A stretch of 64,000 bases of DNA from Stackebrandtia albiflava (GTDB lineage Bacteria > Actinomycetota > Actinomycetes > Mycobacteriales > Micromonosporaceae), in contig NZ_VLLL01000006.1 in NCBI RefSeq assembly GCF_007994225.1, positions 1,240,001 to 1,304,000 on the forward strand, written 5' to 3'. Below, piece after piece: positions 1 to 64,000 of the stretch (positions are counted from its first letter, which is position 1; every line of letters begins with the position of its first letter). The notes beneath the pieces are model-generated. The model worked only from the letters and a program-made list of their open reading frames with translations. It was not told where the DNA came from and made no database searches. The translations under genes were made by a program, and so were the position numbers.

Positions 1-2166
1 ACCCAGGCACTCCAGATCTACCGGGACATCGCCTACCGGATCCTCGACGTCGCCGACGAGATCCACACCCACATCGCCGACCAGAACCTCGCCAACCAGG
101 CACGGTCCGTCGCCGCCCTCGCCGGCGCGAAACAGGCCGCCGCCGACCAGCGGTTCCTGGTGCGCAACATCCTGTCCACCCTCGAGGACACCGGCGACGA
201 CATCCCGACCAGCCGGGTCGCCGAACTCGCGGAGTTCCAGGGCGTCGAGAAGCAACGCCTCGGCGAGTTCTACCGTTCCGCCACCGCCCGGGCCAAGGGC
301 TTCTACGCGACCATCGTCGTCGGCCCCTCCCTCGACCAGTCGGCCCTGATCGTCAACCAACTCCTCAACGAACGCGCCGTCGAGTACAGCGCCCGCGACT
401 GGGACTACTCGCAGGCCTACCGGATCAACAAGCTCCACGAGGTCGAGACGGCCATCACCGAAGACCTCGAGAACTCCGCGATCGACCTCAAGAACGCCTC
501 GCAGCAGGACGCCATCGTCACCGGTGCCGCCGTCCTGCTCATCACCGTCCTGTCCGGTGGTGCCGCCGTCATCATGGCGGTCCGGATCAGCCGCCGACTG
601 CGGTCGCTGCGCCGTGAGGCACTGGTCGCCGCCGAGGACACCCTCCCGACCGCCGTGGCCGCGATGACCGACGCCCGAAGCGAACGACAGGTCAACGACG
701 CCGTCGCCGAGGCCGAGGAGGCCGCCCCCACCGAACAGTCCGGACCCAACGACGAGGTCGGCGCGGTGTCCCAGGCGTTCACCGTCGTCCACAAGCAGGC
801 ACTGCGGCTCGCCGCCGACCAGGCCATGCTGCGCCTCGACGTCGCGGCCATGATGATCGCCCTCGCCCGCCGAGGCCAGAGCCTCGTACAACGACAGCTG
901 TACATGCTCGACGAGTTCGCCGGAGTCGAACGCGACCCCGAGAGCATCTCGCGCATGAACCAGCTCAACCACCTCGCCTCCCGCATGCGGCGGAACGAGG
1001 AGAACCTGCTGCTGCTCGCCGGCGGAGACCCCGGCCGACGCCACAACACCGCGACCTCGGTCGCCAAGGCGGTCAGCGAGGCCGCGGCCGAGATCGAGGA
1101 CTCCGACCGCGTCGTCGTGGTGGACGCCGCCGAGGCGCCCGTCGTCGCCAACGTCGTCGGCGACGTCGTCCACCTCCTCGCGGAGCTGCTGGAGAACGCC
1201 GCGGTGTTCTCGCCGCCCAGCACCAAGGTCCGGGTCGCGACCCGGCACACCGTCCACGAGATCGTCATCAGCATCGCCGACGAGGGCATCGGCCTGCCAC
1301 CAGAACAGGTCGACGAGATCAACGCCCGGCTCGCCGAGCCGTCGGCACTGACCTCCTCGCTCGCCGGGACGATGGGTCTCCTCGTGGTGGCCCGGCTCGC
1401 CGCACGGCACAACATCGACGTGCAGCTCCACTCGACCCCCGGAAAGGGCACGCTCGCGGTCGTCAGGCTCCCCGAGACCCTGATCGCCAAGGAGGCCCTG
1501 CCGCCGGCGCGGGTACCCGGCTCCTCGTTCGCCGGAGCCGACCGCACCCGCCACGGCGCCGACACCGGCCGAGGCGGCCCGTTGGCGTTGACCGCCGAAC
1601 CCTCCGCCCCCCGGACCGGAACCGGCGAACGCCCCGGCGCGCAACCGATGGGCGCGATCGTCCCCCACCAGCGGCAGGCGTACCAGCCGACCCGGTCGGC
1701 GCCCGCCCGCCCACAGTCCTCTTACAGCTCCGGCTGGTTCATGCCCGCCACCGGCTCCGGCGACTTCCCGTCGCAACCGCCCGGCTCGCTGAGCTGGCGG
1801 CAGGGTGCCGGCGACGTCGCGTACGACCGCACCCGCAAGGCGATCGCGGAGGCCGAGGCCGCCGCGGCGGCGGCGACCAGGCCCATGAGCGCACCGCCGT
1901 CGGCACCCCCGCCGCCGGTCGCGCCCGTCCGGACCGCCCCGGCTCCCGTGGCCTCGCAGGAGAACGGCACCGGCGCACTGCCCCGCCGCAGTCCGGGCGC
2001 ACGCCTGTTGCCCGGTTCGGTCGAGACACCGTCCGAAGCACCCAGTCCCCGCCGCGGCACCGGCGACGGAATCGATCCCGACGAGATACGAAGTCGACTG
2101 GCCGGTTTTGCCGGAGGCATCGCCGCCGCGAGCCAGTCATCTCACCTCGACGGCCATGGCGGCTGA
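1..2166 (+). CDS. Conservon-type sensor histidine kinase (5' truncated by window edge)
   Basis: The reading frame is open from base 1, so the N-terminus lies outside the window. The visible protein begins in an extracytoplasmic helical region of the nitrate/nitrite-sensing (NIT) type. A membrane segment follows (about codons 175-195, VTGAAVLLITVLSGGAAVIM), then a HAMP-like linker and a dimerisation region with LNHLASRMRRNEENLLLLAG. The ATPase domain has an N-box (ELLENAAVFSPP), a G1 box (DEGIGLPP) and a G2 box (TMGLLVVARL). The last 200 or so residues are Pro/Ala-rich and probably disordered. This is the CvnA-type kinase of actinobacterial conservons, which normally acts with a roadblock protein (next gene), a DUF742 protein and a small GTPase. 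The last two are missing here. Confidence 0.85.
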   Translation, partial: TQALQIYRDIAYRILDVADEIHTHIADQNLANQARSVAALAGAKQAAADQRFLVRNILSTLEDTGDDIPTSRVAELAEFQGVEKQRLGEFYRSATARAKGFYATIVVGPSLDQSALIVNQLLNERAVEYSARDWDYSQAYRINKLHEVETAITEDLENSAIDLKNASQQDAIVTGAAVLLITVLSGGAAVIMAVRISRRLRSLRREALVAAEDTLPTAVAAMTDARSERQVNDAVAEAEEAAPTEQSGPNDEVGAVSQAFTVVHKQALRLAADQAMLRLDVAAMMIALARRGQSLVQRQLYMLDEFAGVERDPESISRMNQLNHLASRMRRNEENLLLLAGGDPGRRHNTATSVAKAVSEAAAEIEDSDRVVVVDAAEAPVVANVVGDVVHLLAELLENAAVFSPPSTKVRVATRHTVHEIVISIADEGIGLPPEQVDEINARLAEPSALTSSLAGTMGLLVVARLAARHNIDVQLHSTPGKGTLAVVRLPETLIAKEALPPARVPGSSFAGADRTRHGADTGRGGPLALTAEPSAPRTGTGERPGAQPMGAIVPHQRQAYQPTRSAPARPQSSYSSGWFMPATGSGDFPSQPPGSLSWRQGAGDVAYDRTRKAIAEAEAAAAAATRPMSAPPSAPPPPVAPVRTAPAPVASQENGTGALPRRSPGARLLPGSVETPSEAPSPRRGTGDGIDPDEIRSRLAGFAGGIAAASQSSHLDGHGG

Positions 2167-2218
2167 CCTCCATGGCCGATACCGCCCCCCTCGCGAGTGA
2201 AGAAGGACTGTGCACCCG

Positions 2219-2635
2219 ATGACGACATCACACCAGACCGGCCAGATCGGTGAACTCGACTGGCTGCTGACCTCCTTCGTCCAGAAGATCCCCGACGTCG
2301 CGCACGCGTTGACGGTCTCCGTCGACGGCCTCGCCCTGGCCGTCTCCGCCGGACTCCCCGGCGACCGGGCGGACCAGCTCGCCGCCATCACCAGCGGACT
2401 CGCCAGCCTCACCACCGGTGCCGCCAAGGTGCTCACCGCGGGCAGGGTCCGGCAGTCGGTCGTCGACATGGACGAGGGCGTGCTGCTGCTCATGGCCGTC
2501 GGTGACCGCGCCCAGGTCGCCGTGCTGGCCCAGGCCGGGTGCGACCTCGGCCTGGTCGGCTACGAGACCGCCCTGCTGGTGAAGCGGGTCGCGGCCGCGT
2601 TGGAGCCCGCCGCCCGCCGCAGCCACCTCAGGTGA
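2219..2635 (+). CDS. Roadblock/LC7-domain protein (CvnB-type)
   Basis: A 138-aa protein with a single roadblock/LC7 fold; [20 protein letters not shown] and the [12 protein letters not shown] segment are typical of CvnB. It lies 52 bp after the kinase, so co-transcription is likely. In conservons the roadblock protein binds the kinase and regulates the CvnD GTPase. An in-frame GTG at 2210 lies only 3 nt from AGAAGG and is a less likely start than ATG 2219. No cvnC or cvnD follows; the strand switches after about 245 bp. Confidence 0.85.
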
Positions 2636-2879
2636 CCGTCCCGGACCGATCCGGCGCCGCCCCCGCCGGACCGGTCGGCCGTCACCTCTCCGCCCCGGCC
2701 GGTCGCCGAGCCGCGACGACCGGCCCATCCGGTGGTACGCGGCGCCGCCCGGCCGTGCCGGACACCGGCGTCACCCGGCGATCCCGTGGAGACGCCCCCG
2801 GCGTGCGGTACCGCGACCACGCGACGCGACGACCCCGCGCGGTCGCGTGCGTCGCCGCGGCCTGCCCGCCACCCGCGAC
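2636..2879. other. Intergenic, no supported gene
   Basis: About 245 bp of very GC-rich sequence between convergent genes. I see no DUF742 or GTPase remnant, no tRNA and no strong hairpin with a U-tract. Confidence 0.5.
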
Positions 2880-3599
2880 CTAACTGCGCCACGCGGCGGT
2901 GATCGCCTCCCGGCGGCGCCACGTCGCCGCCGTACCGTCCCTGCGGCGGGACGCCTTCTCCCACATCCACCGGCACTTGGCCACCATCGCCGCCCGCCGC
3001 GCCGCCCACGGCGGCATCGCGCCGCCGTACCCGTGATAGAGGTGCGGCAACGCGTCCAGGCAGTCGGGGTGACGGGTACGCACCCGCCACTCACACCAGG
3101 CGAGGTCCTCCAACGGCCGCCCGAGATGCGCGAAACCCCAACCCACCACACCGGTGACCGTCAGGGAGTCGGACGCGAACCAGATGCGGTGCGGGCCGAA
3201 GTCGCCGTGGACGAGGACGCCCCCGACGCGCGCCGGACCGCCCAACGCCACCTCCGCGTCCACCCGGTGCACGGCGGCCAGAGTCCGCCCGCACGCCGCC
3301 AGCACGGCCGCCGCCGTGTCGCCGTCGCACAGCACGGCACCGTTGCGGCCCTCCACCGGATCGCACCTCACCTCGTCCGCCACCACCGCGCGGACCCGGG
3401 GCACCGGCACCGAGGGCCACAGTGTCCGGAGCAGCCGGGCGTGCCCCGCCGCGTCGGCGGCCGCGTCCGCCCCACCGAAACGCAGCCGCAGTTCGCCGTC
3501 GGTGTGGTCTCCGTTACCCGGGGCCGGTTCGCCGGGGGCCGTGTAGTCCATGTCACGCATCAGATCGGATGGTGCCACACCCCGGCCACTCTCAGCCAC
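2880..3599 (-). CDS. Degenerate aminoglycoside-phosphotransferase-family protein (likely kinase-dead)
   Basis: A 239-aa protein with the outline of the short actinobacterial APH/choline-kinase-like family: an N-terminal DYTAPGEPAPGNG stretch, then VHGDFGP..., then a GFAHLGRPLEDLAW segment. Two key positions have changed. The catalytic-loop motif HGDxxxxN reads HGDFGPHR (Asn to Arg), and the metal-binding Asp of the usual V(I/L)DWEFA reads VVGWGFA (Asp to Gly). I infer loss of phosphotransfer with the fold kept, either as a pseudokinase or as a decaying gene. The GTG start at 3599 is uncertain; a Met at codon 14 is possible. The gene stands alone on the minus strand. Confidence 0.6.
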   Translation of the reverse strand: MAESGRGVAPSDLMRDMDYTAPGEPAPGNGDHTDGELRLRFGGADAAADAAGHARLLRTLWPSVPVPRVRAVVADEVRCDPVEGRNGAVLCDGDTAAAVLAACGRTLAAVHRVDAEVALGGPARVGGVLVHGDFGPHRIWFASDSLTVTGVVGWGFAHLGRPLEDLAWCEWRVRTRHPDCLDALPHLYHGYGGAMPPWAARRAAMVAKCRWMWEKASRRRDGTAATWRRREAITAAWRS

Positions 3600-3855
3600 G
3601 GCCGGATCCGGCCCCGGGAACCGGCGGCCGGCACCGGTTCACCGCGCGTGCCTGGATGTTCGGCCCGCGACCCGCCACGACGACCCCGGACGGACCCACG
3701 TGGCCGCGACGCCACGCCGAGTCGCCGTCCACACCCCGTCAATCGGGGAGGAGTCTGGAAGGCTATCCTGCGATCGCCAGACTTGACGTGGCCACTTCCA
3801 GGGTGTCCATATCGCTCGACCAGCGACTGGCGATGAGAGTTCAGGAGGCCAACAG

Positions 3856-5622
3856 GTGACAACGGTTTCGCCGAAGCCGATCGTCGCGCGCCCATGGCCG
3901 GTGCGCCGGGAGCCGAAGGGCTCGTGGCTCGCCCGCACACTGCGCACGACCGACGCCAAGCAAATCGGCTTGATGTACCTGGTGACGTCGTTCGCGTTCT
4001 TCATGATCGGCGGCCTGCTGGCGTTGCTGATGCGGGCGGAGCTGGCCCGGCCCGGAATGCAGTTCCTGTCGGTGGAGCAGTTCAACCAGCTCTTCACCAT
4101 GCACGGCACCATCATGCTGCTGATGTTCGCCACCCCGGTGGTGTTCGCGTTCGGCAACTACATCGTGCCGATCCAGATCGGCGCGCCCGACGTGTCGTTC
4201 CCCCGCCTCAACGCCTTCGCGTACTGGCTGTACCTGTTCGGTTCCTCGCTGGCGGTGGCGGGTTTCCTCACCCCCGGCGGCGCCGCCGACTTCGGATGGT
4301 TCGCCTACCAGCCGCTGTCGGACGTGGTGAACTCTCCCGGCGTCGGCGCCGACATGTGGTTCATCGGCCTGGTCATCTCCGGTCTGGGCACCATCCTCGG
4401 TGCCGTCAACATGATCACCACGATCCTGACGCTCCGCGCCCCCGGAATGACCATGTTCCGGATGCCGGTGTTCACCTGGAACATTCTGATCACCAGCCTC
4501 CTGGTGCTGCTGGTCTTCCCGATCCTGGCCGCCGCCCTGCTGGCCGTCATGGCCGACCGCACGCTCGGCGCCCACGTCTTCGACAGCGCCACCGGCGGCG
4601 CCATGCTCTGGCAGCACCTCTTCTGGTTCTTCGGCCACCCCGAGGTGTACATCGTCGCGCTGCCGTTCTTCGGGATCGTGTCCGAGGTCATCCCGGTGTT
4701 CAGCCGCAAGCCGATCTTCGGTTACAAGACCCTGATCGCCGCGACCATCGGCATCGCGGCCCTGTCGATGGCGGTGTGGGCGCACCACATGTTCGCCACC
4801 GGTCAGGTGCTGCTGCCGTTCTTCTCGTTCATGAGCTTCCTGATCGCGGTCCCGACCGGCATCAAGTTCTTCAACTGGATCGGCACGATGTGGCGGGGCC
4901 AGCTCACCTTCGAGGCCCCGATGCTGTTCTCCATCGGCTTCCTGGTGACGTTCCTGTTCGGCGGCCTGTCGGGCGTGCTGCTGGCCAGCCCGCCGATCGA
5001 CTTCCACGTGTCCGACACGTACTTCGTCGTCGCCCACTTCCACTACGTGCTGTTCGGCACCATCGTGTTCGCCGTCTACGCGGGCATCTACTTCTGGTTC
5101 CCGAAGGCCACCGGCCGCATGTACGACGAACGCCTCGCCAAACTGCACTTCTGGTTGACGTTCCTCGGATTCCACGCGACGTTCCTGGTCCAGCACTGGC
5201 TCGGCAACGAGGGCATGCCCCGCCGTTACGCCGACTACCAGGTCGCGGACGGTTTCACGACGCTCAACACGATCTCCACGATCGGCGCGTTCATCCTGGG
5301 CGCCTCCACGCTGCCGTTCCTGTGGAACGTCTACAAGTCCTTCAAGGCCGGTCGCGTCGTCACCGCGAACGACCCGTGGGGTCACGGCGGCTCCCTGGAG
5401 TGGGCCACCAGCTCCCCGCCGCCGCTGCGCAACTTCGACCGGATGCCCCGCATTCGCAGCGAACGCCCCGCCTTCGACGAGAAGTTCGGGCACCTGCTGG
5501 AGGGCAACGGGAAACTCGACGTCCTGGAGGCGTCCGACCTCGGCGAACGCGACACGCCGTCGGAGGAGCCGCCCAGCGTCGAAGACCAGACCGAGGCCAA
5601 GCGCCGGGACGAGGAGTCCTGA
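3856..5622 (+). CDS. ctaD: Cytochrome c oxidase subunit I
   Basis: A 588-aa multi-pass membrane protein and the catalytic subunit of the aa3-type oxidase, which reduces O2 to water and pumps protons. The haem/CuB ligand motifs are visible: HGTIMLLMF in helix [22 protein letters not shown] with the cross-linked His/Tyr pair and the proton-channel Glu, the HH of WAHHMFATG, and [10 protein letters not shown] binding haem a and a3. The GTG start is set by AGGAGG at 3843-3848 with 7-nt spacing. As in many actinobacteria, ctaD stands apart from ctaC/ctaE. It ends in an acidic tail and is followed by a perfect terminator. Confidence 0.97.
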
Positions 5623-5630
5623 CCGACCGC

Positions 5631-5664
5631 CGAACGGCCGGACCCGCACGGGTCCGGCCGTTCG
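5631..5664 (+). terminator. Terminator of ctaD
   Basis: A perfect 15-bp stem (CGAACGGCCGGACCC with its complement) and a 4-nt loop, 8 bp after the ctaD stop. It lacks a U-tract, as is common in actinobacteria. Confidence 0.85.
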
Positions 5665-5709
5665 CGTGTCCGGAGGTGACCGGGCGCCGGACGTGCCCGC
5701 ACCCACTAA

Positions 5710-5873
5710 GAGCTCCTGAATCGTTGAACTGTCTGGCTCGGAACGCTCAGGCGGCGACTGGCGGCGTTGTCGGGTCTTCTGCGTACAACACCGGTACGCA
5801 CAAGACCCTCCGCCTTGCCATTCATCCACCTGAGGCGCCCCTCCCTGATCAGACGCCAACAATTCAGGAGCTC
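5710..5873 (+). mobile_element. MITE-like element, copy 1 (164 bp)
   Basis: Terminal inverted repeats of 17 bp with one mismatch (GAGCTCCTGAATCGTTG against CAACAATTCAGGAGCTC) are flanked by a 3-bp duplication, TAA at 5707-5709 and 5874-5876. This matches the TNA target sites of some IS5-group elements. There is no transposase gene. A second copy of identical length, about 90% identical, lies inverted at 24629-24792. The right end is 12 bp from the pncA start. Confidence 0.8.
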
Positions 5874-5885
5874 TAAGCTGACGGC

Positions 5886-6455
5886 ATGGCGCGCGCACTC
5901 ATCATCGTGGACGTGCAGAAGGACTTCTGCGAAGGCGGCTCACTCGCCGTGGTCGGCGGCACCGCCGTCGCCTCGGGCATCTCCGACCTGGTGGCACGGG
6001 AACGGGACCGCTGGGAACACGTCGTGGCCACCCGCGACTACCACATAGACCCGGGACACCACTTCTCCACCGAACCCGACTACGTCGACTCGTGGCCGGT
6101 GCACTGCGTCGCGGGGACGCCCGGAGCCGAGATCCACCCCGACATGACCGCCACACCGGAGGCAGTCTTCGACAAGGGCGCCTACGCCGCCGCCTACTCC
6201 GGCTTCGAGGGCAGCAGCGGTGACACCTCGCTCGCTGGGTGGCTCCGTGATCACGAGGTCGACGCCGTGGACGTCGTCGGCATCGCCACCGACCACTGCG
6301 TGAAGGCCACCGCGCTCGACGCCGCCCGGGAGGGCTTCGACACGACCGTACTGCTCGACCTGACGGCGGGCGTGTCCCAGACGACGGTGGACGCCGCACT
6401 CGACGCCCTCCGCGAGGCCGGGGTGACGCTCCGGGGCACCCCCCGCGTCGGCTGA
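5886..6455 (+). CDS. pncA: Nicotinamidase
   Basis: A 189-aa isochorismatase-fold amidase that hydrolyses nicotinamide to nicotinate in NAD salvage. Its N-terminus is nearly identical to M. tuberculosis PncA. The catalytic triad is D9 (VDVQKDF), K97 (FDKGAY) and C138 (ATDHCVKAT). The metal ligands are D51, H53 and H59 in RDYHIDPGHHF and H73 in WPVHCV. The product is the substrate of the pncB gene 2.5 kb downstream on the other strand. The MITE end lies directly before the start, so upstream expression signals may come from the element. An intact enzyme of this type would also activate pyrazinamide. Confidence 0.95.
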   Translation: MARALIIVDVQKDFCEGGSLAVVGGTAVASGISDLVARERDRWEHVVATRDYHIDPGHHFSTEPDYVDSWPVHCVAGTPGAEIHPDMTATPEAVFDKGAYAAAYSGFEGSSGDTSLAGWLRDHEVDAVDVVGIATDHCVKATALDAAREGFDTTVLLDLTAGVSQTTVDAALDALREAGVTLRGTPRVG

Positions 6456-6501
6456 CCACCGACGAACAGCCCGACTGCATTCAGCCTGACCCCATTCCGG
6501 C

Positions 6502-6507
6502 TAGTAT
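6502..6507 (+). promoter_or_regulatory. -10 element for the 6517 ATPase gene
   Basis: TAGTAT lies 9 nt before ATG 6517, which implies a leaderless transcript. A weak -35 (TTCAGC, 6480-6485) gives 16-bp spacing. There is no Shine-Dalgarno sequence, which agrees with leaderless initiation. Confidence 0.5.
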
Positions 6508-6516
6508 GCTGCCTGC

Positions 6517-8010
6517 ATGGTGGTAGCCAAGCCCGCCGAGGTGTTCGCGCGCGACCACGAGTGGGACGCACTGTGCCGATTCGTGCAAAGCGACAAACCC
6601 GGGTTGACCATCGGCATCGTCCGGGGACGCCGCCGGCACGGGAAGTCGTGGCTACTGGAACACGCCTGCGCCGCCATGTCCGGGGTCTACACACTGGCGC
6701 TACGGCAGAGCCGGAAACCGGCACTACGACGATTCGCAGAACAACTGTCACAAGCGGTCGGTCACGAGCTGGGGGAGTTCACATCCTGGACCCAGGCGTT
6801 GAACACCGCCGTCACGGCCCTCGCCAGGACCGCTACCGGGAACCCGCTGCTCGTACTGGACGAGTTCCCCTACCTGGTGGCGCACTCACCGGAACTACCC
6901 AGCGTGATCCAGGCACTCTACGACGAACACGCGCCGGGCAAGAACGGTCCCCCGTTCCGGCTGATCCTCTGCGGATCGGCGGTCTCGGTGATGTCGACAC
7001 TGGCACGCGGCGACCAGGCCCTGCGCGGACGCACGATCCTGGACCTGCGCGTGGAGCGATTCGATTTCCGCGAGTCGGCGCGATACTGGGACGTCACACC
7101 CGATGTCGGTTTCCTCATCGACTCCGTTCTCGGCGGGGCCGCCGGGTACCGCGACATCGTGGACGGCGTTCCCGCCGATGATGACGCCGACGGATTCTTC
7201 TCCTGGCTCGCCACCGGCGTCCTCGACCCGTCCCACGTGTTGTTCACCGAACCCGACTACCTCCTCTCGGAGGACCCGCGAATCGGTGACCGCGCCGTCT
7301 ACCACTCCATATGGGAGTCCGCGGCCGCCGGCGCCTCCACACCCACCCGGATCGGCGGCGACGTCGGAATGGAGGCGAAGACACTCTCGTACCACCTCGG
7401 CATCATGCGAGACGCCGCCTTCCTCCGGTACGAACAGGACATGCTGCTGCAACGCAAACCGGTGATCACGGTCGCCGATCCCGTCGTCCGGTTCCACAAC
7501 CTGATCGTGCGGCCGCAACTGGCCGCCCTGGAGGCCCGCCACACCGCCCGCGTCTGGGAGAGTGCCGAAGACGTGTTCCGGGCGAAGGTCCTCGGCCCCC
7601 ACTTCGAACAGATCGCCAGGGACTGGGTATACCGGTACGGTCAATGGGAGGGACTGGCCGACATCGGTCAGGTCGGTACGACACAGGTGCCGTGCCGCCG
7701 GCACCGCGGGCATCAAGTCGACGTCCTCGCGCTGAACGCCGGCGGGATCGCCCGCAGCAAGAGCAGCCGCATCACCGTCATCGGCGAGGCGAAGTGCACT
7801 CGTGCCGGCTGCGGCACGACCGAGCTGGCGCGGCTCGAACACATCCGGGAGACGCTCGTCGACCAAGGCTGGAACGCCGCCGAAGCCCGGTTGGTGTTGT
7901 TCTCTCGCAACGGGTTCGGCGACGAGCTGCGCGGGACCGAGGCCGTGCTCGTCGACCTCGCGACGCTCTACGGGAGGGCGGGCGTGGCCGGCACGCCCGG
8001 CAGCAGGTAG
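6517..8010 (+). CDS. AAA-family ATPase with nuclease-like C-terminal (DUF234-type) domain
   Basis: A 497-aa protein. The N-terminal P-loop ATPase has Walker A GRRRHGKS (37-44) and Walker B LLVLDEFPYL (about 111-120); the sensor-like LILCGSAVSVM follows. A winged-helix-like middle region (GMEAKTLSYHLGIMRDAAFL) leads to a C-terminal domain in which HQVDVLALN and ITVIGEAKCT resemble the D...ExK core of PD-(D/E)XK nucleases, as in DUF234 proteins. Members of this archaeal-ATPase-like group are poorly characterised, and some occur near defence or toxin loci. The gene appears monocistronic and leaderless. The function is unknown; nuclease activity is inferred from motifs only. Confidence 0.75.
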   Translation: MVVAKPAEVFARDHEWDALCRFVQSDKPGLTIGIVRGRRRHGKSWLLEHACAAMSGVYTLALRQSRKPALRRFAEQLSQAVGHELGEFTSWTQALNTAVTALARTATGNPLLVLDEFPYLVAHSPELPSVIQALYDEHAPGKNGPPFRLILCGSAVSVMSTLARGDQALRGRTILDLRVERFDFRESARYWDVTPDVGFLIDSVLGGAAGYRDIVDGVPADDDADGFFSWLATGVLDPSHVLFTEPDYLLSEDPRIGDRAVYHSIWESAAAGASTPTRIGGDVGMEAKTLSYHLGIMRDAAFLRYEQDMLLQRKPVITVADPVVRFHNLIVRPQLAALEARHTARVWESAEDVFRAKVLGPHFEQIARDWVYRYGQWEGLADIGQVGTTQVPCRRHRGHQVDVLALNAGGIARSKSSRITVIGEAKCTRAGCGTTELARLEHIRETLVDQGWNAAEARLVLFSRNGFGDELRGTEAVLVDLATLYGRAGVAGTPGSR

Positions 8011-8048
8011 GCTGCGTCGGGCAGCGACCTTCGGACTCAGGAGAGGCC

Positions 8049-8102
8049 ATGCGGTGCACCGAACCGGTCACCGGCACGGAGAACACACGGCGGGAACACT
8101 GA
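8049..8102 (+). CDS. Possible 17-aa leader peptide before a GNAT gene
   Basis: ATG with a strong AGGAG 5 bp upstream encodes MRCTEPVTGTENTRREH. A possible -10 (TAGGCT) overlaps the stop codon of the upstream ATPase. Two short hairpins follow: CACCG/CGGTG (8107-8118) and CATGGC/GCCATG (8140-8154). The acetyltransferase at 8178 has only a weak ribosome site. The arrangement resembles leader-peptide control, but no codon bias points to a particular signal. Confidence 0.3.
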   Translation: MRCTEPVTGTENTRREH

Positions 8103-8177
8103 CCCCCACCGTCCGGTGACGACGACTCGACCGTCTCATCATGGCTTCGCCATGCACACCGGAAGGCTTCACCCGAA

Positions 8178-8930
8178 GTGTCCATCGCAATCCAGGACTA
8201 CGCCCGCGCCGCCATCGTCAAAGGCGGCCACTCCCACCGGATCGGACCGTTCACCGTCCGCTTCGACCCCGACACCGACCACCCGTTCCTCAACTACGCC
8301 ATCCCCGACAACGAGGCGCGACCCACCACCGCCGAAGTCGACGCGCTGGTCACCGCCTTCACCACCCGGGGACTCCGGCCCCGCGCCGAACTGCTCCCCG
8401 AAGCCGCCCCGGCGGTCGAGGCCGCACTCGCCGCCGCCGGACTCGTCGTCGAGGCCAGGAGCCCACTCATGACCTGCGCCCCCGGGGAGGCCGTGACGGC
8501 CGAACCCGCCGGTGTCCGGCTCTACCGCCCCACCCGATCCGACGAATACCTCGACGCCGTCACGATCCAGTACGCCGCCTTCGGAGAGACCGACACACCC
8601 GGCGAGGCCGAAGCCCACGCGCAACTGGCCGGACCCGCCGAACGCGGTGCCGTCGTGGTCGTCGCCGCCGTCGACGACCGGATCACCGGGGTCGGACTCT
8701 ACGGCGCACCCGTCGACGGGATCGCCGAAGTCGCCGGAATCGCCGTCGCACCTTCCCACCAGGGCCGCGGCATCGGGGCCGCCATCACCGGCTGGCTCAC
8801 CCGCCACGCCCACGACGCCGGGGTGCACACCGCATGGCTCGACCCCTCGGGCGACACCGCGCAACGGCTGTACCGACGCGCCGGCTACCGGGTGTCCGGG
8901 ACCAAGCTCCACATGTCCGTACCCGCCTGA
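8178..8930 (+). CDS. GNAT-family N-acetyltransferase
   Basis: A 250-aa protein. The C-terminal half is a GNAT domain: VVVVAAVDDRITGVGLY forms the central strands, and EVAGIAVAPSHQGRGIGAAI carries the acetyl-CoA pyrophosphate-binding motif A (Q/RxxGxG/A). AQRLYRRAGYRVSG forms motif B. The N-terminal half may be a second, degenerate GNAT fold. The substrate is unknown. The start is GTG 8178; its Shine-Dalgarno sequence is poor and a small ORF with hairpins lies upstream. Confidence 0.85.
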   Translation: MSIAIQDYARAAIVKGGHSHRIGPFTVRFDPDTDHPFLNYAIPDNEARPTTAEVDALVTAFTTRGLRPRAELLPEAAPAVEAALAAAGLVVEARSPLMTCAPGEAVTAEPAGVRLYRPTRSDEYLDAVTIQYAAFGETDTPGEAEAHAQLAGPAERGAVVVVAAVDDRITGVGLYGAPVDGIAEVAGIAVAPSHQGRGIGAAITGWLTRHAHDAGVHTAWLDPSGDTAQRLYRRAGYRVSGTKLHMSVPA

Positions 8931-8979
8931 CGGCGACGGGTCGGCGGCCCACCTCGACGGACCGCCGACCCGGCTCCGG

Positions 8980-10287
8980 CTATGGCAACATCACCACCGG
9001 GACCGTCGGGTCACCCGGCGACAGCTTCAAACCCTCCCACGGGATCGCGATCAGGCCCTGCCGCAGCAGGTCACGCGACTCCGTCAACGACGGCAGATCC
9101 GCGACGATCTCACCACCCCGCACCAACGGCCGCTGCAACTCACGGTCACCCGGCATCGACTCCGGGCGGCCCTGCGACACCACGACCTCCTCCACGACCG
9201 TCCCCGTCGGCTTGTGCCGCCGCACCGCCGTCTTACGGCCCCCCACGGTCCGCTTGTGCTCCGAACGCTTCACCACCGGCCGCCCCGCGACCTCCACGAG
9301 CTTGTAGACCAGGTTCGCCGTCGGCGCGCCCGAACCGGTCACCACGGCGGTTCCCGCCCCGTACACGTCCACCGGGGCCGCCGCCAACGCCGCGATCGCG
9401 TACTCGTCGAGGTCACCCGACACCACGATCGCCGTGTCGGTGGCGCCCAGCGAGTTCAACAACTCCCGCGACTGCTGCGCCATCACGTCCAGGTCACCCG
9501 AATCGATCCGGATCGCACGCAATCCCGGTCCCGCCACCGCGATCGCGTTACGGATCCCCTGGCTGATGTCGTAGGTGTCGACCAGCAACGTGGTGTCGGT
9601 CCCCAACATCGCCACCTGAGAGGCGAACGCCGCCGGCTCGTCGGAGTGCAGCAACGTGAACGCGTGCGCCGACGTACCGCCGGTCGGAATGCCGTAGGCG
9701 CGGCCCGCCGCCAGATTCGACGTCGACGCGAACCCCGCCAGGTACGCCGCCCTCGCCGCCGCCACCGCGGCGTCCTCGTGAGTCCGGCGCGAACCCATCT
9801 CGATGATGGGACGGCCACGCGCCGCCGTCACCATCCGCGCCGCCCCCGCCGCGATCGCGCAGTCGTGGTTGAGGATCGACAGGATCACCGTCTCCAACAG
9901 GACACACTCGGCGAAACTGCCCGACACCGTCAGTATCGGCGAACCCGGGAAGAACAGGTCACCCTCGGCGTAGCAGTCGATGTCGCCGCTGAACCGGTAC
10001 CGGCGCAACCACTCGGCGGTGTCGGCGTCCACCACGCCGTTGCCCCGCAGGAAGTCGACGTCCTCCTCGGCGAACCGGAAACCGGCGAGCCGCTCCACGA
10101 GCCTGCCGATGCCCGCGACCACCCCGTACCGGCGTCCGTTCGGCAGCCGGCGCGCGAACACCTCGAACACGCACGGCCGTTCGGCGGTGCCGTCGGCCAA
10201 CGCCGCCGACACCATCGTGTACTCGTAATGGTCGGTCAGCAGCGGCACCGACGTCGTCGCCCGGCCCGCCGGTACTGCGTCACGCAT
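8980..10287 (-). CDS. pncB: Nicotinate phosphoribosyltransferase
   Basis: A 435-aa enzyme that converts nicotinate and PRPP to nicotinate mononucleotide, the step after PncA. The family signature TDHYEYTMVSAALADG lies near the start. FEVFARRLPNGRRYGVVAG, EMGSRRTHEDAA, GTSAHAFTLLHSDE and RIDSGDL all belong to the NAPRTase type II barrel. ATG at 10287 (MRDAVPAGRATTS) is preferred to upstream in-frame starts because homology begins about there. It converges on the 8178 GNAT gene with a 49-bp gap. Confidence 0.95.
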   Translation of the reverse strand: MRDAVPAGRATTSVPLLTDHYEYTMVSAALADGTAERPCVFEVFARRLPNGRRYGVVAGIGRLVERLAGFRFAEEDVDFLRGNGVVDADTAEWLRRYRFSGDIDCYAEGDLFFPGSPILTVSGSFAECVLLETVILSILNHDCAIAAGAARMVTAARGRPIIEMGSRRTHEDAAVAAARAAYLAGFASTSNLAAGRAYGIPTGGTSAHAFTLLHSDEPAAFASQVAMLGTDTTLLVDTYDISQGIRNAIAVAGPGLRAIRIDSGDLDVMAQQSRELLNSLGATDTAIVVSGDLDEYAIAALAAAPVDVYGAGTAVVTGSGAPTANLVYKLVEVAGRPVVKRSEHKRTVGGRKTAVRRHKPTGTVVEEVVVSQGRPESMPGDRELQRPLVRGGEIVADLPSLTESRDLLRQGLIAIPWEGLKLSPGDPTVPVVMLP

Positions 10288-10422
10288 GACGGGAAGCCTA
10301 CTGTGCGACCGCACCGCCCACGACCGGTATCGCTCCCCGGCCCCCGCACCGCGACGCCACAATGGACCTCACGTGGCCGATTCCGTTGACCGGATTGGTC
10401 ACGGCGGAGAACGTCGCAGCCG

Positions 10423-10450
10423 TTGACACCCCGTGACGGCTGTGGAATAT
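10423..10450 (+). promoter_or_regulatory. Promoter of the 52-aa Cys-rich peptide gene
   Basis: A consensus -35 TTGACA (10423-10428) and -10 GAATAT (10445-10450) with 16-bp spacing. Transcription would start about 35 nt before the peptide's ATG. This is one of the best sigma-70-type promoters in the window. Confidence 0.65.
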
Positions 10451-10490
10451 TTCCCCGCGTCAAGATCAGCGCAACAGTGAAGGGGTTCCC

Positions 10491-10649
10491 ATGCGCAAGA
10501 TCACGAAGGCCGTGGACCGGGTACTGGACCGCATGCTCAACACCGGCAAGGCCCAGGCCAAGCCGTGCGGTGAATGCTGGAACGTCGGCGACTGCCTGGT
10601 GTGCAGCCACCCGATCACCTGCGTCGAGACCATCCACTGCGGTCCCTGA
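10491..10649 (+). CDS. Small Cys-rich peptide (52 aa)
   Basis: The N-terminal half is basic and helical (MRKITKAVDRVLDRML). The C-terminal half has six cysteines in CGECWNVGDCLVCSHPITC and HCG. The ribosome site is GAAGGGG, 5-6 nt before ATG; the promoter and terminator (10687-10720) make it a self-contained unit. The same layout, with the related DRMLGRLVP motif, recurs in the 68-aa peptide at 51152-51358. The function is unknown: a metal-binding protein, disulfide-rich peptide or ribosomal peptide precursor are all possible, though no modifying enzyme is adjacent. Confidence 0.7.
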   Translation: MRKITKAVDRVLDRMLNTGKAQAKPCGECWNVGDCLVCSHPITCVETIHCGP

Positions 10650-10686
10650 CCGCGCCCCGCCGGGCTCGGCCCGGAACGACAGTCCC

Positions 10687-10720
10687 GAGAGCGCCGGAGC
10701 CGTCAGGCCCCGGCGCTCTC
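10687..10720 (+). terminator. Terminator of the small peptide gene
   Basis: An 11-bp perfect stem (GAGAGCGCCGG with its complement) and a 12-nt loop, 38 bp after the stop codon. Confidence 0.75.
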
Positions 10721-10829
10721 GCCACGTGCGGAACCCTCACCACACCCGCACCGCCACCACCTCGGGCCCCGGGCACTCCCGGCGACGGTGTTACCGTCCG
10801 ACGTCAAGGAAGCAACGACAGGAGCGCCA

Positions 10830-11204
10830 ATGACCCTCGAACGTCCGACCGTGACCCCCGACCCCGGACCACCTCCGGCCGAACTCACCGTCACCGACAT
10901 CACCGTCGGCGACGGCGAGGAGGCCACCACCGGCCGCGAAGTGGAGGTCCACTACGTCGGCGTGTCCCACTCCACCGGCACCGAGTTCGACGCGAGCTGG
11001 AACCGCAACAGCGCCTTCCGCTTCCCGCTCGGCGGCGGCATGGTCATCAAGGGCTGGGACGACGGCGTCGCCGGAATGCGCGTCGGTGGCCGACGCCGAC
11101 TCGTCATCCCGCCGCACCTGGCATACGGCGACCGCAGCCCCACACCGGCCATCAAGCCCGGCGAGACCCTCGTCTTCGTCGTGGACCTGATCGGCGTGCG
11201 CTAG
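10830..11204 (+). CDS. FKBP-type peptidyl-prolyl cis-trans isomerase
   Basis: A 124-aa cytosolic single-domain FKBP. Active-site residues are visible: VHYVGVSHSTGTEFDASW, then FPLGGGMVIKGWDDGVAGM (the conserved VIxGWD segment) and RLVIPPHLAYGD, ending in LVFVVDLIGV. The size is that of actinobacterial FkbP proteins. The ATG start is supported by AGGAGC 4 bp upstream. A strong terminator follows immediately. Confidence 0.95.
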   Translation: MTLERPTVTPDPGPPPAELTVTDITVGDGEEATTGREVEVHYVGVSHSTGTEFDASWNRNSAFRFPLGGGMVIKGWDDGVAGMRVGGRRRLVIPPHLAYGDRSPTPAIKPGETLVFVVDLIGVR

Positions 11205-11210
11205 ACCATC

Positions 11211-11242
11211 CCGTGGCCGCCCGGAGCCCCGGGCGGCCACGG
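11211..11242 (+). terminator. Terminator of the FKBP gene
   Basis: A 12-bp perfect stem CCGTGGCCGCCC/GGGCGGCCACGG with an 8-nt loop, 6 bp after the stop. Confidence 0.85.
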
Positions 11243-11368
11243 CACGTCCCCGCGCCGGTCACCACGGGCGCCCACGCGACACCACTCCCAGGGGCCTTAC
11301 TCCGGCGAACGAATCGCCGAGGTGACGGGGTTTCAAGTGCGGCCCGCGACGCCCCCCCTCCCGTACCC

Positions 11369-11495
11369 GCAATGCCTCTCACACGGGGATGGCGTTCCGC
11401 ACCATCCCTGCAATGCCTCTCACAGGGACTGGCGCGTTCCGCGCCACCCCCTGCAATGCCGCTCACACAGGGATGGCGCGTTCCGCACCATCCCT
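11369..11495 (+). repeat. Three tandem 41-43 bp repeats, each containing a hairpin
   Basis: Units lie at 11369-11409, 11410-11452 and 11453-11495. Each opens with GCAATGCC(T/G)CTCACA and contains an inverted repeat around CGTTCCGC, for example GGGATGG...CCATCCC in units 1 and 3. Unit 2 has a different stem, GGCGC/GCGCC. The array ends 14 bp before the mec start, so it is in the promoter or 5' leader of mec-cysO-cysM. Confidence 0.85.
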
Positions 11496-11509
11496 GTAGT
11501 GTTGTCGCC

Positions 11510-12016
11510 GTGTTGCGGATCGACCATGCGCTAGTCAAGGCGATGGTCGCGCATGCCCGCGCCGACCACCCCGACGAGGCCTGCGGCGTCATCGCAGGAC
11601 CGGCGGACACCGGTACGCCCGTTCGCCACATCCCCATGCTCAACGCCGAACGCAGCACCACGTTCTACCGCTTCGACTCGATCGAACAGCTCAAGGTCTG
11701 GCGCGAGATGGACGACGCCGACGAGATCCCCGTCGTCATCTACCACTCTCACACCGCCACCGAGGCATACCCGTCCCGCACCGACGTCAAGTTCGCGGGC
11801 GAACCCGATGCCCACTACGTCCTGGTGTCCACTCGACACCCCCAGGTCGCCGAGATCCGGTCATTCCGCATCGTCGACGGCCAGATCACCGAGGAACCCG
11901 TCGAGCCGACCGGCGATGCCCGGCTTACGGCGACACAGCACCGGGGCGACGCCGACGCCGTGCAGTCGTACAAGTTCGGGCACAGCCCGGACGCGTTGAT
12001 CTACGACTGTCAGTAG
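11510..12016 (+). CDS. mec: CysO-cysteine hydrolase, JAMM/MPN+ metalloprotease
   Basis: A 168-aa zinc peptidase that releases cysteine from the CysO-cysteine adduct. The JAMM motif is complete: Glu in DEACGVI near the N-terminus and HSHTATEAYPSRTD (HxHx7SxxD). It heads mec-cysO-cysM, the PLP-dependent cysteine pathway using a protein-bound sulfur carrier known from M. tuberculosis (Rv1334-Rv1336). The GTG start at 11510 is directly followed by an in-frame TTG. The upstream hairpin array is unusual for this operon. Confidence 0.93.
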   Translation: MLRIDHALVKAMVAHARADHPDEACGVIAGPADTGTPVRHIPMLNAERSTTFYRFDSIEQLKVWREMDDADEIPVVIYHSHTATEAYPSRTDVKFAGEPDAHYVLVSTRHPQVAEIRSFRIVDGQITEEPVEPTGDARLTATQHRGDADAVQSYKFGHSPDALIYDCQ

Positions 12017-12064
12017 CGCCGCGTCCCACGACGCGGCGGCTCCGCGCATCCCGCTGAACCTTGA

Positions 12065-13393
<1,329 letters not shown>

Positions 13394-13511
13394 ACCGCGA
13401 GAAATATCCCCGCCGAAACACCAGCTCAACCCGCACCCACTCGCGAACCGGGCCGGAAATGTCCTATTTGAGGGTTTCCTCCGCACCGTCTAGTTGGTAG
13501 AGTCGGCCAAC

Positions 13512-13943
13512 GTGGGCAACGTACAGACAACACACCAGGCGACGCAGCCGGTCATCACCGTTCCGGCTCACGACCAGGCCGTTCCGGCCCCGCACGCGAC
13601 CGTCCCCTCGCAACAACACCAGCCACCACCCCCACGACAGGACACCGCCGCGCCCACCGTCAAGGCGTTCCCCGACCTGAGGATGCGCCGCCTCATGGGC
13701 GTCAGCGCCTGGGCGCTCGCCCTCGCCGTCACCGGATTCGTCGTCGGAGCCATCGCCCTCATCCGGCTCATGGGCGACATGCCCGGCTGGTTCGAACCCG
13801 TCTTCGCCGCCACCGGCGTCTTCGGGCTCCTCCTCATCGTCGCGGCCTTCGTCACCGTCCAGTACCGCCGCATCCCGTGGCTGCTGCTCGGCGCGAGCAG
13901 CGTCACACTCGTCGCCGGCATCATCATGCTCGGCAACGCCTGA
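13512..13943 (+). CDS. Small membrane protein, three predicted TM helices
   Basis: About 143 aa. A Gln/Pro/His-rich N-terminal tail (residues 1-50) is followed by three hydrophobic segments: [20 protein letters not shown], a segment around [17 protein letters not shown], and one around [17 protein letters not shown]. It occupies the position of the rhomboid gene Rv1337 in the mycobacterial order but has no rhomboid motif. The start is uncertain (GTG 13512 or TTG 13494). The function is unknown. Confidence 0.7.
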
Positions 13944-14052
13944 CCAGGTCAGAGGGCTACGGGCCATCGACGAACGTCCACGTGTCGCGCGACACGGTGT
14001 CGGGTTCCCGACAAACCCGCCGGAACCTGCCCGGTTACCGCGCCATCACCGC

Positions 14053-14058
14053 GTAACC
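14053..14058 (+). promoter_or_regulatory. -10 element for murI
   Basis: TAACCT lies 9 nt before ATG 14068, which suggests a leaderless murI mRNA. The same GTTAACCT-like box occurs upstream of the genes at 18858 and 28643. Confidence 0.4.
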
Positions 14059-14067
14059 TGGCCTGTC

Positions 14068-14901
14068 ATGACGGCTGCCCCGATCGGGATATTCGACTCA
14101 GGAGTCGGTGGACTCACGGTCGCCCGCGCGATACACGACCTGCTGCCCGGCGAACCCCTCCTGTACCTCGCCGACACCGCCCACGTCCCCTACGGGCCAC
14201 GTCCCCTCGCCGAAGTACGCCGTTACACCCTCGCCGCCTGCGACCACCTCGCCGCACAGGGCGCCAAACTCATCGTCATCGCCTGCAACACCAGCAGCGC
14301 CGCCAGCACCGCCGACATCCGGGAACGCTTCGACATCCCCGTCGTCGAGGTCATCCGCCCCACCGCCCGCCGCGCCGCCACCGCCACCCGTACCGGCCGG
14401 GTCGGCGTGATCGGCACCACTGCGACCATCACCAGCGGCGCCTATGCTGATGCCTTCCACGCCTCACCCGGGATAACCGTCTCGACCGCCGCATGCCCCG
14501 CATTCGTCGACTTCGTCGAACGCGGAGTGACAACTGGACGACAGTTGTTGGGCCTCGCGGAGGGCTACCTTGAGCCGCTACAGCGCAACCAGGTGGACAC
14601 ATTGGTGTTGGGCTGTACGCACTACCCGCTGCTGACCGGACTCATCGGCCTGGTGATGGGAGACGAAGTGACACTCGTGTCCAGCGCGGAATCCACCGCG
14701 CAGGAGGTCTACCGCCTCCTCACCGAGCGAGACCTGCTGTCCGACGCCGACCACACGACCGTCGCGCACCGCTACCTCGCCACCGGCGACCCCGCCCGCT
14801 TCGCCCGGACAGCACGCCGCTTCCTCGGCCCCCAGCCCGCCCGGCTGCGGGTCGAGGCCGTCCCACACGGACGGCATGGACTCGTGGAGGTGGTCACGTG
14901 A
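14068..14901 (+). CDS. murI: Glutamate racemase
   Basis: A 277-aa cytosolic enzyme making D-glutamate for peptidoglycan. The two catalytic cysteines are C73 (VIACNTSSA) and C183 (LGCTHYPLL). The N-terminal [17 protein letters not shown] is the family signature. It is preceded by the cys operon and followed by the Rv1339-type hydrolase, as in mycobacteria. Confidence 0.97.
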
Positions 14902-14950
14902 CCGAACGACACACAACCGGGAAGACCGACACCACAAGGCGGTGGCGCCA

Positions 14951-15709
14951 GTGAAACTCACCGTCATAGGCTGCGCCGGAAGCTTCCCCGGCCCCGACTC
15001 GCCCTGCTCCGCATACCTCGTCCAAGCCGAGGACTACACCCTGCTGCTCGACTTCGGCTCCGGATCACTCGGCGCACTCCAACGCCACATCGACCCGTAC
15101 CGGATCGACGCCATCATCCTCACCCACCTCCACGCCGACCACATCATGGACGCCTGCCCCTACGTCGTCATGCGGCGATACGCCCCCGGAGGTCCCCTCC
15201 CACAGATACCCCTCTACGGCCCCACCGGCACCGAGACCCGCCTCGCCACCGCATACGGCGGCGCCGGCGAAACCGGCTGCCCCTCACTGTCCGACGTATA
15301 CCGCTTCCACACCCTCACACCCGGACAACTCGACATCGGCCCCTTCCACGTCACCGTCGACGAAGTCGCCCACCCCGTCCAGACCTTCGGCGTCCGCCTC
15401 GAACACGGCGGCCGCTCCCTCACCTACTCCAGCGACACCGGCACCTGCGAACCACTCCGCCGGCTCGCCAACCACTGCGACGTCTTCCTCTGCGAAGCCT
15501 CATACCTCGAAGGAAGACCCAACCCACCCGGCGTACACCTCACCGGCCGAGAAGCCGGCGAGACCGCCACCAAGGCCGGCGCCGGCCGGCTCCTGCTCAC
15601 CCACCTCGTACGGCGATGGGGCGACCCCGAACGCACCCTCGCCGAAGCCACCGCCGCATACGCCGGTCCCGTGGAACTCGTCGAATCCGGCGCCGTCTAC
15701 CACATCTGA
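14951..15709 (+). CDS. Metallo-beta-lactamase-fold hydrolase (Rv1339-type, probable cAMP phosphodiesterase)
   Basis: A 252-aa protein with the zinc motif HLHADH (THLHADHIMDACPY) and later ligands VDEVAHPV, SSDTG and LTHLV. Its position after murI and its N-terminus (VKLTVIGCAGSFPGPDSPCS) match M. tuberculosis Rv1339, reported as an atypical class II cAMP phosphodiesterase. It is 49 bp from murI and probably co-transcribed. An upstream in-frame GTG (14942) is also possible. Confidence 0.85.
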   Translation: MKLTVIGCAGSFPGPDSPCSAYLVQAEDYTLLLDFGSGSLGALQRHIDPYRIDAIILTHLHADHIMDACPYVVMRRYAPGGPLPQIPLYGPTGTETRLATAYGGAGETGCPSLSDVYRFHTLTPGQLDIGPFHVTVDEVAHPVQTFGVRLEHGGRSLTYSSDTGTCEPLRRLANHCDVFLCEASYLEGRPNPPGVHLTGREAGETATKAGAGRLLLTHLVRRWGDPERTLAEATAAYAGPVELVESGAVYHI

Positions 15710-15722
15710 CCGAAACCGCGGA

Positions 15723-15754
15723 CCGGTTGCCCGCCGGAGGCGGCGGGCGACCGG
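15723..15754. terminator. Bidirectional terminator between convergent genes
   Basis: A 13-bp stem with one wobble position (CCGGTTGCCCGCC/GGCGGGCGACCGG) lies exactly between the hydrolase stop (15709) and the rdgB stop (15756). Confidence 0.75.
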
Positions 15755-15755
15755 A

Positions 15756-16343
15756 TCATGCCCCCAACAACTCCGCGACCGCCCGGAACGCCTTCCCCCG
15801 ATGCGAGATCGCGTCCTTCTCGTCCGCCGACATCTCCGCCGTCGATATCTCGAAACCATCCGGCACGAAGACCGGGTCGTACCCGAAACCGTTCACACCA
15901 CGCGGCTCCCGCAACACCCTGCCACGCACCTCACCCCGCACCACGTGCTCACGTCCGTCCGGGAACACCAGCGCCGCCGCGCACACGAACGCCCCACCCC
16001 GGTCCTCGTCGCCGACGTCACCCAACTGCCCCAGCAGCAACGCCAGGTTCGCCGCGTCGTCACCGTGCCGCCCCGACCAACGCGCCGAGAACACCCCCGG
16101 CATCCCGTTCAACGCGTCCACCGTGAGACCCGAATCGTCCGCCACACACGGCAGACCCGTGTGCCGCACACCGTCCCGCGCCTTCGCCAGCGCGTTGCCC
16201 TCGAACGTCAACGCCGTCTCCGGCTCCTCCGGATACGGCGGCACGTCGTCGAGCCCCACCAACTCCACCGACGTGGACTCCGCCAGGATCCGCCGCAACT
16301 CCACCAGCTTCTTCGCGTTCCGCGTCGCCAACAACAACCTCAT
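15756..16343 (-). CDS. rdgB: dITP/XTP pyrophosphatase (HAM1 family)
   Basis: A 195-aa house-cleaning NTPase that hydrolyses dITP, ITP and XTP. The N-terminal [18 protein letters not shown] is the canonical (T/S)xNxxK nucleotide site. [10 protein letters not shown] and [24 protein letters not shown] carry the metal-binding acidic residues; SHRGKAF lies near the C-terminus. Its start overlaps the rph stop by 4 bp, so it is translationally coupled to rph. Confidence 0.96.
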
Positions 16344-17065
16344 GACAGCAACGCCCTCACCTGCATGCCCGTCAACTCCTTGCAGCCCTTCGCCGCCAGG
16401 TCCAACATCGCGTCCAGCCGCGCCCGGTCGAACACCGCGTTCTCGCCGGTGCCCTGCACCTCGACGAAGTCACCGTCACCGGTGCACACCACGTTCATGT
16501 CCACGTCCGCGGCGGCGTCCTCCTCGTAACACAGGTCCAGCAGCGGGACGCCCTTGACCACGCCCACACTCACCGCCGACACCGACCGGGTCAGGATCCG
16601 GTCCGGTTTGCGGGCGATCTTCTTGTCCGTGATCCACGAGACCGCGTCCTGCAACGCCACGTACCCGCCGGTGATCGCCGCCGTCCGGGTGCCGCCGTCG
16701 GCCTGCAGCACGTCGCAGTCGATCATGATGGTGTTCTCACCGAGAGCCTTGAAGTCCAGGCAGGACCGCAACGCCCGCCCGATCAACCGGGAGATCTCGT
16801 GGGTCCGGCCGCCCACCTTGCCACGCACCGCCTCGCGGTCGCCGCGGGTCGTGGTGGCCCGGGGCAGCATCGAGTACTCCGCTGTGACCCAGCCGGCGCC
16901 GCTGCCCCGCCGCCACCGGGGGACACCGGTCTCGACGGACGCGGTGCACAGCACCCGGGTGGCGCCGAACTCGACCAGCACGGAGCCCTCCGCGTGCATG
17001 GTCCAGTTCCGCTTGAAGGTCACGGGGCGTAGCGCGTCAGCGGCGCGATTATCGGGTCGAGTCAC
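16340..17065 (-). CDS. rph: Ribonuclease PH
   Basis: A 241-aa phosphorolytic exoribonuclease for tRNA 3' ends. Recognisable segments are [69 protein letters not shown] and [18 protein letters not shown]. It heads the rph-rdgB pair, which is inverted relative to the mycobacterial arrangement, where both follow Rv1339 in the same direction. A tRNA gene lies about 100 bp away on the other strand. Confidence 0.97.
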
Positions 17066-17171
17066 CCGGCCAAGGTTATACGCGGCGGTTCCGGCGGCCT
17101 CGCCTGGCCGTGCCGCGAGTAATGCGATGGAGGCGAGACCGGGCCGCCGACTATACTCGGAGCGTCACTCG

Positions 17172-17254
17172 GCGGGAGTGGTGGAATGGCAGTCACGAAG
17201 CGCTTAGGTCGCTTTGCCCGAAAGGGCGTGGGGGTTCGACTCCCCCCTCCCGCA
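17172..17254 (+). tRNA. tRNA-Leu (anticodon UAG)
   Basis: The acceptor stem GCGGGAG pairs with CTCCCGC; the discriminator is A and CCA is not encoded. The anticodon stem AAGCG/CGCTT closes loop CTTAGGT, giving anticodon TAG (codon CUA). A long class II variable arm (GCCC...GGGC) is followed by the T arm GGGGG-TTCGACT-CCCCC. The length is 83 nt. Confidence 0.95.
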
Positions 17255-17309
17255 CTCGGTCCGCCACCGGTGGATCACTGTCGCGCCAGCCCACGACTGT
17301 CGGACCCGC

Positions 17310-17374
17310 GACGGGTGTCGAATCGACTCCTCCCCGTTGATGTGATCCATGTGGAGCGTCAAGGGATTTCCCGT
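17310..17374 (-). pseudogene. Relic of an HNH endonuclease gene
   Basis: Translation on the minus strand gives TGNPLTLHMDHINGEESI, which resembles the GKPLTLEIDHINGD core of actinobacterial HNH nucleases, but the downstream ENLRxLCPNCH half is absent. The surrounding frame is open only because it reads through the tRNA complement. The rest of 17255-17613 (about 360 bp) shows no other gene. I infer a decayed mobile-element or nuclease remnant next to tRNA-Leu. Confidence 0.45.
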
Positions 17375-17613
17375 CGTGCCGGGCCTAGGCCGCGTCCTTC
17401 GTTGGCATACGGCCGCCCGCACTCCACCGGTGGAGTCGCCGGCGGTTTCGGCGAGTGGTTCACGTGTGTCCTTCATGGATGGCGGGCTGACCGGTCGGTA
17501 CCTTCCGCAATGCCTTTAGTCATGTCTATGGCGTCGCCCCGGCCGGGTCCCGGTGCGGGAGGGCGTGGCGGTGTCCCGCCGGTCGGTCGGTGGTTCCGGT
17601 CCGGTGCCCCCGG

Positions 17614-18495
17614 TCACGGTCGGTCGTTTCGCAGGCGCATGAGCATGGCCTGGGCTATGGGGAGTTGTCCTGCGGCGGCGTAGTAGCCGGTGGCGCGTAG
17701 TCCGACGGCGAGTAGGTAGCAGCGGATGCGGTGGACGGCGTCGGGTTCGGTGAGGTGGGCCTCCATGTGGTCGGCCTGGGCCTTCATGCAGGGGAGGAAC
17801 GGCGCCCAGAACCGGAGGTTGGCGAGGTCGTAGAGGGGGTCGCCGATCATGGCGGCCTCCCAGTCGATGACGCCGCTGACGTGTCCGTGGTGGATGAGGA
17901 GGTTGTCGGCTCCGTAGTCGCCGTGGATGAGGCGGCGGTGGGTGGGGAGTCCGGTGGCGAGGTCGTGGAGTTCGGTGTGGTGTCGCCGGGCGAGCGCGAC
18001 GTCGAGGTGTCCCTCGTGGGGTGTGAGGTCGGGGGCGTGGCCGGTGACGACGTCGCGCCAGTGGCGGTGGCTGGTCTCGCCGGTGAGTGGGTCGAAGTCG
18101 CCGTAGCCGTCGAAGTGGCTCATGTCGACGGCGTTGACGTGGTGGAGTGCTTCGGTGGCGCGCGGCGTGACGGCTGCCAGAGTGGTGGGGTCGGTGACGT
18201 CCTTGACGGTGTGGCCGGGGAGCCGCAGGCTGACGCACATGTGGTGTTCGCCGACGGCGGCGATGTGGTCGACGGCGGGTACGGGGATGCGGTGGCCGAG
18301 ATGCCGGGCGGCCCAGGCGTCCTTGTGGAATCCCCTGGCGCGCGGATTGACGCGCACGACGTGCGGCGTGTCGTGGTGGTCGAAGGAGAAGGCCTGGGAT
18401 TCCTCGCCTTCGACCATGGGTGTGAGGGTGACGGGTCCGTAGCGGTCTTCCAGGGCGGCCTGGACGGTGTGCCGGTCGAGACGTGGTTTGGTCAC
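17614..18495 (-). CDS. Hygromycin-B 4-O-kinase-like phosphotransferase
   Basis: A 293-aa APH-fold kinase. MVEGEESQAFSFD, VVRVNPRARGFHKDAWAARH and FWAPFLPCMKAQADHMEAHL each align by eye with the equivalent segments of E. coli Hph. The catalytic loop HGDYGADN and metal-binding VIDWEAAM are intact, in contrast to the APH homologue at 2.9 kb. The likely reaction is ATP-dependent phosphorylation of an aminoglycoside or similar small molecule; the substrate is not proven. It lies on the minus strand, divergent from the kinase-like gene at 18858. Confidence 0.8.
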   Translation of the reverse strand: MTKPRLDRHTVQAALEDRYGPVTLTPMVEGEESQAFSFDHHDTPHVVRVNPRARGFHKDAWAARHLGHRIPVPAVDHIAAVGEHHMCVSLRLPGHTVKDVTDPTTLAAVTPRATEALHHVNAVDMSHFDGYGDFDPLTGETSHRHWRDVVTGHAPDLTPHEGHLDVALARRHHTELHDLATGLPTHRRLIHGDYGADNLLIHHGHVSGVIDWEAAMIGDPLYDLANLRFWAPFLPCMKAQADHMEAHLTEPDAVHRIRCYLLAVGLRATGYYAAAGQLPIAQAMLMRLRNDRP

Positions 18496-18857
18496 CGGCG
18501 GAGGTTATCGCCCGGCGGGGTTGGTTGTCGGCCGGTTTTCGCTGTGGGTGTGTGCAGCCGGTGGTCTGGGTCGAGTGTGGTGTCGATGAACGCCTGGACG
18601 GCGGCGCCGGTGGCGTTGCGGTGGGGTGACTCCCCGGAGGCGGCGCGCGGCGATGGAGCGGGCGGTCGGGTTCGTGACGGGTGGGACGGAAACTGTCGGC
18701 GGTGGCGGTTAACCTGGCCGGGTCCGTGGTGGCCGTCGGGAGGCGGTCGGGCGTGGGGCGTACCCGCCCCGGGGATGCGGTGCCGTGTCCCGGTTCCAGA
18801 CGGGGCCGGTGCGGACCGCGGGGGTCCGACGTGGTGTGCGATGCCGCAGGAGGGCAC
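18496..18857. other. Divergent intergenic region
   Basis: About 360 bp between divergent starts. GGCGGTTAACCT near 18703-18714 provides a possible -10 (TAACCT) for the rightward gene. A ribosome site CAGGAGGG precedes ATG 18858. Reading frames here are unbroken but have no start-site support or recognisable domain. Confidence 0.4.
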
Positions 18858-20069
18858 ATGGCTGTGGAGGTTCACTTCGCCGTTCCGGCGGTTCGGCGTG
18901 CGGTGGTGCGGAACGCCGAGGCGCCGGGGGTCGACGGTTCCAGGGCGGCGGCGGGCTGGTGGTCGGCCCGGCCCGGGCTGGAGTGGCTGCGGGACGGCCT
19001 GTTGGTGTCGCTTCCGCTGGTGGTCGCCGGTGTGGTGACGGCCGCAGTGGGATTCGGGGCCGATCGGTGGTGGCTGCCGGCGGCGGCGTTGTTCCAGTCG
19101 GCGGCGTTGGTGTTGTGCCGGCGGTATCCGCTTCCCGCCCTGGTGGCGGTGGCGGCGTCCGAGGCGGCGCTGGCGTGGACGGGCTGGTCGTTGTTCGTGG
19201 CGGTGCTGGTGGCCGCGATCGGGTTGGGCCGGTGGGGCAGGCGCGGTCAGCGCCGTGCCGGTGCGGTGTTCGGTGTGGCGGTGCCCGCGGTGTTGTCGGT
19301 GGCGGGCGTGGTGGCGGGCATGGTGTCGCCGTGGCGCGCGGTGGTGGTGCAGGCGGTGATCACCGTGGTCGTGGCCGGTTGCTGGTGGGTGAGCCGGTGG
19401 GACGCCCGGCGGCGCGGCAGGCTGGAACGCGCGGAGGCGCGGGCGCGGGAACGGGAGCGCCGGTTGGTGGCCGATCGCGCGGCGGTCCGGGAACGGGAGT
19501 TGTTGGCGGCGGAGCTGCACGACCTGTTGGACGAGGCGGTCGCGGCGATCGTCGCGGACGCGGAGTCGGCCGCCGTGTACAGCGGTGACGACGCGGCGCG
19601 TTCGGCGTTGTGGCGGGTGGCGCGTACCGGTCGGGAGTCGTTGGCGGAGTTGCGCCGGTTGCTGCGGGTGGTGGGGCCGGAGCGGGACGCGGCGTCGGCG
19701 GGCCTGGCGGGTGTGGACCGGTTGGTGGCGCAGGCGCGTGGCGGTGGGCGGCGGGTCCGGTTGCTGCGGTGCGGGAGGTTGCCGGCGGTGCCGGTGGCGG
19801 TGGAGCGGGTGGTGTTCCGGGTCGTGGCGGCCGGGTTGGCGGCGGCGCCGGCGGGGGACGTGTCGGTGTCGGTGACCTGCGTGGGTGACGGGGTGTCGGT
19901 GAGAGTGCGGAGCGGGGACGTGGTGCCACCGGACGACGCCGGTGAGTGGGCGGCGGTGCGGGAGCGGGTGCGGCTGTTGGGTGGCGACTGGGCGTGCGAT
20001 TCCACGGTGGATGGTGTGGTGTTGTCGGTGCTGCTTCCGGTGCGGAGGGTCGCCGCGGTGGCGGGGTGA
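18858..20069 (+). CDS. Orphan sensor-kinase-like membrane protein with degenerate ATPase domain
   Basis: 403 aa. Several hydrophobic segments (about 45-180) are followed by a basic coiled linker and a DesK/NarL-type dimerisation motif AELHDLLDEAVAAIV with the phospho-acceptor position H221. The ATPase domain is degraded: where active kinases have RIxQEALTNAxRHA this reads FRVVAAGLAAAPAGD without the N-box Asn, and no DxGxG motif is visible. RVRLLGGDWACDS resembles the C-terminal strand. No response regulator is adjacent. It is probably signalling-inactive or uses a partner kinase. Confidence 0.6.
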   Translation: MAVEVHFAVPAVRRAVVRNAEAPGVDGSRAAAGWWSARPGLEWLRDGLLVSLPLVVAGVVTAAVGFGADRWWLPAAALFQSAALVLCRRYPLPALVAVAASEAALAWTGWSLFVAVLVAAIGLGRWGRRGQRRAGAVFGVAVPAVLSVAGVVAGMVSPWRAVVVQAVITVVVAGCWWVSRWDARRRGRLERAEARARERERRLVADRAAVRERELLAAELHDLLDEAVAAIVADAESAAVYSGDDAARSALWRVARTGRESLAELRRLLRVVGPERDAASAGLAGVDRLVAQARGGGRRVRLLRCGRLPAVPVAVERVVFRVVAAGLAAAPAGDVSVSVTCVGDGVSVRVRSGDVVPPDDAGEWAAVRERVRLLGGDWACDSTVDGVVLSVLLPVRRVAAVAG

Positions 20070-20131
20070 CGGTGACCTCGCCGGCGGCGTGCCCGCCACC
20101 GGTGACGGGGCCGGGTGTGGAGAATCGAGGC

Positions 20132-20680
20132 GTGGCGTCGTTTCCGGAGTTCAGTACCGCTCGGCTGCGGTTGCGGCCGTTCCTGGCCGGGGACGTGTCG
20201 GCGCGGCACCGGTATCAGGGGTTGCCGGAGGTGAGCCGGTTCCTGTATCGGCCGCCGTTGACGCGGGACCAGGTCGCCGTCTCGGTGTGGGACGGAGTGA
20301 CGCCGCACCGGTTCCGGTGTGACGGGGACCGTCTGTTGTTGGCGGTGGAGGAGCCCGGCGGTGAGGTCGCCGGTGAGGTCGTGTTGACCCTGGTGAACGC
20401 GGCGGCGGGGCAGGGCGAGATCGGTTGGGTGTTCGATCCGGCGTTCGCGGGCAGGGGTTTCGCCACCGAGGCGGCGCGGGGCCTCGCCGGGTGGGGGTTC
20501 TCGCGGGGGCTGCATCGGATCTTCGCGCGCCTGGACGTGCTGAACACGGCGTCGGCGCGGGTGTGTGAGCGGCTGGGGATGCGGCGTGAGGCGCACCTGG
20601 TGGAGAACGACCGCGACGGTGACCGGTGGGGGTCGGAGTACGTGTACGCGTTCCTGGCGCGGGAGTTCGGGGCGGCATAG
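20132..20680 (+). CDS. GNAT acetyltransferase, RimJ/RimL type
   Basis: 182 aa. TARLRLRPFLAGDVSARHRY starts the fold, GEIGWVFDPAFAGRGFATEAA is acetyl-CoA motif A, and ARLDVLNTASARVCERLGM is motif B. This family acetylates N-termini or small amines; the substrate is unknown. GTG start with GGAG about 9 nt upstream. Confidence 0.88.
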   Translation: MASFPEFSTARLRLRPFLAGDVSARHRYQGLPEVSRFLYRPPLTRDQVAVSVWDGVTPHRFRCDGDRLLLAVEEPGGEVAGEVVLTLVNAAAGQGEIGWVFDPAFAGRGFATEAARGLAGWGFSRGLHRIFARLDVLNTASARVCERLGMRREAHLVENDRDGDRWGSEYVYAFLAREFGAA

Positions 20681-20760
20681 CGGCGGCTCCGCCGCGTGCG
20701 TCCCGTGTGGACCAGAGCACGTCGGCCGGATATTCGTTCGCGTCCGGAGGCTGCCGGTCC

Positions 20761-20766
20761 TACAGT
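20761..20766 (+). promoter_or_regulatory. -10 element before the exporter leader ORF
   Basis: TACAGT lies 7 nt before ATG 20774, with a weak -35 (TTCGCG, about 20737-20742) 18 bp further up. The leader ORF would be leaderless. Confidence 0.45.
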
Positions 20767-20773
20767 TGTCGCC

Positions 20774-20803
20774 ATGTCGAGTCCCGAGGCGTCCAGACAC
20801 TAG
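20774..20803 (+). CDS. 9-aa leader peptide (MSSPEASRH)
   Basis: A nine-codon ORF, leaderless or nearly so, in the 350-bp leader of the drug exporter gene. Its TAG stop abuts the 5' arm of a perfect hairpin (20802-20826). Chloramphenicol exporter genes of the cml/cmx group are known to be controlled by short leader peptides of about this length, so a regulatory role is inferred. Confidence 0.5.
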   Translation: MSSPEASRH

Positions 20804-20826
20804 CCACCGGCCGTGTCCCGGTGGCT
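20802..20826 (+). promoter_or_regulatory. Attenuator hairpin in exporter leader
   Basis: A perfect 9-bp stem (AGCCACCGG/CCGGTGGCT), a 7-nt loop, then TTCTC; with the final T of the stem this gives a short T-rich tail. A ribosome stalled on the preceding 9-codon ORF would cover the 5' arm. Possible intrinsic terminator. Confidence 0.55.
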
Positions 20827-20959
20827 TTCTCGGCACCCCGCCGGCGTTCGCCGACGGGTTGATCGCCGTCCACCGTCACGGTCGTCGCCTCGGGCCGACC
20901 GTCGTGTGTGCGTCCACGCCGCATCGGCCGGTTCACCTTCTCCGTTTCCCCGCGTCTCG

Positions 20960-21018
20960 GAGGCCGGCCTCGATCCTCGTTCGACGCGCGGCAGAACAGC
21001 GGGATCGCAGCCGGCCTC
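20960..21018 (+). promoter_or_regulatory. Hairpin next to the exporter ribosome site
   Basis: GAGGCCGGC (20960-20968) can pair with GCCGGCCTC (21010-21018), and GATCC with GGATC lies inside. The 3' arm ends 2 nt before the AGGAGG at 21021-21026. The fold could limit translation. Confidence 0.4.
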
Positions 21019-21033
21019 TCAGGAGGTCTCACC

Positions 21034-22197
21034 GTGCCGGTGACCGTCTATCTGCTCGCCCTGGCCGTGTTCGCCCAGGGAACTTCCGAATTCATGCTCT
21101 CGGGTCTGGGGCCGCGCATCGCCGCCGACCTCGACGTGTCGATCGCGTCGACCGGGTTGCTGACCACCGGGTTCGCCGCCGGGATGGTCGTGGGCGCCCC
21201 GGTCATGGCGGCGTTGGCGGGGCGGTGGCCCCGGCGCGCCGCGTTGACGGCGTTCCTGTCGCTGTTCGTGGTGGCGCACCTGGCCGCCGCCGTCGCCGAC
21301 GACCTGTGGTCGCTGGTGGCGTTGCGCGTGGTGGGTGCGCTCGCCAACGCGGGTTTCCTGGCGGTCGCGTTGACGACGGTGGCCGAGTTGGCGGGTCCGG
21401 CGCGGCAGGGCCGCGCGACGGCGGTCCTGTTGGGCGGGGTCACCACCGCGTGCGTGGCCGGGGTGCCCGCCGGTGCCGTGTTGGCGCAGGAATGGGGGTG
21501 GCGTGCGTCGTTCCTGGCCGTGGCGGTGCTGGCGTCGCCGGTGTTGTGGGCGATCCGCGTCGGGGTTCCGGCGGGCGGCGCGGCGCGTGCGGCGGGCACG
21601 CTGGGACCGGAACTGCGGGCGCTGGCGGACCGGCGTCTGATCGCGGTCCTGGTGTCGGGTGCGGCGGTCAACGGGGCGACGTTCTGCACGTTCACGTACG
21701 TGGCGCCCATGGTCACCGGGGTGTGGTCGTCGCCGGAGTGGTTGACGGCCCCGGTGTTGGCGCTGTTCGGTGCCGGTGCGTTCACCGGGGTGGCGGTGGC
21801 GGGCCGGTTCGCCGACCGGTTCCCGGCCCGGTTGGCCGTCGCCGGCGCGTGGTGGCTGCCGGTGGGCTGGGCGTCGTTGGCGTGGGCCGGTGACCGCCCC
21901 GCCGTGGCGTTGCCGGTGTTGTTCGTCCAGGCCGTCGTGTCGTTCGCGGTGGGTTCGACGTTGATATCACAGACGTTGCACGTCGCCCGGAGTGCCCCGA
22001 CGTTGGCGGGCGGGTACGCGACCGCCGCGTTCAACGTGGGTGCGGCGGTCGGCCCGGCACTGGGTGGCGCGGCCATCGCGGTGTGGCACTCCGTGGCGGT
22101 GGTGCCGTGGACGAGTGCGGGCCTGGCGGTGGTGGCGGTGGTGTCGCTTCCGGTGGCGCGGCGTGCCTTCTCGCGGCCGGGGACGCTGGTGGCGTGA
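21034..22197 (+). CDS. MFS drug exporter, Cmx/CmlR type (probable chloramphenicol efflux)
   Basis: 387 aa with 12 predicted TM helices. LALAVFAQGTSEFMLSGL at the N-terminus is the signature of the Cmx/CmlR chloramphenicol exporters. GMVVGAPVMAALAGRWPRR is the MFS motif A region and GVTTACVAGVPAGAVLAQ resembles antiporter motif C. GTG 21034 is chosen over the far-upstream ATG 20908 because AGGAGG lies 7 nt before it and homology starts there. The 350-bp leader carries a mini-ORF and two hairpins. Confidence 0.88.
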   Translation: MPVTVYLLALAVFAQGTSEFMLSGLGPRIAADLDVSIASTGLLTTGFAAGMVVGAPVMAALAGRWPRRAALTAFLSLFVVAHLAAAVADDLWSLVALRVVGALANAGFLAVALTTVAELAGPARQGRATAVLLGGVTTACVAGVPAGAVLAQEWGWRASFLAVAVLASPVLWAIRVGVPAGGAARAAGTLGPELRALADRRLIAVLVSGAAVNGATFCTFTYVAPMVTGVWSSPEWLTAPVLALFGAGAFTGVAVAGRFADRFPARLAVAGAWWLPVGWASLAWAGDRPAVALPVLFVQAVVSFAVGSTLISQTLHVARSAPTLAGGYATAAFNVGAAVGPALGGAAIAVWHSVAVVPWTSAGLAVVAVVSLPVARRAFSRPGTLVA

Positions 22198-22341
22198 CGC
22201 GGCCGGTGCCGCCGGGGCGTCAAGAGAACGTCAACGTCGCACTCACCGGGGTCAGGGAACCGTCAAGGACGTGGCAGGCGTGGGCCGGGCCGGTCTTGAC
22301 TTGTTCACCGTCCCCTTCCGGCGATCGAGACGAGTTCCCCC

Positions 22342-23733
22342 GTGCCCCTTCCCGCGGCCGCTCCGGTGGGTGCGGCGCGGCGGTTCCGGCCGCCGCGCCG
22401 TGCCGGGTTCCGGCGTCCCCCGGCGCATCCGGTCCGCCGGATCCCGTTGGCGTTCCTCGCGGCGATCGTGGTCGGCGCCGGCCTGTTGGCGACTCCGGCG
22501 GCGCGCACCGACCCGGGCGACTTCGACGTCATGCCGGCGTTGTTCACGGCCGTGTCGGCGGTGTGTGTCACGGGGTTGGCGACGGTCGACACCGCCACGT
22601 ACTGGACCGGTTTCGGGCAGGTCGTGATCCTGGCGTTGATCCAGGCGGGTGGTTTCGGGATCATGACCTTGGCGACGATGGCCGCGTCCGCGGTGGGCGC
22701 CCGCCTGGGGTTGCGTTCCCGGTTGGTGGCGCAGACGGAGTCGCGCAGTACCGGCATCGGCGAGGTGGCGGTCGTGGTGCGGCGGGTGCTGGTGGTGTCG
22801 GTGACCGTGGAGGCCGTGGTGGCGGTGGTCCTGGCCTGCCGGTTCGCCTTCGGTTACGGCTACGACTGGCCGACGGCGTGGTGGCACGGTGTGTTCCATT
22901 CGGTGTCGGCGTTCAACAACGCCGGATTCGCGTTGTACGGCGACAGCCTCACGCGGTTCGCGACCGATCCGTGGGTGACGTTGCCGATCGGTGCCGCGGT
23001 CATCCTGGGGGGCCTGGGTTTCCCGGTGGTGGCGGCGCTGTGGGCGTGGCGGAGGCGGAGCCCGGGGTTGCACGCCCGCATGTCGCTGTGGGGGACGGCG
23101 GTGCTGCTGCTGGTGGGTTTCGTGACGTACCTGGGTTTCGAATGGGACAACCCGGCGACGCTGGGCGGGTTGGCGTGGTGGGACAAGGCCCAGTTGGCGT
23201 GGTTCAGCGGGCTGGTGCCGCGTACCGCCGGGTTCAACGCGCTCCCGGTGGGGGAGTTGACCTCGGAGACGCTGCTGGTGACCGACGTGTTGATGTTGGT
23301 CGGTGGCGCGCCGGCCGGGACGGCGGGCGGCCTCAAGGTCACCACGGTGATGCTGTTGGGCGCCGTGATCTGGTCGGAACTCCGGGGCCGCCCCGACGTG
23401 TCGGTGTTCCGGCGGTCGATCGGCGCGGCGACGCAGCGGCAGGCGTTGACGGTGGTCCTGTCCGGTGTCGCGGTGGTGGGGGTGACGACCTTGGCGCTGT
23501 CGGTGTCGACCCCGTACGACTTCGAGGCGGTGTCGTTCGAGGCGGTGTCGGCGTTCGCGACGGTCGGGTTGTCCACCGGGATCACACCGGAGCTGTCGGC
23601 CGTCGCGCAGGTGGTCCTGATGGTGGCGATGTTCCTGGGGAGGGTGGGGACGGTCGTGGTGGCGACGGCGCTGGTGCTGCGGGCACGGCGCACCCGGTAC
23701 CGGTTCCCCGAGGAGAGCCTGTCGGTGGGTTGA
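22342..23733 (+). CDS. KtrB/TrkH-type potassium transporter subunit
   Basis: A 463-aa membrane channel-like K+ transporter. Four selectivity-filter repeats are visible: SAVCVTGLATV, FNNAGFALY, VPRTAGFNAL and FATVGLSTGI. The QAGGFGIMTL segment is also conserved. The cytosolic RCK gating partner (KtrA/TrkA) is not nearby and must be elsewhere. The N-terminal 35 residues are basic. GTG start; no strong Shine-Dalgarno sequence is seen. Confidence 0.92.
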   Translation: MPLPAAAPVGAARRFRPPRRAGFRRPPAHPVRRIPLAFLAAIVVGAGLLATPAARTDPGDFDVMPALFTAVSAVCVTGLATVDTATYWTGFGQVVILALIQAGGFGIMTLATMAASAVGARLGLRSRLVAQTESRSTGIGEVAVVVRRVLVVSVTVEAVVAVVLACRFAFGYGYDWPTAWWHGVFHSVSAFNNAGFALYGDSLTRFATDPWVTLPIGAAVILGGLGFPVVAALWAWRRRSPGLHARMSLWGTAVLLLVGFVTYLGFEWDNPATLGGLAWWDKAQLAWFSGLVPRTAGFNALPVGELTSETLLVTDVLMLVGGAPAGTAGGLKVTTVMLLGAVIWSELRGRPDVSVFRRSIGAATQRQALTVVLSGVAVVGVTTLALSVSTPYDFEAVSFEAVSAFATVGLSTGITPELSAVAQVVLMVAMFLGRVGTVVVATALVLRARRTRYRFPEESLSVG

Positions 23734-23735
23734 CG

Positions 23736-24062
23736 TCAGTCGGGTAGCCGCCGGGCGGCGGCCGCGACGGCGGCGGCGTGTTCCCGGTCGGTGTCGGCGT
23801 ACCGGGTGGAGAGTGCGACGGCGGTGTCCCGTAGCTCCTGCAGCCGGGCCCGGATCCGGTCCAGTGCCGCCAGGTGGGTGTCGATCCGGTCGTCGAGGAG
23901 CCGCGCGGCGGCGTCGCCGGGGGTGGGCGGCCCGGTGACGGGCCGCGGTTCGGGCCGGTGGCGGGTGATCCCGTCGGCCAACGCGGACGCGGCGGTGCCG
24001 GCGGCCCGGGTGACGATGTCGCGGATCGCGGCCGGGTCGACGTGGAGCCGGTCGGTCGTCAC
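23736..24062 (-). CDS. Small helical protein, unknown
   Basis: A 108-aa alpha-helical, Ala/Arg/Asp-rich protein. A Pro-rich break (PEPRPVTGPPTPG) divides two helical parts; the second half (LAALDRIRARLQELRDTAVAL...YADTDREHAAAVAAAA) resembles the C-terminal helix of ESX-type targets with a YxxxD/E-like spacing. No WXG motif. Its GTG overlaps the stop of the upstream GNAT by 4 bp, so the two are coupled. The link to type VII secretion is speculative. Confidence 0.6.
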   Translation of the reverse strand: MTTDRLHVDPAAIRDIVTRAAGTAASALADGITRHRPEPRPVTGPPTPGDAAARLLDDRIDTHLAALDRIRARLQELRDTAVALSTRYADTDREHAAAVAAAARRLPD

Positions 24063-24616
24063 CGGGACGCCGCCTCCTTCTCCGGTGTGTCGTGCCAGTC
24101 GACGGGGGTGGTGATTCCGGTGGACCAGTCGTGGCGCAGCATCGCGTACCCGACCGAGTCGTGGCGGACGCCGTCGGGCGCGGGCCAGGCGCGGCGGTAG
24201 TGGGCCTCCTTGACGTAGCCGCAGACCGTCAGGACCCGCCGCATCGCCCGGTTGTCCTGCCGAGTGGTGGCCTCCAGCCGGGTCACGGTGGGGAAGTCGG
24301 TGAAGACGCGGCCGGTCAGCCAGGTGACGGCGTCGCGTCCCCGGCCTCGGCCTCGCGCGTTCCGGGTCAGTCGCAGGTCGAACATGGCGGTGTCGTCGGT
24401 CAGGTCGTACAGCCGGATCAGGCCGGTGCGTCCGGCCGGGGTCACCTGCCAGTAGGTGCGGGTCTGCGCGTCGTCGAATCCTCCGGCGTCGAACCGTTCC
24501 CGCAGCCGGGTGGGGTCGGGGCGTCCTCCGGTGTGGAAGGGCCAGTCCTCGCCGGTGAGGAAGTCGACGAGTGCGTCGCCGTCGTCGGTGGTCAGCCGCG
24601 CGTATCGGATGGTCAC
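24059..24616 (-). CDS. GNAT-family acetyltransferase
   Basis: 185 aa. ARLTTDDGDALVDFLTGEDWPFH begins the domain, GLIRLYDLTDDTAMFDLRL gives the central strands, and ARGRGRGRDAVTWL is a basic variant of the acetyl-CoA loop. RLEATTRQDNRAMRRVLTVCGYVKEA is motif B. The GTG start at 24616 is 12 bp from the end of MITE copy 2, so upstream signals may lie in the element. Confidence 0.85.
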   Translation of the reverse strand: MTIRYARLTTDDGDALVDFLTGEDWPFHTGGRPDPTRLRERFDAGGFDDAQTRTYWQVTPAGRTGLIRLYDLTDDTAMFDLRLTRNARGRGRGRDAVTWLTGRVFTDFPTVTRLEATTRQDNRAMRRVLTVCGYVKEAHYRRAWPAPDGVRHDSVGYAMLRHDWSTGITTPVDWHDTPEKEAASR

Positions 24617-24628
24617 GGGGGCACCTTA

Positions 24629-24792
24629 GAGCTCCTGAATCGTCGGCGTCTGATCAGGGAGGGGTGCCTCGGGTGGATGAATGGCAAGGCGGAGGGTCTT
24701 GTGCGTACCGGTGTGGTACGCGGGAGGCCCGACAACGCGGCCGGTCGCCGCCTGAGCGTTCCGAGCCGGACAGTTCGATGATTCAGGAGCTT
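24629..24792 (-). mobile_element. MITE-like element, copy 2 (164 bp, inverted)
   Basis: Same length as the element at 5710-5873 and about 90% identical with no length change. The end near the GNAT gene keeps GAGCTCCTGAATCG with flank TTA (24626-24628). The distal end has decayed to AAGCTCC, and its flank TCA still fits TNA. Relative to the downstream gene it has the same orientation as copy 1, and its end is the same 11 nt from the start codon. Confidence 0.8.
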
Positions 24793-24981
24793 TCAACCGG
24801 CGGTGACGCGGGTGACGACCCGGTTTCGTCCGGGTCCCGTGGCCCGGGCGGAGCCGTGAATTCGCAGTGACGCCGCACCGGAGTGGGAACGTGTGGCCCG
24901 CTGGTGAGGCACAATGCAGGGACCCGTGTGCCGGCCGACCCTCCCGTGCACGCGTCCACCCCGGTAACGCGGAGGCGTCCC

Positions 24982-26217
24982 ATGTCCGGCAATCCCGACC
25001 GCCCCTTGATGCTCGGTGGTCAGCCCATGTACGAGGTCGTGCGGGCGCAGGCCCGTCGGCTCGCGCATCACCTGACCGACATCATCGCGTCGCAGGTCGA
25101 GACGTACCGCCGGATGCCGCAACTGGACCTGCACCGCGACATCGTGGCCATAGTGGAGCAGAACCTGTTGCACCTGGCGGACATGTTCGAGCGGCGCCGG
25201 GCGCCGACCGCCACCGAGATGGAGTCGCTGAGTCAGGCCGCCGGGCGGGGCGCCAGGGACGAGGTGCCGTTGGAGGACATCCTCGCGGCGTACCACCTGG
25301 GCGGGAAGCAGGCGATCAGCATCCTGTTCGCCGACTGCGACCCGGAGGACTACGGCGACGTCGTCGCCGCCTACAACCTGCTGCTGGACTACAACCAGAT
25401 CGTGTCGGCCGTGGTGTGCAACGGGTACAGCGCGGTCAGGGAGTCGATGCGCAGCCAGGAGCAGGACGCCCGGCACTCGGTGGTGACGGCGTTGTTGAAC
25501 GGTCAGCGCCCGGCCGACCCGGCGATGCTGGCGGGGGTGCGGCTCGCCGACCGGTACCTGGTGATGTCGACGGCGGTCGGCAGGCATCCCGACGAGGGCG
25601 CCGACAACTCCTACGGCGTGCACGCCGGGCGCAGCAAACTCGACCGGATCCGGGTGGCCCTGGACGGGTACGGCCCCGAGCCGGTGCTCACGGTGTTGGA
25701 CACCGCGGGCGGCCTGTTGCTGGTCCCGGCCGCCGACCCGGAGCGGGACGAGTCCTCCACGGCGCAGTTGGTGTCGGAGTTGACGGCGGCGGCGGGGGCG
25801 GGGATCTGGGCGGTGGTGGAGCCCGCCGACTCGATCGGGCAGATCGCCGGCGCGGCGCGGCTGACGCAGGAGGTGTTGGCGGTGGTCCAGTCGTTCGGGC
25901 ACGGCCCGGGCGTGTACCGGTTGTCGGACGTGTTGTTGGAGTACCAGTTGACGCGGCCGTCGAAGGCGTTGGACGAGTTGGCGAGGCTGCTGGATCCGTT
26001 GGAGGACAACCCGGATCTGTTGCAGACGTTGCGGGTGTACATCGACTGCAGCCTGGACCGGCGTGCCGCGGCGGCGCGGCTCCACGTCCATCCGAACACC
26101 GTGGACTACCGGTTGCGGCGGGCGGTGCAGTTGACGGGGCTGGATCCGATGGTCCCCGGTCAGTTGCAGCGGATCGGCGCGGCGTTGACCGCGCGGCGGG
26201 CGCAGACGACCGGTTGA
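24982..26217 (+). CDS. PucR-family (CdaR-like) transcriptional regulator
   Basis: 411 aa. An N-terminal helical RsbRD-like region (RLAHHLTDIIASQVETYRRM...EDILAAYHLGGKQA) is followed by a GGDEF-related middle region and a C-terminal PucR helix-turn-helix: LRVYIDCSLDRRAAAARLHV, then HPNTVDYRLRRAVQLTGLD. ATG 24982 has GGAGG 6 nt upstream, so the in-frame ATG at 24883 is rejected. It probably controls nearby or unlinked metabolic genes; no target is evident. Confidence 0.88.
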   Translation: MSGNPDRPLMLGGQPMYEVVRAQARRLAHHLTDIIASQVETYRRMPQLDLHRDIVAIVEQNLLHLADMFERRRAPTATEMESLSQAAGRGARDEVPLEDILAAYHLGGKQAISILFADCDPEDYGDVVAAYNLLLDYNQIVSAVVCNGYSAVRESMRSQEQDARHSVVTALLNGQRPADPAMLAGVRLADRYLVMSTAVGRHPDEGADNSYGVHAGRSKLDRIRVALDGYGPEPVLTVLDTAGGLLLVPAADPERDESSTAQLVSELTAAAGAGIWAVVEPADSIGQIAGAARLTQEVLAVVQSFGHGPGVYRLSDVLLEYQLTRPSKALDELARLLDPLEDNPDLLQTLRVYIDCSLDRRAAAARLHVHPNTVDYRLRRAVQLTGLDPMVPGQLQRIGAALTARRAQTTG

Positions 26218-26553
26218 GCCGGTACGGTGCCGCGCCCCGGCGGCACCCGGCGACCGGTCGTGCGCGTCCGTCTCCGGTACATGATGGCCGGTGGCGTGTG
26301 AGAATGCTTGAGCGCGTGGATTTCCGTGGGATACCGCATGATCGATGGTGGAAAATGTGTGAATGCACGTGCATTTGCACCGGGCGCCCCGGCGGGTGAA
26401 GATCCAACCGGGGGCCTTACCCTGCAAAGGGGAGCGACGACGCTTCCGTCGCCGGATCCGTTCGGCGACACGGGAAGGACCCACCGGCGGCTACCGATGG
26501 GTCCTCGAAGGAGACCCCCCGTACAGATTCCAGTCGACAGAAAGGTCTCGCAC
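26218..26553 (+). promoter_or_regulatory. Structured leader region before a 44-aa peptide
   Basis: This 336-bp stretch is less GC-rich at its start. It holds a perfect 12-bp palindrome ATGCACGTGCAT (26363-26374), hairpins GCGACG/CGTCGC (26434-26452) and GGACCCA/TGGGTCC (26477-26504), and a purine-rich GAAGGAGA just after. It could be an operator plus structured 5' UTR. I could not match it to a known riboswitch. Confidence 0.4.
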
Positions 26554-26688
26554 GTGACGATACAAGGCCACGACGGCCACCGGCCGCACCGCCGTCTACT
26601 TCGGGTACTGTCACATCCCGCGTGGGGCGGCATCGCCGCGCTCGCCGCGGTGATCGCCGCCATGGCGCGGGTCATCGCGATCGGCTGA
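26554..26688 (+). CDS. 44-aa single-TM cationic peptide
   Basis: GTG start with AGAAAGG 7 nt upstream. The N-terminus is His/Arg-rich (HDGHRPHRRLLRVLSH); the C-terminal 20 residues are hydrophobic (GIAALAAVIAAMARVIAIG). It is probably a small membrane protein or the toxin-like part of an unknown unit. The long structured leader argues for regulated expression, but coding status rests only on the start context and composition. Confidence 0.4.
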   Translation: MTIQGHDGHRPHRRLLRVLSHPAWGGIAALAAVIAAMARVIAIG

Positions 26689-26726
26689 CCGTGGGTGCCG
26701 TCCCCGGTCGCGGCGACGGCACCGTC

Positions 26727-27089
26727 TCAATGCCCCGTGGTGATGGGGACGTACTCACCGCAGAAGCGGCACACGCTGCCCCGATCGGGGCCGCCCTTGA
26801 CACACGGACAGTGGACCCGGTGCCGGTGCGCGAAGTCCACCAGGTGGTTCAGTTCGCGCCACCGCGCGTCGATCGACGCCGCCATGGCCTCTGACAGGAG
26901 ATGGTCCGGATCGAGCACGTACTCGTCGTAGGTCCACTCGGCGGGAGCCGGGCAGCGGCCGAACAGCAACCGGTCGGTGCACACCGAACCACCGGGCCGC
27001 CGGGCCGGACCGATCACGACGTCCCGTTCGGTCCGGCCGCACCAGTCACAGGTCCCGACCACCCAGCCGTCCTGGTCGCGTACCGCCAT
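26727..27089 (-). CDS. Small zinc-ribbon-like protein
   Basis: 120 aa with two Cys clusters: CDWCGRTE near residue 15 and CPCVKG...CRFCGEY near the end, probably a split zinc site, separated by an acidic/His-rich helical part (SIDARWRELNHLVDFAHRHR). Family and function are unrecognised. The gene stands alone, with a promoter region shared with the ThrRS leader on the other strand. Confidence 0.6.
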   Translation of the reverse strand: MAVRDQDGWVVGTCDWCGRTERDVVIGPARRPGGSVCTDRLLFGRCPAPAEWTYDEYVLDPDHLLSEAMAASIDARWRELNHLVDFAHRHRVHCPCVKGGPDRGSVCRFCGEYVPITTGH

Positions 27090-27181
27090 GCCACCGTCTT
27101 TACCCGACGCTCACGGCGGTACACGCGCCGATGCCGATTCGTGACCGAGTCGTCGGCGAGTCGCCACCCCGGCTCGTGCGG

Positions 27182-27187
27182 TAGCAT
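27182..27187 (+). promoter_or_regulatory. -10 element before the threonine leader
   Basis: TAGCAT, 7 nt before GTG 27195. Transcription would start at or next to the leader ORF. The -35 is weak. Confidence 0.4.
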
Positions 27188-27194
27188 CGGCGAC

Positions 27195-27245
27195 GTGAAG
27201 CGTGCCGCCATGACGACGACGCCGGAGACCGTCCCGGCGCGCTGA
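27195..27245 (+). CDS. Threonine-rich leader peptide of the ThrRS gene
   Basis: Reads MKRAAMTTTPETVPAR from GTG 27195, or MTTTPETVPAR from ATG 27210. Four of the eleven codons from the ATG encode Thr (ACG ACG ACG, then ACC). It ends 14 nt before a perfect hairpin that precedes a threonyl-tRNA synthetase gene. This is the classic layout of ribosome-mediated attenuation, with shortage of Thr-tRNA as the inferred signal. Confidence 0.7.
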   Translation: MKRAAMTTTPETVPAR

Positions 27246-27259
27246 GCGATGTCTTGAAC

Positions 27260-27287
27260 AAGCCCCGGGGCGAGCGCCCCGGGGCTT
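27260..27287 (+). terminator. Attenuator hairpin between Thr leader and ThrRS
   Basis: A perfect 13-bp stem AAGCCCCGGGGCG/CGCCCCGGGGCTT. It lies 40 nt upstream of the ThrRS start and after the leader stop, so it can only affect ThrRS expression. No U-tract follows. Confidence 0.75.
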
Positions 27288-27326
27288 CGCCGTGTGGTCG
27301 CTCGTCCCCTTCCCGAAGGAGACACC

Positions 27327-28547
27327 ATGCGAGACCACCGCAGAATCGGACGCGAACTGGAGATGTTCGACACCGATCCGCTCATCGGCGCGGGACTGCC
27401 GTTCTGGCTGCCGGCGGGGGCGACCGTCCGGCATGCCCTGGAGGAGTACATCCGGTCGGTGGAGCGCGCGGCCGGATACCGGCACGTGTACTCGCCGGTG
27501 CTCGGCAAACGCGAGTTGTACGAGCTGTCCGGACACTGGTCGCACTACCGCGACGACATGTACCCGCCCATGGACGTCGGTGGGGAGCAGTTCGTGCTGC
27601 GGCCGAGCATCTGCCCACACCACGCCGTCATGTTCCGGTCCCGGGCACGCAGTTACCGGGAGCTGCCGCTGCGGATGGCCGAGCTGGGCGGCATGTACCG
27701 GGCGGAGCTGTCCGGTGTGCTCGGCGGCCTGACCCGGGTGCGGGCGATCCAGCTCAACGACGCGCACGTCTTCTGCGCCCTCGACCAGGTGCACGACGAG
27801 GTCGCCGCCGCGCTCGACCTGATCCGCGACGCCTACCACGCCATGGGTATCGCCCCGGCCAGGTACCGGTTGTCGTTGCCGGGGGAGGGCGGGAAGTACG
27901 TGGACGCGCCGGAGGCGTGGCGGCGTTCCGTCGACATGCTCACCGAGGTGTTGCGCGCCTCCGGCCTGCCCTACGACGCCGAACCCGGCGAGGCCGCCTT
28001 CTACGGACCGAAGATCGACGTGCAGGTCGCCGACGAGGGCGGCAGGGAGGCGACCCTGTCCACCGTGCAGATCGACTTCCACCAGCCCGAGCGGTTCGGG
28101 CTGCGGTACGTGGGGGCGGACGGGCGGCGGCACCGACCGGTCATGATCCATCGCAGCATCATCGGCAGCGTGGAGCGCGCGGTGGCGCAGCTCCTCGAAC
28201 GGCACGAGGGCGCGCTGCCCGCGTGGCTCGCCCCGGTGCAGGTGGTGGTGTTGCCGGTGTCCGACGCCGAGTGGGACGCCGCCGCCGCGTTCGCCGATCG
28301 GTGCGCGGCACTGGGACTGCGGGCCGAGATCGCGCCACCGGAGCACGGTGCGCTGGGTGCCCGGATCCGGGCCGCGCGGCTGGTCCCGTACCAGTGCGTC
28401 ATCGGGTCCAGGGAGGCCGACGCCGGCCTGGTGTCGGTGCGGTTGCGTGACGGGCGGCGACTGGATCCGATGCCGGCCGGGGAGCTGGCGGCCCGGTTCG
28501 CAGACCTGACCGGCGCGCACCGCCCCGAACTGTGGCCCGCCGACTGA
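27327..28547 (+). CDS. Truncated threonyl-tRNA synthetase (no TGS or editing domain)
   Basis: A 406-aa class II synthetase charging tRNA-Thr. It begins directly at the catalytic core; housekeeping bacterial ThrRS is about 640-680 aa, with N-terminal TGS and editing domains. The active-site zinc ligands are kept: Cys in LRPSICPHH (about residue 95), His in NDAHVFC (about 145) and His in MIHRSIIGSVER (about 274). YGPKIDVQV is the conserved motif region and an HGTP anticodon-binding domain ends the protein. ATG 27327 has GAAGGA 7 nt upstream. A Thr-rich leader and hairpin precede it. It is probably a second ThrRS, as found in resistance to ThrRS inhibitors or in stress. Confidence 0.9.
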   Translation: MRDHRRIGRELEMFDTDPLIGAGLPFWLPAGATVRHALEEYIRSVERAAGYRHVYSPVLGKRELYELSGHWSHYRDDMYPPMDVGGEQFVLRPSICPHHAVMFRSRARSYRELPLRMAELGGMYRAELSGVLGGLTRVRAIQLNDAHVFCALDQVHDEVAAALDLIRDAYHAMGIAPARYRLSLPGEGGKYVDAPEAWRRSVDMLTEVLRASGLPYDAEPGEAAFYGPKIDVQVADEGGREATLSTVQIDFHQPERFGLRYVGADGRRHRPVMIHRSIIGSVERAVAQLLERHEGALPAWLAPVQVVVLPVSDAEWDAAAAFADRCAALGLRAEIAPPEHGALGARIRAARLVPYQCVIGSREADAGLVSVRLRDGRRLDPMPAGELAARFADLTGAHRPELWPAD

Positions 28548-28642
28548 CCCGCCTCTCGGATCGGCGCGGTTGGCCGAAACGCCGAAAGGGGGGCGGTTAA
28601 CCTCCGGGAGCCGCCTCAGCCCCCACCCCCCAGGAGGTCAGC

Positions 28643-29401
28643 GTGATAACGGTGACACCCGTGCTCGCCCTCGTACTGGCGGCGCTGCTGCTGCTCGCCG
28701 TGACCGTGGCCGCCTGGTGCCGGTTGTCGCCGGACACCGGCGCGCCCAGGTGGCGGGAGATCCTGGTGGCGGGGCTGCGGGCGGCGGCCCAACTGGCGGC
28801 GGTCTCGCTGGTCGTCGTGTGGGCGTTGGAGTCGGCGGCGGTCCTGGCCGGTTTCCTGGTGGTGATGCTCGGTGTCGCGGTCCGCACCGCCGGCCGCCGT
28901 ATCACGCCGGGGCCGGGATGGTGGTTCACGGCCGTCCCGATCGGGGTCTCGGTGGTGCCGGTGGTGGCCGGGCTCCTCGCCACCGGCGTCGTGCCGTTGC
29001 GGGGTATCACCTTGATCCCGGTCACGGGAATCCTGATCGGAGGCGCGATGACGGCCACCACCCTGGCCGGTCGCCGGGCGCTCGACGAACTGGCGGCGCG
29101 GCACGGCGAGGTGGAGGCGGGGTTGGCGTTGGGCCTGCGGGACCGGGACGCCCGGCTCGCCGTGGCGCGGCCGTCCGCCTCCGACGCGCTGTTGCCCGGC
29201 CTCGACCAGACCCGCACCGTGGGGTTGGTGACGTTGCCGGGCGCGTTCGTCGGCATGTTGCTGGGCGGCGCGTCACCGGTGATGGCGGGTGCCGTGCAAC
29301 TGTTCGTGCTGGTGGCGTTGTCGGCGGTGCAGGTGGTCGCGGTCGCGGTGACGGTGGAACTGGTCGCGCGGGGCCGGTTGCGGCGGGAGCCGGTGGCGTG
29401 A
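28643..29401 (+). CDS. FetB/YbbM-type ABC transporter permease (UPF0014)
   Basis: A 252-aa integral membrane protein with about seven TM helices. VAGLRAAAQLAAVSLVV, ITLIPVTGILIGGAMTATTLAGRRALDEL and GLVTLPGAFVGMLLGGASPV are the family's conserved blocks. FetB works with the ATPase FetA in iron export in E. coli, but no ATPase gene adjoins here. GTG 28643 has AGGAGG 6 nt upstream; a GGTTAACCT box (about 28594) may be the -10. Confidence 0.85.
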   Translation: MITVTPVLALVLAALLLLAVTVAAWCRLSPDTGAPRWREILVAGLRAAAQLAAVSLVVVWALESAAVLAGFLVVMLGVAVRTAGRRITPGPGWWFTAVPIGVSVVPVVAGLLATGVVPLRGITLIPVTGILIGGAMTATTLAGRRALDELAARHGEVEAGLALGLRDRDARLAVARPSASDALLPGLDQTRTVGLVTLPGAFVGMLLGGASPVMAGAVQLFVLVALSAVQVVAVAVTVELVARGRLRREPVA

Positions 29402-29522
29402 CGGGCCGCCGGGACCACAACGACCACAAATGACAACACGACCACAACGGTGACGGGCGGCACACCGCGAGGCGACGATCGGGGCACCTGTCCGCAGTGT
29501 TCCGCAAGCACAAGGAGAAGTC

Positions 29523-30539
29523 GTGCCCATGCCCGCAATGACGCGGCGCCGTCTCGTCGCCCTGGTCGGCGCCACCGCGCTCACGGCCGTCACCACCGGC
29601 TGCAACGCCGAGGGTTCCGGTCCCGCCGCCGAATACCCCACCGGCACCATCCAGATCATGGCGCCCGCCGCCGCCGGAGGCGGCTGGGACCTCACGGCCC
29701 GTTCGATACAGCAGGGCCTCACCGAGGGCGGCCTGGTCGAGGAGACCGTCGAGGTCTACAACGTCGAGGGTGCCGCCGGCACGCTCGGACTGTCGCAACT
29801 GGTCACGAAGAACAGCGGTGACGCGCACCAGCTCATGGTCACCGGCCTGGTCATGATCGGCGGTGTCGTCACCAACGCCTCCGACGTGACCCTGGAGATG
29901 GTCACCCCGATCGCGACCCTCACCGCCGAGCAGGAGGTCGTGGTCGTCCCGGCGGACTCCGAGTACGAGACCCTCGAAGACCTGATGGCCGCCGCCGTGT
30001 CCGACCCGGAGTCGGTCACCTGGGGAGGCGGCTCGGCCGGCGGCACCGACCAGATCCTGGTCGGGATGCTGGCGCAGGCGGCCGGCGCCGATCCGCAGGC
30101 GATGAAGTACATCCCGTACTCGGGCGGTGGGGAGTCGAAGGCGGCGCTGCTGTCGGGCGACCTGACCGCCGCCGTGTCGGGTGTCAGCGAGTACAAGGAC
30201 CTGGTGGCCGCCGGTGACGTGCGGGTGCTGGCGACCTCGGGCGCCGAGGGCGTCGACGCGGGCGAGGGGAAGCCGTCGCCGACCATCATGGAGGCCGGTT
30301 TCGACGTCGAGTTGATGAACTGGCGTGGCATCGTGGCGCCGCCGGGCCTGTCGGACGCCGACCGGGACGCCGTGATCGCGCTCATCGACGAACTGCACGC
30401 CTCCGACGAGTGGCAGCGGATCCTGGAACAGCAGGGCTGGGACGACTTCTACAAGAGCGGCGACGACGCCGCCGCGTACTTCGCGTCGGAGAACGAACGC
30501 ATCACCGAGGTGTTGCGGGAGATCGGGTTGGCGGCGTAG
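29523..30539 (+). CDS. tctC: Tripartite tricarboxylate transporter solute-binding lipoprotein
   Basis: A 338-aa exported protein with an Arg-rich signal peptide and lipobox (VTTGC), so membrane-anchored on the outer face. The mature part has the Bug/TctC fold: [50 protein letters not shown] and [14 protein letters not shown]. It captures a carboxylate, citrate-like or other, for the TctB-TctA permease encoded directly after; its stop abuts the tctB start. Confidence 0.93.
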
Positions 30540-31082
30540 GTGTCGGCCTCCGAATCACCCGCCCGGCCGGAGGCGCCGCGCGACGGCGCCCCGGCCCGGC
30601 ACCCGGTCGGGCCCCGCGTCTTCGCCGGGGTCCTGTTCGTGTCCGGCGGCGGCCTGTTCTGGTACGCCTTCACCGAATCCGGCGACGATCCGATCACACT
30701 GGACAGTCCGCACCTGGCGCCGCTGGTCGTCACGGGACTGTGGACGGTCCTGGCGGCGGTGTTGCTCGTGAAGTCGCTGGTGCGCCCCGACGAGGCGCCG
30801 CCCGCCGACCCCGAGACCGACGCCGGAGAGACCGACCCGGCCGACGTGCGGTGGCTGACGCCGGCGCTGCTGGCGGTGGCGTTGGTCGGTTACGTGCTGT
30901 TGTTGCCGACGGTGGGCTTCCTCATCACCACGACGGTGTTCTTCTTCGCGGCCGCGGTGATCCTCGGCAGCCGGAGATGGTGGCGGGACGGCGTCATCGC
31001 GGTGGTGCTGTCCACGGCGGTGTACTTCGCCTTCACCCGGCTGCTCGACATCTTCCTGCCGAGCGGGGTGCTGCCGATATGA
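30540..31082 (+). CDS. tctB: Tripartite tricarboxylate transporter small membrane subunit
   Basis: A 180-aa protein with four predicted TM segments separated by an acidic loop ([20 protein letters not shown]). [17 protein letters not shown] and [20 protein letters not shown] are typical TctB helices. GTG start immediately after the tctC stop; its own stop overlaps the tctA ATG (ATGA). Confidence 0.9.
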
Positions 31083-32620
31083 GCATCCTCGACGGGCTCC
31101 TGGACGGATTCGCGACCGTCCTGTCGCCGGAGAACCTGCTGTTCGCGGCAATCGGTGTCACCGTCGGCACCTTCGTGGGGGTGTTGCCCGGCATCGGGCC
31201 CGCCCTGACGATCGCGCTGCTGCTGCCGGTGACGTTCTCCATGGACAGCCCCACGGGCGCGTTCATCATGTTCGCCGGCATCTACTACGGCGCGATGTAC
31301 GGCGGTTCCACGACCTCGATCCTGTTGAACACGCCCGGCGAGTCGGCGTCGGTGGCCACCGCCATCGAGGGCCATCAGATGGCGTTGCGGGGGCGGGCCA
31401 AGACCGCCCTGGCGACCTCGGCGATCGGTTCGTTCGTCGCCGGGACTCTGTCCACTCTGGCGTTGACGTTGTTCGCGGTGCCGTTGGCGAGCCTGGCGGT
31501 GAACTTCCAGGCGTCGGACTACTTCGCGCTGGCGGTGCTGGCGATGCTGTCGGTCACCGCGCTGGTGGGCCGGTCACTCCTTCGGGGGCTGTTGTCGCTG
31601 GCGGTGGGCCTGTTCATCGGCCTTGTCGGCCTCGACGAGCTGACCGGCCAGGCCCGCTTCACCTTCGGCACACTGGAACTGTTCGAGGGCATCGGCGTGA
31701 CCCTGGTGATCGTGGGCCTGTTCGCGGTGGGGGAGACCCTGCACGTCGCGGGCCGGCTGCGTCACCTCCCCGACCACATCGCGCCCCTGGACCCGGGTGG
31801 CCGCCGCGTCGGCTGGATGTCCCGGGCGGACCTGTCGAGGTCGTGGCGGCCGTGGCTGCGGGGTACGGCCGTGGGCTTCCCGTTCGGCGCGTTGCCCGCC
31901 GGCGGTGCCGACATCCCGACGTTCCTGTCGTACATGTGGGAGAAGCGGCTGTCGAAGCACCGCAAGGAGTTCGGCAAGGGCGCAGTGGAGGGCGTCGCCG
32001 GGCCGGAGGCGGCCAACAACGCCGCGTTCTCCGGCGTGCTGATCCCGTTGCTGACGCTGGGAATCCCGACGTCGGCGACGGCGGCGGTCATGCTGGCGTC
32101 GTTCCAGGTGTTCAACGTGCAGCCGGGACCGCAGTTGTTCGAGAAGTCGTCGGCCCTGGTGTGGGCGCTGATCGCGTCGCTGTACGTCGGCAACGTCATG
32201 CTGCTGCTGTTGAACCTGCCGCTGATCCGGTTGTGGGTGCAGGTGTTGAAGATCCCGCGGCCGCCGTTGTACGCGGGGATCCTGGTGTTCGCGACGATCG
32301 GCGTGTACGCGGTGTCGGGCAGCGTGTTCCAGGTGCTGCTGGCGTACGGCGTCGGCGTGCTGGGCCTGTTCATGCGGATGTACCGGTTCCCGATCGCGCC
32401 GGTGATCCTGGGCGCCATCCTCGGCCCGATGATGGAGATCCAGTTCCGGCGTGCCCTGTTGATCTCGAACAACGACCTGTCGGTGTTCGTGACGCGGCCT
32501 CTGACGGTCACGTTGTTGGCCCTGGCGGTGGTGGCGGTGGTACTGCCGTTCCTGCCGAAGTGGATCGCCCGGCTGCGGGGTCGCTCCCGGGACCGGCTCG
32601 CCTTCGGCGAGGACGACTGA
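31079..32620 (+). CDS. tctA: Tripartite tricarboxylate transporter large permease subunit
   Basis: 513 aa, about 12 TM helices. Conserved blocks are [63 protein letters not shown] and [15 protein letters not shown]. It is the Na+- or H+-driven translocation channel of the system. Complete TctC-TctB-TctA genes in order imply a functional uptake system. A palindromic repeat begins at the stop codon, between it and the convergent CitB-type regulator. Confidence 0.95.
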
Positions 32621-32729
32621 CCCGCCTTGGGTGGCCTGAGGCCCGCCTTGGGTGGTCTGAGGCCCGGAGAAAACCGGACATCTCGGCATATTCGAGGCAT
32701 GTCGATGGGCCTGCGCCCACCCAAGGCGG
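32621..32729 (+). repeat. Palindromic repeat element, copy A
   Basis: Two 21-bp direct repeats (32621-32641, 32642-32662; CCCGCCTTGGGTGG plus CTGAGG) are followed by a conserved core with CGGACAT...ATTCGAGGCATGTCGATGG and a single inverted arm (32707-32729). It lies between convergent genes, immediately after tctA. See copies B (44561) and C (63706). Confidence 0.9.
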
Positions 32730-32743
32730 AAAGTAAGGAGGCG

Positions 32744-33412
32744 TCAGGGCTTCCAGCGGTACAGGCGCTCCGGGCGCCCGGTGGTGCCGTACCGGGGCCG
32801 TACGGTGGCGCGGCCCGCCGAGACGAAGTACTCCAGGTACCGGCGGGCCGCCACCCGTGACAGGCCCGCGGCGGCGGCGCACTCGCTGGCGGACATGGTG
32901 TCGGCGGCGGCCTTCAGGGCCGCCGCCACCAGGTCCGCCGTGTCGCGGGCCAGTCCCTTGGGGAGTGTGCCGTCGTGCGACCGCATCAACGTGAACAACG
33001 AGTCCACCGCCGACTGGTCGACCTGGGCGGCGTCGGCCAGCCCGCGCCGGGCGGTCGCGTACTGTTCCAGCCGCCGCGACAACGCGTCGAAGGTGAACGG
33101 TTTGATCAGGTAGTGCACGACACCGCCGCGCATGGCGTCGCGCACGGTGTCGACGTCGCGGGCGGCGGTCACCACGAGCACGTCGGTCGACAGCGACCGT
33201 TCCCGCAGCCGCCGCAGCACCTCCAGCCCCGTCATGTCCGGCAGGTAGACGTCCAGCAGCACCAGGTCGGGGCGCAGCTCCTCGGCCGCCCGCAGCGCCT
33301 CCGTACCGGTGTGGGCCACACCCACGACGGTGAAACCGTCGACCCGTTCGGTGAAGCCGCGGTGCACCCGGGCGACCATGAAGTCGTCGTCGACCACGAG
33401 GACCCGGATCAC
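32744..33412 (-). CDS. CitB/DcuR-type response regulator
   Basis: 222 aa. The receiver domain has acidic pocket VVDDD, phospho-acceptor LLDVYLPDMTG, Thr in VVTAA and Lys in LIKPF. The linker and a C-terminal winged/HTH domain (MSASECAAAAGLSRVAARRYLEYFV) are of the CitB class. The GTG start at 33412 overlaps the kinase stop and has GGGAGG upstream. It probably activates the convergent tctCBA operon in response to its substrate. Confidence 0.92.
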   Translation of the reverse strand: MIRVLVVDDDFMVARVHRGFTERVDGFTVVGVAHTGTEALRAAEELRPDLVLLDVYLPDMTGLEVLRRLRERSLSTDVLVVTAARDVDTVRDAMRGGVVHYLIKPFTFDALSRRLEQYATARRGLADAAQVDQSAVDSLFTLMRSHDGTLPKGLARDTADLVAAALKAAADTMSASECAAAAGLSRVAARRYLEYFVSAGRATVRPRYGTTGRPERLYRWKP

Positions 33413-34998
33413 GGCGCCTCCCTTCGCGGCATGGGGATCCACAACGCGAAACCGGCGTCGGAGACCGAGACTCCGCCGCCCCGCCGGGAGCAGATCAGGC
33501 CGACCAGGGCCAGCCCGAGCCCGAGGTGGCCGCCCTGCCGGTCCTTGGTGGTCCAGCCCTGCCGGAACACCTCGTCGGCCAGTTCGGCCGGTACGCCGTC
33601 GCCGGAGTCGGAGACCCGTGCCCGGAGCCGGTCGTCGTCGGCGGTGACGGTCACCGCGACCCAGCCTCCGGCGTCGACGGCGTCCAACGCGTTGTCGATC
33701 AGGTTGCCGAGGATGGTACCGAGGTCGGCCGCCAGCTCGTCGTCGAGCGCCGTCAGGTCGCTGTCGTCGGTGACGCGGAGCCGGACGTGCTGTTCGGCGG
33801 CGACACTGGCCTTGGCGATGAGCAGCGCCGCGACGGCGGGGTCGCGGATCAACCGGGACACGTCGCGGCTGAACTCCTCGTGGACCTGGTTGGTGCGGGT
33901 GATGTAGCGGATCGCCTCGTCGTGTTCGCCCAGTTCCAGCAGACCGGCGATGGTGTGCATCCGGTTGGCGAACTCGTGGGCCTGGGCGCGCAGTGTGTCG
34001 GTGGTGTGGCGGCTGATGTCCAGTTCGCGTTGCAGGGCGACGAGTTCGGTGCGGTCGCGCAACGTGGTGACGGCGCCGACCTCCCGGTCGCGCACCAGTA
34101 CGGGCCGCCGGTTCAGCACCACGATCCGGTCGCCGGACAGGACGACGCGGTCGGTGCCGGTGACCTTTCCGGTGAGCACGTCGCGCAGGTGGGGGTCCAT
34201 GGACTGACTGTGCAGCGACCGTCCTATCTGGTCTCCGGTGAGTCCGAGCAGCCGCAGCGCCTCCTCGTTGGCGAGGGTGACCCGGTCGGCGGAGTCGGTG
34301 CCGAACACGCCCTCCTTGATGCCGTGCAGCATCGCCTCACGGTGCTCCACGAGACCGGTGATCTCCGGCGGCTCAAGGCCCAGTGTCTGCCGCTTGACGC
34401 GGCGGGCCAGCAGCAGGGAGCCCGCCACGCCCAGTGCCAGGCCCAACGCCAGGTAGAGCATGAGGTCGGAACCGGCCGAGACCAGCCGTTCCACCAGCGT
34501 GGGGTAGCCGACCCCGACGACGACCAGGCCGAGGAGGCGCCCGTCCTGGTGGTGAAGGACCGGCACGTGCGCCACCAGGTGCCGGCCGCCCTCGTCGACC
34601 ACTCCGATCCACGACTTGCCGGTCAGCCCGGTGGATTCGGCGAGCGCGGCGGGACGGCCGGAGTCCGGTCCGGTCATGAGGGTCCCGGCGGAGTCGGTGA
34701 TGAAGACGTACCCGGCGCCGGCGACGGCGCGGGCGCTCTCGGCCACCGACGACAGTGCCTCGGAACCGACCGGGCTGCTCAGGCCCATCCGCACGGTCGG
34801 GTTGATCGCCAGGTTCTCGCCGACCGACCGCAACCGGGCGCCCTCCTGGGCGCGGAAGTCCGCGTCGGATTCGGCGATCGACACCGCCGCCACCGCGATC
34901 ACGACGACCACGACGATGCATATCTGCAGTATCAGCAGTTGACCGGCCAATGACAGTCGCTGGCGCAAGGGTCCCCTCCCGTCCGGCTGGTGCGGCAC
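33409..34998 (-). CDS. CitA/DcuS-type sensor histidine kinase
   Basis: 529 aa. TM1 (about 20-40) and TM2 (about 175-200) bound an extracytoplasmic PAS-like sensor domain with GYVFITDSAGTLMTG and a loop LVAHVPVLHHQDGRLLG, as in citrate/C4-dicarboxylate sensors. A cytoplasmic PAS follows. The phospho-His is in RAQAHEFANRMHTIAGLLELG; the N-box is LGNLIDNALDAVD, and DSGDGVP and GGHLGLGLALV complete the ATPase site. Operon with the response regulator; divergent from a second tctC gene 84 bp away. Confidence 0.94.
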   Translation of the reverse strand: MPHQPDGRGPLRQRLSLAGQLLILQICIVVVVVIAVAAVSIAESDADFRAQEGARLRSVGENLAINPTVRMGLSSPVGSEALSSVAESARAVAGAGYVFITDSAGTLMTGPDSGRPAALAESTGLTGKSWIGVVDEGGRHLVAHVPVLHHQDGRLLGLVVVGVGYPTLVERLVSAGSDLMLYLALGLALGVAGSLLLARRVKRQTLGLEPPEITGLVEHREAMLHGIKEGVFGTDSADRVTLANEEALRLLGLTGDQIGRSLHSQSMDPHLRDVLTGKVTGTDRVVLSGDRIVVLNRRPVLVRDREVGAVTTLRDRTELVALQRELDISRHTTDTLRAQAHEFANRMHTIAGLLELGEHDEAIRYITRTNQVHEEFSRDVSRLIRDPAVAALLIAKASVAAEQHVRLRVTDDSDLTALDDELAADLGTILGNLIDNALDAVDAGGWVAVTVTADDDRLRARVSDSGDGVPAELADEVFRQGWTTKDRQGGHLGLGLALVGLICSRRGGGVSVSDAGFALWIPMPRREAP

Positions 34999-35082
34999 TC
35001 CGCCGAAGCAGACTACGCTGCTGACCAGCGGCGCAGTGGCCGCCGATATTCACGTGACTCGAAGTGAGGGGGTGGCGACCGG

Positions 35083-36048
35083 ATGCGCCGATCCCTACTC
35101 GTCGTGCTGGTGACCCTGCTGGGCCTGACCGCGTGCGCCGGTGGTGTCCGGCCGCCCGCCGACCTTCGCATCCTGGTCCCGAACCTGCCCGGCAGCGGCT
35201 ACGACGTCACCGCGAGGGTGGCGGCCGAGGCCGCCGGTGAGGCGGGGCTCTACCCGGACCTGGAGGTGTTCAACCTGCCCGGCGGCGGCGGCAACGTCGG
35301 CCTGCAACGGATGGGCCTGGAGGCCGGTAATCCGGGCCTGCTCATGTTGATGGGCCTGGGCGTGTTGGGCGGCCAGCACTCCGCGGACTCCCCGACCACC
35401 CTGGCCGACACCACGCCGGTCGCCCGGCTGCTGTCGGAGCCGGGGATCATCGTGGTGCGCAGGGAGGCGCCGTACCGCAGCATGTCGGCGCTGGTGGAGG
35501 CGTGGCGCGACTCCCCGTCGGCCACGTCCGTCGGCGGTGGCTCCGCGGTCGGCGGACCGGATCACGTCGCGACGATGCTCATCGCGCAGGAGATCGGCAT
35601 CGCGCCGCCCGAGGTGGACTACCGGCAGTACGACGGCGGCGGCGACCTGTTGACGGCGGTGCTGCGCGGCGAGGTCGCCTTCGGTGTCTCCGGGATCAGC
35701 GAGTATCCGCCGCAGGTGTGGTCGGGGCAGTTGCGGGTGCTGGCGGTGAGCGGCGCCGAGCCGACGCCCGGTGTCGACGCCCCGACGCTTCGGGAGTGCG
35801 GCATCGACGTGGTGTTCACGAACTGGCGGGGGATCGTCGCGCCACCCGGGTTGACCGCCGCCGAGACCGAGGCGTTGCGGGGCCTGGTCGAGGCGCTGCG
35901 TGACAGTGCGCCGTGGCGGAACGCGTTGGAACGATACGGCTGGACCGACGCCTACCTGCCCGGCGACGAGTTCGGTGACTTCATCGCCGCCGAGACCGAC
36001 CGGCTCGACGACCTGTTGACGGAACTGGACCTCGCGACGGTCCCGTGA
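35083..36048 (+). CDS. Second TctC-type solute-binding lipoprotein, next to the sensor kinase
   Basis: A 321-aa lipoprotein (lipobox LTAC). PNLPGSGYDVTARVAAEAAG, VFNLPGGGGNVGLQRM, SVGGGSAVGGPDHVATML and [14 protein letters not shown] are TctC/Bug motifs. It has no permease of its own and starts 84 bp from the divergent CitA-type kinase. In Bordetella, a TctC homologue (BctC) is known to signal to its sensor kinase, so a role as periplasmic co-receptor is a reasonable inference; extra substrate capture for TctAB is the alternative. Confidence 0.88.
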   Translation: MRRSLLVVLVTLLGLTACAGGVRPPADLRILVPNLPGSGYDVTARVAAEAAGEAGLYPDLEVFNLPGGGGNVGLQRMGLEAGNPGLLMLMGLGVLGGQHSADSPTTLADTTPVARLLSEPGIIVVRREAPYRSMSALVEAWRDSPSATSVGGGSAVGGPDHVATMLIAQEIGIAPPEVDYRQYDGGGDLLTAVLRGEVAFGVSGISEYPPQVWSGQLRVLAVSGAEPTPGVDAPTLRECGIDVVFTNWRGIVAPPGLTAAETEALRGLVEALRDSAPWRNALERYGWTDAYLPGDEFGDFIAAETDRLDDLLTELDLATVP

Positions 36049-36201
36049 GGGCCGGCGGGTCTCCGGCGGGTTCCGTCCATGACCGGGATACAACCGGGCC
36101 CGGCGGTGGCCTTCATGCCTTGCATGCATCCATCGGCGTCTATACCGTGAGGTGACGACCGGTCTGCCCGCCCGGCCCATCCATCCACTCTGGAGGACAC
36201 C

Positions 36202-36375
36202 TTGTCTCCGAAACCCCTGAGCCGCCGCGCGTTGCTGACCGTCCCGGTGGTGGCGACCGCGGCCGCGACCGTCCTGCCCGCCGCACCCGCGCACGCCGAC
36301 CCCGCCGCCGCGCGCACCGACACCACCGACGCACCCGTCGTCGAGTGTGCCGCCGACCTGCTGGGGCGGCACTGA
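36202..36375 (+). CDS. 57-aa signal-peptide-like ORF overlapping the amidase start
   Basis: TTG start with GGAGGA 5 nt upstream. Encodes MSPKPLSRRALLTVPVV, a twin-Arg-like n-region, a hydrophobic stretch and a cleavage site PAHA-DP, then 25 residues and a stop. The TGA shares its A with the amidase ATG. The amidase itself, in the next frame, has no signal peptide. This is either a true coupled mini-gene or a single-base frame break in one exported protein. Confidence 0.55.
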   Translation: MSPKPLSRRALLTVPVVATAAATVLPAAPAHADPAAARTDTTDAPVVECAADLLGRH

Positions 36376-37901
36376 TGGCGACGATCCCCTGGCTGGCCGA
36401 CGTACTGCGCGCCGAGGGCGTACAGGTCGTCGAACACGGCGACTGGCGCAACTACATGCGGCCCGGCTCCTTCGACCCGATCGGTGTCCTGTGGCACCAC
36501 ACCGCCGCCTCCACGTCCAGCCCGCAGAACCCCCACCCCGGCCTGAGCGTCGTCATCAACGGGCGCCCCGACCTCCCGGGGCCACTCGCCCAGGCCCTCG
36601 TCGACTACAACGGCGTCTTCCACGTCATCTCCGCCGGACGCTGTAACCACGCCGGACGCAGCGGTGGAAGCGGACCGATACCGGTCGGCGACGGCAACAC
36701 CATGATGGTCGGCTGGGAGATCGACTACAACGGTGTCAGCCAGGAGATGTCACCGGCGCAGTACTGGGCGTCGGTGAAGGCGACCGCCGCGGTGTTGCGA
36801 CGGCTGGGCCGTGGCGCGGAGTTCGCGCGCGGGCACAAGGAGACCAGCACCACCGGCAAGATCGACCCGGCGTTCATCGACCTCAACGCGATGCGCGCCG
36901 ACGTCGCCGCCCACCTGGCCGGGTCGGGAGGCGTGTCGGGGACCGCGTACGGCTACGGCGACTCCCAGCACTTCACCGCCGTCAACACCGGCGGGACCTT
37001 GACCAACTTCTCGTGGTCGCCCTCCACCGGTGTCATCCGCCCCGACTGGGGCGGCGCCGCCCTGGCCGGCAGGACCGTCGGCTACGTCCACGAGGGACTG
37101 CAGCACGTGTTCGCGCGCGGCGCCGACGACACCCTCCGGCACTGGTTCCAGTCCGGTGGCAACCCGCCGGGGCTCGACGACTGGGACACCGCCGGACTCG
37201 TCAAGTCCGCCCCGGCTGGGTTCCCCTACGGCAGTCAGCAGCACGTGTTCTTCCGCAACCCGCAAGGCCGTCTTGAGCACCGGTTCTACGACACCTCCGG
37301 CCACCACCTCAACGGCGGGGTGTGGGGTGACATCCCCTTCGTCGGGAACCCCGTGGCCTTCGTCCACCGCGACCAGCAGCACGTGTTCGCCCGCACCGCG
37401 TCCGGAGGTCTCGCGCACTGGTACTGGTGGCCCGGGATCGATCCCGGGCACGACGACTGGGGTGTCACCTCCGGTGTGGCGTCCGACCCGACCGGGTTCT
37501 CGTATCGCGGGCAGCAACACCACGTGTTCTTCCGCAACACCGCCGGGAACCTGGAACACCGGTTCTTCGACGACCCGTCCGGAACCGTCAACGGCGGCGT
37601 GTGGCCGGGTGGCGGCTTCGAGGGGAACCCGCACGCGTTCGTCCACCGCGACCAGCAGCACGTCTTCGCCCGGCGCCCCGGCGGCGACCTCGCGCACTGG
37701 TACTGGTGGCCCGGGATCGACGCCGGGCACGACGACTGGGGTGTCCGCGGCGTGGTCGCCGGCGACCCGGCGGGCCTGTCGGTCCCCGGGCAGCACCACG
37801 TGTTCTTCCGCACCGGTGACGGCTCCCTGGCACACCGCTTCTTCATCGACGACACCGGGCACATCGGCGCCGACAACTGGGGAGGCGGTATCGCCGCCTG
37901 A
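36375..37901 (+). CDS. N-acetylmuramoyl-L-alanine amidase with DUF346-type repeat domain
   Basis: 508 aa. Residues about 1-180 form an amidase_2/PGRP domain: zinc ligands in VLWHHTA, RGHKE...KIDP, plus AGRCNHAGRSG and NTMMVGWEIDYNG. The remainder is a chain of about 40-residue QHVF(A/F)R...W repeats (for example QQHVFARTASGGLAHWYWWP), a PLL-like lectin propeller likely to bind cell-wall sugars. It would cleave the stem peptide from peptidoglycan glycan. Two repeat blocks at about 37370-37450 and 37650-37745 are nearly identical in DNA, suggesting recent internal duplication. Its secretion signal lies in the overlapping upstream ORF. Confidence 0.88.
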   Translation: MATIPWLADVLRAEGVQVVEHGDWRNYMRPGSFDPIGVLWHHTAASTSSPQNPHPGLSVVINGRPDLPGPLAQALVDYNGVFHVISAGRCNHAGRSGGSGPIPVGDGNTMMVGWEIDYNGVSQEMSPAQYWASVKATAAVLRRLGRGAEFARGHKETSTTGKIDPAFIDLNAMRADVAAHLAGSGGVSGTAYGYGDSQHFTAVNTGGTLTNFSWSPSTGVIRPDWGGAALAGRTVGYVHEGLQHVFARGADDTLRHWFQSGGNPPGLDDWDTAGLVKSAPAGFPYGSQQHVFFRNPQGRLEHRFYDTSGHHLNGGVWGDIPFVGNPVAFVHRDQQHVFARTASGGLAHWYWWPGIDPGHDDWGVTSGVASDPTGFSYRGQQHHVFFRNTAGNLEHRFFDDPSGTVNGGVWPGGGFEGNPHAFVHRDQQHVFARRPGGDLAHWYWWPGIDAGHDDWGVRGVVAGDPAGLSVPGQHHVFFRTGDGSLAHRFFIDDTGHIGADNWGGGIAA

Positions 37902-37902
37902 C

Positions 37903-37942
37903 CGCCGGGTGCGGACGGGATGCCTCCCGCCCGCACCCGGCG
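37903..37942 (+). terminator. Terminator of the amidase gene
   Basis: A 12-bp perfect stem CGCCGGGTGCGG/CCGCACCCGGCG with a further inner CGGGA/TCCCG pair, starting 1 bp after the stop. Confidence 0.85.
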
Positions 37943-38046
37943 TGGTTCCCCGCCGACGGTGCGAATGCCCCGGCTCGCGTTGCGGGCCACCGGTCCCGGT
38001 TGGCAGACTGGGGACACCGGGCGAGGTGAGGAATCGAGGAACCGTC

Positions 38047-40854
38047 ATGCGGTTTGGCGTACTGGGGCCGTTGGAGGTTCACGGCGACTCCGGCCCCATC
38101 GAGTTGACCGCGGGCAAACAGCGCGCCCTGCTCGCGATCCTGATCAGCCGGGGGAACACACCGGTCGGCGCCGACGCGCTCATCGAGGCGCTGTGGCACG
38201 ACGACCCGCCCGCCTCGGCGCGGAAGGCGCTGAGCTGGCACCTGTTGCAGCTGCGCAACACCCTCGGCGACCGGGACCGCATCCGGTACGGCTCGGCGGG
38301 GTACCGGCTGGTCGTCGAGCCGGACGAGGTCGATCACCTCCGGTTCGAACGGGGCATGGCGGAGGCCGCCGCACTGGCCCCGCGCGCACCCGCCGAGGCG
38401 TTGGAGTCGTTGCGCCACGCCCTGGACCTGTGGCGGGGACCGGCGTACCTCGGTCTCACCGACAGCCTGTTGCACGAGGAGGCCGACCGGCTCGACGAAC
38501 TCCACATCACGGCCGTGGAACGCGCCTGCCAACTCGAACTCGACCTCGGCGGTCACGACGACCTGATACCGCGACTGTCCGGACTGGTCGGAGAGCACCC
38601 GTTCCGGGAGGAACTGCGTCGCCTGCTGATGCTGGCCCTGTACCGGGCCGGGCGGCAGGCCGACGCGCTGCGGTTGTTCCGGGAGGGCCGCCGCGACTCC
38701 ATCGACGCGCTCGGCCTGGAACCCGGCCCGGCACTGCGCGACCTGGAGCGGCGCATCCTGTCCGCCGACCCCACGCTCGACCGGTCGCCCGCCTCCGGCG
38801 CGGCGCGGCGTCCCGCCACCGCCACGCCCCGGCAACTGCCCGCCGACACGGCGGCCTTCACCGGCAGACAGTCCGAGATGGACGCCGTCACCGCCGCCGC
38901 GCTCCACCGGAACCCGGGGACGACGACGGTCGCGGCGATCGACGGGATGCCGGGCGTCGGAAAGACGACCCTCGCGGTCCACGTGGGGCACGCCCTGGCC
39001 GACGAGTACCCCGACGGGCAGTTGTTCATCCACATGCACGGCCACTCTCAGGGGGCGTCGCCGGTGCCGCCGTCGGAGGCGCTTCACCGGTTGCTGGTCT
39101 CGATGGGCGTCGAGGGGCCGCAGATGCCGTCCCTTCTGGACGACCGGGCGGCGCTGTGGCGGTCGCTCACCGCGGACGGCCGCATCCTGTTGCTGCTCGA
39201 CGACGTCAGGGACGAGTCCCAGGTGCTCCCGTTGCTGCCCGCGTCACCGGGCAGCCTCGTCATCGTCACGAGCCGTCGCCAGCTCGTCGGACTCGACAAC
39301 ACCCACTTCATCGAGTTGGACGTCATGCGTTTCGACGAGTCGGCGTCGCTGTTCACCCGCCTGGTCGGTGAACCGGGACGGCAGGTCACCGAACACGCCT
39401 CGTTCCGTGAGGTCATCCGGTTGTGCGGCGGCCTGCCGTTGGCGACCCGGCTGGCGGCCGCCCGGCTCGCCCGGCAGCGGCACTGGACGTTGCGGGACCT
39501 GGAGCAGCGGCTCAGCACCCAGCACGAGGCGTTGCGGACCCTCGCGGTGGGCGACAACAGTGTCGCCGCCTCTCTCGCCATGTCCTATCAGGACTTGAGT
39601 CCGGATCTGCGTGACGCCTTCCCCCGGCTGTCCCTGCTGTGGAACGGATCGATCGACGTGGCCGCCACCGCGGCCCTGCTGGACGTGTCACCCGTCCGCG
39701 CCGCCGACATCCTCGACGAACTCGTCCACGTGCACCTCCTGCACAGCCGGGGCGCCGAGGAATACGGCTTCCACGACCTCGTCGGCCGGTACGCCGCCCA
39801 GATCGCCGCCGGACTGCCGGAGGACGAGCGCCGCGAGATGACGCGGCGACTGCTGGACTTCTACCTGCATCGCGGTCACGCGGCGGCCATCGCGTTGTTC
39901 CCGTCCCGGGAACGGCTGTCGTTGAACGCCCCGATCCACCGGTTCGACGGGGAGGAGGTGACGACGGTCGACGCGGCGGTGGACTGGTTCGACCGGAACC
40001 TCCGCGCGATGCGCACCGGGGTGCTTCACGCGGTCGCGCACGGCTCGGACGAGTTGGCATGCCGACTGGACTGGACGCTCACCACCTATTTCGAACGCAA
40101 ACGGCTGTTGGACGACTGGCTCGTCACCGCCGAAGCGGCCTACGCCGCGGCCGACCGGCTGCGGTCGCCGTTCTGGCGGGGAAGGACGGCGTCCGGGCTG
40201 GCCAGGGTTCGGTCTCTGTTGCGGCTGCCCGGTGCCGAACGGCTCTACGGCGAGGCCGCGGCCCATTTCGAGGCCGACGGCGATCTGCGCCGAGTCGCGC
40301 ACACCCACGTCAATCTCGCGCGGGTATACGAAGACGCCGGGGAGTTCGAGGCGGGGATCCGGGAGGTCTCCAAGGGACTGCGGATCTACCGGGAACTCGG
40401 TGACGTGGTCGGCATCGGCGAGGCCAACAACAGCATCGCCTGGTACTGGTACATGCTCGGGCGCATCGACGAGGCCCGGGAGCACGCCGTCGTCGCGGTA
40501 CGGACCATCGCCGCACACGCCGAGGGCACCGCCGCTCACGTGTCGGCGCTCGACACACTCGCACACGTCTACCAGGCGGACGGTGACCACCGCGCCGCGT
40601 TGACGCAACTGCGCCGGGCGCTGGACTACAACCAGCGCAGCGGAAGTGTCCTGCTGGAGGCGCAGTTGTGCGCCGCCATGGGGAGCTGCCACGCTGCGCT
40701 GGGGGACGGCGCGACGGCGGAACGCTACTGGCAGCGCGCCGCGTCGACGCTGCCCCCGCAGCGGGACTCGGCCGCGCAGGACGTGCTGGACCGGATCGCG
40801 GCGGATCGGCGGGCGTTGCGCGCCCGCCGATCCGGTCGCCCCGCCGCCGCCTGA
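38047..40854 (+). CDS. SARP/AfsR-family regulator with BTAD, NB-ARC and TPR domains
   Basis: 935 aa. OmpR-like winged helix (about 1-95: MRFGVLGPLEVHGDSGPIEL...SARKALSWHLLQLRNTLGD), BTAD (about 100-245), NB-ARC ATPase with P-loop GMPGVGKTT (about 298-306) and Walker B ILLLLDDV, an LxxLSLLWNGSIDV winged helix, then C-terminal TPR helices (about 690-920). AfsR-like regulators activate secondary-metabolite or morphology genes after ATP-dependent oligomerisation. ATG 38047 follows GAGGAA. No biosynthetic cluster adjoins, so the target is unknown. Confidence 0.93.
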   Translation: MRFGVLGPLEVHGDSGPIELTAGKQRALLAILISRGNTPVGADALIEALWHDDPPASARKALSWHLLQLRNTLGDRDRIRYGSAGYRLVVEPDEVDHLRFERGMAEAAALAPRAPAEALESLRHALDLWRGPAYLGLTDSLLHEEADRLDELHITAVERACQLELDLGGHDDLIPRLSGLVGEHPFREELRRLLMLALYRAGRQADALRLFREGRRDSIDALGLEPGPALRDLERRILSADPTLDRSPASGAARRPATATPRQLPADTAAFTGRQSEMDAVTAAALHRNPGTTTVAAIDGMPGVGKTTLAVHVGHALADEYPDGQLFIHMHGHSQGASPVPPSEALHRLLVSMGVEGPQMPSLLDDRAALWRSLTADGRILLLLDDVRDESQVLPLLPASPGSLVIVTSRRQLVGLDNTHFIELDVMRFDESASLFTRLVGEPGRQVTEHASFREVIRLCGGLPLATRLAAARLARQRHWTLRDLEQRLSTQHEALRTLAVGDNSVAASLAMSYQDLSPDLRDAFPRLSLLWNGSIDVAATAALLDVSPVRAADILDELVHVHLLHSRGAEEYGFHDLVGRYAAQIAAGLPEDERREMTRRLLDFYLHRGHAAAIALFPSRERLSLNAPIHRFDGEEVTTVDAAVDWFDRNLRAMRTGVLHAVAHGSDELACRLDWTLTTYFERKRLLDDWLVTAEAAYAAADRLRSPFWRGRTASGLARVRSLLRLPGAERLYGEAAAHFEADGDLRRVAHTHVNLARVYEDAGEFEAGIREVSKGLRIYRELGDVVGIGEANNSIAWYWYMLGRIDEAREHAVVAVRTIAAHAEGTAAHVSALDTLAHVYQADGDHRAALTQLRRALDYNQRSGSVLLEAQLCAAMGSCHAALGDGATAERYWQRAASTLPPQRDSAAQDVLDRIAADRRALRARRSGRPAAA

Positions 40855-40901
40855 CCCCTTACTTCGGCTCGGTGGGGCGGAAGGCGGAGATCAGGGACGG
40901 G

Positions 40902-42014
40902 TCACCAGAACCGCACCTCGGGGAACTCCGGCGACGGCCCGTCCAGCAGCGGTCGGTCCTCGCCGTGCAGGTGCTCGGCCAGGAACGCGCTCACATACGC
41001 GCGGGTGATCTCGTCGCACCTGGCGCCCGGCAACTCCTGCAACGGAATGTCCAGGTCGTCGGCGAGCGGGGCGAAGTCGGTGAACGAGCTGTGCGTCATA
41101 CCGTCCACCGTCAGCCACGCCCGCCATCCGGTCAGGCCCGGCAGGAAGTCGGCCCAGGTCGCCTTCTCGCCGCCGGGTTCCTGATTCGGGTTGCCGATCA
41201 ACAGGAACGGCCGGTCGGTGCCGGGCAGCGGCCCGCCGTCGGCCGGCGCGTGCAGCGAACCGTCCATGTTGACCCCCGCCGCGATCCGGTCGTCCCGCGC
41301 CATCGCGGTGAGCGCCGAGGCGCCGCCGATGGAGTGGCCCACCATCGCGATCCGGTCCTCGTCGATGAGGTGCCCGCCGTACCAGGCGGGGTGGCGACCG
41401 GTGAGCCGGTCGAGCACGAAGCTCACGTCGTCGGCCCGCACCTCGGTGACGTCGTGACCGTCCGGGTCGGCGGAACAGGCGAGGCATTCACTCGTGCGCC
41501 CGTCGGGGAAGGTGGTCGCGGCGGCCTCGTGATCGTGGCCGATCGCCGCCACCAGGTACCCCTGCGACGCCAGTTCCTGGCCGAGACCGGTCAGGGTGTC
41601 GCGGGGCATCGAGAAGCCCGGCGACAACACCACCAGGGGCATCGGGCCGTCCCAGAACCGCAACGGCGCGTCCCGGTGGGACTGCGTGGTCACCTCGTGG
41701 AACGTGTCGGCGGGTATGTCGAGTCGCGCCATCGCCACGTAGGCGGCGGACTCCTCGGACGTGAAGTACCCGCCCGGCTCACCGCTCGGCCACGCGGCCG
41801 GGTAGAACATCGTGACCATCAGTTCCCGGGGACCGTGCTGCGACCAGGGGTCGATCCGGTCCTCGTCGACGAGGTGCAGATCGGTGGTGCCGACCGGAAC
41901 CGAGTTGCTCGGCGGCGTCACCGACGGTCCTTCGGCGGGCTCGGCCCAGGCCGACACCGGCAGGGCGATCGCGAGTGCCGCACCGGCGGTCACGGCCGCG
42001 AGTCGTCGTCTCAC
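40902..42014 (-). CDS. Secreted alpha/beta-hydrolase (PAF-acetylhydrolase/lipase-like)
   Basis: 370 aa with a Sec signal peptide (VRRRLAAVTAGAALAIALP...AWA). The catalytic Ser is in GHSIGGASAL; VNMDGSLH offers the acid and MTHSSFTDFAPL the His. VVLSPGFSMPRDTL forms the oxyanion region. The order and the LxxxDRIDPW N-terminus fit the platelet-activating-factor acetylhydrolase-like group. GTG 42014 has AAGGAG 6 nt upstream. Substrate unknown; secreted ester hydrolysis is inferred. Confidence 0.88.
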   Translation of the reverse strand: MRRRLAAVTAGAALAIALPVSAWAEPAEGPSVTPPSNSVPVGTTDLHLVDEDRIDPWSQHGPRELMVTMFYPAAWPSGEPGGYFTSEESAAYVAMARLDIPADTFHEVTTQSHRDAPLRFWDGPMPLVVLSPGFSMPRDTLTGLGQELASQGYLVAAIGHDHEAAATTFPDGRTSECLACSADPDGHDVTEVRADDVSFVLDRLTGRHPAWYGGHLIDEDRIAMVGHSIGGASALTAMARDDRIAAGVNMDGSLHAPADGGPLPGTDRPFLLIGNPNQEPGGEKATWADFLPGLTGWRAWLTVDGMTHSSFTDFAPLADDLDIPLQELPGARCDEITRAYVSAFLAEHLHGEDRPLLDGPSPEFPEVRFW

Positions 42015-42486
42015 TGTGTCTCCTTCGTTCGGGAAGCCACCAGCCTGCCCGCGCCGGTGCCGGCCGGGTACGGCCTTTGGTGAGCCGATCCGCCCCACTT
42101 CGGTAACCCGTGTCCCGGAACCTTCGTCAGGGCGATCCCCGACGCACGTGGGCCGGAGCCGGGTGCTTCGCGGTGAGCGGGGCCGGCCTCGGATGCGGGA
42201 TCGCGGCCGCCCCGGCGATCGGGGGAACACCGGGGCGGCCGAACCCGGCCGGGCGGAACGGACCGGGCGGTGCCGCCGGGCGGGACGTGGACGCCCACCC
42301 GGCGACCGCCACCGTCAGGTGGCGGGGACGGCCACCGGGGAGGCCGCCCGAGACGGGGCCGTGGTCGGTGGACGTCGCGGTCGGTGGTGCGGCGGGTGGC
42401 CCCGTACGCCGCACACCGCGCATCCGGCGGCGCGACCACCACGGCGATGCGGACGACGCACGATGGCGCGGGTGGCCGGGATCGGT
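42015..42486. other. Intergenic, 470 bp, no supported gene
   Basis: Extremely GC-rich sequence with several open but unsupported frames. The only clear signal is a perfect 11-bp hairpin GGCCGCCCCGG/CCGGGGCGGCC (42205-42240), possibly the terminator of the upstream minus-strand pair. Confidence 0.5.
42205..42240 (-). terminator. Possible terminator hairpin
   Basis: A perfect 11-bp stem with a 14-nt loop, about 250 bp beyond the stop of the 42487 gene. Confidence 0.4.
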
Positions 42487-42804
42487 TCAGCCATCGCACG
42501 ACCTCGCCGACCTCCACCGGTCGTACACGCGCAGCGCGCCGGACTCGATCTCCCGCCGCCACTCCTCCGGGTTCTCCACCCAGCCCGCGCCCCACCGCGC
42601 CTCCGGGTAGCCGTCCGGGCAGGCGATCGTCAGTATCAGCGTCCGCCGCCCACGCCAGGGGCCCCACACCCGCAGCGTGTCCTCGGCGGTCGGCGCGGAA
42701 GTGACGGTGAGGACCTGCTGTGCGGTCGCCACCCAGAAGGTGCCGTAGACGGTCAGGCCGCCCCACACGACGTCCGTCGCCGGTGCGGCGTCCCGCGCGG
42801 TCAC
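42487..42804 (-). CDS. Hypothetical protein (105 aa)
   Basis: A compact beta-rich soluble protein (VVWGGLTVYGTFWVATAQQVL, TLRVWGPWRGRRTLILTIAC) ending with basic helices. No family recognised. Its GTG overlaps the stop of the 59-aa gene upstream, so the two form an operon next to, and divergent from, the XRE/DUF397 genes. Confidence 0.55.
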   Translation of the reverse strand: MTARDAAPATDVVWGGLTVYGTFWVATAQQVLTVTSAPTAEDTLRVWGPWRGRRTLILTIACPDGYPEARWGAGWVENPEEWRREIESGALRVYDRWRSARSCDG

Positions 42805-42980
42805 GACCGCCTCCGGGATTGCACGACACCGCAGGGCCAGTCGGTGCGGCAGACCTGACAGGTGACTCCCCGGATCACGTCGGGGAAGTGCGGGCGGGTG
42901 TTCACGTCATCTGAAATCCGTCGCGCCGCCGCCGACTGGATCGGTGTCGTCACGCCGCGTATCCTGTCGTTGCCATCCAT
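42801..42980 (-). CDS. Small Cys-containing protein beside an XRE/DUF397 locus
   Basis: 59 aa: ARRISDDVNTRPHFPDVIRG followed by CQVCRTDWPC. This short CxxC protein type is common in actinobacteria near DUF397 loci. ATG 42980 has AGGAG 5 nt upstream, so longer in-frame starts are rejected. Function unknown; a small zinc-binding fold is possible. Confidence 0.65.
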   Translation of the reverse strand: MDGNDRIRGVTTPIQSAAARRISDDVNTRPHFPDVIRGVTCQVCRTDWPCGVVQSRRRS

Positions 42981-43190
42981 GGTCGCTCCTAACGCTCGTG
43001 GACGGTCCCGGGAGCCGGGCGCGTCGCAACCGCGCCCGGCTCCATTCCTCACGAGACGAACCCCGAAGGTTCACCTCGCACACTCAAAGTAAGTGACCGA
43101 AGACGCCACTGTGAAGTATTTCGTCGTGCCGCGTTTTTCGCCACGAGGAGCGCGCTCCTAAGTACGCGGACGACGTGCGATACTGCCACT

Positions 43191-44003
43191 ATGGATCCGG
43201 CACCGCCGTTCATCAGTAAACGCGCCCTCGGCGATCTGCTACAACGGCTTCGGGGCGAAGCCGCCATGAGTGTCGCCGAAGCCGCGAGCGAGCTCGACGT
43301 CGACCGCGATACGGTGCGCCGCTGGGAAACCGGAGCGCACGTACCCAAGAAGTCCGCGCTCGAACACCTGGGTCGTCTCTACGGCGCTTCGGCCGACGAG
43401 GTTCGCCACCTCGTCAAGCTCTCCCGAGACAGCAAGCGCCCAGGTCTGTGGGAGGGTGCGGATGTGCCGCAGCAGATGCGGCAGTTGTACGAGTCGGAGC
43501 CGGCGGCCGAATCGATCCAGACTCTCGAACTTGCCTTGATCCCCGGTTTGCTCCAGACCCCGGAGTATCACCTGGCAAGTCAGGAGGTGGAACTCGTGTT
43601 GCCTCCAGAGCGGGCCGGGTCGGCCAGACGAGTGCGGGAACGTCGACAATCCGAAGTATTCGGACTCGAATCTCCTCCGAAAATGACGTTCATCATGGCG
43701 GCCGCCGCACTTCAAAACTTGTCGAACCATCCTGGTGTTGGCCCTGGGCAAGTCGCCCGACTGCGGGAAGTGAACGCGATGGAGCGAGCTGAAGTTCTGG
43801 TCTTGCATGGCTGTTTGCACGCCGGGATGGTCGGGTCATTCACGATCGTGCATCCGCCGGAAGGATTGGCGCGTCCATTCGTCTACGTGGAATCCGTAGA
43901 CGGGGGAAGGTACGTCGAAGATCGAGACGTAGTGTTCTCATACACGAGAACATTTGACCTGGTTCGCGCATCCGCGATTCCTTTGGAGGAGTATCTGACA
44001 TGA
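43191..44003 (+). CDS. XRE-family regulator with DUF5753 domain
   Basis: 270 aa. An N-terminal helix-turn-helix (LGDLLQRLRGEAAMSVAEAA...RDTVRRWETGAHVPKKSALEHL) and a C-terminal DUF5753 domain (LALIPGLLQTPEYHLA...). Such regulators pair with DUF397 proteins and are considered developmental or toxin-antitoxin-like switches in streptomycetes. The stop overlaps the DUF397 ATG (ATGA), showing coupling. Confidence 0.92.
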   Translation: MDPAPPFISKRALGDLLQRLRGEAAMSVAEAASELDVDRDTVRRWETGAHVPKKSALEHLGRLYGASADEVRHLVKLSRDSKRPGLWEGADVPQQMRQLYESEPAAESIQTLELALIPGLLQTPEYHLASQEVELVLPPERAGSARRVRERRQSEVFGLESPPKMTFIMAAAALQNLSNHPGVGPGQVARLREVNAMERAEVLVLHGCLHAGMVGSFTIVHPPEGLARPFVYVESVDGGRYVEDRDVVFSYTRTFDLVRASAIPLEEYLT

Positions 44004-44170
44004 CCCCTGGTAGGTGGCGCAAGTCCAGTCGTTCAGCTCCCAGCGGCGGCAACTGCGTCGAGGTTCGGATGTCCGGCGCCGTGGAGGTTCGTGACAGCAA
44101 GGCACCCCGGCTCGGAAGTCTCGCGGTCGCACCCGCCGAGTTCGTCGCCCTGTTGCGTTCGGTGCGGTAG
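44000..44170 (+). CDS. DUF397 protein, coupled to the XRE regulator
   Basis: 56 aa with the family core WRKSSRSAPSGGNCVEVR and VEVRDSKAPRLGSLAV. ATG overlaps the XRE stop. The proposed role is partner or antagonist of the XRE protein. Confidence 0.92.
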   Translation: MTPGRWRKSSRSAPSGGNCVEVRMSGAVEVRDSKAPRLGSLAVAPAEFVALLRSVR

Positions 44171-44332
44171 CGCGACGCCGCAAGCCTTGTGAGCCGCCCA
44201 CACCACGGTGTGGGCGGCTCACCTGTCCGTCTCGATCAGTCGACTTTCCGACACGAGCAACGCCCCGGCCACTCTGCGGCTTTAGGCTGTGACACAACGG
44301 GTGCGATGCGAGTGTTGCTGGGAGTGGTCGTG

Positions 44333-44503
44333 ATGGCACATCCGAAGTGGCGAAAGTCCAGCCGTTCTGGGCCCAACACGGGCAACTGTGTCGAGGTCCG
44401 GTTGACCGGCCCCGTGGAGGTCCGTGACAGCAAGGCACCCGACCTGGGCAGCCTCACCGTTCCCCGACACGAGTTCATCGCCCTGTTGCGCGGCCTGCAC
44501 TGA
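44333..44503 (+). CDS. Second DUF397 protein
   Basis: 56 aa, same length as the copy at 44000; WRKSSRSGPNTGNCVEVR and VEVRDSKAPDLGSLTV are almost identical. Probably a tandem duplication, now with its own GGAG-bearing start region. It is followed by palindromic repeat copy B. GTG 44330 is an alternative start. Confidence 0.9.
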   Translation: MAHPKWRKSSRSGPNTGNCVEVRLTGPVEVRDSKAPDLGSLTVPRHEFIALLRGLH

Positions 44504-44560
44504 TTCCCCGACCGGAAGCCGAGCTCGGTGGAGACCTCCCACCCTACGACGACTGATTTT

Positions 44561-44666
44561 CGGCTTGGTTGGTTGAAATGCCGGCTTGGTTGGTCATATG
44601 ACGGTAAAAAATCGGACATCAGGGCTTATTCGAGGCATGTCGATGGTCGTACGACCAACCAAGCCG
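44561..44666 (+). repeat. Palindromic repeat element, copy B
   Basis: Two 21-bp direct repeats starting with CGGCTTGGTTGG (44561, 44582), the core with TCGGACATC...TATTCGAGGCATGTCGATGG, and one inverted arm (44646-44666). The second left arm pairs with the right arm over 21 bp with two mismatches. Its arms differ in sequence from copies A and C (GGTTGG instead of GGGTGG), yet pairing is kept. Confidence 0.9.
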
Positions 44667-44715
44667 CGACCGGACGGGCGTGGTGGTGGGGGTGGCGCGG
44701 CCTTATCCTGACGCG

Positions 44716-45003
44716 ATGGACCTGACGTTCACCGGCGAGGTGTGGTACTGGCGCGGCCCCGCGCCGTGGCATTTCGTGACCGTCCCCGACGCCCAGTGCG
44801 GTGAGATCGAGGCGGCGTCGGCCGTGGTCAGCTACGGCTGGGGCATGATCCCGGTGACGGTGCGGCTCGGTGGTTCCGAGTGGACCACGTCGCTGTGGCC
44901 CAAGGACGGCCGCTACATCGTCCCGCTCAAGACCGCGATCCGCCGCACCGAGAAGGTCGACGTCGGTGACACCGTGACCATCCGGTTGACGGTCGGAGCC
45001 TGA
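44716..45003 (+). CDS. DUF1905 family protein
   Basis: A 95-aa soluble beta-barrel-like protein: LTFTGEVWYWRGPAPWHFVT, YGWGMIPVTVRLGGSEWTTSL and PKDGRYIVPLKTAIRR are the hallmarks of DUF1905. Function unknown. It begins just after repeat copy B and ends at a terminator. Confidence 0.9.
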   Translation: MDLTFTGEVWYWRGPAPWHFVTVPDAQCGEIEAASAVVSYGWGMIPVTVRLGGSEWTTSLWPKDGRYIVPLKTAIRRTEKVDVGDTVTIRLTVGA

Positions 45004-45006
45004 AGC

Positions 45007-45033
45007 CGGAACCCGGCCGTTCGACGGGTTCCG
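45007..45033. terminator. Terminator between convergent genes
   Basis: A perfect 8-bp stem CGGAACCC/GGGTTCCG with an 11-nt loop, between the DUF1905 stop and the PemK-like stop. Confidence 0.6.
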
Positions 45034-45053
45034 TGAGGCGCCGGGCGGCCTGG

Positions 45054-45488
45054 TCAGCTCGCGCGGACGGGTTCCCAGCCGTGCAGCCGGATCAGGGCGG
45101 CGGCGACCCGGACGAAGCGGTCCGGGTCGAGTACCGAACCCTCGCGCCGGATGTCGTCCTCGTCGAGGGCGAACACCCGGTCGAGCCGCAGGTAGGAGTC
45201 GCGCCCCTTGCGGTCCCACGAACCCGATCCGACCGGCAGCCAGTCGGGGTGGTCGTCCTCGCCGCGGCTCGACAGCATCATCGCCAGCAGGCGCGGGCCG
45301 TGCCTGCCGACCACCAGTAGCGGCCGGTCCTTGCCCTGGGTCGGGTCCTCCTCGAAGGGCACCCAGGACCACACCACCTCGCCGGGGTCTGCGAGGCCGT
45401 CGAGGTCGGGGGAGTACTCGATGGTGGCGAAACGTTCCGGGGTGTAGATCTCACGGACGCGGCGCAGCGCGCCTGAGTCGGTCGGCAT
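45054..45488 (-). CDS. PemK/MazF-like protein
   Basis: 144 aa. GEVVWSWVPFEED...KDRPLLVVGRHGPRLLAMMLSS is the PemK/MazF beta-barrel core and ...RDSYLRLDRVFALDEDDI the later strands. MazF proteins are mRNA-cleaving toxins, but no antitoxin gene overlaps or adjoins, and the protein carries a helical N-terminal extension. It is probably a solitary actinobacterial member whose toxicity is unproven. Confidence 0.8.
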   Translation of the reverse strand: MPTDSGALRRVREIYTPERFATIEYSPDLDGLADPGEVVWSWVPFEEDPTQGKDRPLLVVGRHGPRLLAMMLSSRGEDDHPDWLPVGSGSWDRKGRDSYLRLDRVFALDEDDIRREGSVLDPDRFVRVAAALIRLHGWEPVRAS

Positions 45489-45664
45489 GCGGTGAGACTA
45501 GCGAACCCGGTCCACGGCGGCGGGTGCGGTGGACCGGGTCGCGGCTCCCGGCGGAACGGGTGAACCCGGCGGTGCCCGGCGCGGTCGTGTGGGCCGTACG
45601 CGCGTTCCCGTCGTCACCGCACGCCGGTGGCCGCCCGGCGGTACCGGGCGGCCATGATGGACGG

Positions 45665-46870
45665 TCAGCTGGTGTAGGAACCGAGTTGACTGTCGGCGGA
45701 GTCGCCGTCGCCCTCTTCGCGGCTGTCGATGAGGCTCAGGCCGGCGTCGAACAGGTGGAGTGTCGGGGTCGCGTCCCCGGCCGGATGACCGCGCGTGAGG
45801 ATCTCACCGGTGGGACCGAACACGACCTCCCGGTAGTCGTCCAGGCCGCCGGGCGTGACCTTGCGGTCCGTTACGGTGTCCCAGATGACGTTGCAGTCGA
45901 ACGAACTCTCCGGCCCGTCACCGGGCTCGAAACCCTCCGACGTCGAGTCGTAGACCGCCAACACCTGGTGGCACACGTAGCGGCCGTCCGGTGAGACACC
46001 GGTGATCTCCCAGGGGCGCGCGGTCTTCTCGCCCAGCAGCCAGTCCTCGCAGTCGCTTCCCGGGTTGGCCTCGCGTTCCGCGACGCAGTCGTCCATGCGT
46101 TGCCGGTCGGCCTCGGGCATCAGTTCCGACCACTCGCTCGGAAGGTCACCGGCGTCGAAGTCGCGCCGGTTCCCGCCGTCGGGGTCGGCGATGGTCCAGC
46201 CGTGGTCGGGATGGCCCCACACCAGGTAACCGCCGTCCGACGTCCACAGTGCGCTGCGGAGTTCACCGACGTCGGCGATCTCCACGGCCGCACCCGTTTC
46301 GACGTCGACCACCAGGAGCGAGTTCGCGTCGTCGGAGCACACCCCGACCAGCACCGACCGGGAGTCGGGCGACCAGGTGAGCGAATGGCACAGGCCCTCG
46401 CGTTGCAGCACCACCGTCGGCTCGGAACCGTCCAGGGGGCCGATACGGAGCGCGTCGTCGTGGACGACGGTGACCAGGCCGCCGTCCGGTGAGACCGTCC
46501 ATCGCGCCGGCGGGCGGTCGGCGGTGCCGTCGTCCTCCGAGTACGGCAGTCGGATCGACGTCTCGACACCGTCGGTGACGGAGACGGCCGTGTACTCGTC
46601 GTACCACTGGTACACCACGGTCGCGGGAAGTGCGGTCCAGGCGGTGGTCTCGGTCGCGGTCTCCTCGGCCGGTGGTGCGCCGGTCTCACCCGGACGCATC
46701 ACCGCGTAACCGCCGACGACCCCGGCCGCGACGATCACGGCGGCGAGGCCGGTCATGGAGTTGCGCACCAGGCGCATCCGCCGGCCGGAGCGGATCGCGG
46801 CCTCGGTCAGGGACCGGTGTGTGACGTCGTTCGCGCTGTCCCGCAGCGACCGGCGCAGTCGGGTGGTCAT
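45665..46870 (-). CDS. Membrane-anchored TolB-like beta-propeller, coupled to a sigma factor
   Basis: 401 aa. A short cytoplasmic N-terminus with basic helices (about 1-38), one TM helix (SMTGLAAVIVAAGVVGGYAVM) and an extracytoplasmic propeller with WTVSPDGG, LTWSPDSR and ITGVSPDGRYVC repeats. ATG overlaps the sigma factor stop (ATGA). The arrangement suggests a sensor or anti-sigma-like partner of the SigE-type factor. No zinc anti-sigma motif is present, so direct sigma binding is inference. Confidence 0.75.
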   Translation of the reverse strand: MTTRLRRSLRDSANDVTHRSLTEAAIRSGRRMRLVRNSMTGLAAVIVAAGVVGGYAVMRPGETGAPPAEETATETTAWTALPATVVYQWYDEYTAVSVTDGVETSIRLPYSEDDGTADRPPARWTVSPDGGLVTVVHDDALRIGPLDGSEPTVVLQREGLCHSLTWSPDSRSVLVGVCSDDANSLLVVDVETGAAVEIADVGELRSALWTSDGGYLVWGHPDHGWTIADPDGGNRRDFDAGDLPSEWSELMPEADRQRMDDCVAEREANPGSDCEDWLLGEKTARPWEITGVSPDGRYVCHQVLAVYDSTSEGFEPGDGPESSFDCNVIWDTVTDRKVTPGGLDDYREVVFGPTGEILTRGHPAGDATPTLHLFDAGLSLIDSREEGDGDSADSQLGSYTS

Positions 46871-47439
46871 GACAGTTCTCCTCTGAGTTCCGGGACGAGT
46901 TCGGCCAGTCGCTTCAACGCCCGCTGGAGTTTGTGGTGGACGGTGGATCGGCTCAGCCCGAGGGTCTGTGCGATCTCCGTCTCGGTCTGGTCTTCGAAGA
47001 ACCGCAGCACGATCACGGCACGGTGGGCGCGGTGCAGTCTCAGCACCGCCTGCCGGATCGCCAGTTCCAGGGCGAGGTCCCGGCCGGGTGCCGGTGTGGT
47101 CGGCATCGTGTCGGTCAGTGTCTCGGCGACCTTCCGCCGCCGCCACCAGCTCACCTGCCGGTGGTACATGACCTTCCGGGTGTAGGCGGCGGCGTTGCCG
47201 CGATGGTGGAGTCGCCGCCACGACAGGTAGGTGCGGGCGAGCGATTCCTGCACCAGGTCCTCGGCGAGTTGCTGGTCGCCGGTGAGCAGGTACGCGGTCC
47301 GCAGTAGTGACATGGTGTTCGCCGCGGCGAACCGGCTGAACTCGGTGTCGACGTCCGTCGAGGTCGTCTCGGCGGTCGTCGGCGGGTCGTGGCCCGGCGC
47401 GGCGGGGCCGCGGGCCGCCCGCATGGTGTCCGCTTGCAA
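46867..47439 (-). CDS. SigE-family ECF sigma factor
   Basis: 190 aa. Region 2 is FAAANTMSLLRTAYLLTGD...LVQESLARTYLSW, with the basic AAAYTRKVMYHRQVSWWRRR. Region 4 is LHRAHRAVIVLRFFEDQTETEIAQTL, then GLSRSTVHHKLQRALKRL. A poorly conserved 45-residue N-terminal extension leaves the start uncertain: TTG 47439 has GGAGG 6 nt upstream, Met codon 6 is the alternative. Coupled to the membrane propeller gene. Confidence 0.9.
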   Translation of the reverse strand: MQADTMRAARGPAAPGHDPPTTAETTSTDVDTEFSRFAAANTMSLLRTAYLLTGDQQLAEDLVQESLARTYLSWRRLHHRGNAAAYTRKVMYHRQVSWWRRRKVAETLTDTMPTTPAPGRDLALELAIRQAVLRLHRAHRAVIVLRFFEDQTETEIAQTLGLSRSTVHHKLQRALKRLAELVPELRGELS

Positions 47440-47833
47440 TCCGTCCTCCAGGTTCGCGGGACCGGGTTCGAGGCCGAACCCACCTATACAGATGTCGATC
47501 CCGCACGCGATGCCGGGGACCGTTCGGTCAGAGGATCATGCCCGAACGGTGGAGGCCCCGCCGCGTGATGGAGGCGTCTCCGGGAAGCGCGGCCGGTCAC
47601 CCAAAGCCATCATTCACTCGACATATATCGATGCCGAGTCTTGAGGCTTGAGGCGGCATCCGTTGCGCGGCCGGGCATATGGTGGTCGCGGAGGCCGCAG
47701 GTCCGAAGCCCGTGGTCCTCACTTCTCGAAGGGGTCACCGGTGGGAAGGTACCCCGCCACACTCGCCTGGTACGTCAGATGGTCGGCGTGGGCGTGAGAG
47801 CCACGCCGACGCGGCAGCGCGGCGCTCAACGGG
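47440..47833 (-). promoter_or_regulatory. 394-bp intergenic region upstream of the sigma operon
   Basis: It contains a perfect 9-bp hairpin ACCGTTCGG/CCGAACGGT (47519-47550), which may end the 47834 transcript, and a less GC-rich stretch around 47615-47640 (CGACATATATCGATG), a plausible promoter or operator. No gene supported. Confidence 0.4.
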
Positions 47834-48913
47834 TCAGCGGTTCGGATCTTCGGAGACGAAGGTGATCTCACCCTCGTTCTGGTACACCGCCCCGATCGGG
47901 GTAAGCGGGACCGTCACGTCGGTGTCTCCGTCGAGTACGGCCTCACCGGCCGTCACGGTGGTCACCCGTGCGATACCGGTGTCGTCCACCGCCACCTCGA
48001 TCTCCGGGTACGAGACGACGTCCCACGGTCCGTTGAAGAAGGGGTCGTGGGACATCTTCTCGGACTTCCACGGGCACTGCGACGGACGGGACCCGAAGTC
48101 CTCCATGACGTCGTATGTGGCGCACGCGTCGACGAGTCGCCTCACCTGCGCCTCGACCTCCTCGGCGGCCTCGGCCCGTACGGTGAGCCCGTCCGCCACG
48201 ACGGACAGCGGTGGGCGGCCGGTGGCGCCCAGCAGCGTGGAGGTGACCGGGACGTCGTCGGCCATGTCCTCGAACAGCGGGTCGTCGGTGATCGACACCC
48301 GGTAGGTGCCCGAGGGCACCCACATGACGCCGGCGCCCTCGGTCGCGGCGACCCGGAACGGCGTGTACTCGTCACCGAGTCGCATCACGCCCAGTCGCAC
48401 CGAGGTGATCCGCCAGTCGCCGTCGCCACCGTCATCCAGTGTGAACAGCTCGGTCGCGGGCCGTCCCGCGACGGTGTAGGTGGCGACGACGGTCGCGTAC
48501 TCCCGTTTCGCGTCCTGGTCCATTCCAGGCGGTACGGCCTCCGCCAACAGGGAGAGCGAGACGTCCTCCGGCGGGGTGTAGCCGGCGTCGAGCACGCCGT
48601 CGGTCCACATGGGCGAGACGGTGTCGCCGACGGCGTCGGCCACCAGTTCACCCGCCCGCCGGCCGTCGTGGTCGGCGAGCCTCGTGAAGTACTCCGAGAC
48701 CAGTTCTTCGGCGGCGGACGGACGATGCGCCTCCACGGCGAACAACGCGATCCCGGCCACCAGGGCGACACCCGTGAAGGCGCCGATCAGGGTCCAGGTG
48801 TGCGCCTTCCGCCAGCCGGTGTCGCCGAGCGGCGGAGCGATCGGCGGCCCGGTGAGAACGGGTATCTCGCCGGTGTGGTGTGGCGCGGGCGTGATCGGGG
48901 CGGTGCCGGACAT
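47834..48913 (-). CDS. Single-TM protein with NTF2-like extracytoplasmic domain
   Basis: 359 aa. A Pro-rich cytoplasmic tail (about 1-40) is followed by a TM helix (TLIGAFTGVALVAGIALFAV). An NTF2/SnoaL-like fold starts AAEELVSEYFTRLADHDGRRAG, and a second domain of about 170 residues has no recognised family (SYPEIEVAVDDTGIARVTTV...). ATG 48913 is chosen because upstream codons overlap the TetR promoter and operator. Divergent from tetR, so possibly regulated with it. Confidence 0.65.
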   Translation of the reverse strand: MSGTAPITPAPHHTGEIPVLTGPPIAPPLGDTGWRKAHTWTLIGAFTGVALVAGIALFAVEAHRPSAAEELVSEYFTRLADHDGRRAGELVADAVGDTVSPMWTDGVLDAGYTPPEDVSLSLLAEAVPPGMDQDAKREYATVVATYTVAGRPATELFTLDDGGDGDWRITSVRLGVMRLGDEYTPFRVAATEGAGVMWVPSGTYRVSITDDPLFEDMADDVPVTSTLLGATGRPPLSVVADGLTVRAEAAEEVEAQVRRLVDACATYDVMEDFGSRPSQCPWKSEKMSHDPFFNGPWDVVSYPEIEVAVDDTGIARVTTVTAGEAVLDGDTDVTVPLTPIGAVYQNEGEITFVSEDPNR

Positions 48914-49018
48914 GGAGTTCACCTGTTCCCTCGTGCGACGGCGGTTCCCACCGCAGTGTGACGGTGACGGAGCGGGAGGGGTCCCGCGCGACCGAGCCAT
49001 TGAATGAATGTTTAACAT

Positions 49019-49036
49019 ATTGAACATGGGTTCAAT
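49019..49036. promoter_or_regulatory. TetR-type operator over the regulator start
   Basis: A perfect inverted repeat ATTGAAC-ATGG-GTTCAAT. It overlaps the candidate start codons (ATG 49026, 49035) and lies just after a -10-like TAACAT (49013-49018). Autoregulation is likely. Confidence 0.65.
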
Positions 49037-49637
49037 GCCTGACGATCGATCCACACCCGCGAGGATCCGCGACGCCGCCCTCACGCTGTTCGCCCAGAAC
49101 GGCCCCGACAAGGTCACGGTCCAGCGGATCGCCGAGGCCGCGGGGGTCTCACCGGGACTGGTGATACACCACTTCGGCTCCAAGGACGGGTTGCGTCACC
49201 GCGTCGACGAGTACGTCGGCGGAGTCTTCGACGAACTGTTCGCGAGCGTCGAATCCGCTCCGCCGACCGACGACCTCGGAGGTTCCTTCGCCGACGCGAT
49301 CCTCGCCGGACTGCCACCCGGCTCCCCCGTACCCGCGTACCTGCGCCGACTGTGGCTATCCGGCGACGAGGGCGGACGACGCCTGTTCCGGCGCTGGTTC
49401 GAGGCCGGGGCGGCGTGGATGACACGGCTCGAAGCCGCCGGAGTGGTACGGCCCTCGGCGGATCCGCCGGTACGGGCCGCCGTGTTGATGGTCAACGACC
49501 TCGCGGCACTCCTGTTCCGCGAACACCTGACCGACGTCCTGGGCATCGACCTGGCCACCCACGACGGCATGCGCCGCTGGGCGACCGAGGCCGTCGCGTT
49601 GTACCGCGGCGGCATGTTCCCCGACGACCGGGCCTGA
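49026..49637 (+). CDS. TetR-family repressor
   Basis: About 203 aa. The N-terminal HTH is TPARIRDAALTLFAQNGPDK, then VTVQRIAEAAGVSPGLVIHH FGSKDGLR. The C-terminal ligand domain is unclassified. ATG 49026 or 49035 fits a leaderless transcript from TAACAT; an in-frame ATG at 49008 would lie upstream of that promoter. The operator covers the start. The DUF1295 gene downstream, 50 bp away, is the likeliest target besides itself. Confidence 0.9.
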   Translation: MGSMPDDRSTPARIRDAALTLFAQNGPDKVTVQRIAEAAGVSPGLVIHHFGSKDGLRHRVDEYVGGVFDELFASVESAPPTDDLGGSFADAILAGLPPGSPVPAYLRRLWLSGDEGGRRLFRRWFEAGAAWMTRLEAAGVVRPSADPPVRAAVLMVNDLAALLFREHLTDVLGIDLATHDGMRRWATEAVALYRGGMFPDDRA

Positions 49638-49687
49638 CGGTTCCCGGGCGACCGAATCGAAACGACCCGCGAGAAGGGATTCCCGTC

Positions 49688-50368
49688 ATGTACGGCAGCA
49701 CCGACCCCTCCATCCCCGCGAGATCACTGGTGACCGCGCTCCACGCGGCCGCCGTCGGCGTCGCGGCCTGGTTCCTGTTCGCGGGAACCGATACCGTCGC
49801 CGCCTGGTTCGGTACCTCCCTGCCCCACGCCGACCCGATGCGGCGGTACCTGCTGATCACGCTGTCGGTCGTCTACTTCGTCCGGTTCCTGGTCACCACG
49901 TTCGTCACCCTGAAACGCCGCATGGCGGTGACGGAGGCCGTCACGGTCGGCTGCTGGGTCATCGTCATACACGCGACCATGGCGTTCACCGGTGGCGTCG
50001 ACGATGCGAGCGTGGGAGTGCTGACGTGGGCCGGGGTGGTGTTGTACGTCCTCGGCTCCTGCATCAACACCGGGGCGGAGCTGCAGCGGATGAGGTGGAA
50101 GGCGAGGCCCGAGAACCGCGGCAGGCTGTACACCGAGGGGTTGTTCCGCTACACCATGCACCCCAACTATCTCGGCGACGTCACCCTGTTCACCGGTTTC
50201 GCGCTCGTGACCGGCAGCCCGTGGGCGCTCGTCATCCCGGCGATCATGGCGGCCATGTTCGTCTTCGTCAACATCCCCATGCTCGACCGCTACCTGGCCG
50301 AGCGGTACGGCGACGCCTTCACCCGTTACGCCTCCCGCACCGCGAAACTGATCCCCTTCGTCTACTGA
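49688..50368 (+). CDS. DUF1295 / isoprenylcysteine-methyltransferase-like membrane protein
   Basis: 226 aa with about six TM helices. The C-terminal GLFRYTMHPNYLGDVTLFTG and DRYLAERYGDAFTRYASRTAKLIPFVY are the steroid-5-alpha-reductase/ICMT signature (HPNY, then E/R-rich motif). These enzymes act on lipids or methylate prenyl-type groups; the substrate is unknown. It is probably in an operon with tetR. Confidence 0.85.
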   Translation: MYGSTDPSIPARSLVTALHAAAVGVAAWFLFAGTDTVAAWFGTSLPHADPMRRYLLITLSVVYFVRFLVTTFVTLKRRMAVTEAVTVGCWVIVIHATMAFTGGVDDASVGVLTWAGVVLYVLGSCINTGAELQRMRWKARPENRGRLYTEGLFRYTMHPNYLGDVTLFTGFALVTGSPWALVIPAIMAAMFVFVNIPMLDRYLAERYGDAFTRYASRTAKLIPFVY

Positions 50369-50393
50369 GGACTGTGACGCGCGGTGGCGTGGC

Positions 50394-50420
50394 CGGTTCC
50401 GTCCCCCGTGACCGGAACCG
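50394..50420 (+). terminator. Terminator of the tetR-DUF1295 operon
   Basis: A perfect 8-bp stem CGGTTCCG/CGGAACCG with an 11-nt loop, 26 bp after the stop. Confidence 0.55.
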
Positions 50421-50596
50421 ACCACCGGCCGCGCCACGAAGACGCGCGGCGTCCACACCGGGAACCCGAACGGGCGGGATTCCATTCCGCAGGCGGGGAC
50501 GCGGGACCCCTCCCGCACACGGGGGTGTACAACGGAGGTGTCACGTCACGATTCCGTCACCCGTTCCGCCCGTGCCGGGCGGCGAGAGGAGCCCGG

Positions 50597-51037
50597 ATGT
50601 CACGGAAGGCCCTCGTCCTGATCGTCCTGACGGCCACATTGGCCGGTTGCGGGGGATCCCAGACCGGTGAACTCACCGAACCGGTGGACGGTGAGCCCGG
50701 CGGACCCGCCGAGACCGGTGCCCCCGCTGAGACCGGATCCCCGTCCGAAGCCGGGTTGCCGGAGGCCGCCGACGGTTCGGACCTGACGGCGTGCGAGGAC
50801 GGGAACTGCGAAGTCGTGGTCACCGAGTCGGACGAGATCCCGGTGGATCCGGCGTTCGGGGTGGACCTGTTCACCGTCGAGTCGATCGAACAGGACACGG
50901 TGACGGTGCAGGCGACCGGTGCGGGTACGTATCTCCGGGTCACCATCAGCCCGTCGGGCGCGGGATCACTCAACGGGATCCTGGTGAAGGTGGTCGCCGT
51001 CGACGGCGACCGGGCGGTACTGAACTTCTCGACCTGA
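50597..51037 (+). CDS. Small lipoprotein
   Basis: 146 aa. A signal peptide with lipobox LAGC; then a Glu/Gly/Pro-rich low-complexity spacer (about 22-60: GEPGGPAETGAPAETG...), then a beta-rich domain (EIPVDPAFGVDLFTVESIEQ...) with one Cys pair (ACEDGNCEV). A cell-surface protein of unknown role. ATG with AGAGGA about 8 nt upstream. Confidence 0.8.
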   Translation: MSRKALVLIVLTATLAGCGGSQTGELTEPVDGEPGGPAETGAPAETGSPSEAGLPEAADGSDLTACEDGNCEVVVTESDEIPVDPAFGVDLFTVESIEQDTVTVQATGAGTYLRVTISPSGAGSLNGILVKVVAVDGDRAVLNFST

Positions 51038-51151
51038 GGCGGACGGTTCGTGGTCGCGGATCTCCGGTACGGGGCGTGGGAAGCGGTGCGGGGGTGGCCG
51101 GAGTAGTCCGGCCACCCCTGCACCCGGGATTCCGATCGGTGGCGCTGGAGG

Positions 51152-51358
51152 TTATCCCACCGCGCAGACGCCGCAGGACCAGCCGCCGCAGGTGCCGTCC
51201 TGGCAGCAGGTCCGGCGGCACCGCTGGTACTTGCCGACGCCGCAGCTGACGGTCTTGGACTGCGTCCAGCAGCGGAGCGCGGCGTCGGCGGTGGTCTCGG
51301 GGACCAGGCGGCCGAGCATGCGGTCACCGATGCGCGTGGCGAGACGGGAGAGTTTCAT
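51152..51358 (-). CDS. Small Cys-rich peptide (68 aa)
   Basis: A basic helical leader MKLSRLATRIGDRMLGRLVP is followed by TTADAALR and a tail with 9 Cys (CWTQSKTVSCGVGKYQRC, RRTCCQDGTCGGWSCGVC). AGGAG lies 6 nt before ATG. A promoter (TTGAGT, 18 bp, TACATT) and a hairpin in the 5' UTR are present. Leader and tail arrangement match the 52-aa peptide at 10491. No modifying enzyme or transporter is adjacent. Unknown function; a ribosomal-peptide or metal-binding role is conjecture. Confidence 0.75.
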   Translation of the reverse strand: MKLSRLATRIGDRMLGRLVPETTADAALRCWTQSKTVSCGVGKYQRCRRTCCQDGTCGGWSCGVCAVG

Positions 51359-51379
51359 GGGTCGCTCCTGAATTGGATG

Positions 51380-51397
51380 GATGAATTTCCATTCATC
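51380..51397 (-). promoter_or_regulatory. 5' UTR hairpin of the 68-aa peptide gene
   Basis: A perfect 7-bp stem GATGAAT/ATTCATC with a 4-nt loop, in an AT-richer stretch 20-40 nt upstream of the ATG. Confidence 0.5.
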
Positions 51398-51412
51398 GTG
51401 TGAACGCGGCGG

Positions 51413-51442
51413 AATGTATCCACACCGGCGCGGCGGACTCAA
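51413..51442 (-). promoter_or_regulatory. Promoter of the 68-aa peptide gene
   Basis: On the minus strand, TTGAGT (51437-51442) and TACATT (51413-51418) with 18-bp spacing. The other Cys-rich peptide has a similarly strong promoter. Confidence 0.55.
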
Positions 51443-51691
51443 CATCCAGGGTGGCCGGTCCGGTAGCGGTGTGACCGTCGCACACCCGGTGTCCTGCCGA
51501 ATCGTCGAAGGGCGTCCATCGGGCCACAAGATTGCCACAAGATCGGCGTGAGAACGGTCGTCGCCGGGTCGCGTAGCCCGGTCGCCCGGCAGGTCCGTCC
51601 CGTGGCGACTCGTCCCGTTTGTCCACATAGACTTTCGCGGTGTCGCGTGAGAGGATCCTGTGGCCCAGACCCCGATCCGACAGGTGAGCCG

Positions 51692-51922
51692 ATGCCCCCA
51701 CGTGACTTCTCCGCCGAGTTCGACGACCTCGTCGCGCGGCAACTGGCCGACGTCGCACCGCCGACACCGGGCGAGCCGAGGATCGAGGTGGCGCCGTACG
51801 AGGCCCGCTTCATCGAGGAGGCCCTGTCGGGCCTCGAACAGACCAACGGCCAGTGCGAGGGCTTCGACACGGTCAAGGGCCGTCTCCTGCGCAACCTGTG
51901 GATCCGCGGCGACGGGAACTGA
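51692..51922 (+). CDS. Hypothetical protein (76 aa)
   Basis: A small acidic protein: a helical N-terminus (DFSAEFDDLVARQLADV), a Pro-rich turn, and a C-terminus EARFIEEALSGLEQTNGQCEG. No family recognised. ATG with AGGTGAG upstream. It converges on the ECF41 gene with a 4-bp gap. Confidence 0.55.
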   Translation: MPPRDFSAEFDDLVARQLADVAPPTPGEPRIEVAPYEARFIEEALSGLEQTNGQCEGFDTVKGRLLRNLWIRGDGN

Positions 51923-51926
51923 CCCG

Positions 51927-52862
51927 TCACCAGGACTCGATCAACGCGGCGTCGTGCGCGCGGCGCCGCCATTCCACCGTGAGCCTGCCGAGCCGGGAAC
52001 GGGACGCGACACCCCACACGGTGCCTATCCCGTCGTCGTCGACACCCAGAACCACCACTCCCACGACGTGGTCGTCGATCACCGCGACGACGGCGGGTGC
52101 GCCGTTGACCACGCCGGCGTGGATCGCCGGCGCCCCACCCGCGAGGCGACGTTTCGCGGCCGTCGGCTTGAACCCGGCACGCAGCACGGCGGCGACACGT
52201 TCCGCGGTCGTCACGTGCATGAGGTCGGTGGCCAGGCCCGCCCGGTCGGAGACCGCCGCCGCGTCGGCCGTCAACAACGCGACCAGGCGCTCGGTCCGAC
52301 CCGAGGCGGCCGCGGCGACGAACGCCTCGACGATCCGGCGCGCGGTGGTGGCGTCGGTGGGCCGGTACGTCCGGCCGCCGGCGACGTGCCGGCGCGCCCG
52401 GTGCGCGTGCTGCTGGCTGGCGGTCTCGGTGATGTCGAGTATCCCGGCGATCTCGGCGTGGCTGTGGGAGAACGCCTCACGCAGCACGTAGACGGCCCGC
52501 TCGATCGGTGACAGCCGTTCCAGCAGCAACAGGACCGCCAGGGTCACCGACTCGCGTTGCTCGACCGTATCGGCGGGTCCGAGCATCGGATCGCCCTCCA
52601 GCAGCGGTTCCGGAAGCCAGGTGCCCACCGCGCGCTCGCGCCGGGACCGCGCCGAACGGAGCCGGTCGACCGCCAGGTTGGTGACGACCTTCGTGAGCCA
52701 CGCCTCCGGTACCTCGATCCGGTCACGGTCGGCGGCCTGCCAGCGCAGGAAGGCGTCCTGGACGACGTCCTCCGCGTCGGCCGCCGAACCCAGTAGGCGG
52801 TACGCCAAAGCGGCCAGCCGTTCCCGGCCGGCCTCGAATCGCGCCACGGTGTCCGGATTCAT
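51927..52862 (-). CDS. ECF41-type (SigJ-like) sigma factor
   Basis: 311 aa. Region 2 is FEAGRERLAALAYRLLGSAA...DAEDVVQDAFLRWQAA. Region 4 is LSPIERAVYVLREAFSHSHAEIAGILD. A C-terminal SnoaL-like domain of about 110 residues (ARRIVEAFVAAAASGRTERL...) replaces the anti-sigma factor in ECF41 proteins and modulates activity. The usual genomic partner, a COE-type oxidoreductase, lies immediately upstream on the same strand. Confidence 0.92.
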   Translation of the reverse strand: MNPDTVARFEAGRERLAALAYRLLGSAADAEDVVQDAFLRWQAADRDRIEVPEAWLTKVVTNLAVDRLRSARSRRERAVGTWLPEPLLEGDPMLGPADTVEQRESVTLAVLLLLERLSPIERAVYVLREAFSHSHAEIAGILDITETASQQHAHRARRHVAGGRTYRPTDATTARRIVEAFVAAAASGRTERLVALLTADAAAVSDRAGLATDLMHVTTAERVAAVLRAGFKPTAAKRRLAGGAPAIHAGVVNGAPAVVAVIDDHVVGVVVLGVDDDGIGTVWGVASRSRLGRLTVEWRRRAHDAALIESW

Positions 52863-52930
52863 GCGTCACCTCCGAGCCCTCTTCCGGCCCGCCATCCCAT
52901 CCATGCGCCACGACGGTTCGGCGCCCGTCT

Positions 52931-52973
52931 CGTGGATTCTCCCGCGACCACACCGTACGCGGGAGAATCCACG
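52931..52973 (-). terminator. 16-bp perfect hairpin between oxidoreductase and ECF41 gene
   Basis: The arm at 52931-52946 (CGTGGATTCTCCCGCG) is perfectly complementary to 52958-52973, with an 11-nt loop. It lies 59 bp past the oxidoreductase stop and 68 bp before the sigma start: either a terminator or a regulator of read-through. Confidence 0.75.
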
Positions 52974-53031
52974 CGCCTCGCGAGCCCGTCGTCCGGACCA
53001 CCGCGCGTCATGGGGTGAACGGGACCGGACG

Positions 53032-54219
53032 TCAGGCACGCGCCCCCGTGACGGCGCGCCGGCCGGCTTCCGTCGTCCGTCGCCTGCGTGACGGGATTCC
53101 GAAGGTGGGGTGCCGCAGGCTGAACACGGTGCCCTTGAGGATGGCGGCCTTGACCACGGCGGCGGTCCGGCCGCGCAACGCCCACCGCCGTGGTGTCGCG
53201 TCGCCGTCGACCAGCTGGAAGAGGCCGTCCCGGCGCCCGATGCTGATGTGGTTGCCGTAGTAGGCGAGCGGGGACTTCGGGGCGGGGCTGCCGGTCAGTT
53301 CCGACAGGATCGCGGCGGTTGCCCGCCGGCTCGTGAATCCCGCGGTGGCGCAGGACATCGGCAGTGGGCGGCCGTTGTCTCCCACTGCGAGGGCGCCGTC
53401 GCCGATTCCGAAGACCTTCGGATGCGACACCGAGCGCATGTCACGGTCCACTGTGATCAGGCCGTCGTCGTCCACCGCCAGGCCGGAGTCGGCGGCGAGC
53501 GGGTGGACCGCGAACCCGGCCGCCCATACCGTCGCGTCGGCGGCGAAACCGGTGTCCCCGGCGAACACGCGGTTCTCGGTCACCCTCGTCACGGTGGTGT
53601 GTTCGTGGACGGTGACACCCAGCCGGTCACAGGCTCTCGACAGGTGGCGGCGCGCCGCCGGCCCCAGCCCGTCGCCCAGCCGTCCGCCCGTCACGACGGA
53701 GACCGACAGTCGTCTCCGGGACTCGGCGATCTCGGTGGCCGTCTCGATCGCGGTCAGGCCGCCGCCCACGACCACCACCGTCCCGCCGTCGCCGAGTCCG
53801 TCCAGGTGGGAGTGGAGCCGGAGCGCCGCCGGGCGGCTCGCGACGTGGAACGCGTGGTCGGCGACGCCCGGTACACCGTGGTCGGCGATGCCGCTGCCGA
53901 GCGCGAACACGAGCGTGTCGTATCCGATCCGGTCGTCGTCGCTCCCGTCGTGGACGGTCACCGTACGGTGCTCCGGGTCGATCGAGGTGACTCTTCCGAT
54001 GCGAAGCCGGACGCCGGTGCCCGCGAAGAGGCCGGCGAGCGGATGGCGTGGCAGATCCGCGCCGGCGGCGACCTGGTGGAGTCGCAACCGTTCGACGAAG
54101 TCGGGTTCGGCGTTGACGACGGTGACCGTGACGTCGTCGGGATGGAGGTGACGGGCGAGGTACCCGGCGGAGTAGGCCCCTGCGTAACCGGCGCCGAGGA
54201 CCAGGATGTGGTGCGGCAT
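53032..54219 (-). CDS. FAD-dependent NDH-2-like oxidoreductase
   Basis: 395 aa. FAD-binding GxGxxG in ILVLGAGYAGAYSAGYLARH, NAD-binding VVVVGGGLTAIETATEIAE, and a C-terminal FAD motif KVFGIGDGAL. It lacks an obvious C-terminal membrane anchor but ends in a basic tail (SRRRRTTEAGRRAV). ECF41 sigma factors typically control such genes. ATG 54219 follows AAGGAG; the long frame from 54246 is rejected. It probably oxidises NAD(P)H with quinone or a small acceptor. Confidence 0.9.
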   Translation of the reverse strand: MPHHILVLGAGYAGAYSAGYLARHLHPDDVTVTVVNAEPDFVERLRLHQVAAGADLPRHPLAGLFAGTGVRLRIGRVTSIDPEHRTVTVHDGSDDDRIGYDTLVFALGSGIADHGVPGVADHAFHVASRPAALRLHSHLDGLGDGGTVVVVGGGLTAIETATEIAESRRRLSVSVVTGGRLGDGLGPAARRHLSRACDRLGVTVHEHTTVTRVTENRVFAGDTGFAADATVWAAGFAVHPLAADSGLAVDDDGLITVDRDMRSVSHPKVFGIGDGALAVGDNGRPLPMSCATAGFTSRRATAAILSELTGSPAPKSPLAYYGNHISIGRRDGLFQLVDGDATPRRWALRGRTAAVVKAAILKGTVFSLRHPTFGIPSRRRRTTEAGRRAVTGARA

Positions 54220-54645
54220 TGTCTCGCTCCTTCGAGTCGCTTGCACCCTGAACGAGACGGCGGCCCGATTCCTGACAGTCGAGCCGAGTGACGTGCGTCA
54301 CGGTCTCCGGCGTCGGGGTGGGTGCGCACGGGCCGGCCGTGCGGACGCCGTCCGTTCGAGGGACCGGAACCTGTTGCGGGGCCTTGTATCCTGTGTGTCG
54401 AAGCCGGTACACGACTGTCCATTCAGCGCCACCGGGGTCCACGGCGCACCTCGGATGCGGTGGCGCACGGCCCGGTCGCCGCTCACGGGCGCGATCATTC
54501 GTCCACAAGTCACGAATCAGCGATACGACGTCCGGCGGAACCGAACGGCACACCGGTCGCATCCCGCCTCGACATACGCCTGAATCCCGCCTACGGTCCG
54601 TCGGCACCTCGACGGCAGGCGGTCAACGTAGAACGGAGCCACATC
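54220..54645. promoter_or_regulatory. Divergent intergenic region with a perfect palindrome
   Basis: 426 bp between the oxidoreductase and the T7SS-like cassette. The perfect palindrome GTGACG-TG-CGTCAC (54288-54301) lies 69 bp upstream of the oxidoreductase start. I did not find a good ECF41 promoter (TGTCACA, 16 bp, CGTC) by eye. No other gene seen. Confidence 0.45.
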
Positions 54646-55062
54646 ATGAGTGACGAGATGCAGGGGACCGTGTTCGGCGGTCCGTTGGAGCGGCTGAGGC
54701 AATGCGCCCGGATAGACCTTCCTCGAATGGCCGACGAGTACGCGGAGGTCCGCAACGGTTGCGAGACCAGTAAGAGCGCGGATTCGGCGCTCGAAAGGGA
54801 CGCGTACTTCGGTGCCAAGGCGCTGAAGGACCCGTGGGTTCAGTTGCGAGACCTCATCTGGGGCGCGGCCGGTGAGACCGGGGCGAACCTCTGGGCACTC
54901 TCCGTGGGACTGGACCAGGCGGTCTCCGATTTCGCCGAGCAGGACACCGCCGCGGGGGCCGAGATGGAGAGGCACCGCCTCGACCTGCAGGGGGACTACG
55001 ACCCGGGTAACGACGAGTGGAGGGGCGGCTACGACGACGGTGACTACCCCGGCAAACCCTGA
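54646..55062 (+). CDS. WXG100/EspC-like small protein (gene 1 of a four-gene cassette)
   Basis: 138 aa, helical. The middle segment VQLRDLIWGAAGETGANLWA contains W-x-x-x-G/WG near a turn, and GLDQAVSDFAEQDTAAGAEM is the typical C-terminal helix of ESX targets with an acidic YxxxD/E-like site. An acidic tail with DYDPGNDEW and YDDGDYPG follows. ATG with CGGAGCC about 7 nt upstream. Together with gene 2 it looks like a type VII secretion substrate pair. Confidence 0.6.
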   Translation: MSDEMQGTVFGGPLERLRQCARIDLPRMADEYAEVRNGCETSKSADSALERDAYFGAKALKDPWVQLRDLIWGAAGETGANLWALSVGLDQAVSDFAEQDTAAGAEMERHRLDLQGDYDPGNDEWRGGYDDGDYPGKP

Positions 55063-55097
55063 CCGCCGCAAGACCGATCCCCTTTGGAGTGATACTC

Positions 55098-56156
55098 GTG
55101 AGTGAGTTCCCAGGCAACCTGGAATCCGCGATCACGTCCCTCGTCAACACCCTCGTCAACAAGATGATCCAGGCGGAGGAGGACAGCGACAGTCTGGAGG
55201 AGTTCCAGCGGTTGATGGCCGAGGCGGGATTCCCCGGCGGCGTCAACGACGTCAACATCCGCAACTACGCGAACCAGAAGGCGGAGGAGATCTGGGGACC
55301 CTTCAAGGAGTTGCCGCAGGTCTCGTCCTTCGACGCCCCCATCGACGCGATCAAGGGCGCGAAGGACCGCATCACCAACACGGGAGTCACGGATCTGGAG
55401 TCCGCCGAGAACTTCAGTATCAACGCGCTGATCCCCGGATACATGGAGTCGTTCGAGACCAACCAGCGGGGTTGGCGGGGCTACACGGTCGACGCGATCC
55501 GCAGCGACTACCTGAACCGTTGGGGCGGAATGACGTTCCTGCAGGCGAACACGTTGGCGCTGCTCCAGATCCTCCTGGAGGCGTACAGGCGACAGGTCGA
55601 GGAGGCCCAGAAGGACGTGGTGCGGCTCGTCACCGCGGCCGAGGAGGTCATCGCGTCGTTCGACCCGGGTTCGTTGTGCGGTGGCGCGGACTCGCGTGCC
55701 GACAAGTTCAACATCGCCATCGGTGTCGCCACCGTGGTCTCGGCCGCCGCCGGTGTGGCGTCGTTCGGCACCACGTCCATCGCCGCCGCGATGGCGGTGG
55801 GCATGACGGGCTGGGGGAAGGACAAGTTCGCCTACGAGGAGAAGAGCAACGAGTTCAACATAGACGGCGACTCGGTGACGGCGATCTGGCAGAGCATCAT
55901 CACCAGCACGGAGGAACTCCGGAAGGAGTACGAGGACTCCGAGGCGCAACTCGCGGACATGGCCACCGAGTTCTACAACGGAATCGAAGGCGGCACGGTA
56001 CGCACCGGCAAGGACGCATACGGCGGCAAGGTGGAGATCGCCGCCACGACACTGATCACCTGCGGTCCCCTGCCGTCCACAGGCGACGTGGACCGGCCGC
56101 TCAACGGCGCGGACAACCCGGATCCCGCCCACACCCCGGACCGCACTCCCAACTAG
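55098..56156 (+). CDS. Helical protein with hydrophobic hairpin (gene 2 of the cassette)
   Basis: 352 aa. Helical N-terminus (SLVNTLVNKMIQAEEDSDSLEE...), a long helical middle part (LALLQILLEAYRRQVEEAQK...), then a Gly/Ala-rich hydrophobic hairpin (IAIGVATVVSAAAGVASFG, then IAAAMAVGMTGWGKDKF) and a coiled coil (ITSTEELRKEYEDSEAQLAD). The hydrophobic hairpin flanked by helices resembles secreted pore-forming or ESX-type effectors. No enzyme domain is seen. GTG with GGAG 8 nt upstream. Confidence 0.6.
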   Translation: MSEFPGNLESAITSLVNTLVNKMIQAEEDSDSLEEFQRLMAEAGFPGGVNDVNIRNYANQKAEEIWGPFKELPQVSSFDAPIDAIKGAKDRITNTGVTDLESAENFSINALIPGYMESFETNQRGWRGYTVDAIRSDYLNRWGGMTFLQANTLALLQILLEAYRRQVEEAQKDVVRLVTAAEEVIASFDPGSLCGGADSRADKFNIAIGVATVVSAAAGVASFGTTSIAAAMAVGMTGWGKDKFAYEEKSNEFNIDGDSVTAIWQSIITSTEELRKEYEDSEAQLADMATEFYNGIEGGTVRTGKDAYGGKVEIAATTLITCGPLPSTGDVDRPLNGADNPDPAHTPDRTPN

Positions 56157-56209
56157 GAGACGCCCGGCGACCACAGTCACACGCGCCACCGGCAGGAAGG
56201 GGCTTCTCG

Positions 56210-56749
56210 ATGGGAGACGTCACCGACGACCTGAAGGACATCACCGTCACCGTCACCTCACCGGACGGCCGTATCGAGGGGCACATGCGAGGGCTCCGAT
56301 CGGTGTCGTTCCGTTTCCGGTTCAACGACTACGAGAACTACTACCGGCACGGGGACGTCGCCGTACTGGAACACCAGCTCGCCAGGGGCGCGACACTGCT
56401 GGCGACCACCTACATCAAGAACCGTCAGGAGGTGATGAGGCGTCACGGGTTCACACCCTTCTCGTCATCGAGACAACCGACGACCCGTCGCCACCGCGAG
56501 TACCTGGAGAAGGGGGCCGAGCTGAAGGCGACGGGTGGCTCGGCCGGTGGAGAGATCAGGGCCAGGACACGCGCCATGCGGGACTTCAAGGTGAAGATCG
56601 ACCCGGTGGTGTTCCGCAGGTGCGACCAGGCGGAGTTCCTGCAACTCGCGAACGCCGCGATGGTCGGCCTCCGCAAGGACTACGATCAGGCGTTGAAGTC
56701 GTTGCGTCACACGCTATACCTCAAGTACAGGGACCAACCGAATTGGTAG
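56210..56749 (+). CDS. Hypothetical protein (gene 3 of the cassette)
   Basis: 179 aa. A short beta-rich N-terminus (DITVTVTSPDGRIEGHMRGL) suits the common actinobacterial arrangement of a YbaB-like or ESX-chaperone-like start; a basic helical C-terminus follows (MVGLRKDYDQALKSLRHTLY). Not assigned. ATG with AGGAAGG 9 nt upstream; its last codons overlap the start of gene 4. Confidence 0.5.
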   Translation: MGDVTDDLKDITVTVTSPDGRIEGHMRGLRSVSFRFRFNDYENYYRHGDVAVLEHQLARGATLLATTYIKNRQEVMRRHGFTPFSSSRQPTTRRHREYLEKGAELKATGGSAGGEIRARTRAMRDFKVKIDPVVFRRCDQAEFLQLANAAMVGLRKDYDQALKSLRHTLYLKYRDQPNW

Positions 56750-57612
56750 CCGACAAGCCCCGCCGCACACCGTCCCGGCGCGCCCTGATCATCGGTGCGG
56801 CCGGTGTCGCCGGTGTCGCCGCGGCGGGCGTCGTCTTCGGCGAGTGGGCGGGACCGTCGCTGGGCCTGTTCGGTGGCGACGCCTCACCCTCGGAGGACGC
56901 CTCCACGTCACCCGGCGACGAGGTCGTCGCCGACGACCTCGTCGAGGGCGTCGAACTCGTGGACAGCGGTTTCAGTCGGCAACCGCCACGTGCCGGCCGG
57001 GACACGCCCCTGTTGGGTGTGGGCGCGAGACTGCGCAACACGACCGACGCGGCGCTGTGGGTGTCGGCGGTGTACATACCCGTGGACGCCGAAGGCCGGG
57101 CGCTTCAGGACGGCGACGGCACCGGGCGGGCCTCCTTCGGATACGGCGAGATCCCCGTTCCGCCGTCCACGGAGCTCGACTCGGTCGGCATCGGCCTGCT
57201 GGAGGAGACCGCGTTGCCCACCGAGCGGATCGGCGGCGTGGCGGTCCAGCTCCACCGCCTCGACTTCGAGGCGAAGTACCGGTCCGGAGCCCGGATCGTC
57301 CCCGCGACACCGTCCTCACTCGACCACCACTCCGGTGACGGCCCCGGCGTGGACCTCGTGACCTTCGAGGCCGACAATCCCGGTCCGGAAGTCCGTCACG
57401 CCGACTACATGGTGCACTTCCGCGACGCCGACGGCGGCACCATCGGTGGTTGGTATGCCGACCGGGCACGGTGGAACGGACTGGAGAAGCGACTGCCGGA
57501 AGGCGAGACGGAGGTGTATCCGACCGGTACGAGTTCTCACACCCTGCCCGTCTGGTTGCCACCGGGACTCACACCGCGGCACGTGGACATGTACCTGTGG
57601 GAACGCCCCTGA
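56743..57612 (+). CDS. Tat-exported protein (gene 4 of the cassette)
   Basis: 289 aa. A twin-Arg signal (RRTPSRRALIIGAAGVAGVA) and Ser/Asp-rich spacer lead to a beta-rich exported domain (LLGVGARLRNTTDAALWVSA). TTG 56743 overlaps the gene 3 stop by 7 bp, so translation is coupled. No enzymatic motif. It may assemble with the other cassette products at the cell surface. Confidence 0.6.
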   Translation: MVADKPRRTPSRRALIIGAAGVAGVAAAGVVFGEWAGPSLGLFGGDASPSEDASTSPGDEVVADDLVEGVELVDSGFSRQPPRAGRDTPLLGVGARLRNTTDAALWVSAVYIPVDAEGRALQDGDGTGRASFGYGEIPVPPSTELDSVGIGLLEETALPTERIGGVAVQLHRLDFEAKYRSGARIVPATPSSLDHHSGDGPGVDLVTFEADNPGPEVRHADYMVHFRDADGGTIGGWYADRARWNGLEKRLPEGETEVYPTGTSSHTLPVWLPPGLTPRHVDMYLWERP

Positions 57613-57703
57613 GCGAGGTGTGGCGGCGGGGACACCGCACCACCGTGTGAGTGGCCGCGACACCGTGCGCACGACGGCCGGTCGGCGCCAGGCGTGGGGC
57701 GTT

Positions 57704-58198
57704 CTAGAGCGAGATCCAGCAGAACAGGGACTCGTCGTGGTCGCGGGCCTCTTCGGCGAACGCGACGAACACGGCGAGCCAGCCGGCGAGCTCTTCGGGG
57801 ACCGAACCCTCCAGGTCCTCCAGGCGGGCCCACCGCTCGCACCATCCGAGGAGGTCGGCCGCCCGCAGATCCGCGAACAGGTCACGGATCCCGTCCGGAA
57901 GCTCCTCCACCCACGGCCCCTCGTGCTCTGACAGGGTCTCCTTCCAGGTGTCCTCGGTCCCCGGTTCCGGGAACGGCCATATCAGCCGACTGTCGAGTGT
58001 GGCCGGTGTCCACTCGGTGTCCCGGATCAGGGCCACCAGGGTGCCCAGCACCACGCCGGGGTCGATGCCCTTGGCGTCTACCCCGGGAAACACCGGTGGA
58101 CCGCCGCCGGACGGGTACAGCGGGCTTCCCCGGTCCACGGCCAGCCGCTTCAGGACCGTGTCGGTGTCGGGCGCGCGGAAGTAGTCGTACAGGGGCAT
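57704..58198 (-). CDS. Hypothetical acidic protein convergent to the cassette
   Basis: 164 aa, strongly acidic: MPLYDYFRAPDTDTVLKRLA, VDAKGIDPGVVLGTLVALIR, WARLEDLEGSVPEELAGWLA. The ATG at 58198 has GGAGA 5 nt upstream, so the longer frame is rejected. Small acidic Trp-rich proteins of this kind often act as immunity proteins, but nothing proves that here. Confidence 0.65.
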   Translation of the reverse strand: MPLYDYFRAPDTDTVLKRLAVDRGSPLYPSGGGPPVFPGVDAKGIDPGVVLGTLVALIRDTEWTPATLDSRLIWPFPEPGTEDTWKETLSEHEGPWVEELPDGIRDLFADLRAADLLGWCERWARLEDLEGSVPEELAGWLAVFVAFAEEARDHDESLFCWISL

Positions 58199-58290
58199 CG
58201 GGTCTCCGGGGATCGTGAGTGGCCGTGACCATATCCGGCCCCTGCGACACCGGTCCCGGGCACCGGCGGGGTACCCGGGACCGGTGTCGG

Positions 58291-60123
58291 TCACGGCTCC
58301 ACGATGAGGAAGTCGGGGTCACCCGGATCCAGTACCGAGGTCAACCGTTCCAGGACCGACGTGTCACCGTCCATGGTCATGCCCGCCGACCGGGCGGCCG
58401 CCATGTCACCGGTGGCGAGTCCACCCAGCGCGGTGCGCGGCACCGTCACCGTCAGCCCGGAGTCGCCGTCACCGTCGCGCACGTAACTGAACACGCCGTT
58501 CCGCAGTGTGGTGCGGAACCGGGCGTCGTGGTCGGGGAAGACCCACGCGATCGCGAGGTCGAGGTCCCACGCCTTCGGCCCGTCGATCTTGACGGCGAGC
58601 GCGTCGAAGAACATCTCCGGCGGCAACTGGTTGAGCATGTCGGGCGAGCTCGACACCGTCGGCGTGCCGAACGGACCGTTGCGCAGTTCCCTCGCCCCCG
58701 ACAGGTAGCAGTTGCGCCAGGTGCCGTTCTCGCTGCCGAAACCGAGCCGCTCCAACACGTCCGCCAACAGGCCGCGCGCCTCCCGGTGTCCCGGTTCGGC
58801 GAAGACGACGTGGTCGAGCACCTGCGCCGCCCACCGCAGGTCGCCCGCCTCGACGGACTCGCGAGCCTTGCCGACCACCGCGTCGGCACCGCCCATGAAC
58901 TCGACGTAGCGGGCGGCGGCCTCCTCCGGCGGGTGCTGCCACAACCGGGCCGGATTGCCGTCGTACCAACCCATGTAACGCTGGTAGATCGCCTTGACGT
59001 TGTGGCTGACCGAACCGTAGTAGCCGTGGGTGTGCCACGCGCGCCGCAGCGCCGGCGGCAGTTCGATCATCTCGGCGATCTCGATGCCGGTGTATCCCCG
59101 GTTCAACAGCCGCAACGTCTGGTCGTGCTGGTAGGCGTACAGGTCCCGTTGCAGGCCCATGTACTCCCGTACCTCCGCGGCGCCCCAGGTCGGCCAGTGA
59201 TGGGAGGCGAACACGACGTCGGCCCGGTCGGCGAACAACTCGATCGCCTCGGTGAGGTAGCGCGCCCACGCGTGCGGGTCACGCACCAGCGCGCCGCGCA
59301 GTGTCAGCAGGTTGTGCAGCGTGTGCGTGGTGTTCTCCGCCATGCACAACGCCCGCCTGTCCGGGAACAGGAAGTGCATCTCGGCGGGCGCCTCGGAGCC
59401 CGGCGCCATCTGGAACTCCATGCGGACCCCGTCCACCGTGAGTTCCTGCCCGGTGCGCGATATGTCCACGGTGGGCGGTATCAGGCTCACCGTCCCGGTG
59501 GAGGTGGTCTGCCCCAGGCCGGAGCCGACCCCGCCGCGCGGGTCGCGTGCCAACACCGCGCCGTACATGTACCCGGCGCGGCGCGCCATCGCGATCCCGG
59601 CGTAGACGTTCTCGGAGATCGCGTGCGTGACGAACCCCTCCGGCGCGATCACCGGGACCCGCCCGGCGTCGACGTCCTCCTGCGAGACGACCCCCTTGAC
59701 GCCACCGAAGTGGTCCACGTGGCTGTGCGTGTAGATCACACCGGTCACCGGCCGGTCGCCGCGATGCGACCGGTAGAGGTCCAGTGCCGCCCGCGCGGTC
59801 TCCACCGAGATCAACGGGTCGATGACGATGACGCCCGTGTCGCCCTCCACGAAGGAGATGTTGGAGAGGTCCAGCCCGCGTACCTGGTAGATGCCCTCGA
59901 CGACCTCGTACAGGCCCTGCTTGGCCACCAGCGACGACTGCCGCCACAGGCTCGGGTGGACCGTCTCGGGGGCCTCACCGGTCAGGAACGCGTACGAGTC
60001 GTTGTCCCAGACGACGGTGCCGTCGTCGTCGTGGACGACGCCCGGGTCCAGCGTCGCCAACAGGCCCCGGTCCGCGTCGGTGAAGTCGCGCCGGTCTTCG
60101 TACGGGAATCCCGCGTCGGTCAT
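58291..60123 (-). CDS. Linear alkylsulfatase (SdsA1/Pisa1-like)
   Basis: 610 aa. An N-terminal MBL-fold with the zinc motif HSHVDHFGG and further ligands in AENTTHTLHN and SHHWPTW. A dimerisation helix bundle follows, then a C-terminal SCP2-like domain (NQLPPEMFFDALAVKIDGPK). These enzymes hydrolyse alkyl sulfates such as SDS. ATG 60123 is preferred because a G-rich ribosome site lies 6 nt upstream. No signal peptide, unlike some secreted homologues. Confidence 0.94.
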   Translation of the reverse strand: MTDAGFPYEDRRDFTDADRGLLATLDPGVVHDDDGTVVWDNDSYAFLTGEAPETVHPSLWRQSSLVAKQGLYEVVEGIYQVRGLDLSNISFVEGDTGVIVIDPLISVETARAALDLYRSHRGDRPVTGVIYTHSHVDHFGGVKGVVSQEDVDAGRVPVIAPEGFVTHAISENVYAGIAMARRAGYMYGAVLARDPRGGVGSGLGQTTSTGTVSLIPPTVDISRTGQELTVDGVRMEFQMAPGSEAPAEMHFLFPDRRALCMAENTTHTLHNLLTLRGALVRDPHAWARYLTEAIELFADRADVVFASHHWPTWGAAEVREYMGLQRDLYAYQHDQTLRLLNRGYTGIEIAEMIELPPALRRAWHTHGYYGSVSHNVKAIYQRYMGWYDGNPARLWQHPPEEAAARYVEFMGGADAVVGKARESVEAGDLRWAAQVLDHVVFAEPGHREARGLLADVLERLGFGSENGTWRNCYLSGARELRNGPFGTPTVSSSPDMLNQLPPEMFFDALAVKIDGPKAWDLDLAIAWVFPDHDARFRTTLRNGVFSYVRDGDGDSGLTVTVPRTALGGLATGDMAAARSAGMTMDGDTSVLERLTSVLDPGDPDFLIVEP

Positions 60124-60290
60124 GTCGCCCCCCAAAGACTGATGTGCCCACCGGTCGTGCCCGGTGCCTCACGTCAGGGTATGTAGATCCGCGCCGCCGT
60201 CATGGACTTCGCACCGCCGTCCGCGCGCCGCGCCGAAACCACCACCCGGCCGGGCCGTCGCGCCTACCATCCAGGTCACGGGGGTGGGCG

Positions 60291-61578
60291 ATGGGGGAGA
60301 CGCCGTTGACGCACGGCGAACGCGCCGAACTGGCGGAACTCCGTGCCCGCCACGCCGCGACCCGCCCGGCGCGGCGCCGGTGGCGCTGGATCCTCGCGGT
60401 GCCGCTGTTCGTGCTGGCGGCACTGCTGACGGTGACGGTCGGTGGTCGCGGTGTTCGCCCGCAACGAGGTACTCGACACCGACCGCTACCTGGAGAACGT
60501 CGCGCCCCTGGCCCACGACCCGGCCGTGCAGGCGGCCGTCGTCGACCGCGTGACCACGGCGGTCACCGAGCGCCTCGACGTGGCGGCACTCACCGCCGAC
60601 GCACTGGACGCGATCGAGTCGCCGCGGCTGCGCGACCGGCTCGACGCCCTGGCGAGCCCGCTGGCGTCCTCGGTCGAGTCCTTCATCCGCGACCAGGTCG
60701 AGGAGCTGGTCCACGGTGACCGGTTCCCGCAACTGTGGACGAACCTGAACCGTGAGGCGCACGAGGGCGTCACGGCACTGCTCACCGGCCGGCAGCCCGA
60801 ATCGTTGACCGTTCACGACGGCACGATCTTCCTCGACTTGGGGCCGGTCGTGGCGGAGGCGAGGGACCGGCTCGTCGCCCGCGGCTTCGGCCCCGCGGCG
60901 GCGCTGCCGGACGTGTCGGCGGAGCTGCCGCTGACCGACGCCGCCCCCGTCGCGCGCGCCAGGAACGTCGCCGCCGCGCTGGACCTGGCGGCCTGGCTGC
61001 TGCCGGCCGCCGCCGTCGTGCTGTTCGCCGTGGCGCTGCTGACCGCACCGGACCGTCGCCGTGGCCTGCTGACCGGCGCGCTGTGCGTCGCCGTGGGCGC
61101 CGCGCTGTTGTGGGCGGCGCTCACCGTGGCCAGGACGGCGTTCCTCAACCGGTTGCCCGAGACCGTGCGGTCGCCGCAGGCCGCCGCGGCGATCTACGAC
61201 ACCACGACCCGGTTCCTGGTCGCCGCCGCCCAGACCTTGACCGTCCTGTTCCTGATCGTGGCGCTCGTATGCGTACTGGCGGGTCCGGGCCGCGTCGTGA
61301 CGGCCCTGCGGCGGTCGGCCGCGCGGGGTTGTGCCGCGATCGCGCGGGGAATCACCCTGACGGGGGTTCCGGCCGGTCCGGTACCGGGATTCCTTCGCGT
61401 CCACCACGCCGCCGTGCTCACCGGCGTCGTCGCCGCCGCGGTGGTGTGGCTGGTCCTGTGGCGCCACCCCGGCGTGACCGGGGTACTGGTCGTCGCGGCG
61501 GTGACGGCGGTGGTGGTGGTCGTCGTAGAGGTCGTGGCGAGGGTCGGACAAGCCCCACCCGCCGACACCGGCACCTGA
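60291..61578 (+). pseudogene. Multi-TM membrane protein interrupted by a single-base frameshift
   Basis: The first 50 codons (frame of ATG 60291) encode a helical N-terminus and a basic TM start ending ILAVPLFVLAALLTVTV. The continuation, VVAVFARNEVLDTDRYLENV and 370 further residues with several TM helices, lies in the +1 frame. Skipping one G near 60441 joins them into one protein of about 429 aa, the usual architecture of this actinobacterial family (N-terminal TM, extracytoplasmic region with LDTDRY, C-terminal TMs). It is therefore a real frameshift, a sequencing error, or programmed shifting. Confidence 0.75.
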
Positions 61579-61626
61579 ACGCCACACGCCCGGCGATCGC
61601 CGTGGCCCGGAACGAGGGAGGACGTT

Positions 61627-62301
61627 GTGGGAACCGTCATCGGGGAGCTGCTGCCGTTGGCGGTGGCGGTCGCGATCAGTCCCATCCCGGTCATCGCGGT
61701 CATCCTCATGTTGCTGGCACCCGAGGCCACCGCCACCGGTGCCGGATTCTGCGTCGGATGGGTCGCCGGGATCGTGGCCGCGACCGTCCTGTTCACCGTC
61801 CTGACGGCGGTCCTCGACCTCGGAGGCGCGGGCGGATCGTCCACCGTGGTGGCGTGGGTGAAGCTGGCCCTGGGCGTGCTGCTCCTGGCGCTGAGCGTCC
61901 GGCAGTGGCGATCACGGCCGGGACCGGGCGAGGAACCGGTGACACCGGGCTGGATGCGGGCGGTCGACCGGTTCACGCCGCCGAAGGCGTTCGGGCTGGG
62001 CTTCGCGTTGGCGGCGGTCAACCCGAAGAACCTCGCCATGTGCGTCAGCGCCGGCGCCACCATCGGAACCGCGTCGTCGACCGCCGGAGCCTCCGCCGTC
62101 GCGGTCGCGGTGTTCACCCTCGTCGCGGCGGCCACCGTCGCCGGCCCGGTGCTCGGCTACGCGGTCGCCGCCGACCGGTTGCGGGGCGCGCTCGACCGGC
62201 TCAAGGTGTGGTTGTCGGCCAACAACGCGGCCGTCATGAGTGTCCTGCTGCTGGTGATCGGGGCGGTACTGCTGGGCAAGGGCATCGGCGGCCTCGCCTG
62301 A
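61627..62301 (+). CDS. GAP-family (Sap-like) membrane protein
   Basis: 224 aa with six TM helices. LLPLAVAVAISPIPVIAVIL and PPKAFGLGFALAAVNPKNLA match the GAP/Sap (sulfolipid-addressing) family, LysE-like transporters of glycolipids. GTG 61627, with AGGGAGGA just upstream. No glycolipid synthesis genes adjoin, although a glycosyltransferase follows at 62504. Confidence 0.85.
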   Translation: MGTVIGELLPLAVAVAISPIPVIAVILMLLAPEATATGAGFCVGWVAGIVAATVLFTVLTAVLDLGGAGGSSTVVAWVKLALGVLLLALSVRQWRSRPGPGEEPVTPGWMRAVDRFTPPKAFGLGFALAAVNPKNLAMCVSAGATIGTASSTAGASAVAVAVFTLVAAATVAGPVLGYAVAADRLRGALDRLKVWLSANNAAVMSVLLLVIGAVLLGKGIGGLA

Positions 62302-62503
62302 CCCCGGCGGGTCTCGTGGCGGATGCGCGGCCGGGTGCCGTATGTCGTCTGTGGACGACGACCCGGGCGGGGCGTCTTCGTTCCCGCCACTTCAACATAT
62401 GTACCACGCGCCGTGCCCGACGCGACACCGGGGGTGTTTCGGCAGCGTACGCATGGTGCAGAATCTCCGGTCACGAGACAGACGACAGGACCGGAGGCGC
62501 GGG

Positions 62504-63703
62504 ATGCGAGTGTTGTTGACGTCGGTGGGTTCACGCGGTGACATCCAACCCCTGGCCGCCTTGGCGCACCGGTTGCGGGAAGGCGGCGCGGAGGTGCGGG
62601 TGTGCGCGCCACCGGACGAGGAGTTCGCGGACCTGCTGGCCGGGGTCGGGGTGACCCTGACGCCGATGGGTCCGACGGTGCGGTCGGTCGTCGCCGGTGA
62701 CCGGCCGCCGACCGCCGAGGACGCCTTCCGGTTCGCGCGGGAGCTGGTCGCCGCCCGGTTCGACGTCCTCGGCGCGGCAGCGCGGGGGTGTGACGTGCTG
62801 GTGGCGACCGGCCTGATGCCGGCGGGCGCGCGAGACGTCGCCGAGCGGTTCGGAATCCGGTACGTGTACGCCGGGTTCCACACCTACGGGCTGCCGTCAC
62901 GGCACACGGTCCCCGGCGCGCGGCCGGGGAAACCGTCCCCCGATGACGAGACCGACAACCGCAGGCTGTGGGAGCAGGACGCCCAGCGCGTGAACGCGTT
63001 GTACCGCGAGGCGCTCAACACCCACCGGCTCGCGATAGGGCTGTCGCCGGTCGAGAACGTCCGCGACCACGTCTTCGGCGACCGGCCGTGGCTGGCGGCC
63101 GATCCGGTCCTGTGCCCGTGGCGGCCGGGCGTGACGGACCTCGACCTGGTGCAGACCGGCGCGTGGATCCTGCCGGACGCGCGCCCGCTTCCCGACGAAC
63201 TGGAGGCGTTCCTGGATGCCGGTGAGCCCCCGGTCCACGTCGGATTCGGCAGCATGGCCGCGTACACGCCCGCCGACATCGCGGAGGTCGCGATCGGGGC
63301 GGTCCGCGCGCACGGCCGCCGCGTCGTGCTCTCCCGCGGCTGGGCCGGCCTGCTGCCGACCGACGACGCCGGCGACTGCATCGTGGTCGGGGAGGTGAAC
63401 CAACAGGCGTTGTTCCGGCGCGTGGCGGCCGTGGTGCATCACGGTGGTGCGGGCACCACGACCACGACGGCGCTGGCCGGTGCGGCACAGGTGGTCGTCC
63501 CGCACATCGCCGACCAGCCGTACTGGGGCGCGCGCGTCGCGGAGTTGGGAATCGGTGCGGCGCACGACATGTCCGCGCCCACCGTCGAGTCGCTGGCGGC
63601 CGCTCTGGAGATCGCGCTGCGCCCCGGCACCGCCGCCCGTGCCGCCACGGTGGCCGGATCGATCCGCACCGACGGTGCCGCAGTGGCGGCGGGCCTGCTC
63701 TGA
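62504..63703 (+). CDS. Glycosyltransferase, GT1/UGT (erythromycin-type) family
   Basis: 399 aa, GT-B fold. The N-terminal VLLTSVGSRGDIQPLAALAH is the acceptor-side signature; the C-terminal donor site is VVHHGGAGTTTTTALAGAAQ, then VVPHIADQPYWGARVAELGIG. It transfers a sugar from a nucleotide sugar to a small molecule, lipid or antibiotic. ATG with GGAGG 7 nt upstream. Substrate unknown. Confidence 0.93.
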   Translation: MRVLLTSVGSRGDIQPLAALAHRLREGGAEVRVCAPPDEEFADLLAGVGVTLTPMGPTVRSVVAGDRPPTAEDAFRFARELVAARFDVLGAAARGCDVLVATGLMPAGARDVAERFGIRYVYAGFHTYGLPSRHTVPGARPGKPSPDDETDNRRLWEQDAQRVNALYREALNTHRLAIGLSPVENVRDHVFGDRPWLAADPVLCPWRPGVTDLDLVQTGAWILPDARPLPDELEAFLDAGEPPVHVGFGSMAAYTPADIAEVAIGAVRAHGRRVVLSRGWAGLLPTDDAGDCIVVGEVNQQALFRRVAAVVHHGGAGTTTTTALAGAAQVVVPHIADQPYWGARVAELGIGAAHDMSAPTVESLAAALEIALRPGTAARAATVAGSIRTDGAAVAAGLL

Positions 63704-63705
63704 AA

Positions 63706-63814
63706 CCCGCCTTGGGTGGCCTGAGGCCCATCGACGTGCCTCGAATCACACCGAATGTCCGGATTTCGGCGGGCTCACGGCCACCCAAGCCGGGCCTGCG
63801 GCCACCCAAGGCGG
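63706..63814 (-). repeat. Palindromic repeat element, copy C (inverted)
   Basis: On the minus strand it has the same order as A and B: two 21-bp repeats (starts 63779 and 63800 on the plus strand, GGCCACCCAAG), the core (CGGACATTCGG...ATTCGAGGCACGTCGATGG) and one inverted arm (63706-63728). It fills the space between the glycosyltransferase stop and the next, convergent gene. Confidence 0.9.
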
Positions 63815-63836
63815 AACGGTCGGACGGATCCGGCGG

Positions 63837-64000
63837 TCAGTCCGTGGTGCCGTTCCGCTTGGCGCGGGTGGTCGCGACCGCCGCGAGCACGGCCCCGGTG
63901 ACGGCGGCGACGAGGTAGACGGCCAGTCGTGCCGCGAAGCCGCCGGGTAGGAATTCCAGCAGTCCCGCGTCCTCGTGGTCGACCAGGAGTCGTATCCCGC
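63837..64000 (-). CDS. C-terminus of a membrane protein (truncated by window edge)
   Basis: The minus-strand frame from the window end encodes DHEDAGLLEFLPGGFAARLA, a TM helix (VYLVAAVTGAVLAAVATT) and a basic tail RAKRNGTTD. The 5' part is outside the window. Function cannot be assigned. Confidence 0.6.
   Translation of the reverse strand, partial: GIRLLVDHEDAGLLEFLPGGFAARLAVYLVAAVTGAVLAAVATTRAKRNGTTD

Follow-up and report, generated by a model that had tools for sequence, protein, structure and literature searches.

Leader-peptide control of aminoacyl-tRNA synthetase genes is known from Streptomyces, in which the leuS and trpS attenuators consist of a leader peptide and a terminator before the synthetase gene; in its accessible part the same report finds no conserved RNA structure upstream of actinobacterial threonine operons and does not mention codon exclusion (PMC1262725). 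The closest described system is thrL of S. lividans TK24, which precedes thrS (annotated as Thr-tRNA ligase), is leaderless according to RNA-seq and is followed by one hairpin without a U-rich stretch. The thrL peptide, MKRVRPFLETTPGFVPAR* (asterisks in leader sequences denote the stop codon), contains two Thr and has the same M(K/Q)R..TTP..VPAR* pattern as the leader described below; it was reported once, and the accessible text of that report mentions no comparative analysis, editing-less enzyme, codon partition or second lock (PMC8079986). Judging from locus-tag order and the leader pattern, SLIV_19410 would be a short enzyme of the kind described here. In the selective-charging theory of attenuation, the Thr example is the E. 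coli thr operon, whose leader uses ACC, the opposite of the ACG found in this study; that a controlled gene is cleared of the sensor codon is not described in the accessible part of that paper (PMC1183508).

Second ThrRS copies are also known. Anabaena has, like the genome studied here, an editing-impaired ThrRS (T2) beside the housekeeping enzyme; T2 is stress-induced, the accurate T1 can edit in trans, and T2 is under the zinc repressor Zur, with no attenuator mentioned in the accessible text (PMC4787780). ObaO, the obafluorin self-resistance ThrRS, is likewise a second copy and carries a serine in place of Gly463 (PMC11252418).

Leader, hairpin and synthetase gene

The locus was found in a 64 000-nucleotide stretch of the Stackebrandtia albiflava genome (5.55 Mb), referred to as the window. 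The system it encodes (Table 1) is very probably a ribosome-mediated threonine attenuator; that it senses the charging of the ACG-reading Thr-tRNA and controls a ThrRS is, in our assessment, likely. The attenuator is known in kind, once in print as S. lividans thrL, and is conserved in many actinobacteria. A sequence-only reading of this DNA had already proposed attenuation, triggered by a shortage of charged Thr-tRNA or by a ThrRS inhibitor: the conserved Thr leader and hairpin before an editing-less ThrRS stand, and that the system serves against ThrRS inhibitors is not supported. An Rfam scan of positions 25500-29500, up to E 1, gave no match except a sub-threshold ASdes; with no T-box match in that interval, a T-box or other Rfam element was ruled out.

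Table 1. Features of the probable attenuator and the gene behind it (window coordinates; T, hairpin T; SD, Shine-Dalgarno sequence).
Feature	Position	Strand	Remarks
-10 box TAGCAT	27182..27187	+	Identified by sequence; transcription start expected at about 27194-27195, giving a leaderless transcript
Leader ORF, VKRAAMTTTPETVPAR*	27195..27245	+	GTG start, TGA stop; leader in 98/102 loci
P1 helix, 5' strand	27199..27206	+	Just past the start codon; pairs with 27236-27243
Sensor codons ACG ACG ACG	27213-27221	+	Inside VKRAAMTTTPETVPAR*
P1 helix, 3' strand	27236..27243	+	Overlaps strand 2 (27231-27242)
Hairpin T, terminator-like	27260..27287	+	27260-27271 with 27276-27287; 12 bp, GAGC loop; 98/98 loci
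S2a	27267..27276	+	Covers the inner 5' arm of T and its loop; complementary to S2b
S2b	27299..27308	+	Pairs with S2a; overlaps or adjoins the SD-sequestering strand
SD AAGGAG of the ThrRS gene	27316..27321	+	Inside the predicted hairpin 27304-27323
Short threonyl-tRNA synthetase, 406 aa	27327..28547	+	ATG 27327; TIGR00418; 7 Thr codons, all ACC

The sequence-only reading had described the leader as a near-leaderless, Thr-rich ORF encoding MTTTPETVPAR from ATG 27210, followed after 14 nt by a perfect 13-bp hairpin. The ORF, its four Thr codons, the perfect stem and the 14-nt distance from the leader stop were retained; the stem has 12 bp, and the start is most likely GTG 27195, located 7 nt past the TAGCAT box, which gives a leader of 16 codons that fits the S. 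lividans thrL type, being leaderless and ahead of thrS. The start codon lies 6-8 nt past a TANNNT box in 98/98 homologous leaders, a spacing that is only partly independent because the box was itself a criterion in start choice. No U-tract follows hairpin T in the window, and it is also missing in many relatives, a point against the attenuator reading.

The controlled gene scored 441.9 bits against TIGR00418 (cut-off 383.65), and the domains reported by Pfam were limited to a catalytic core and an anticodon domain, with no TGS or SAD domain, in agreement with the earlier description of a ThrRS lacking the TGS and editing domains. By its sequence, it is a threonyl-tRNA synthetase of the editing-less type. 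The zinc ligands Cys334, His385 and His511 (E. coli numbering) are kept in 137/137 short enzymes, as are Arg363, Arg375 and Tyr462, and a quick tree parts short from long enzymes by one branch with a support of 99. A search for a full-length thrS in the same genome returned a second ThrRS with a SAD (editing) domain, and no such leader was present in the 300 nt before its open frame. A full-length ThrRS is also present in the 22 genomes (of 61) from which a short gene was fetched, and in G005, whose short copy is in two pieces.

Among the neighbouring ORFs in the window no antibiotic cluster was recognised, by inspection of the ORF list without a dedicated search. No homologue of the two window neighbours was seen at the other loci, most of which have flanks of 1.5 kb or less.

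Conservation of the leader was assessed in 102 short-ThrRS loci, comprising 22 from 61 genomes (the window's own included) and the best 80 of 241 from a contig search. The leader is present in 98, counting the window; of the other four loci, two (L041, L083) are cut by contig ends, and in two (L042, L067) a leader is absent within 400 nt of the short ThrRS. As homologues, these loci are not independent of one another. Over the three Thr positions of the 98 leaders, 284/294 codons are ACG (89, 98 and 97 of 98, respectively), followed by CCG in 98/98. Group A leaders (80 loci, including the window) read M(K/Q)RA..TTTPESVPAR*, and group B leaders (18 loci) ..TTTPGxPG..*. With the leader in 98 of 102 loci, a hairpin after it in all 98 and covariation within that hairpin, a chance combination of ORF and hairpin was ruled out; the Thr codons and the hairpin are conserved and the genome has a further ThrRS gene, the reverse of the two sequence-level observations that the sequence-only reading had named as counting against it. 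Maintenance of ACGACGACG for pairing with a downstream CGTCGT was also ruled out, the latter being present in only 20/98. A quickly built tree of the enzymes places 17 rows of group B in two sets outside those of group A; the copy from the window groups with one from Streptomyces (96*) and away from most others of its family; leader and enzyme would have been transferred horizontally together.

Leader and hairpin were combined in a covariance model derived from 55 loci, including that of the window, which gave 46 matches at E<1e-6 in 296 genomes of the class. Of these, 44 lie no more than about 310 nt ahead of a short ThrRS; the remaining two lie at a contig end (G291) and before a full-length ThrRS (G298). 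The short enzyme itself was detected at E<=1e-106 in 48/296 genomes. Four of these gave no strong model match: two (G348, G209) are located at the end of a contig, G266 has a weaker one upstream (2.1e-5), and in G257 a leader, MAHHQHLTTTPGTLTRRGCGVT*, was read in the sequence. A leader was also seen before decayed or broken short-ThrRS remnants in G454 (L286), G397 (L307) and G438 (L309), and two model matches lie at contig limits, one ending at the contig end (G385, L308) and one starting at base 2 (G457). Other genes under the element were sought among further matches and rejected: the weak match in G188:C121 lies at the end of a coding frame, and at that in G129 (L173) a leader of this kind is absent. 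For housekeeping thrS genes, both strands of 20 upstream stretches were scanned for a leaderless ORF encoding TTT or TTP, and none turned up; one stretch, L183, contains only a little DNA ahead of the gene.

Folding of the leader RNA

Hairpin T covaries: 11/13 model pairs changed on both sides among 55 aligned sequences, with 93% of cells paired. Instead of forming the P1 helix, strand 2 (the last stretch of the leader) can pair with the 5' arm of T as a putative antiterminator (the 2:3 helix). In the alignment 83% of P1 cells are paired, with mainly one-sided changes. P1 beats shuffles at p<=0.1 in 47/80 group A loci, where near-invariance makes cross-pairing uninformative (2/80). In group B, the energy of the loci's own P1 pairing is -16.0 vs -13.9 kcal/mol for cross-pairing, with 5/18 loci at cross p<=0.1 and 8/18 at shuffle p<=0.1. 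For the 2:3 helix, no covariation beyond cross-pairing was detected in group B (own -12.3 vs -12.2; 9/18 better).

Stall states were simulated by truncating the RNA before the 3' arm of the hairpin and parking the ribosome on the ACG codons or at the stop codon. The 5' arm of T was paired upstream in 98/98 loci under the ACG stall and in 6/96 with the ribosome at the stop codon; with no ribosome it was paired, at or above 0.5, in 69/98 (group A 61/80, group B 8/18). The stall fold was on average about 5 kcal/mol better than shuffles, but only 62/98 loci passed 5%. In equilibrium folds, however, hairpin T dominates every simulated state, with a mean pair probability of 0.97-0.98. Antitermination at equilibrium was thereby ruled out and, if it occurs, must be kinetic, so that the switching step would be a kinetic one. 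The antiterminator that the sequence-only reading had suggested looking for is seen in the stall folds and loses to T at equilibrium.

The proposed sequence of events would be as follows. A ribosome would initiate at the very 5' end of the leaderless transcript. With ample charged tRNA it would reach the UGA and cover strand 2, allowing the GC hairpin to form, upon which transcription would stop and/or the SD would stay closed. If the ACG-reading Thr-tRNA were uncharged, the ribosome would stall on ACG ACG ACG and mask the upstream strands that otherwise hold strand 2; the freed strand 2 would pair with the 5' arm of the hairpin, and RNA polymerase would continue. In this stalled state the synthetase mRNA would still be translatable, Thr codons being few in it and ACG nearly absent.

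Codon partition between leader and controlled gene

In 137 distinct short ThrRS genes with 1166 Thr codons, ACC was counted 1137 times, ACT 21, ACG 7 and ACA once. No ACG occurs in 131/137 genes, where 9.3 would be expected at the 35% that ACG contributes to the Thr codons of 245 flanking frames; these frames were picked mechanically (longest frame >=150 codons, GC3 above 0.85), and some may not be genes. Thr itself accounts for 2.1% of codons in the short genes vs 6.9% in the flanking frames. Other codon families are similar in short ThrRS genes and flanking frames (GCG 0.40 vs 0.41, CCG 0.61 vs 0.58, GTG 0.46 vs 0.45), with TCG at 0.37 vs 0.48. This partition, with the sensor codon ACG in the leader and ACC in the controlled gene, is new. 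The leader probably senses the ACG-reading Thr-tRNA, with the controlled gene insulated from ACG; to judge from codon usage, ACG was apparently lost from the synthetase gene so that the gene can be made during ACG stalling. Elf et al. in 2003 reportedly made a related prediction for biosynthetic genes. In a search that mostly covered papers outside subscription, some of them in part, we found no published description of the exclusion of a leader codon from the controlled synthetase gene. The choice of ACG as leader codon and the avoidance of ACG in the controlled gene had been overlooked in the sequence-only reading.

Full-length ThrRS genes were counted for comparison. In the region that aligns with the short enzyme, ACG makes up 71/332 Thr codons in 20 genomes with a short copy and 48/301 in 20 genomes without, with two ACG-free genes in each set; these figures are a recount of whole-frame values (166/630 and 122/616, respectively) that include bases before the start codon, and the count was made without one-by-one reading of the leaders of these genes. 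A further ten full-length genes gave 11/148, six having none; three of these six were inspected for a leader, which was present in G298 and not found upstream in G014 and G029 (ACG 1/31 and 2/30 over the open frame, respectively). Low ACG content therefore also occurs in full-length genes for which no leader was detected, which stands against a clean rule.

The family of G298 allowed the association to be followed on one and the same enzyme. In G298 the full-length ThrRS behind the element is the only ThrRS found, and elsewhere in this family (150 genomes) the element also lies ahead of full-length ThrRS genes in genomes with no other ThrRS match. This speaks against tying the leader to an alternative ThrRS. 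Twenty stretches with weak model matches and 20 thought to be without, together with G298, yielded 40 usable ThrRS genes; one of the stretches (L286) has no ThrRS, and one chosen as lacking a leader (L297) has one by pattern. Three genes (L273, L278, L280) were moved from the 22 initially 'without' after their leaders (variants TRTP, TSTP and ACG-ACA-ACG) had been read by eye. In the resulting sets, 21 genes with a leader contain ACG at 9/465 Thr codons, 14 having none, vs 86/467 in 19 genes without, none of which is free of ACG; these genes are still related, so that p-values for the contrast come out too strong, and leader absence in those left as 'without', here and in LeuRS below, was judged by pattern only. 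The corresponding values were 2/261 vs 37/265 over the aligned part, and 7/398 vs 88/534 before the three genes were moved. Along the family tree, presence of the leader switches 6 times (5-6 in bootstraps); supported branches force at least 3 of these switches, and ACG content changes along with the leader.

A mirror image was found in LeuRS: the leuS genes counted here have the same kind of codon partition. Among 24 LeuRS genes of relatives, with codons counted from match start to stop, 18 have a short Leu leader (15 by pattern and three read by eye), and these leaders use CTC/CTT besides CTG. The 18 genes with a leader contain 9 CTC and 0 CTT among 1006 Leu codons, vs 111 CTC and 4 CTT among 397 in the six without; before L250, L259 and L262 were moved from nine 'without' to 'with' on reading their two-Leu-codon leaders, the CTC counts were 8/839 vs 112/564. 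ACG makes up 302/1149 Thr codons in all LeuRS genes, and CTC 31% of CTN codons in short ThrRS genes (37% in flanking frames), and hence each gene avoids only the codon of its own leader. Exclusion of the sensor codon may be general for actinobacterial synthetase attenuators.

These observations can be joined with a second switch in the Thr system into one reading, which we put forward tentatively and rate somewhat short of an even chance. Of the synonymous codons, the leader would use the one read by the tRNA that is first to lose its charge (ACG; CTC/CTT). The controlled gene would be purged of exactly the leader codon, a rule gained and lost with the leader, and in the Thr case S2a:S2b against SD:anti-SD would, on the folding models, hand the antiterminated state to open translation. 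If so, stalling that would shut most mRNAs would selectively allow the controlled synthetase mRNA, accounting for expression of a synthetase gene under the very shortage that induces it. Same-function genes of one family, with and without the leader, would then be a natural, tree-replicated test of selective tRNA charging, with the ACG and CTC/CTT readers predicted as the isoacceptors that lose charge first in actinobacteria, and the exclusion would offer a sequence signature for genes built for translation during starvation.

Alternative explanations and a possible second lock

The lack of a U-tract behind the hairpin in many loci also suits mainly translational control, an alternative we consider unlikely while giving it a real chance of being right: the leader ribosome would choose between T and S2a:S2b, closing or freeing the SD, and termination would be minor. 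The S2a:S2b complementarity is kept despite sequence change in the 35 loci whose loop is not GAGT (-17.3 kcal/mol for their own pairing vs -14.3 for cross-pairing; 15/35 at cross p<=0.1, 22/35 at shuffle p<=0.1), and forcing this pairing leaves the SD more open in 41/67 loci and less open in 8. Pairing of SD with anti-SD beats shuffles in 51/96 loci at p<=0.1, yet beats cross-pairing at that level in only 21/96, and in the window it does not exceed shuffles (p 0.64). If the 5' arm of T is only kept from pairing in the hairpin, the SD opens in 2/67 loci and closes further in 10, and the S2a bases are shared with both T and the 2:3 helix, which would fit either polarity. The covariation hints at a second, translational lock on top of attenuation; in a handover model, a blocked terminator would leave S2a free for S2b and the SD would be released, the polarity being an assumption of the model. 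The purpose of the system was also weighed. That the short ThrRS is insensitive to borrelidin- or obafluorin-like compounds and is induced by an emptied Thr-tRNA pool would suit the full-length ThrRS that accompanies the short gene in all 22 genomes and in G005, and ObaO provides a second-copy precedent (PMC11252418); we nevertheless regard inhibitor-inducible resistance as rather improbable. Gly463, where ObaO has its substitution, is intact in 137/137 short enzymes, which rules out resistance of the ObaO type, and the same leader governs the sole, full-length ThrRS in the family of G298. The inhibitor-resistance idea thus finds no support at this residue (0/137 changed). Three other positions differ: the short enzymes have Ser332 (126/137), Leu381 (137/137) and Ser513 (130/137), where ten long enzymes have Met, Gln or Met, and Ala, respectively. 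By a numbering derived here from two residue pairs in the accessible part of the source, these positions match borrelidin contacts altered in resistant archaeal enzymes (PMC4389257). The three residues are a lead and no result. Leu at 381 also occurs in the closest solved ThrRS, 1nyq, which we take to be the S. aureus enzyme.

Two further alternatives concern the codon partition. ThrRS genes might be depleted of ACG through codon optimisation in general, or through thrift with amino acids, independently of the leader; full-length ThrRS genes are at 16-21% ACG vs 35% in flanking ORFs, Thr is rarer in ThrRS generally, and the genes of G014 and G029, with no leader detected, are very poor in ACG. 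Against this, the other codon families are close to normal, ACG content tracks the presence of the leader on a full-length enzyme within one family, and LeuRS and short ThrRS form a double dissociation, so that we consider this explanation quite improbable. Very improbable, as a whole, is an explanation from the specificity of the enzyme, in which the short ThrRS would charge only some Thr isoacceptors and not the ACG reader, the leader would report on the housekeeping ThrRS alone, and the gene would avoid a codon that its own product cannot serve. The anticodon domain of the short enzyme scores low (34.7 bits vs 60.5 and 76.6 in two full-length enzymes) and positions 575 and 589 diverge; however, sole full-length ThrRS genes with the leader avoid ACG although their products must charge all isoacceptors, and positions 583, 600 and 609 are conserved in most sequences (152, 158 and 158 of 160, respectively).

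Codon exclusion in LeuRS genes

At loci L243-L266 of the relatives compared, the Leu leaders of LeuRS genes use CTC/CTT codons, and these same codons were nearly absent from the LeuRS genes preceded by such a leader (9 of 1006 Leu codons), CTC standing at 28% in the LeuRS genes of this set that have no Leu leader. The pattern is the same codon exclusion as in the ThrRS genes with a Thr leader, which almost lack the ACG of their own leaders.

Variation among leaders and their genes

The sequence TTTPG occurs, perhaps by coincidence, both in the group B Thr leaders (18 loci) and in the metL leader reported upstream of metN in Streptomyces lividans (PMC8079986). At locus L046, a frameshift after TTTP relative to the related leaders gives a different peptide tail, yet the RNA strands are kept, so the peptide C-terminal to TTTP seems unimportant in the leader. 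No leader ORF was found upstream of the hairpin and ThrRS gene of L042, both of which are still present. Decayed or broken short-ThrRS copies lie 3' of the leaders at L286 (genome G454), L307 (G397) and L309 (G438).

Other features of the window

The ASdes match falls within a small ORF and is probably due to chance.

Further features in the window
Feature	Position	Strand	Basis
ASdes sRNA match, sub-threshold	26763-26827	minus	Rfam, 27.2 bits (gathering threshold 40)
Putative tripartite tricarboxylate transporter genes and two-component system	29523-36048		ORF resemblance, as we presume
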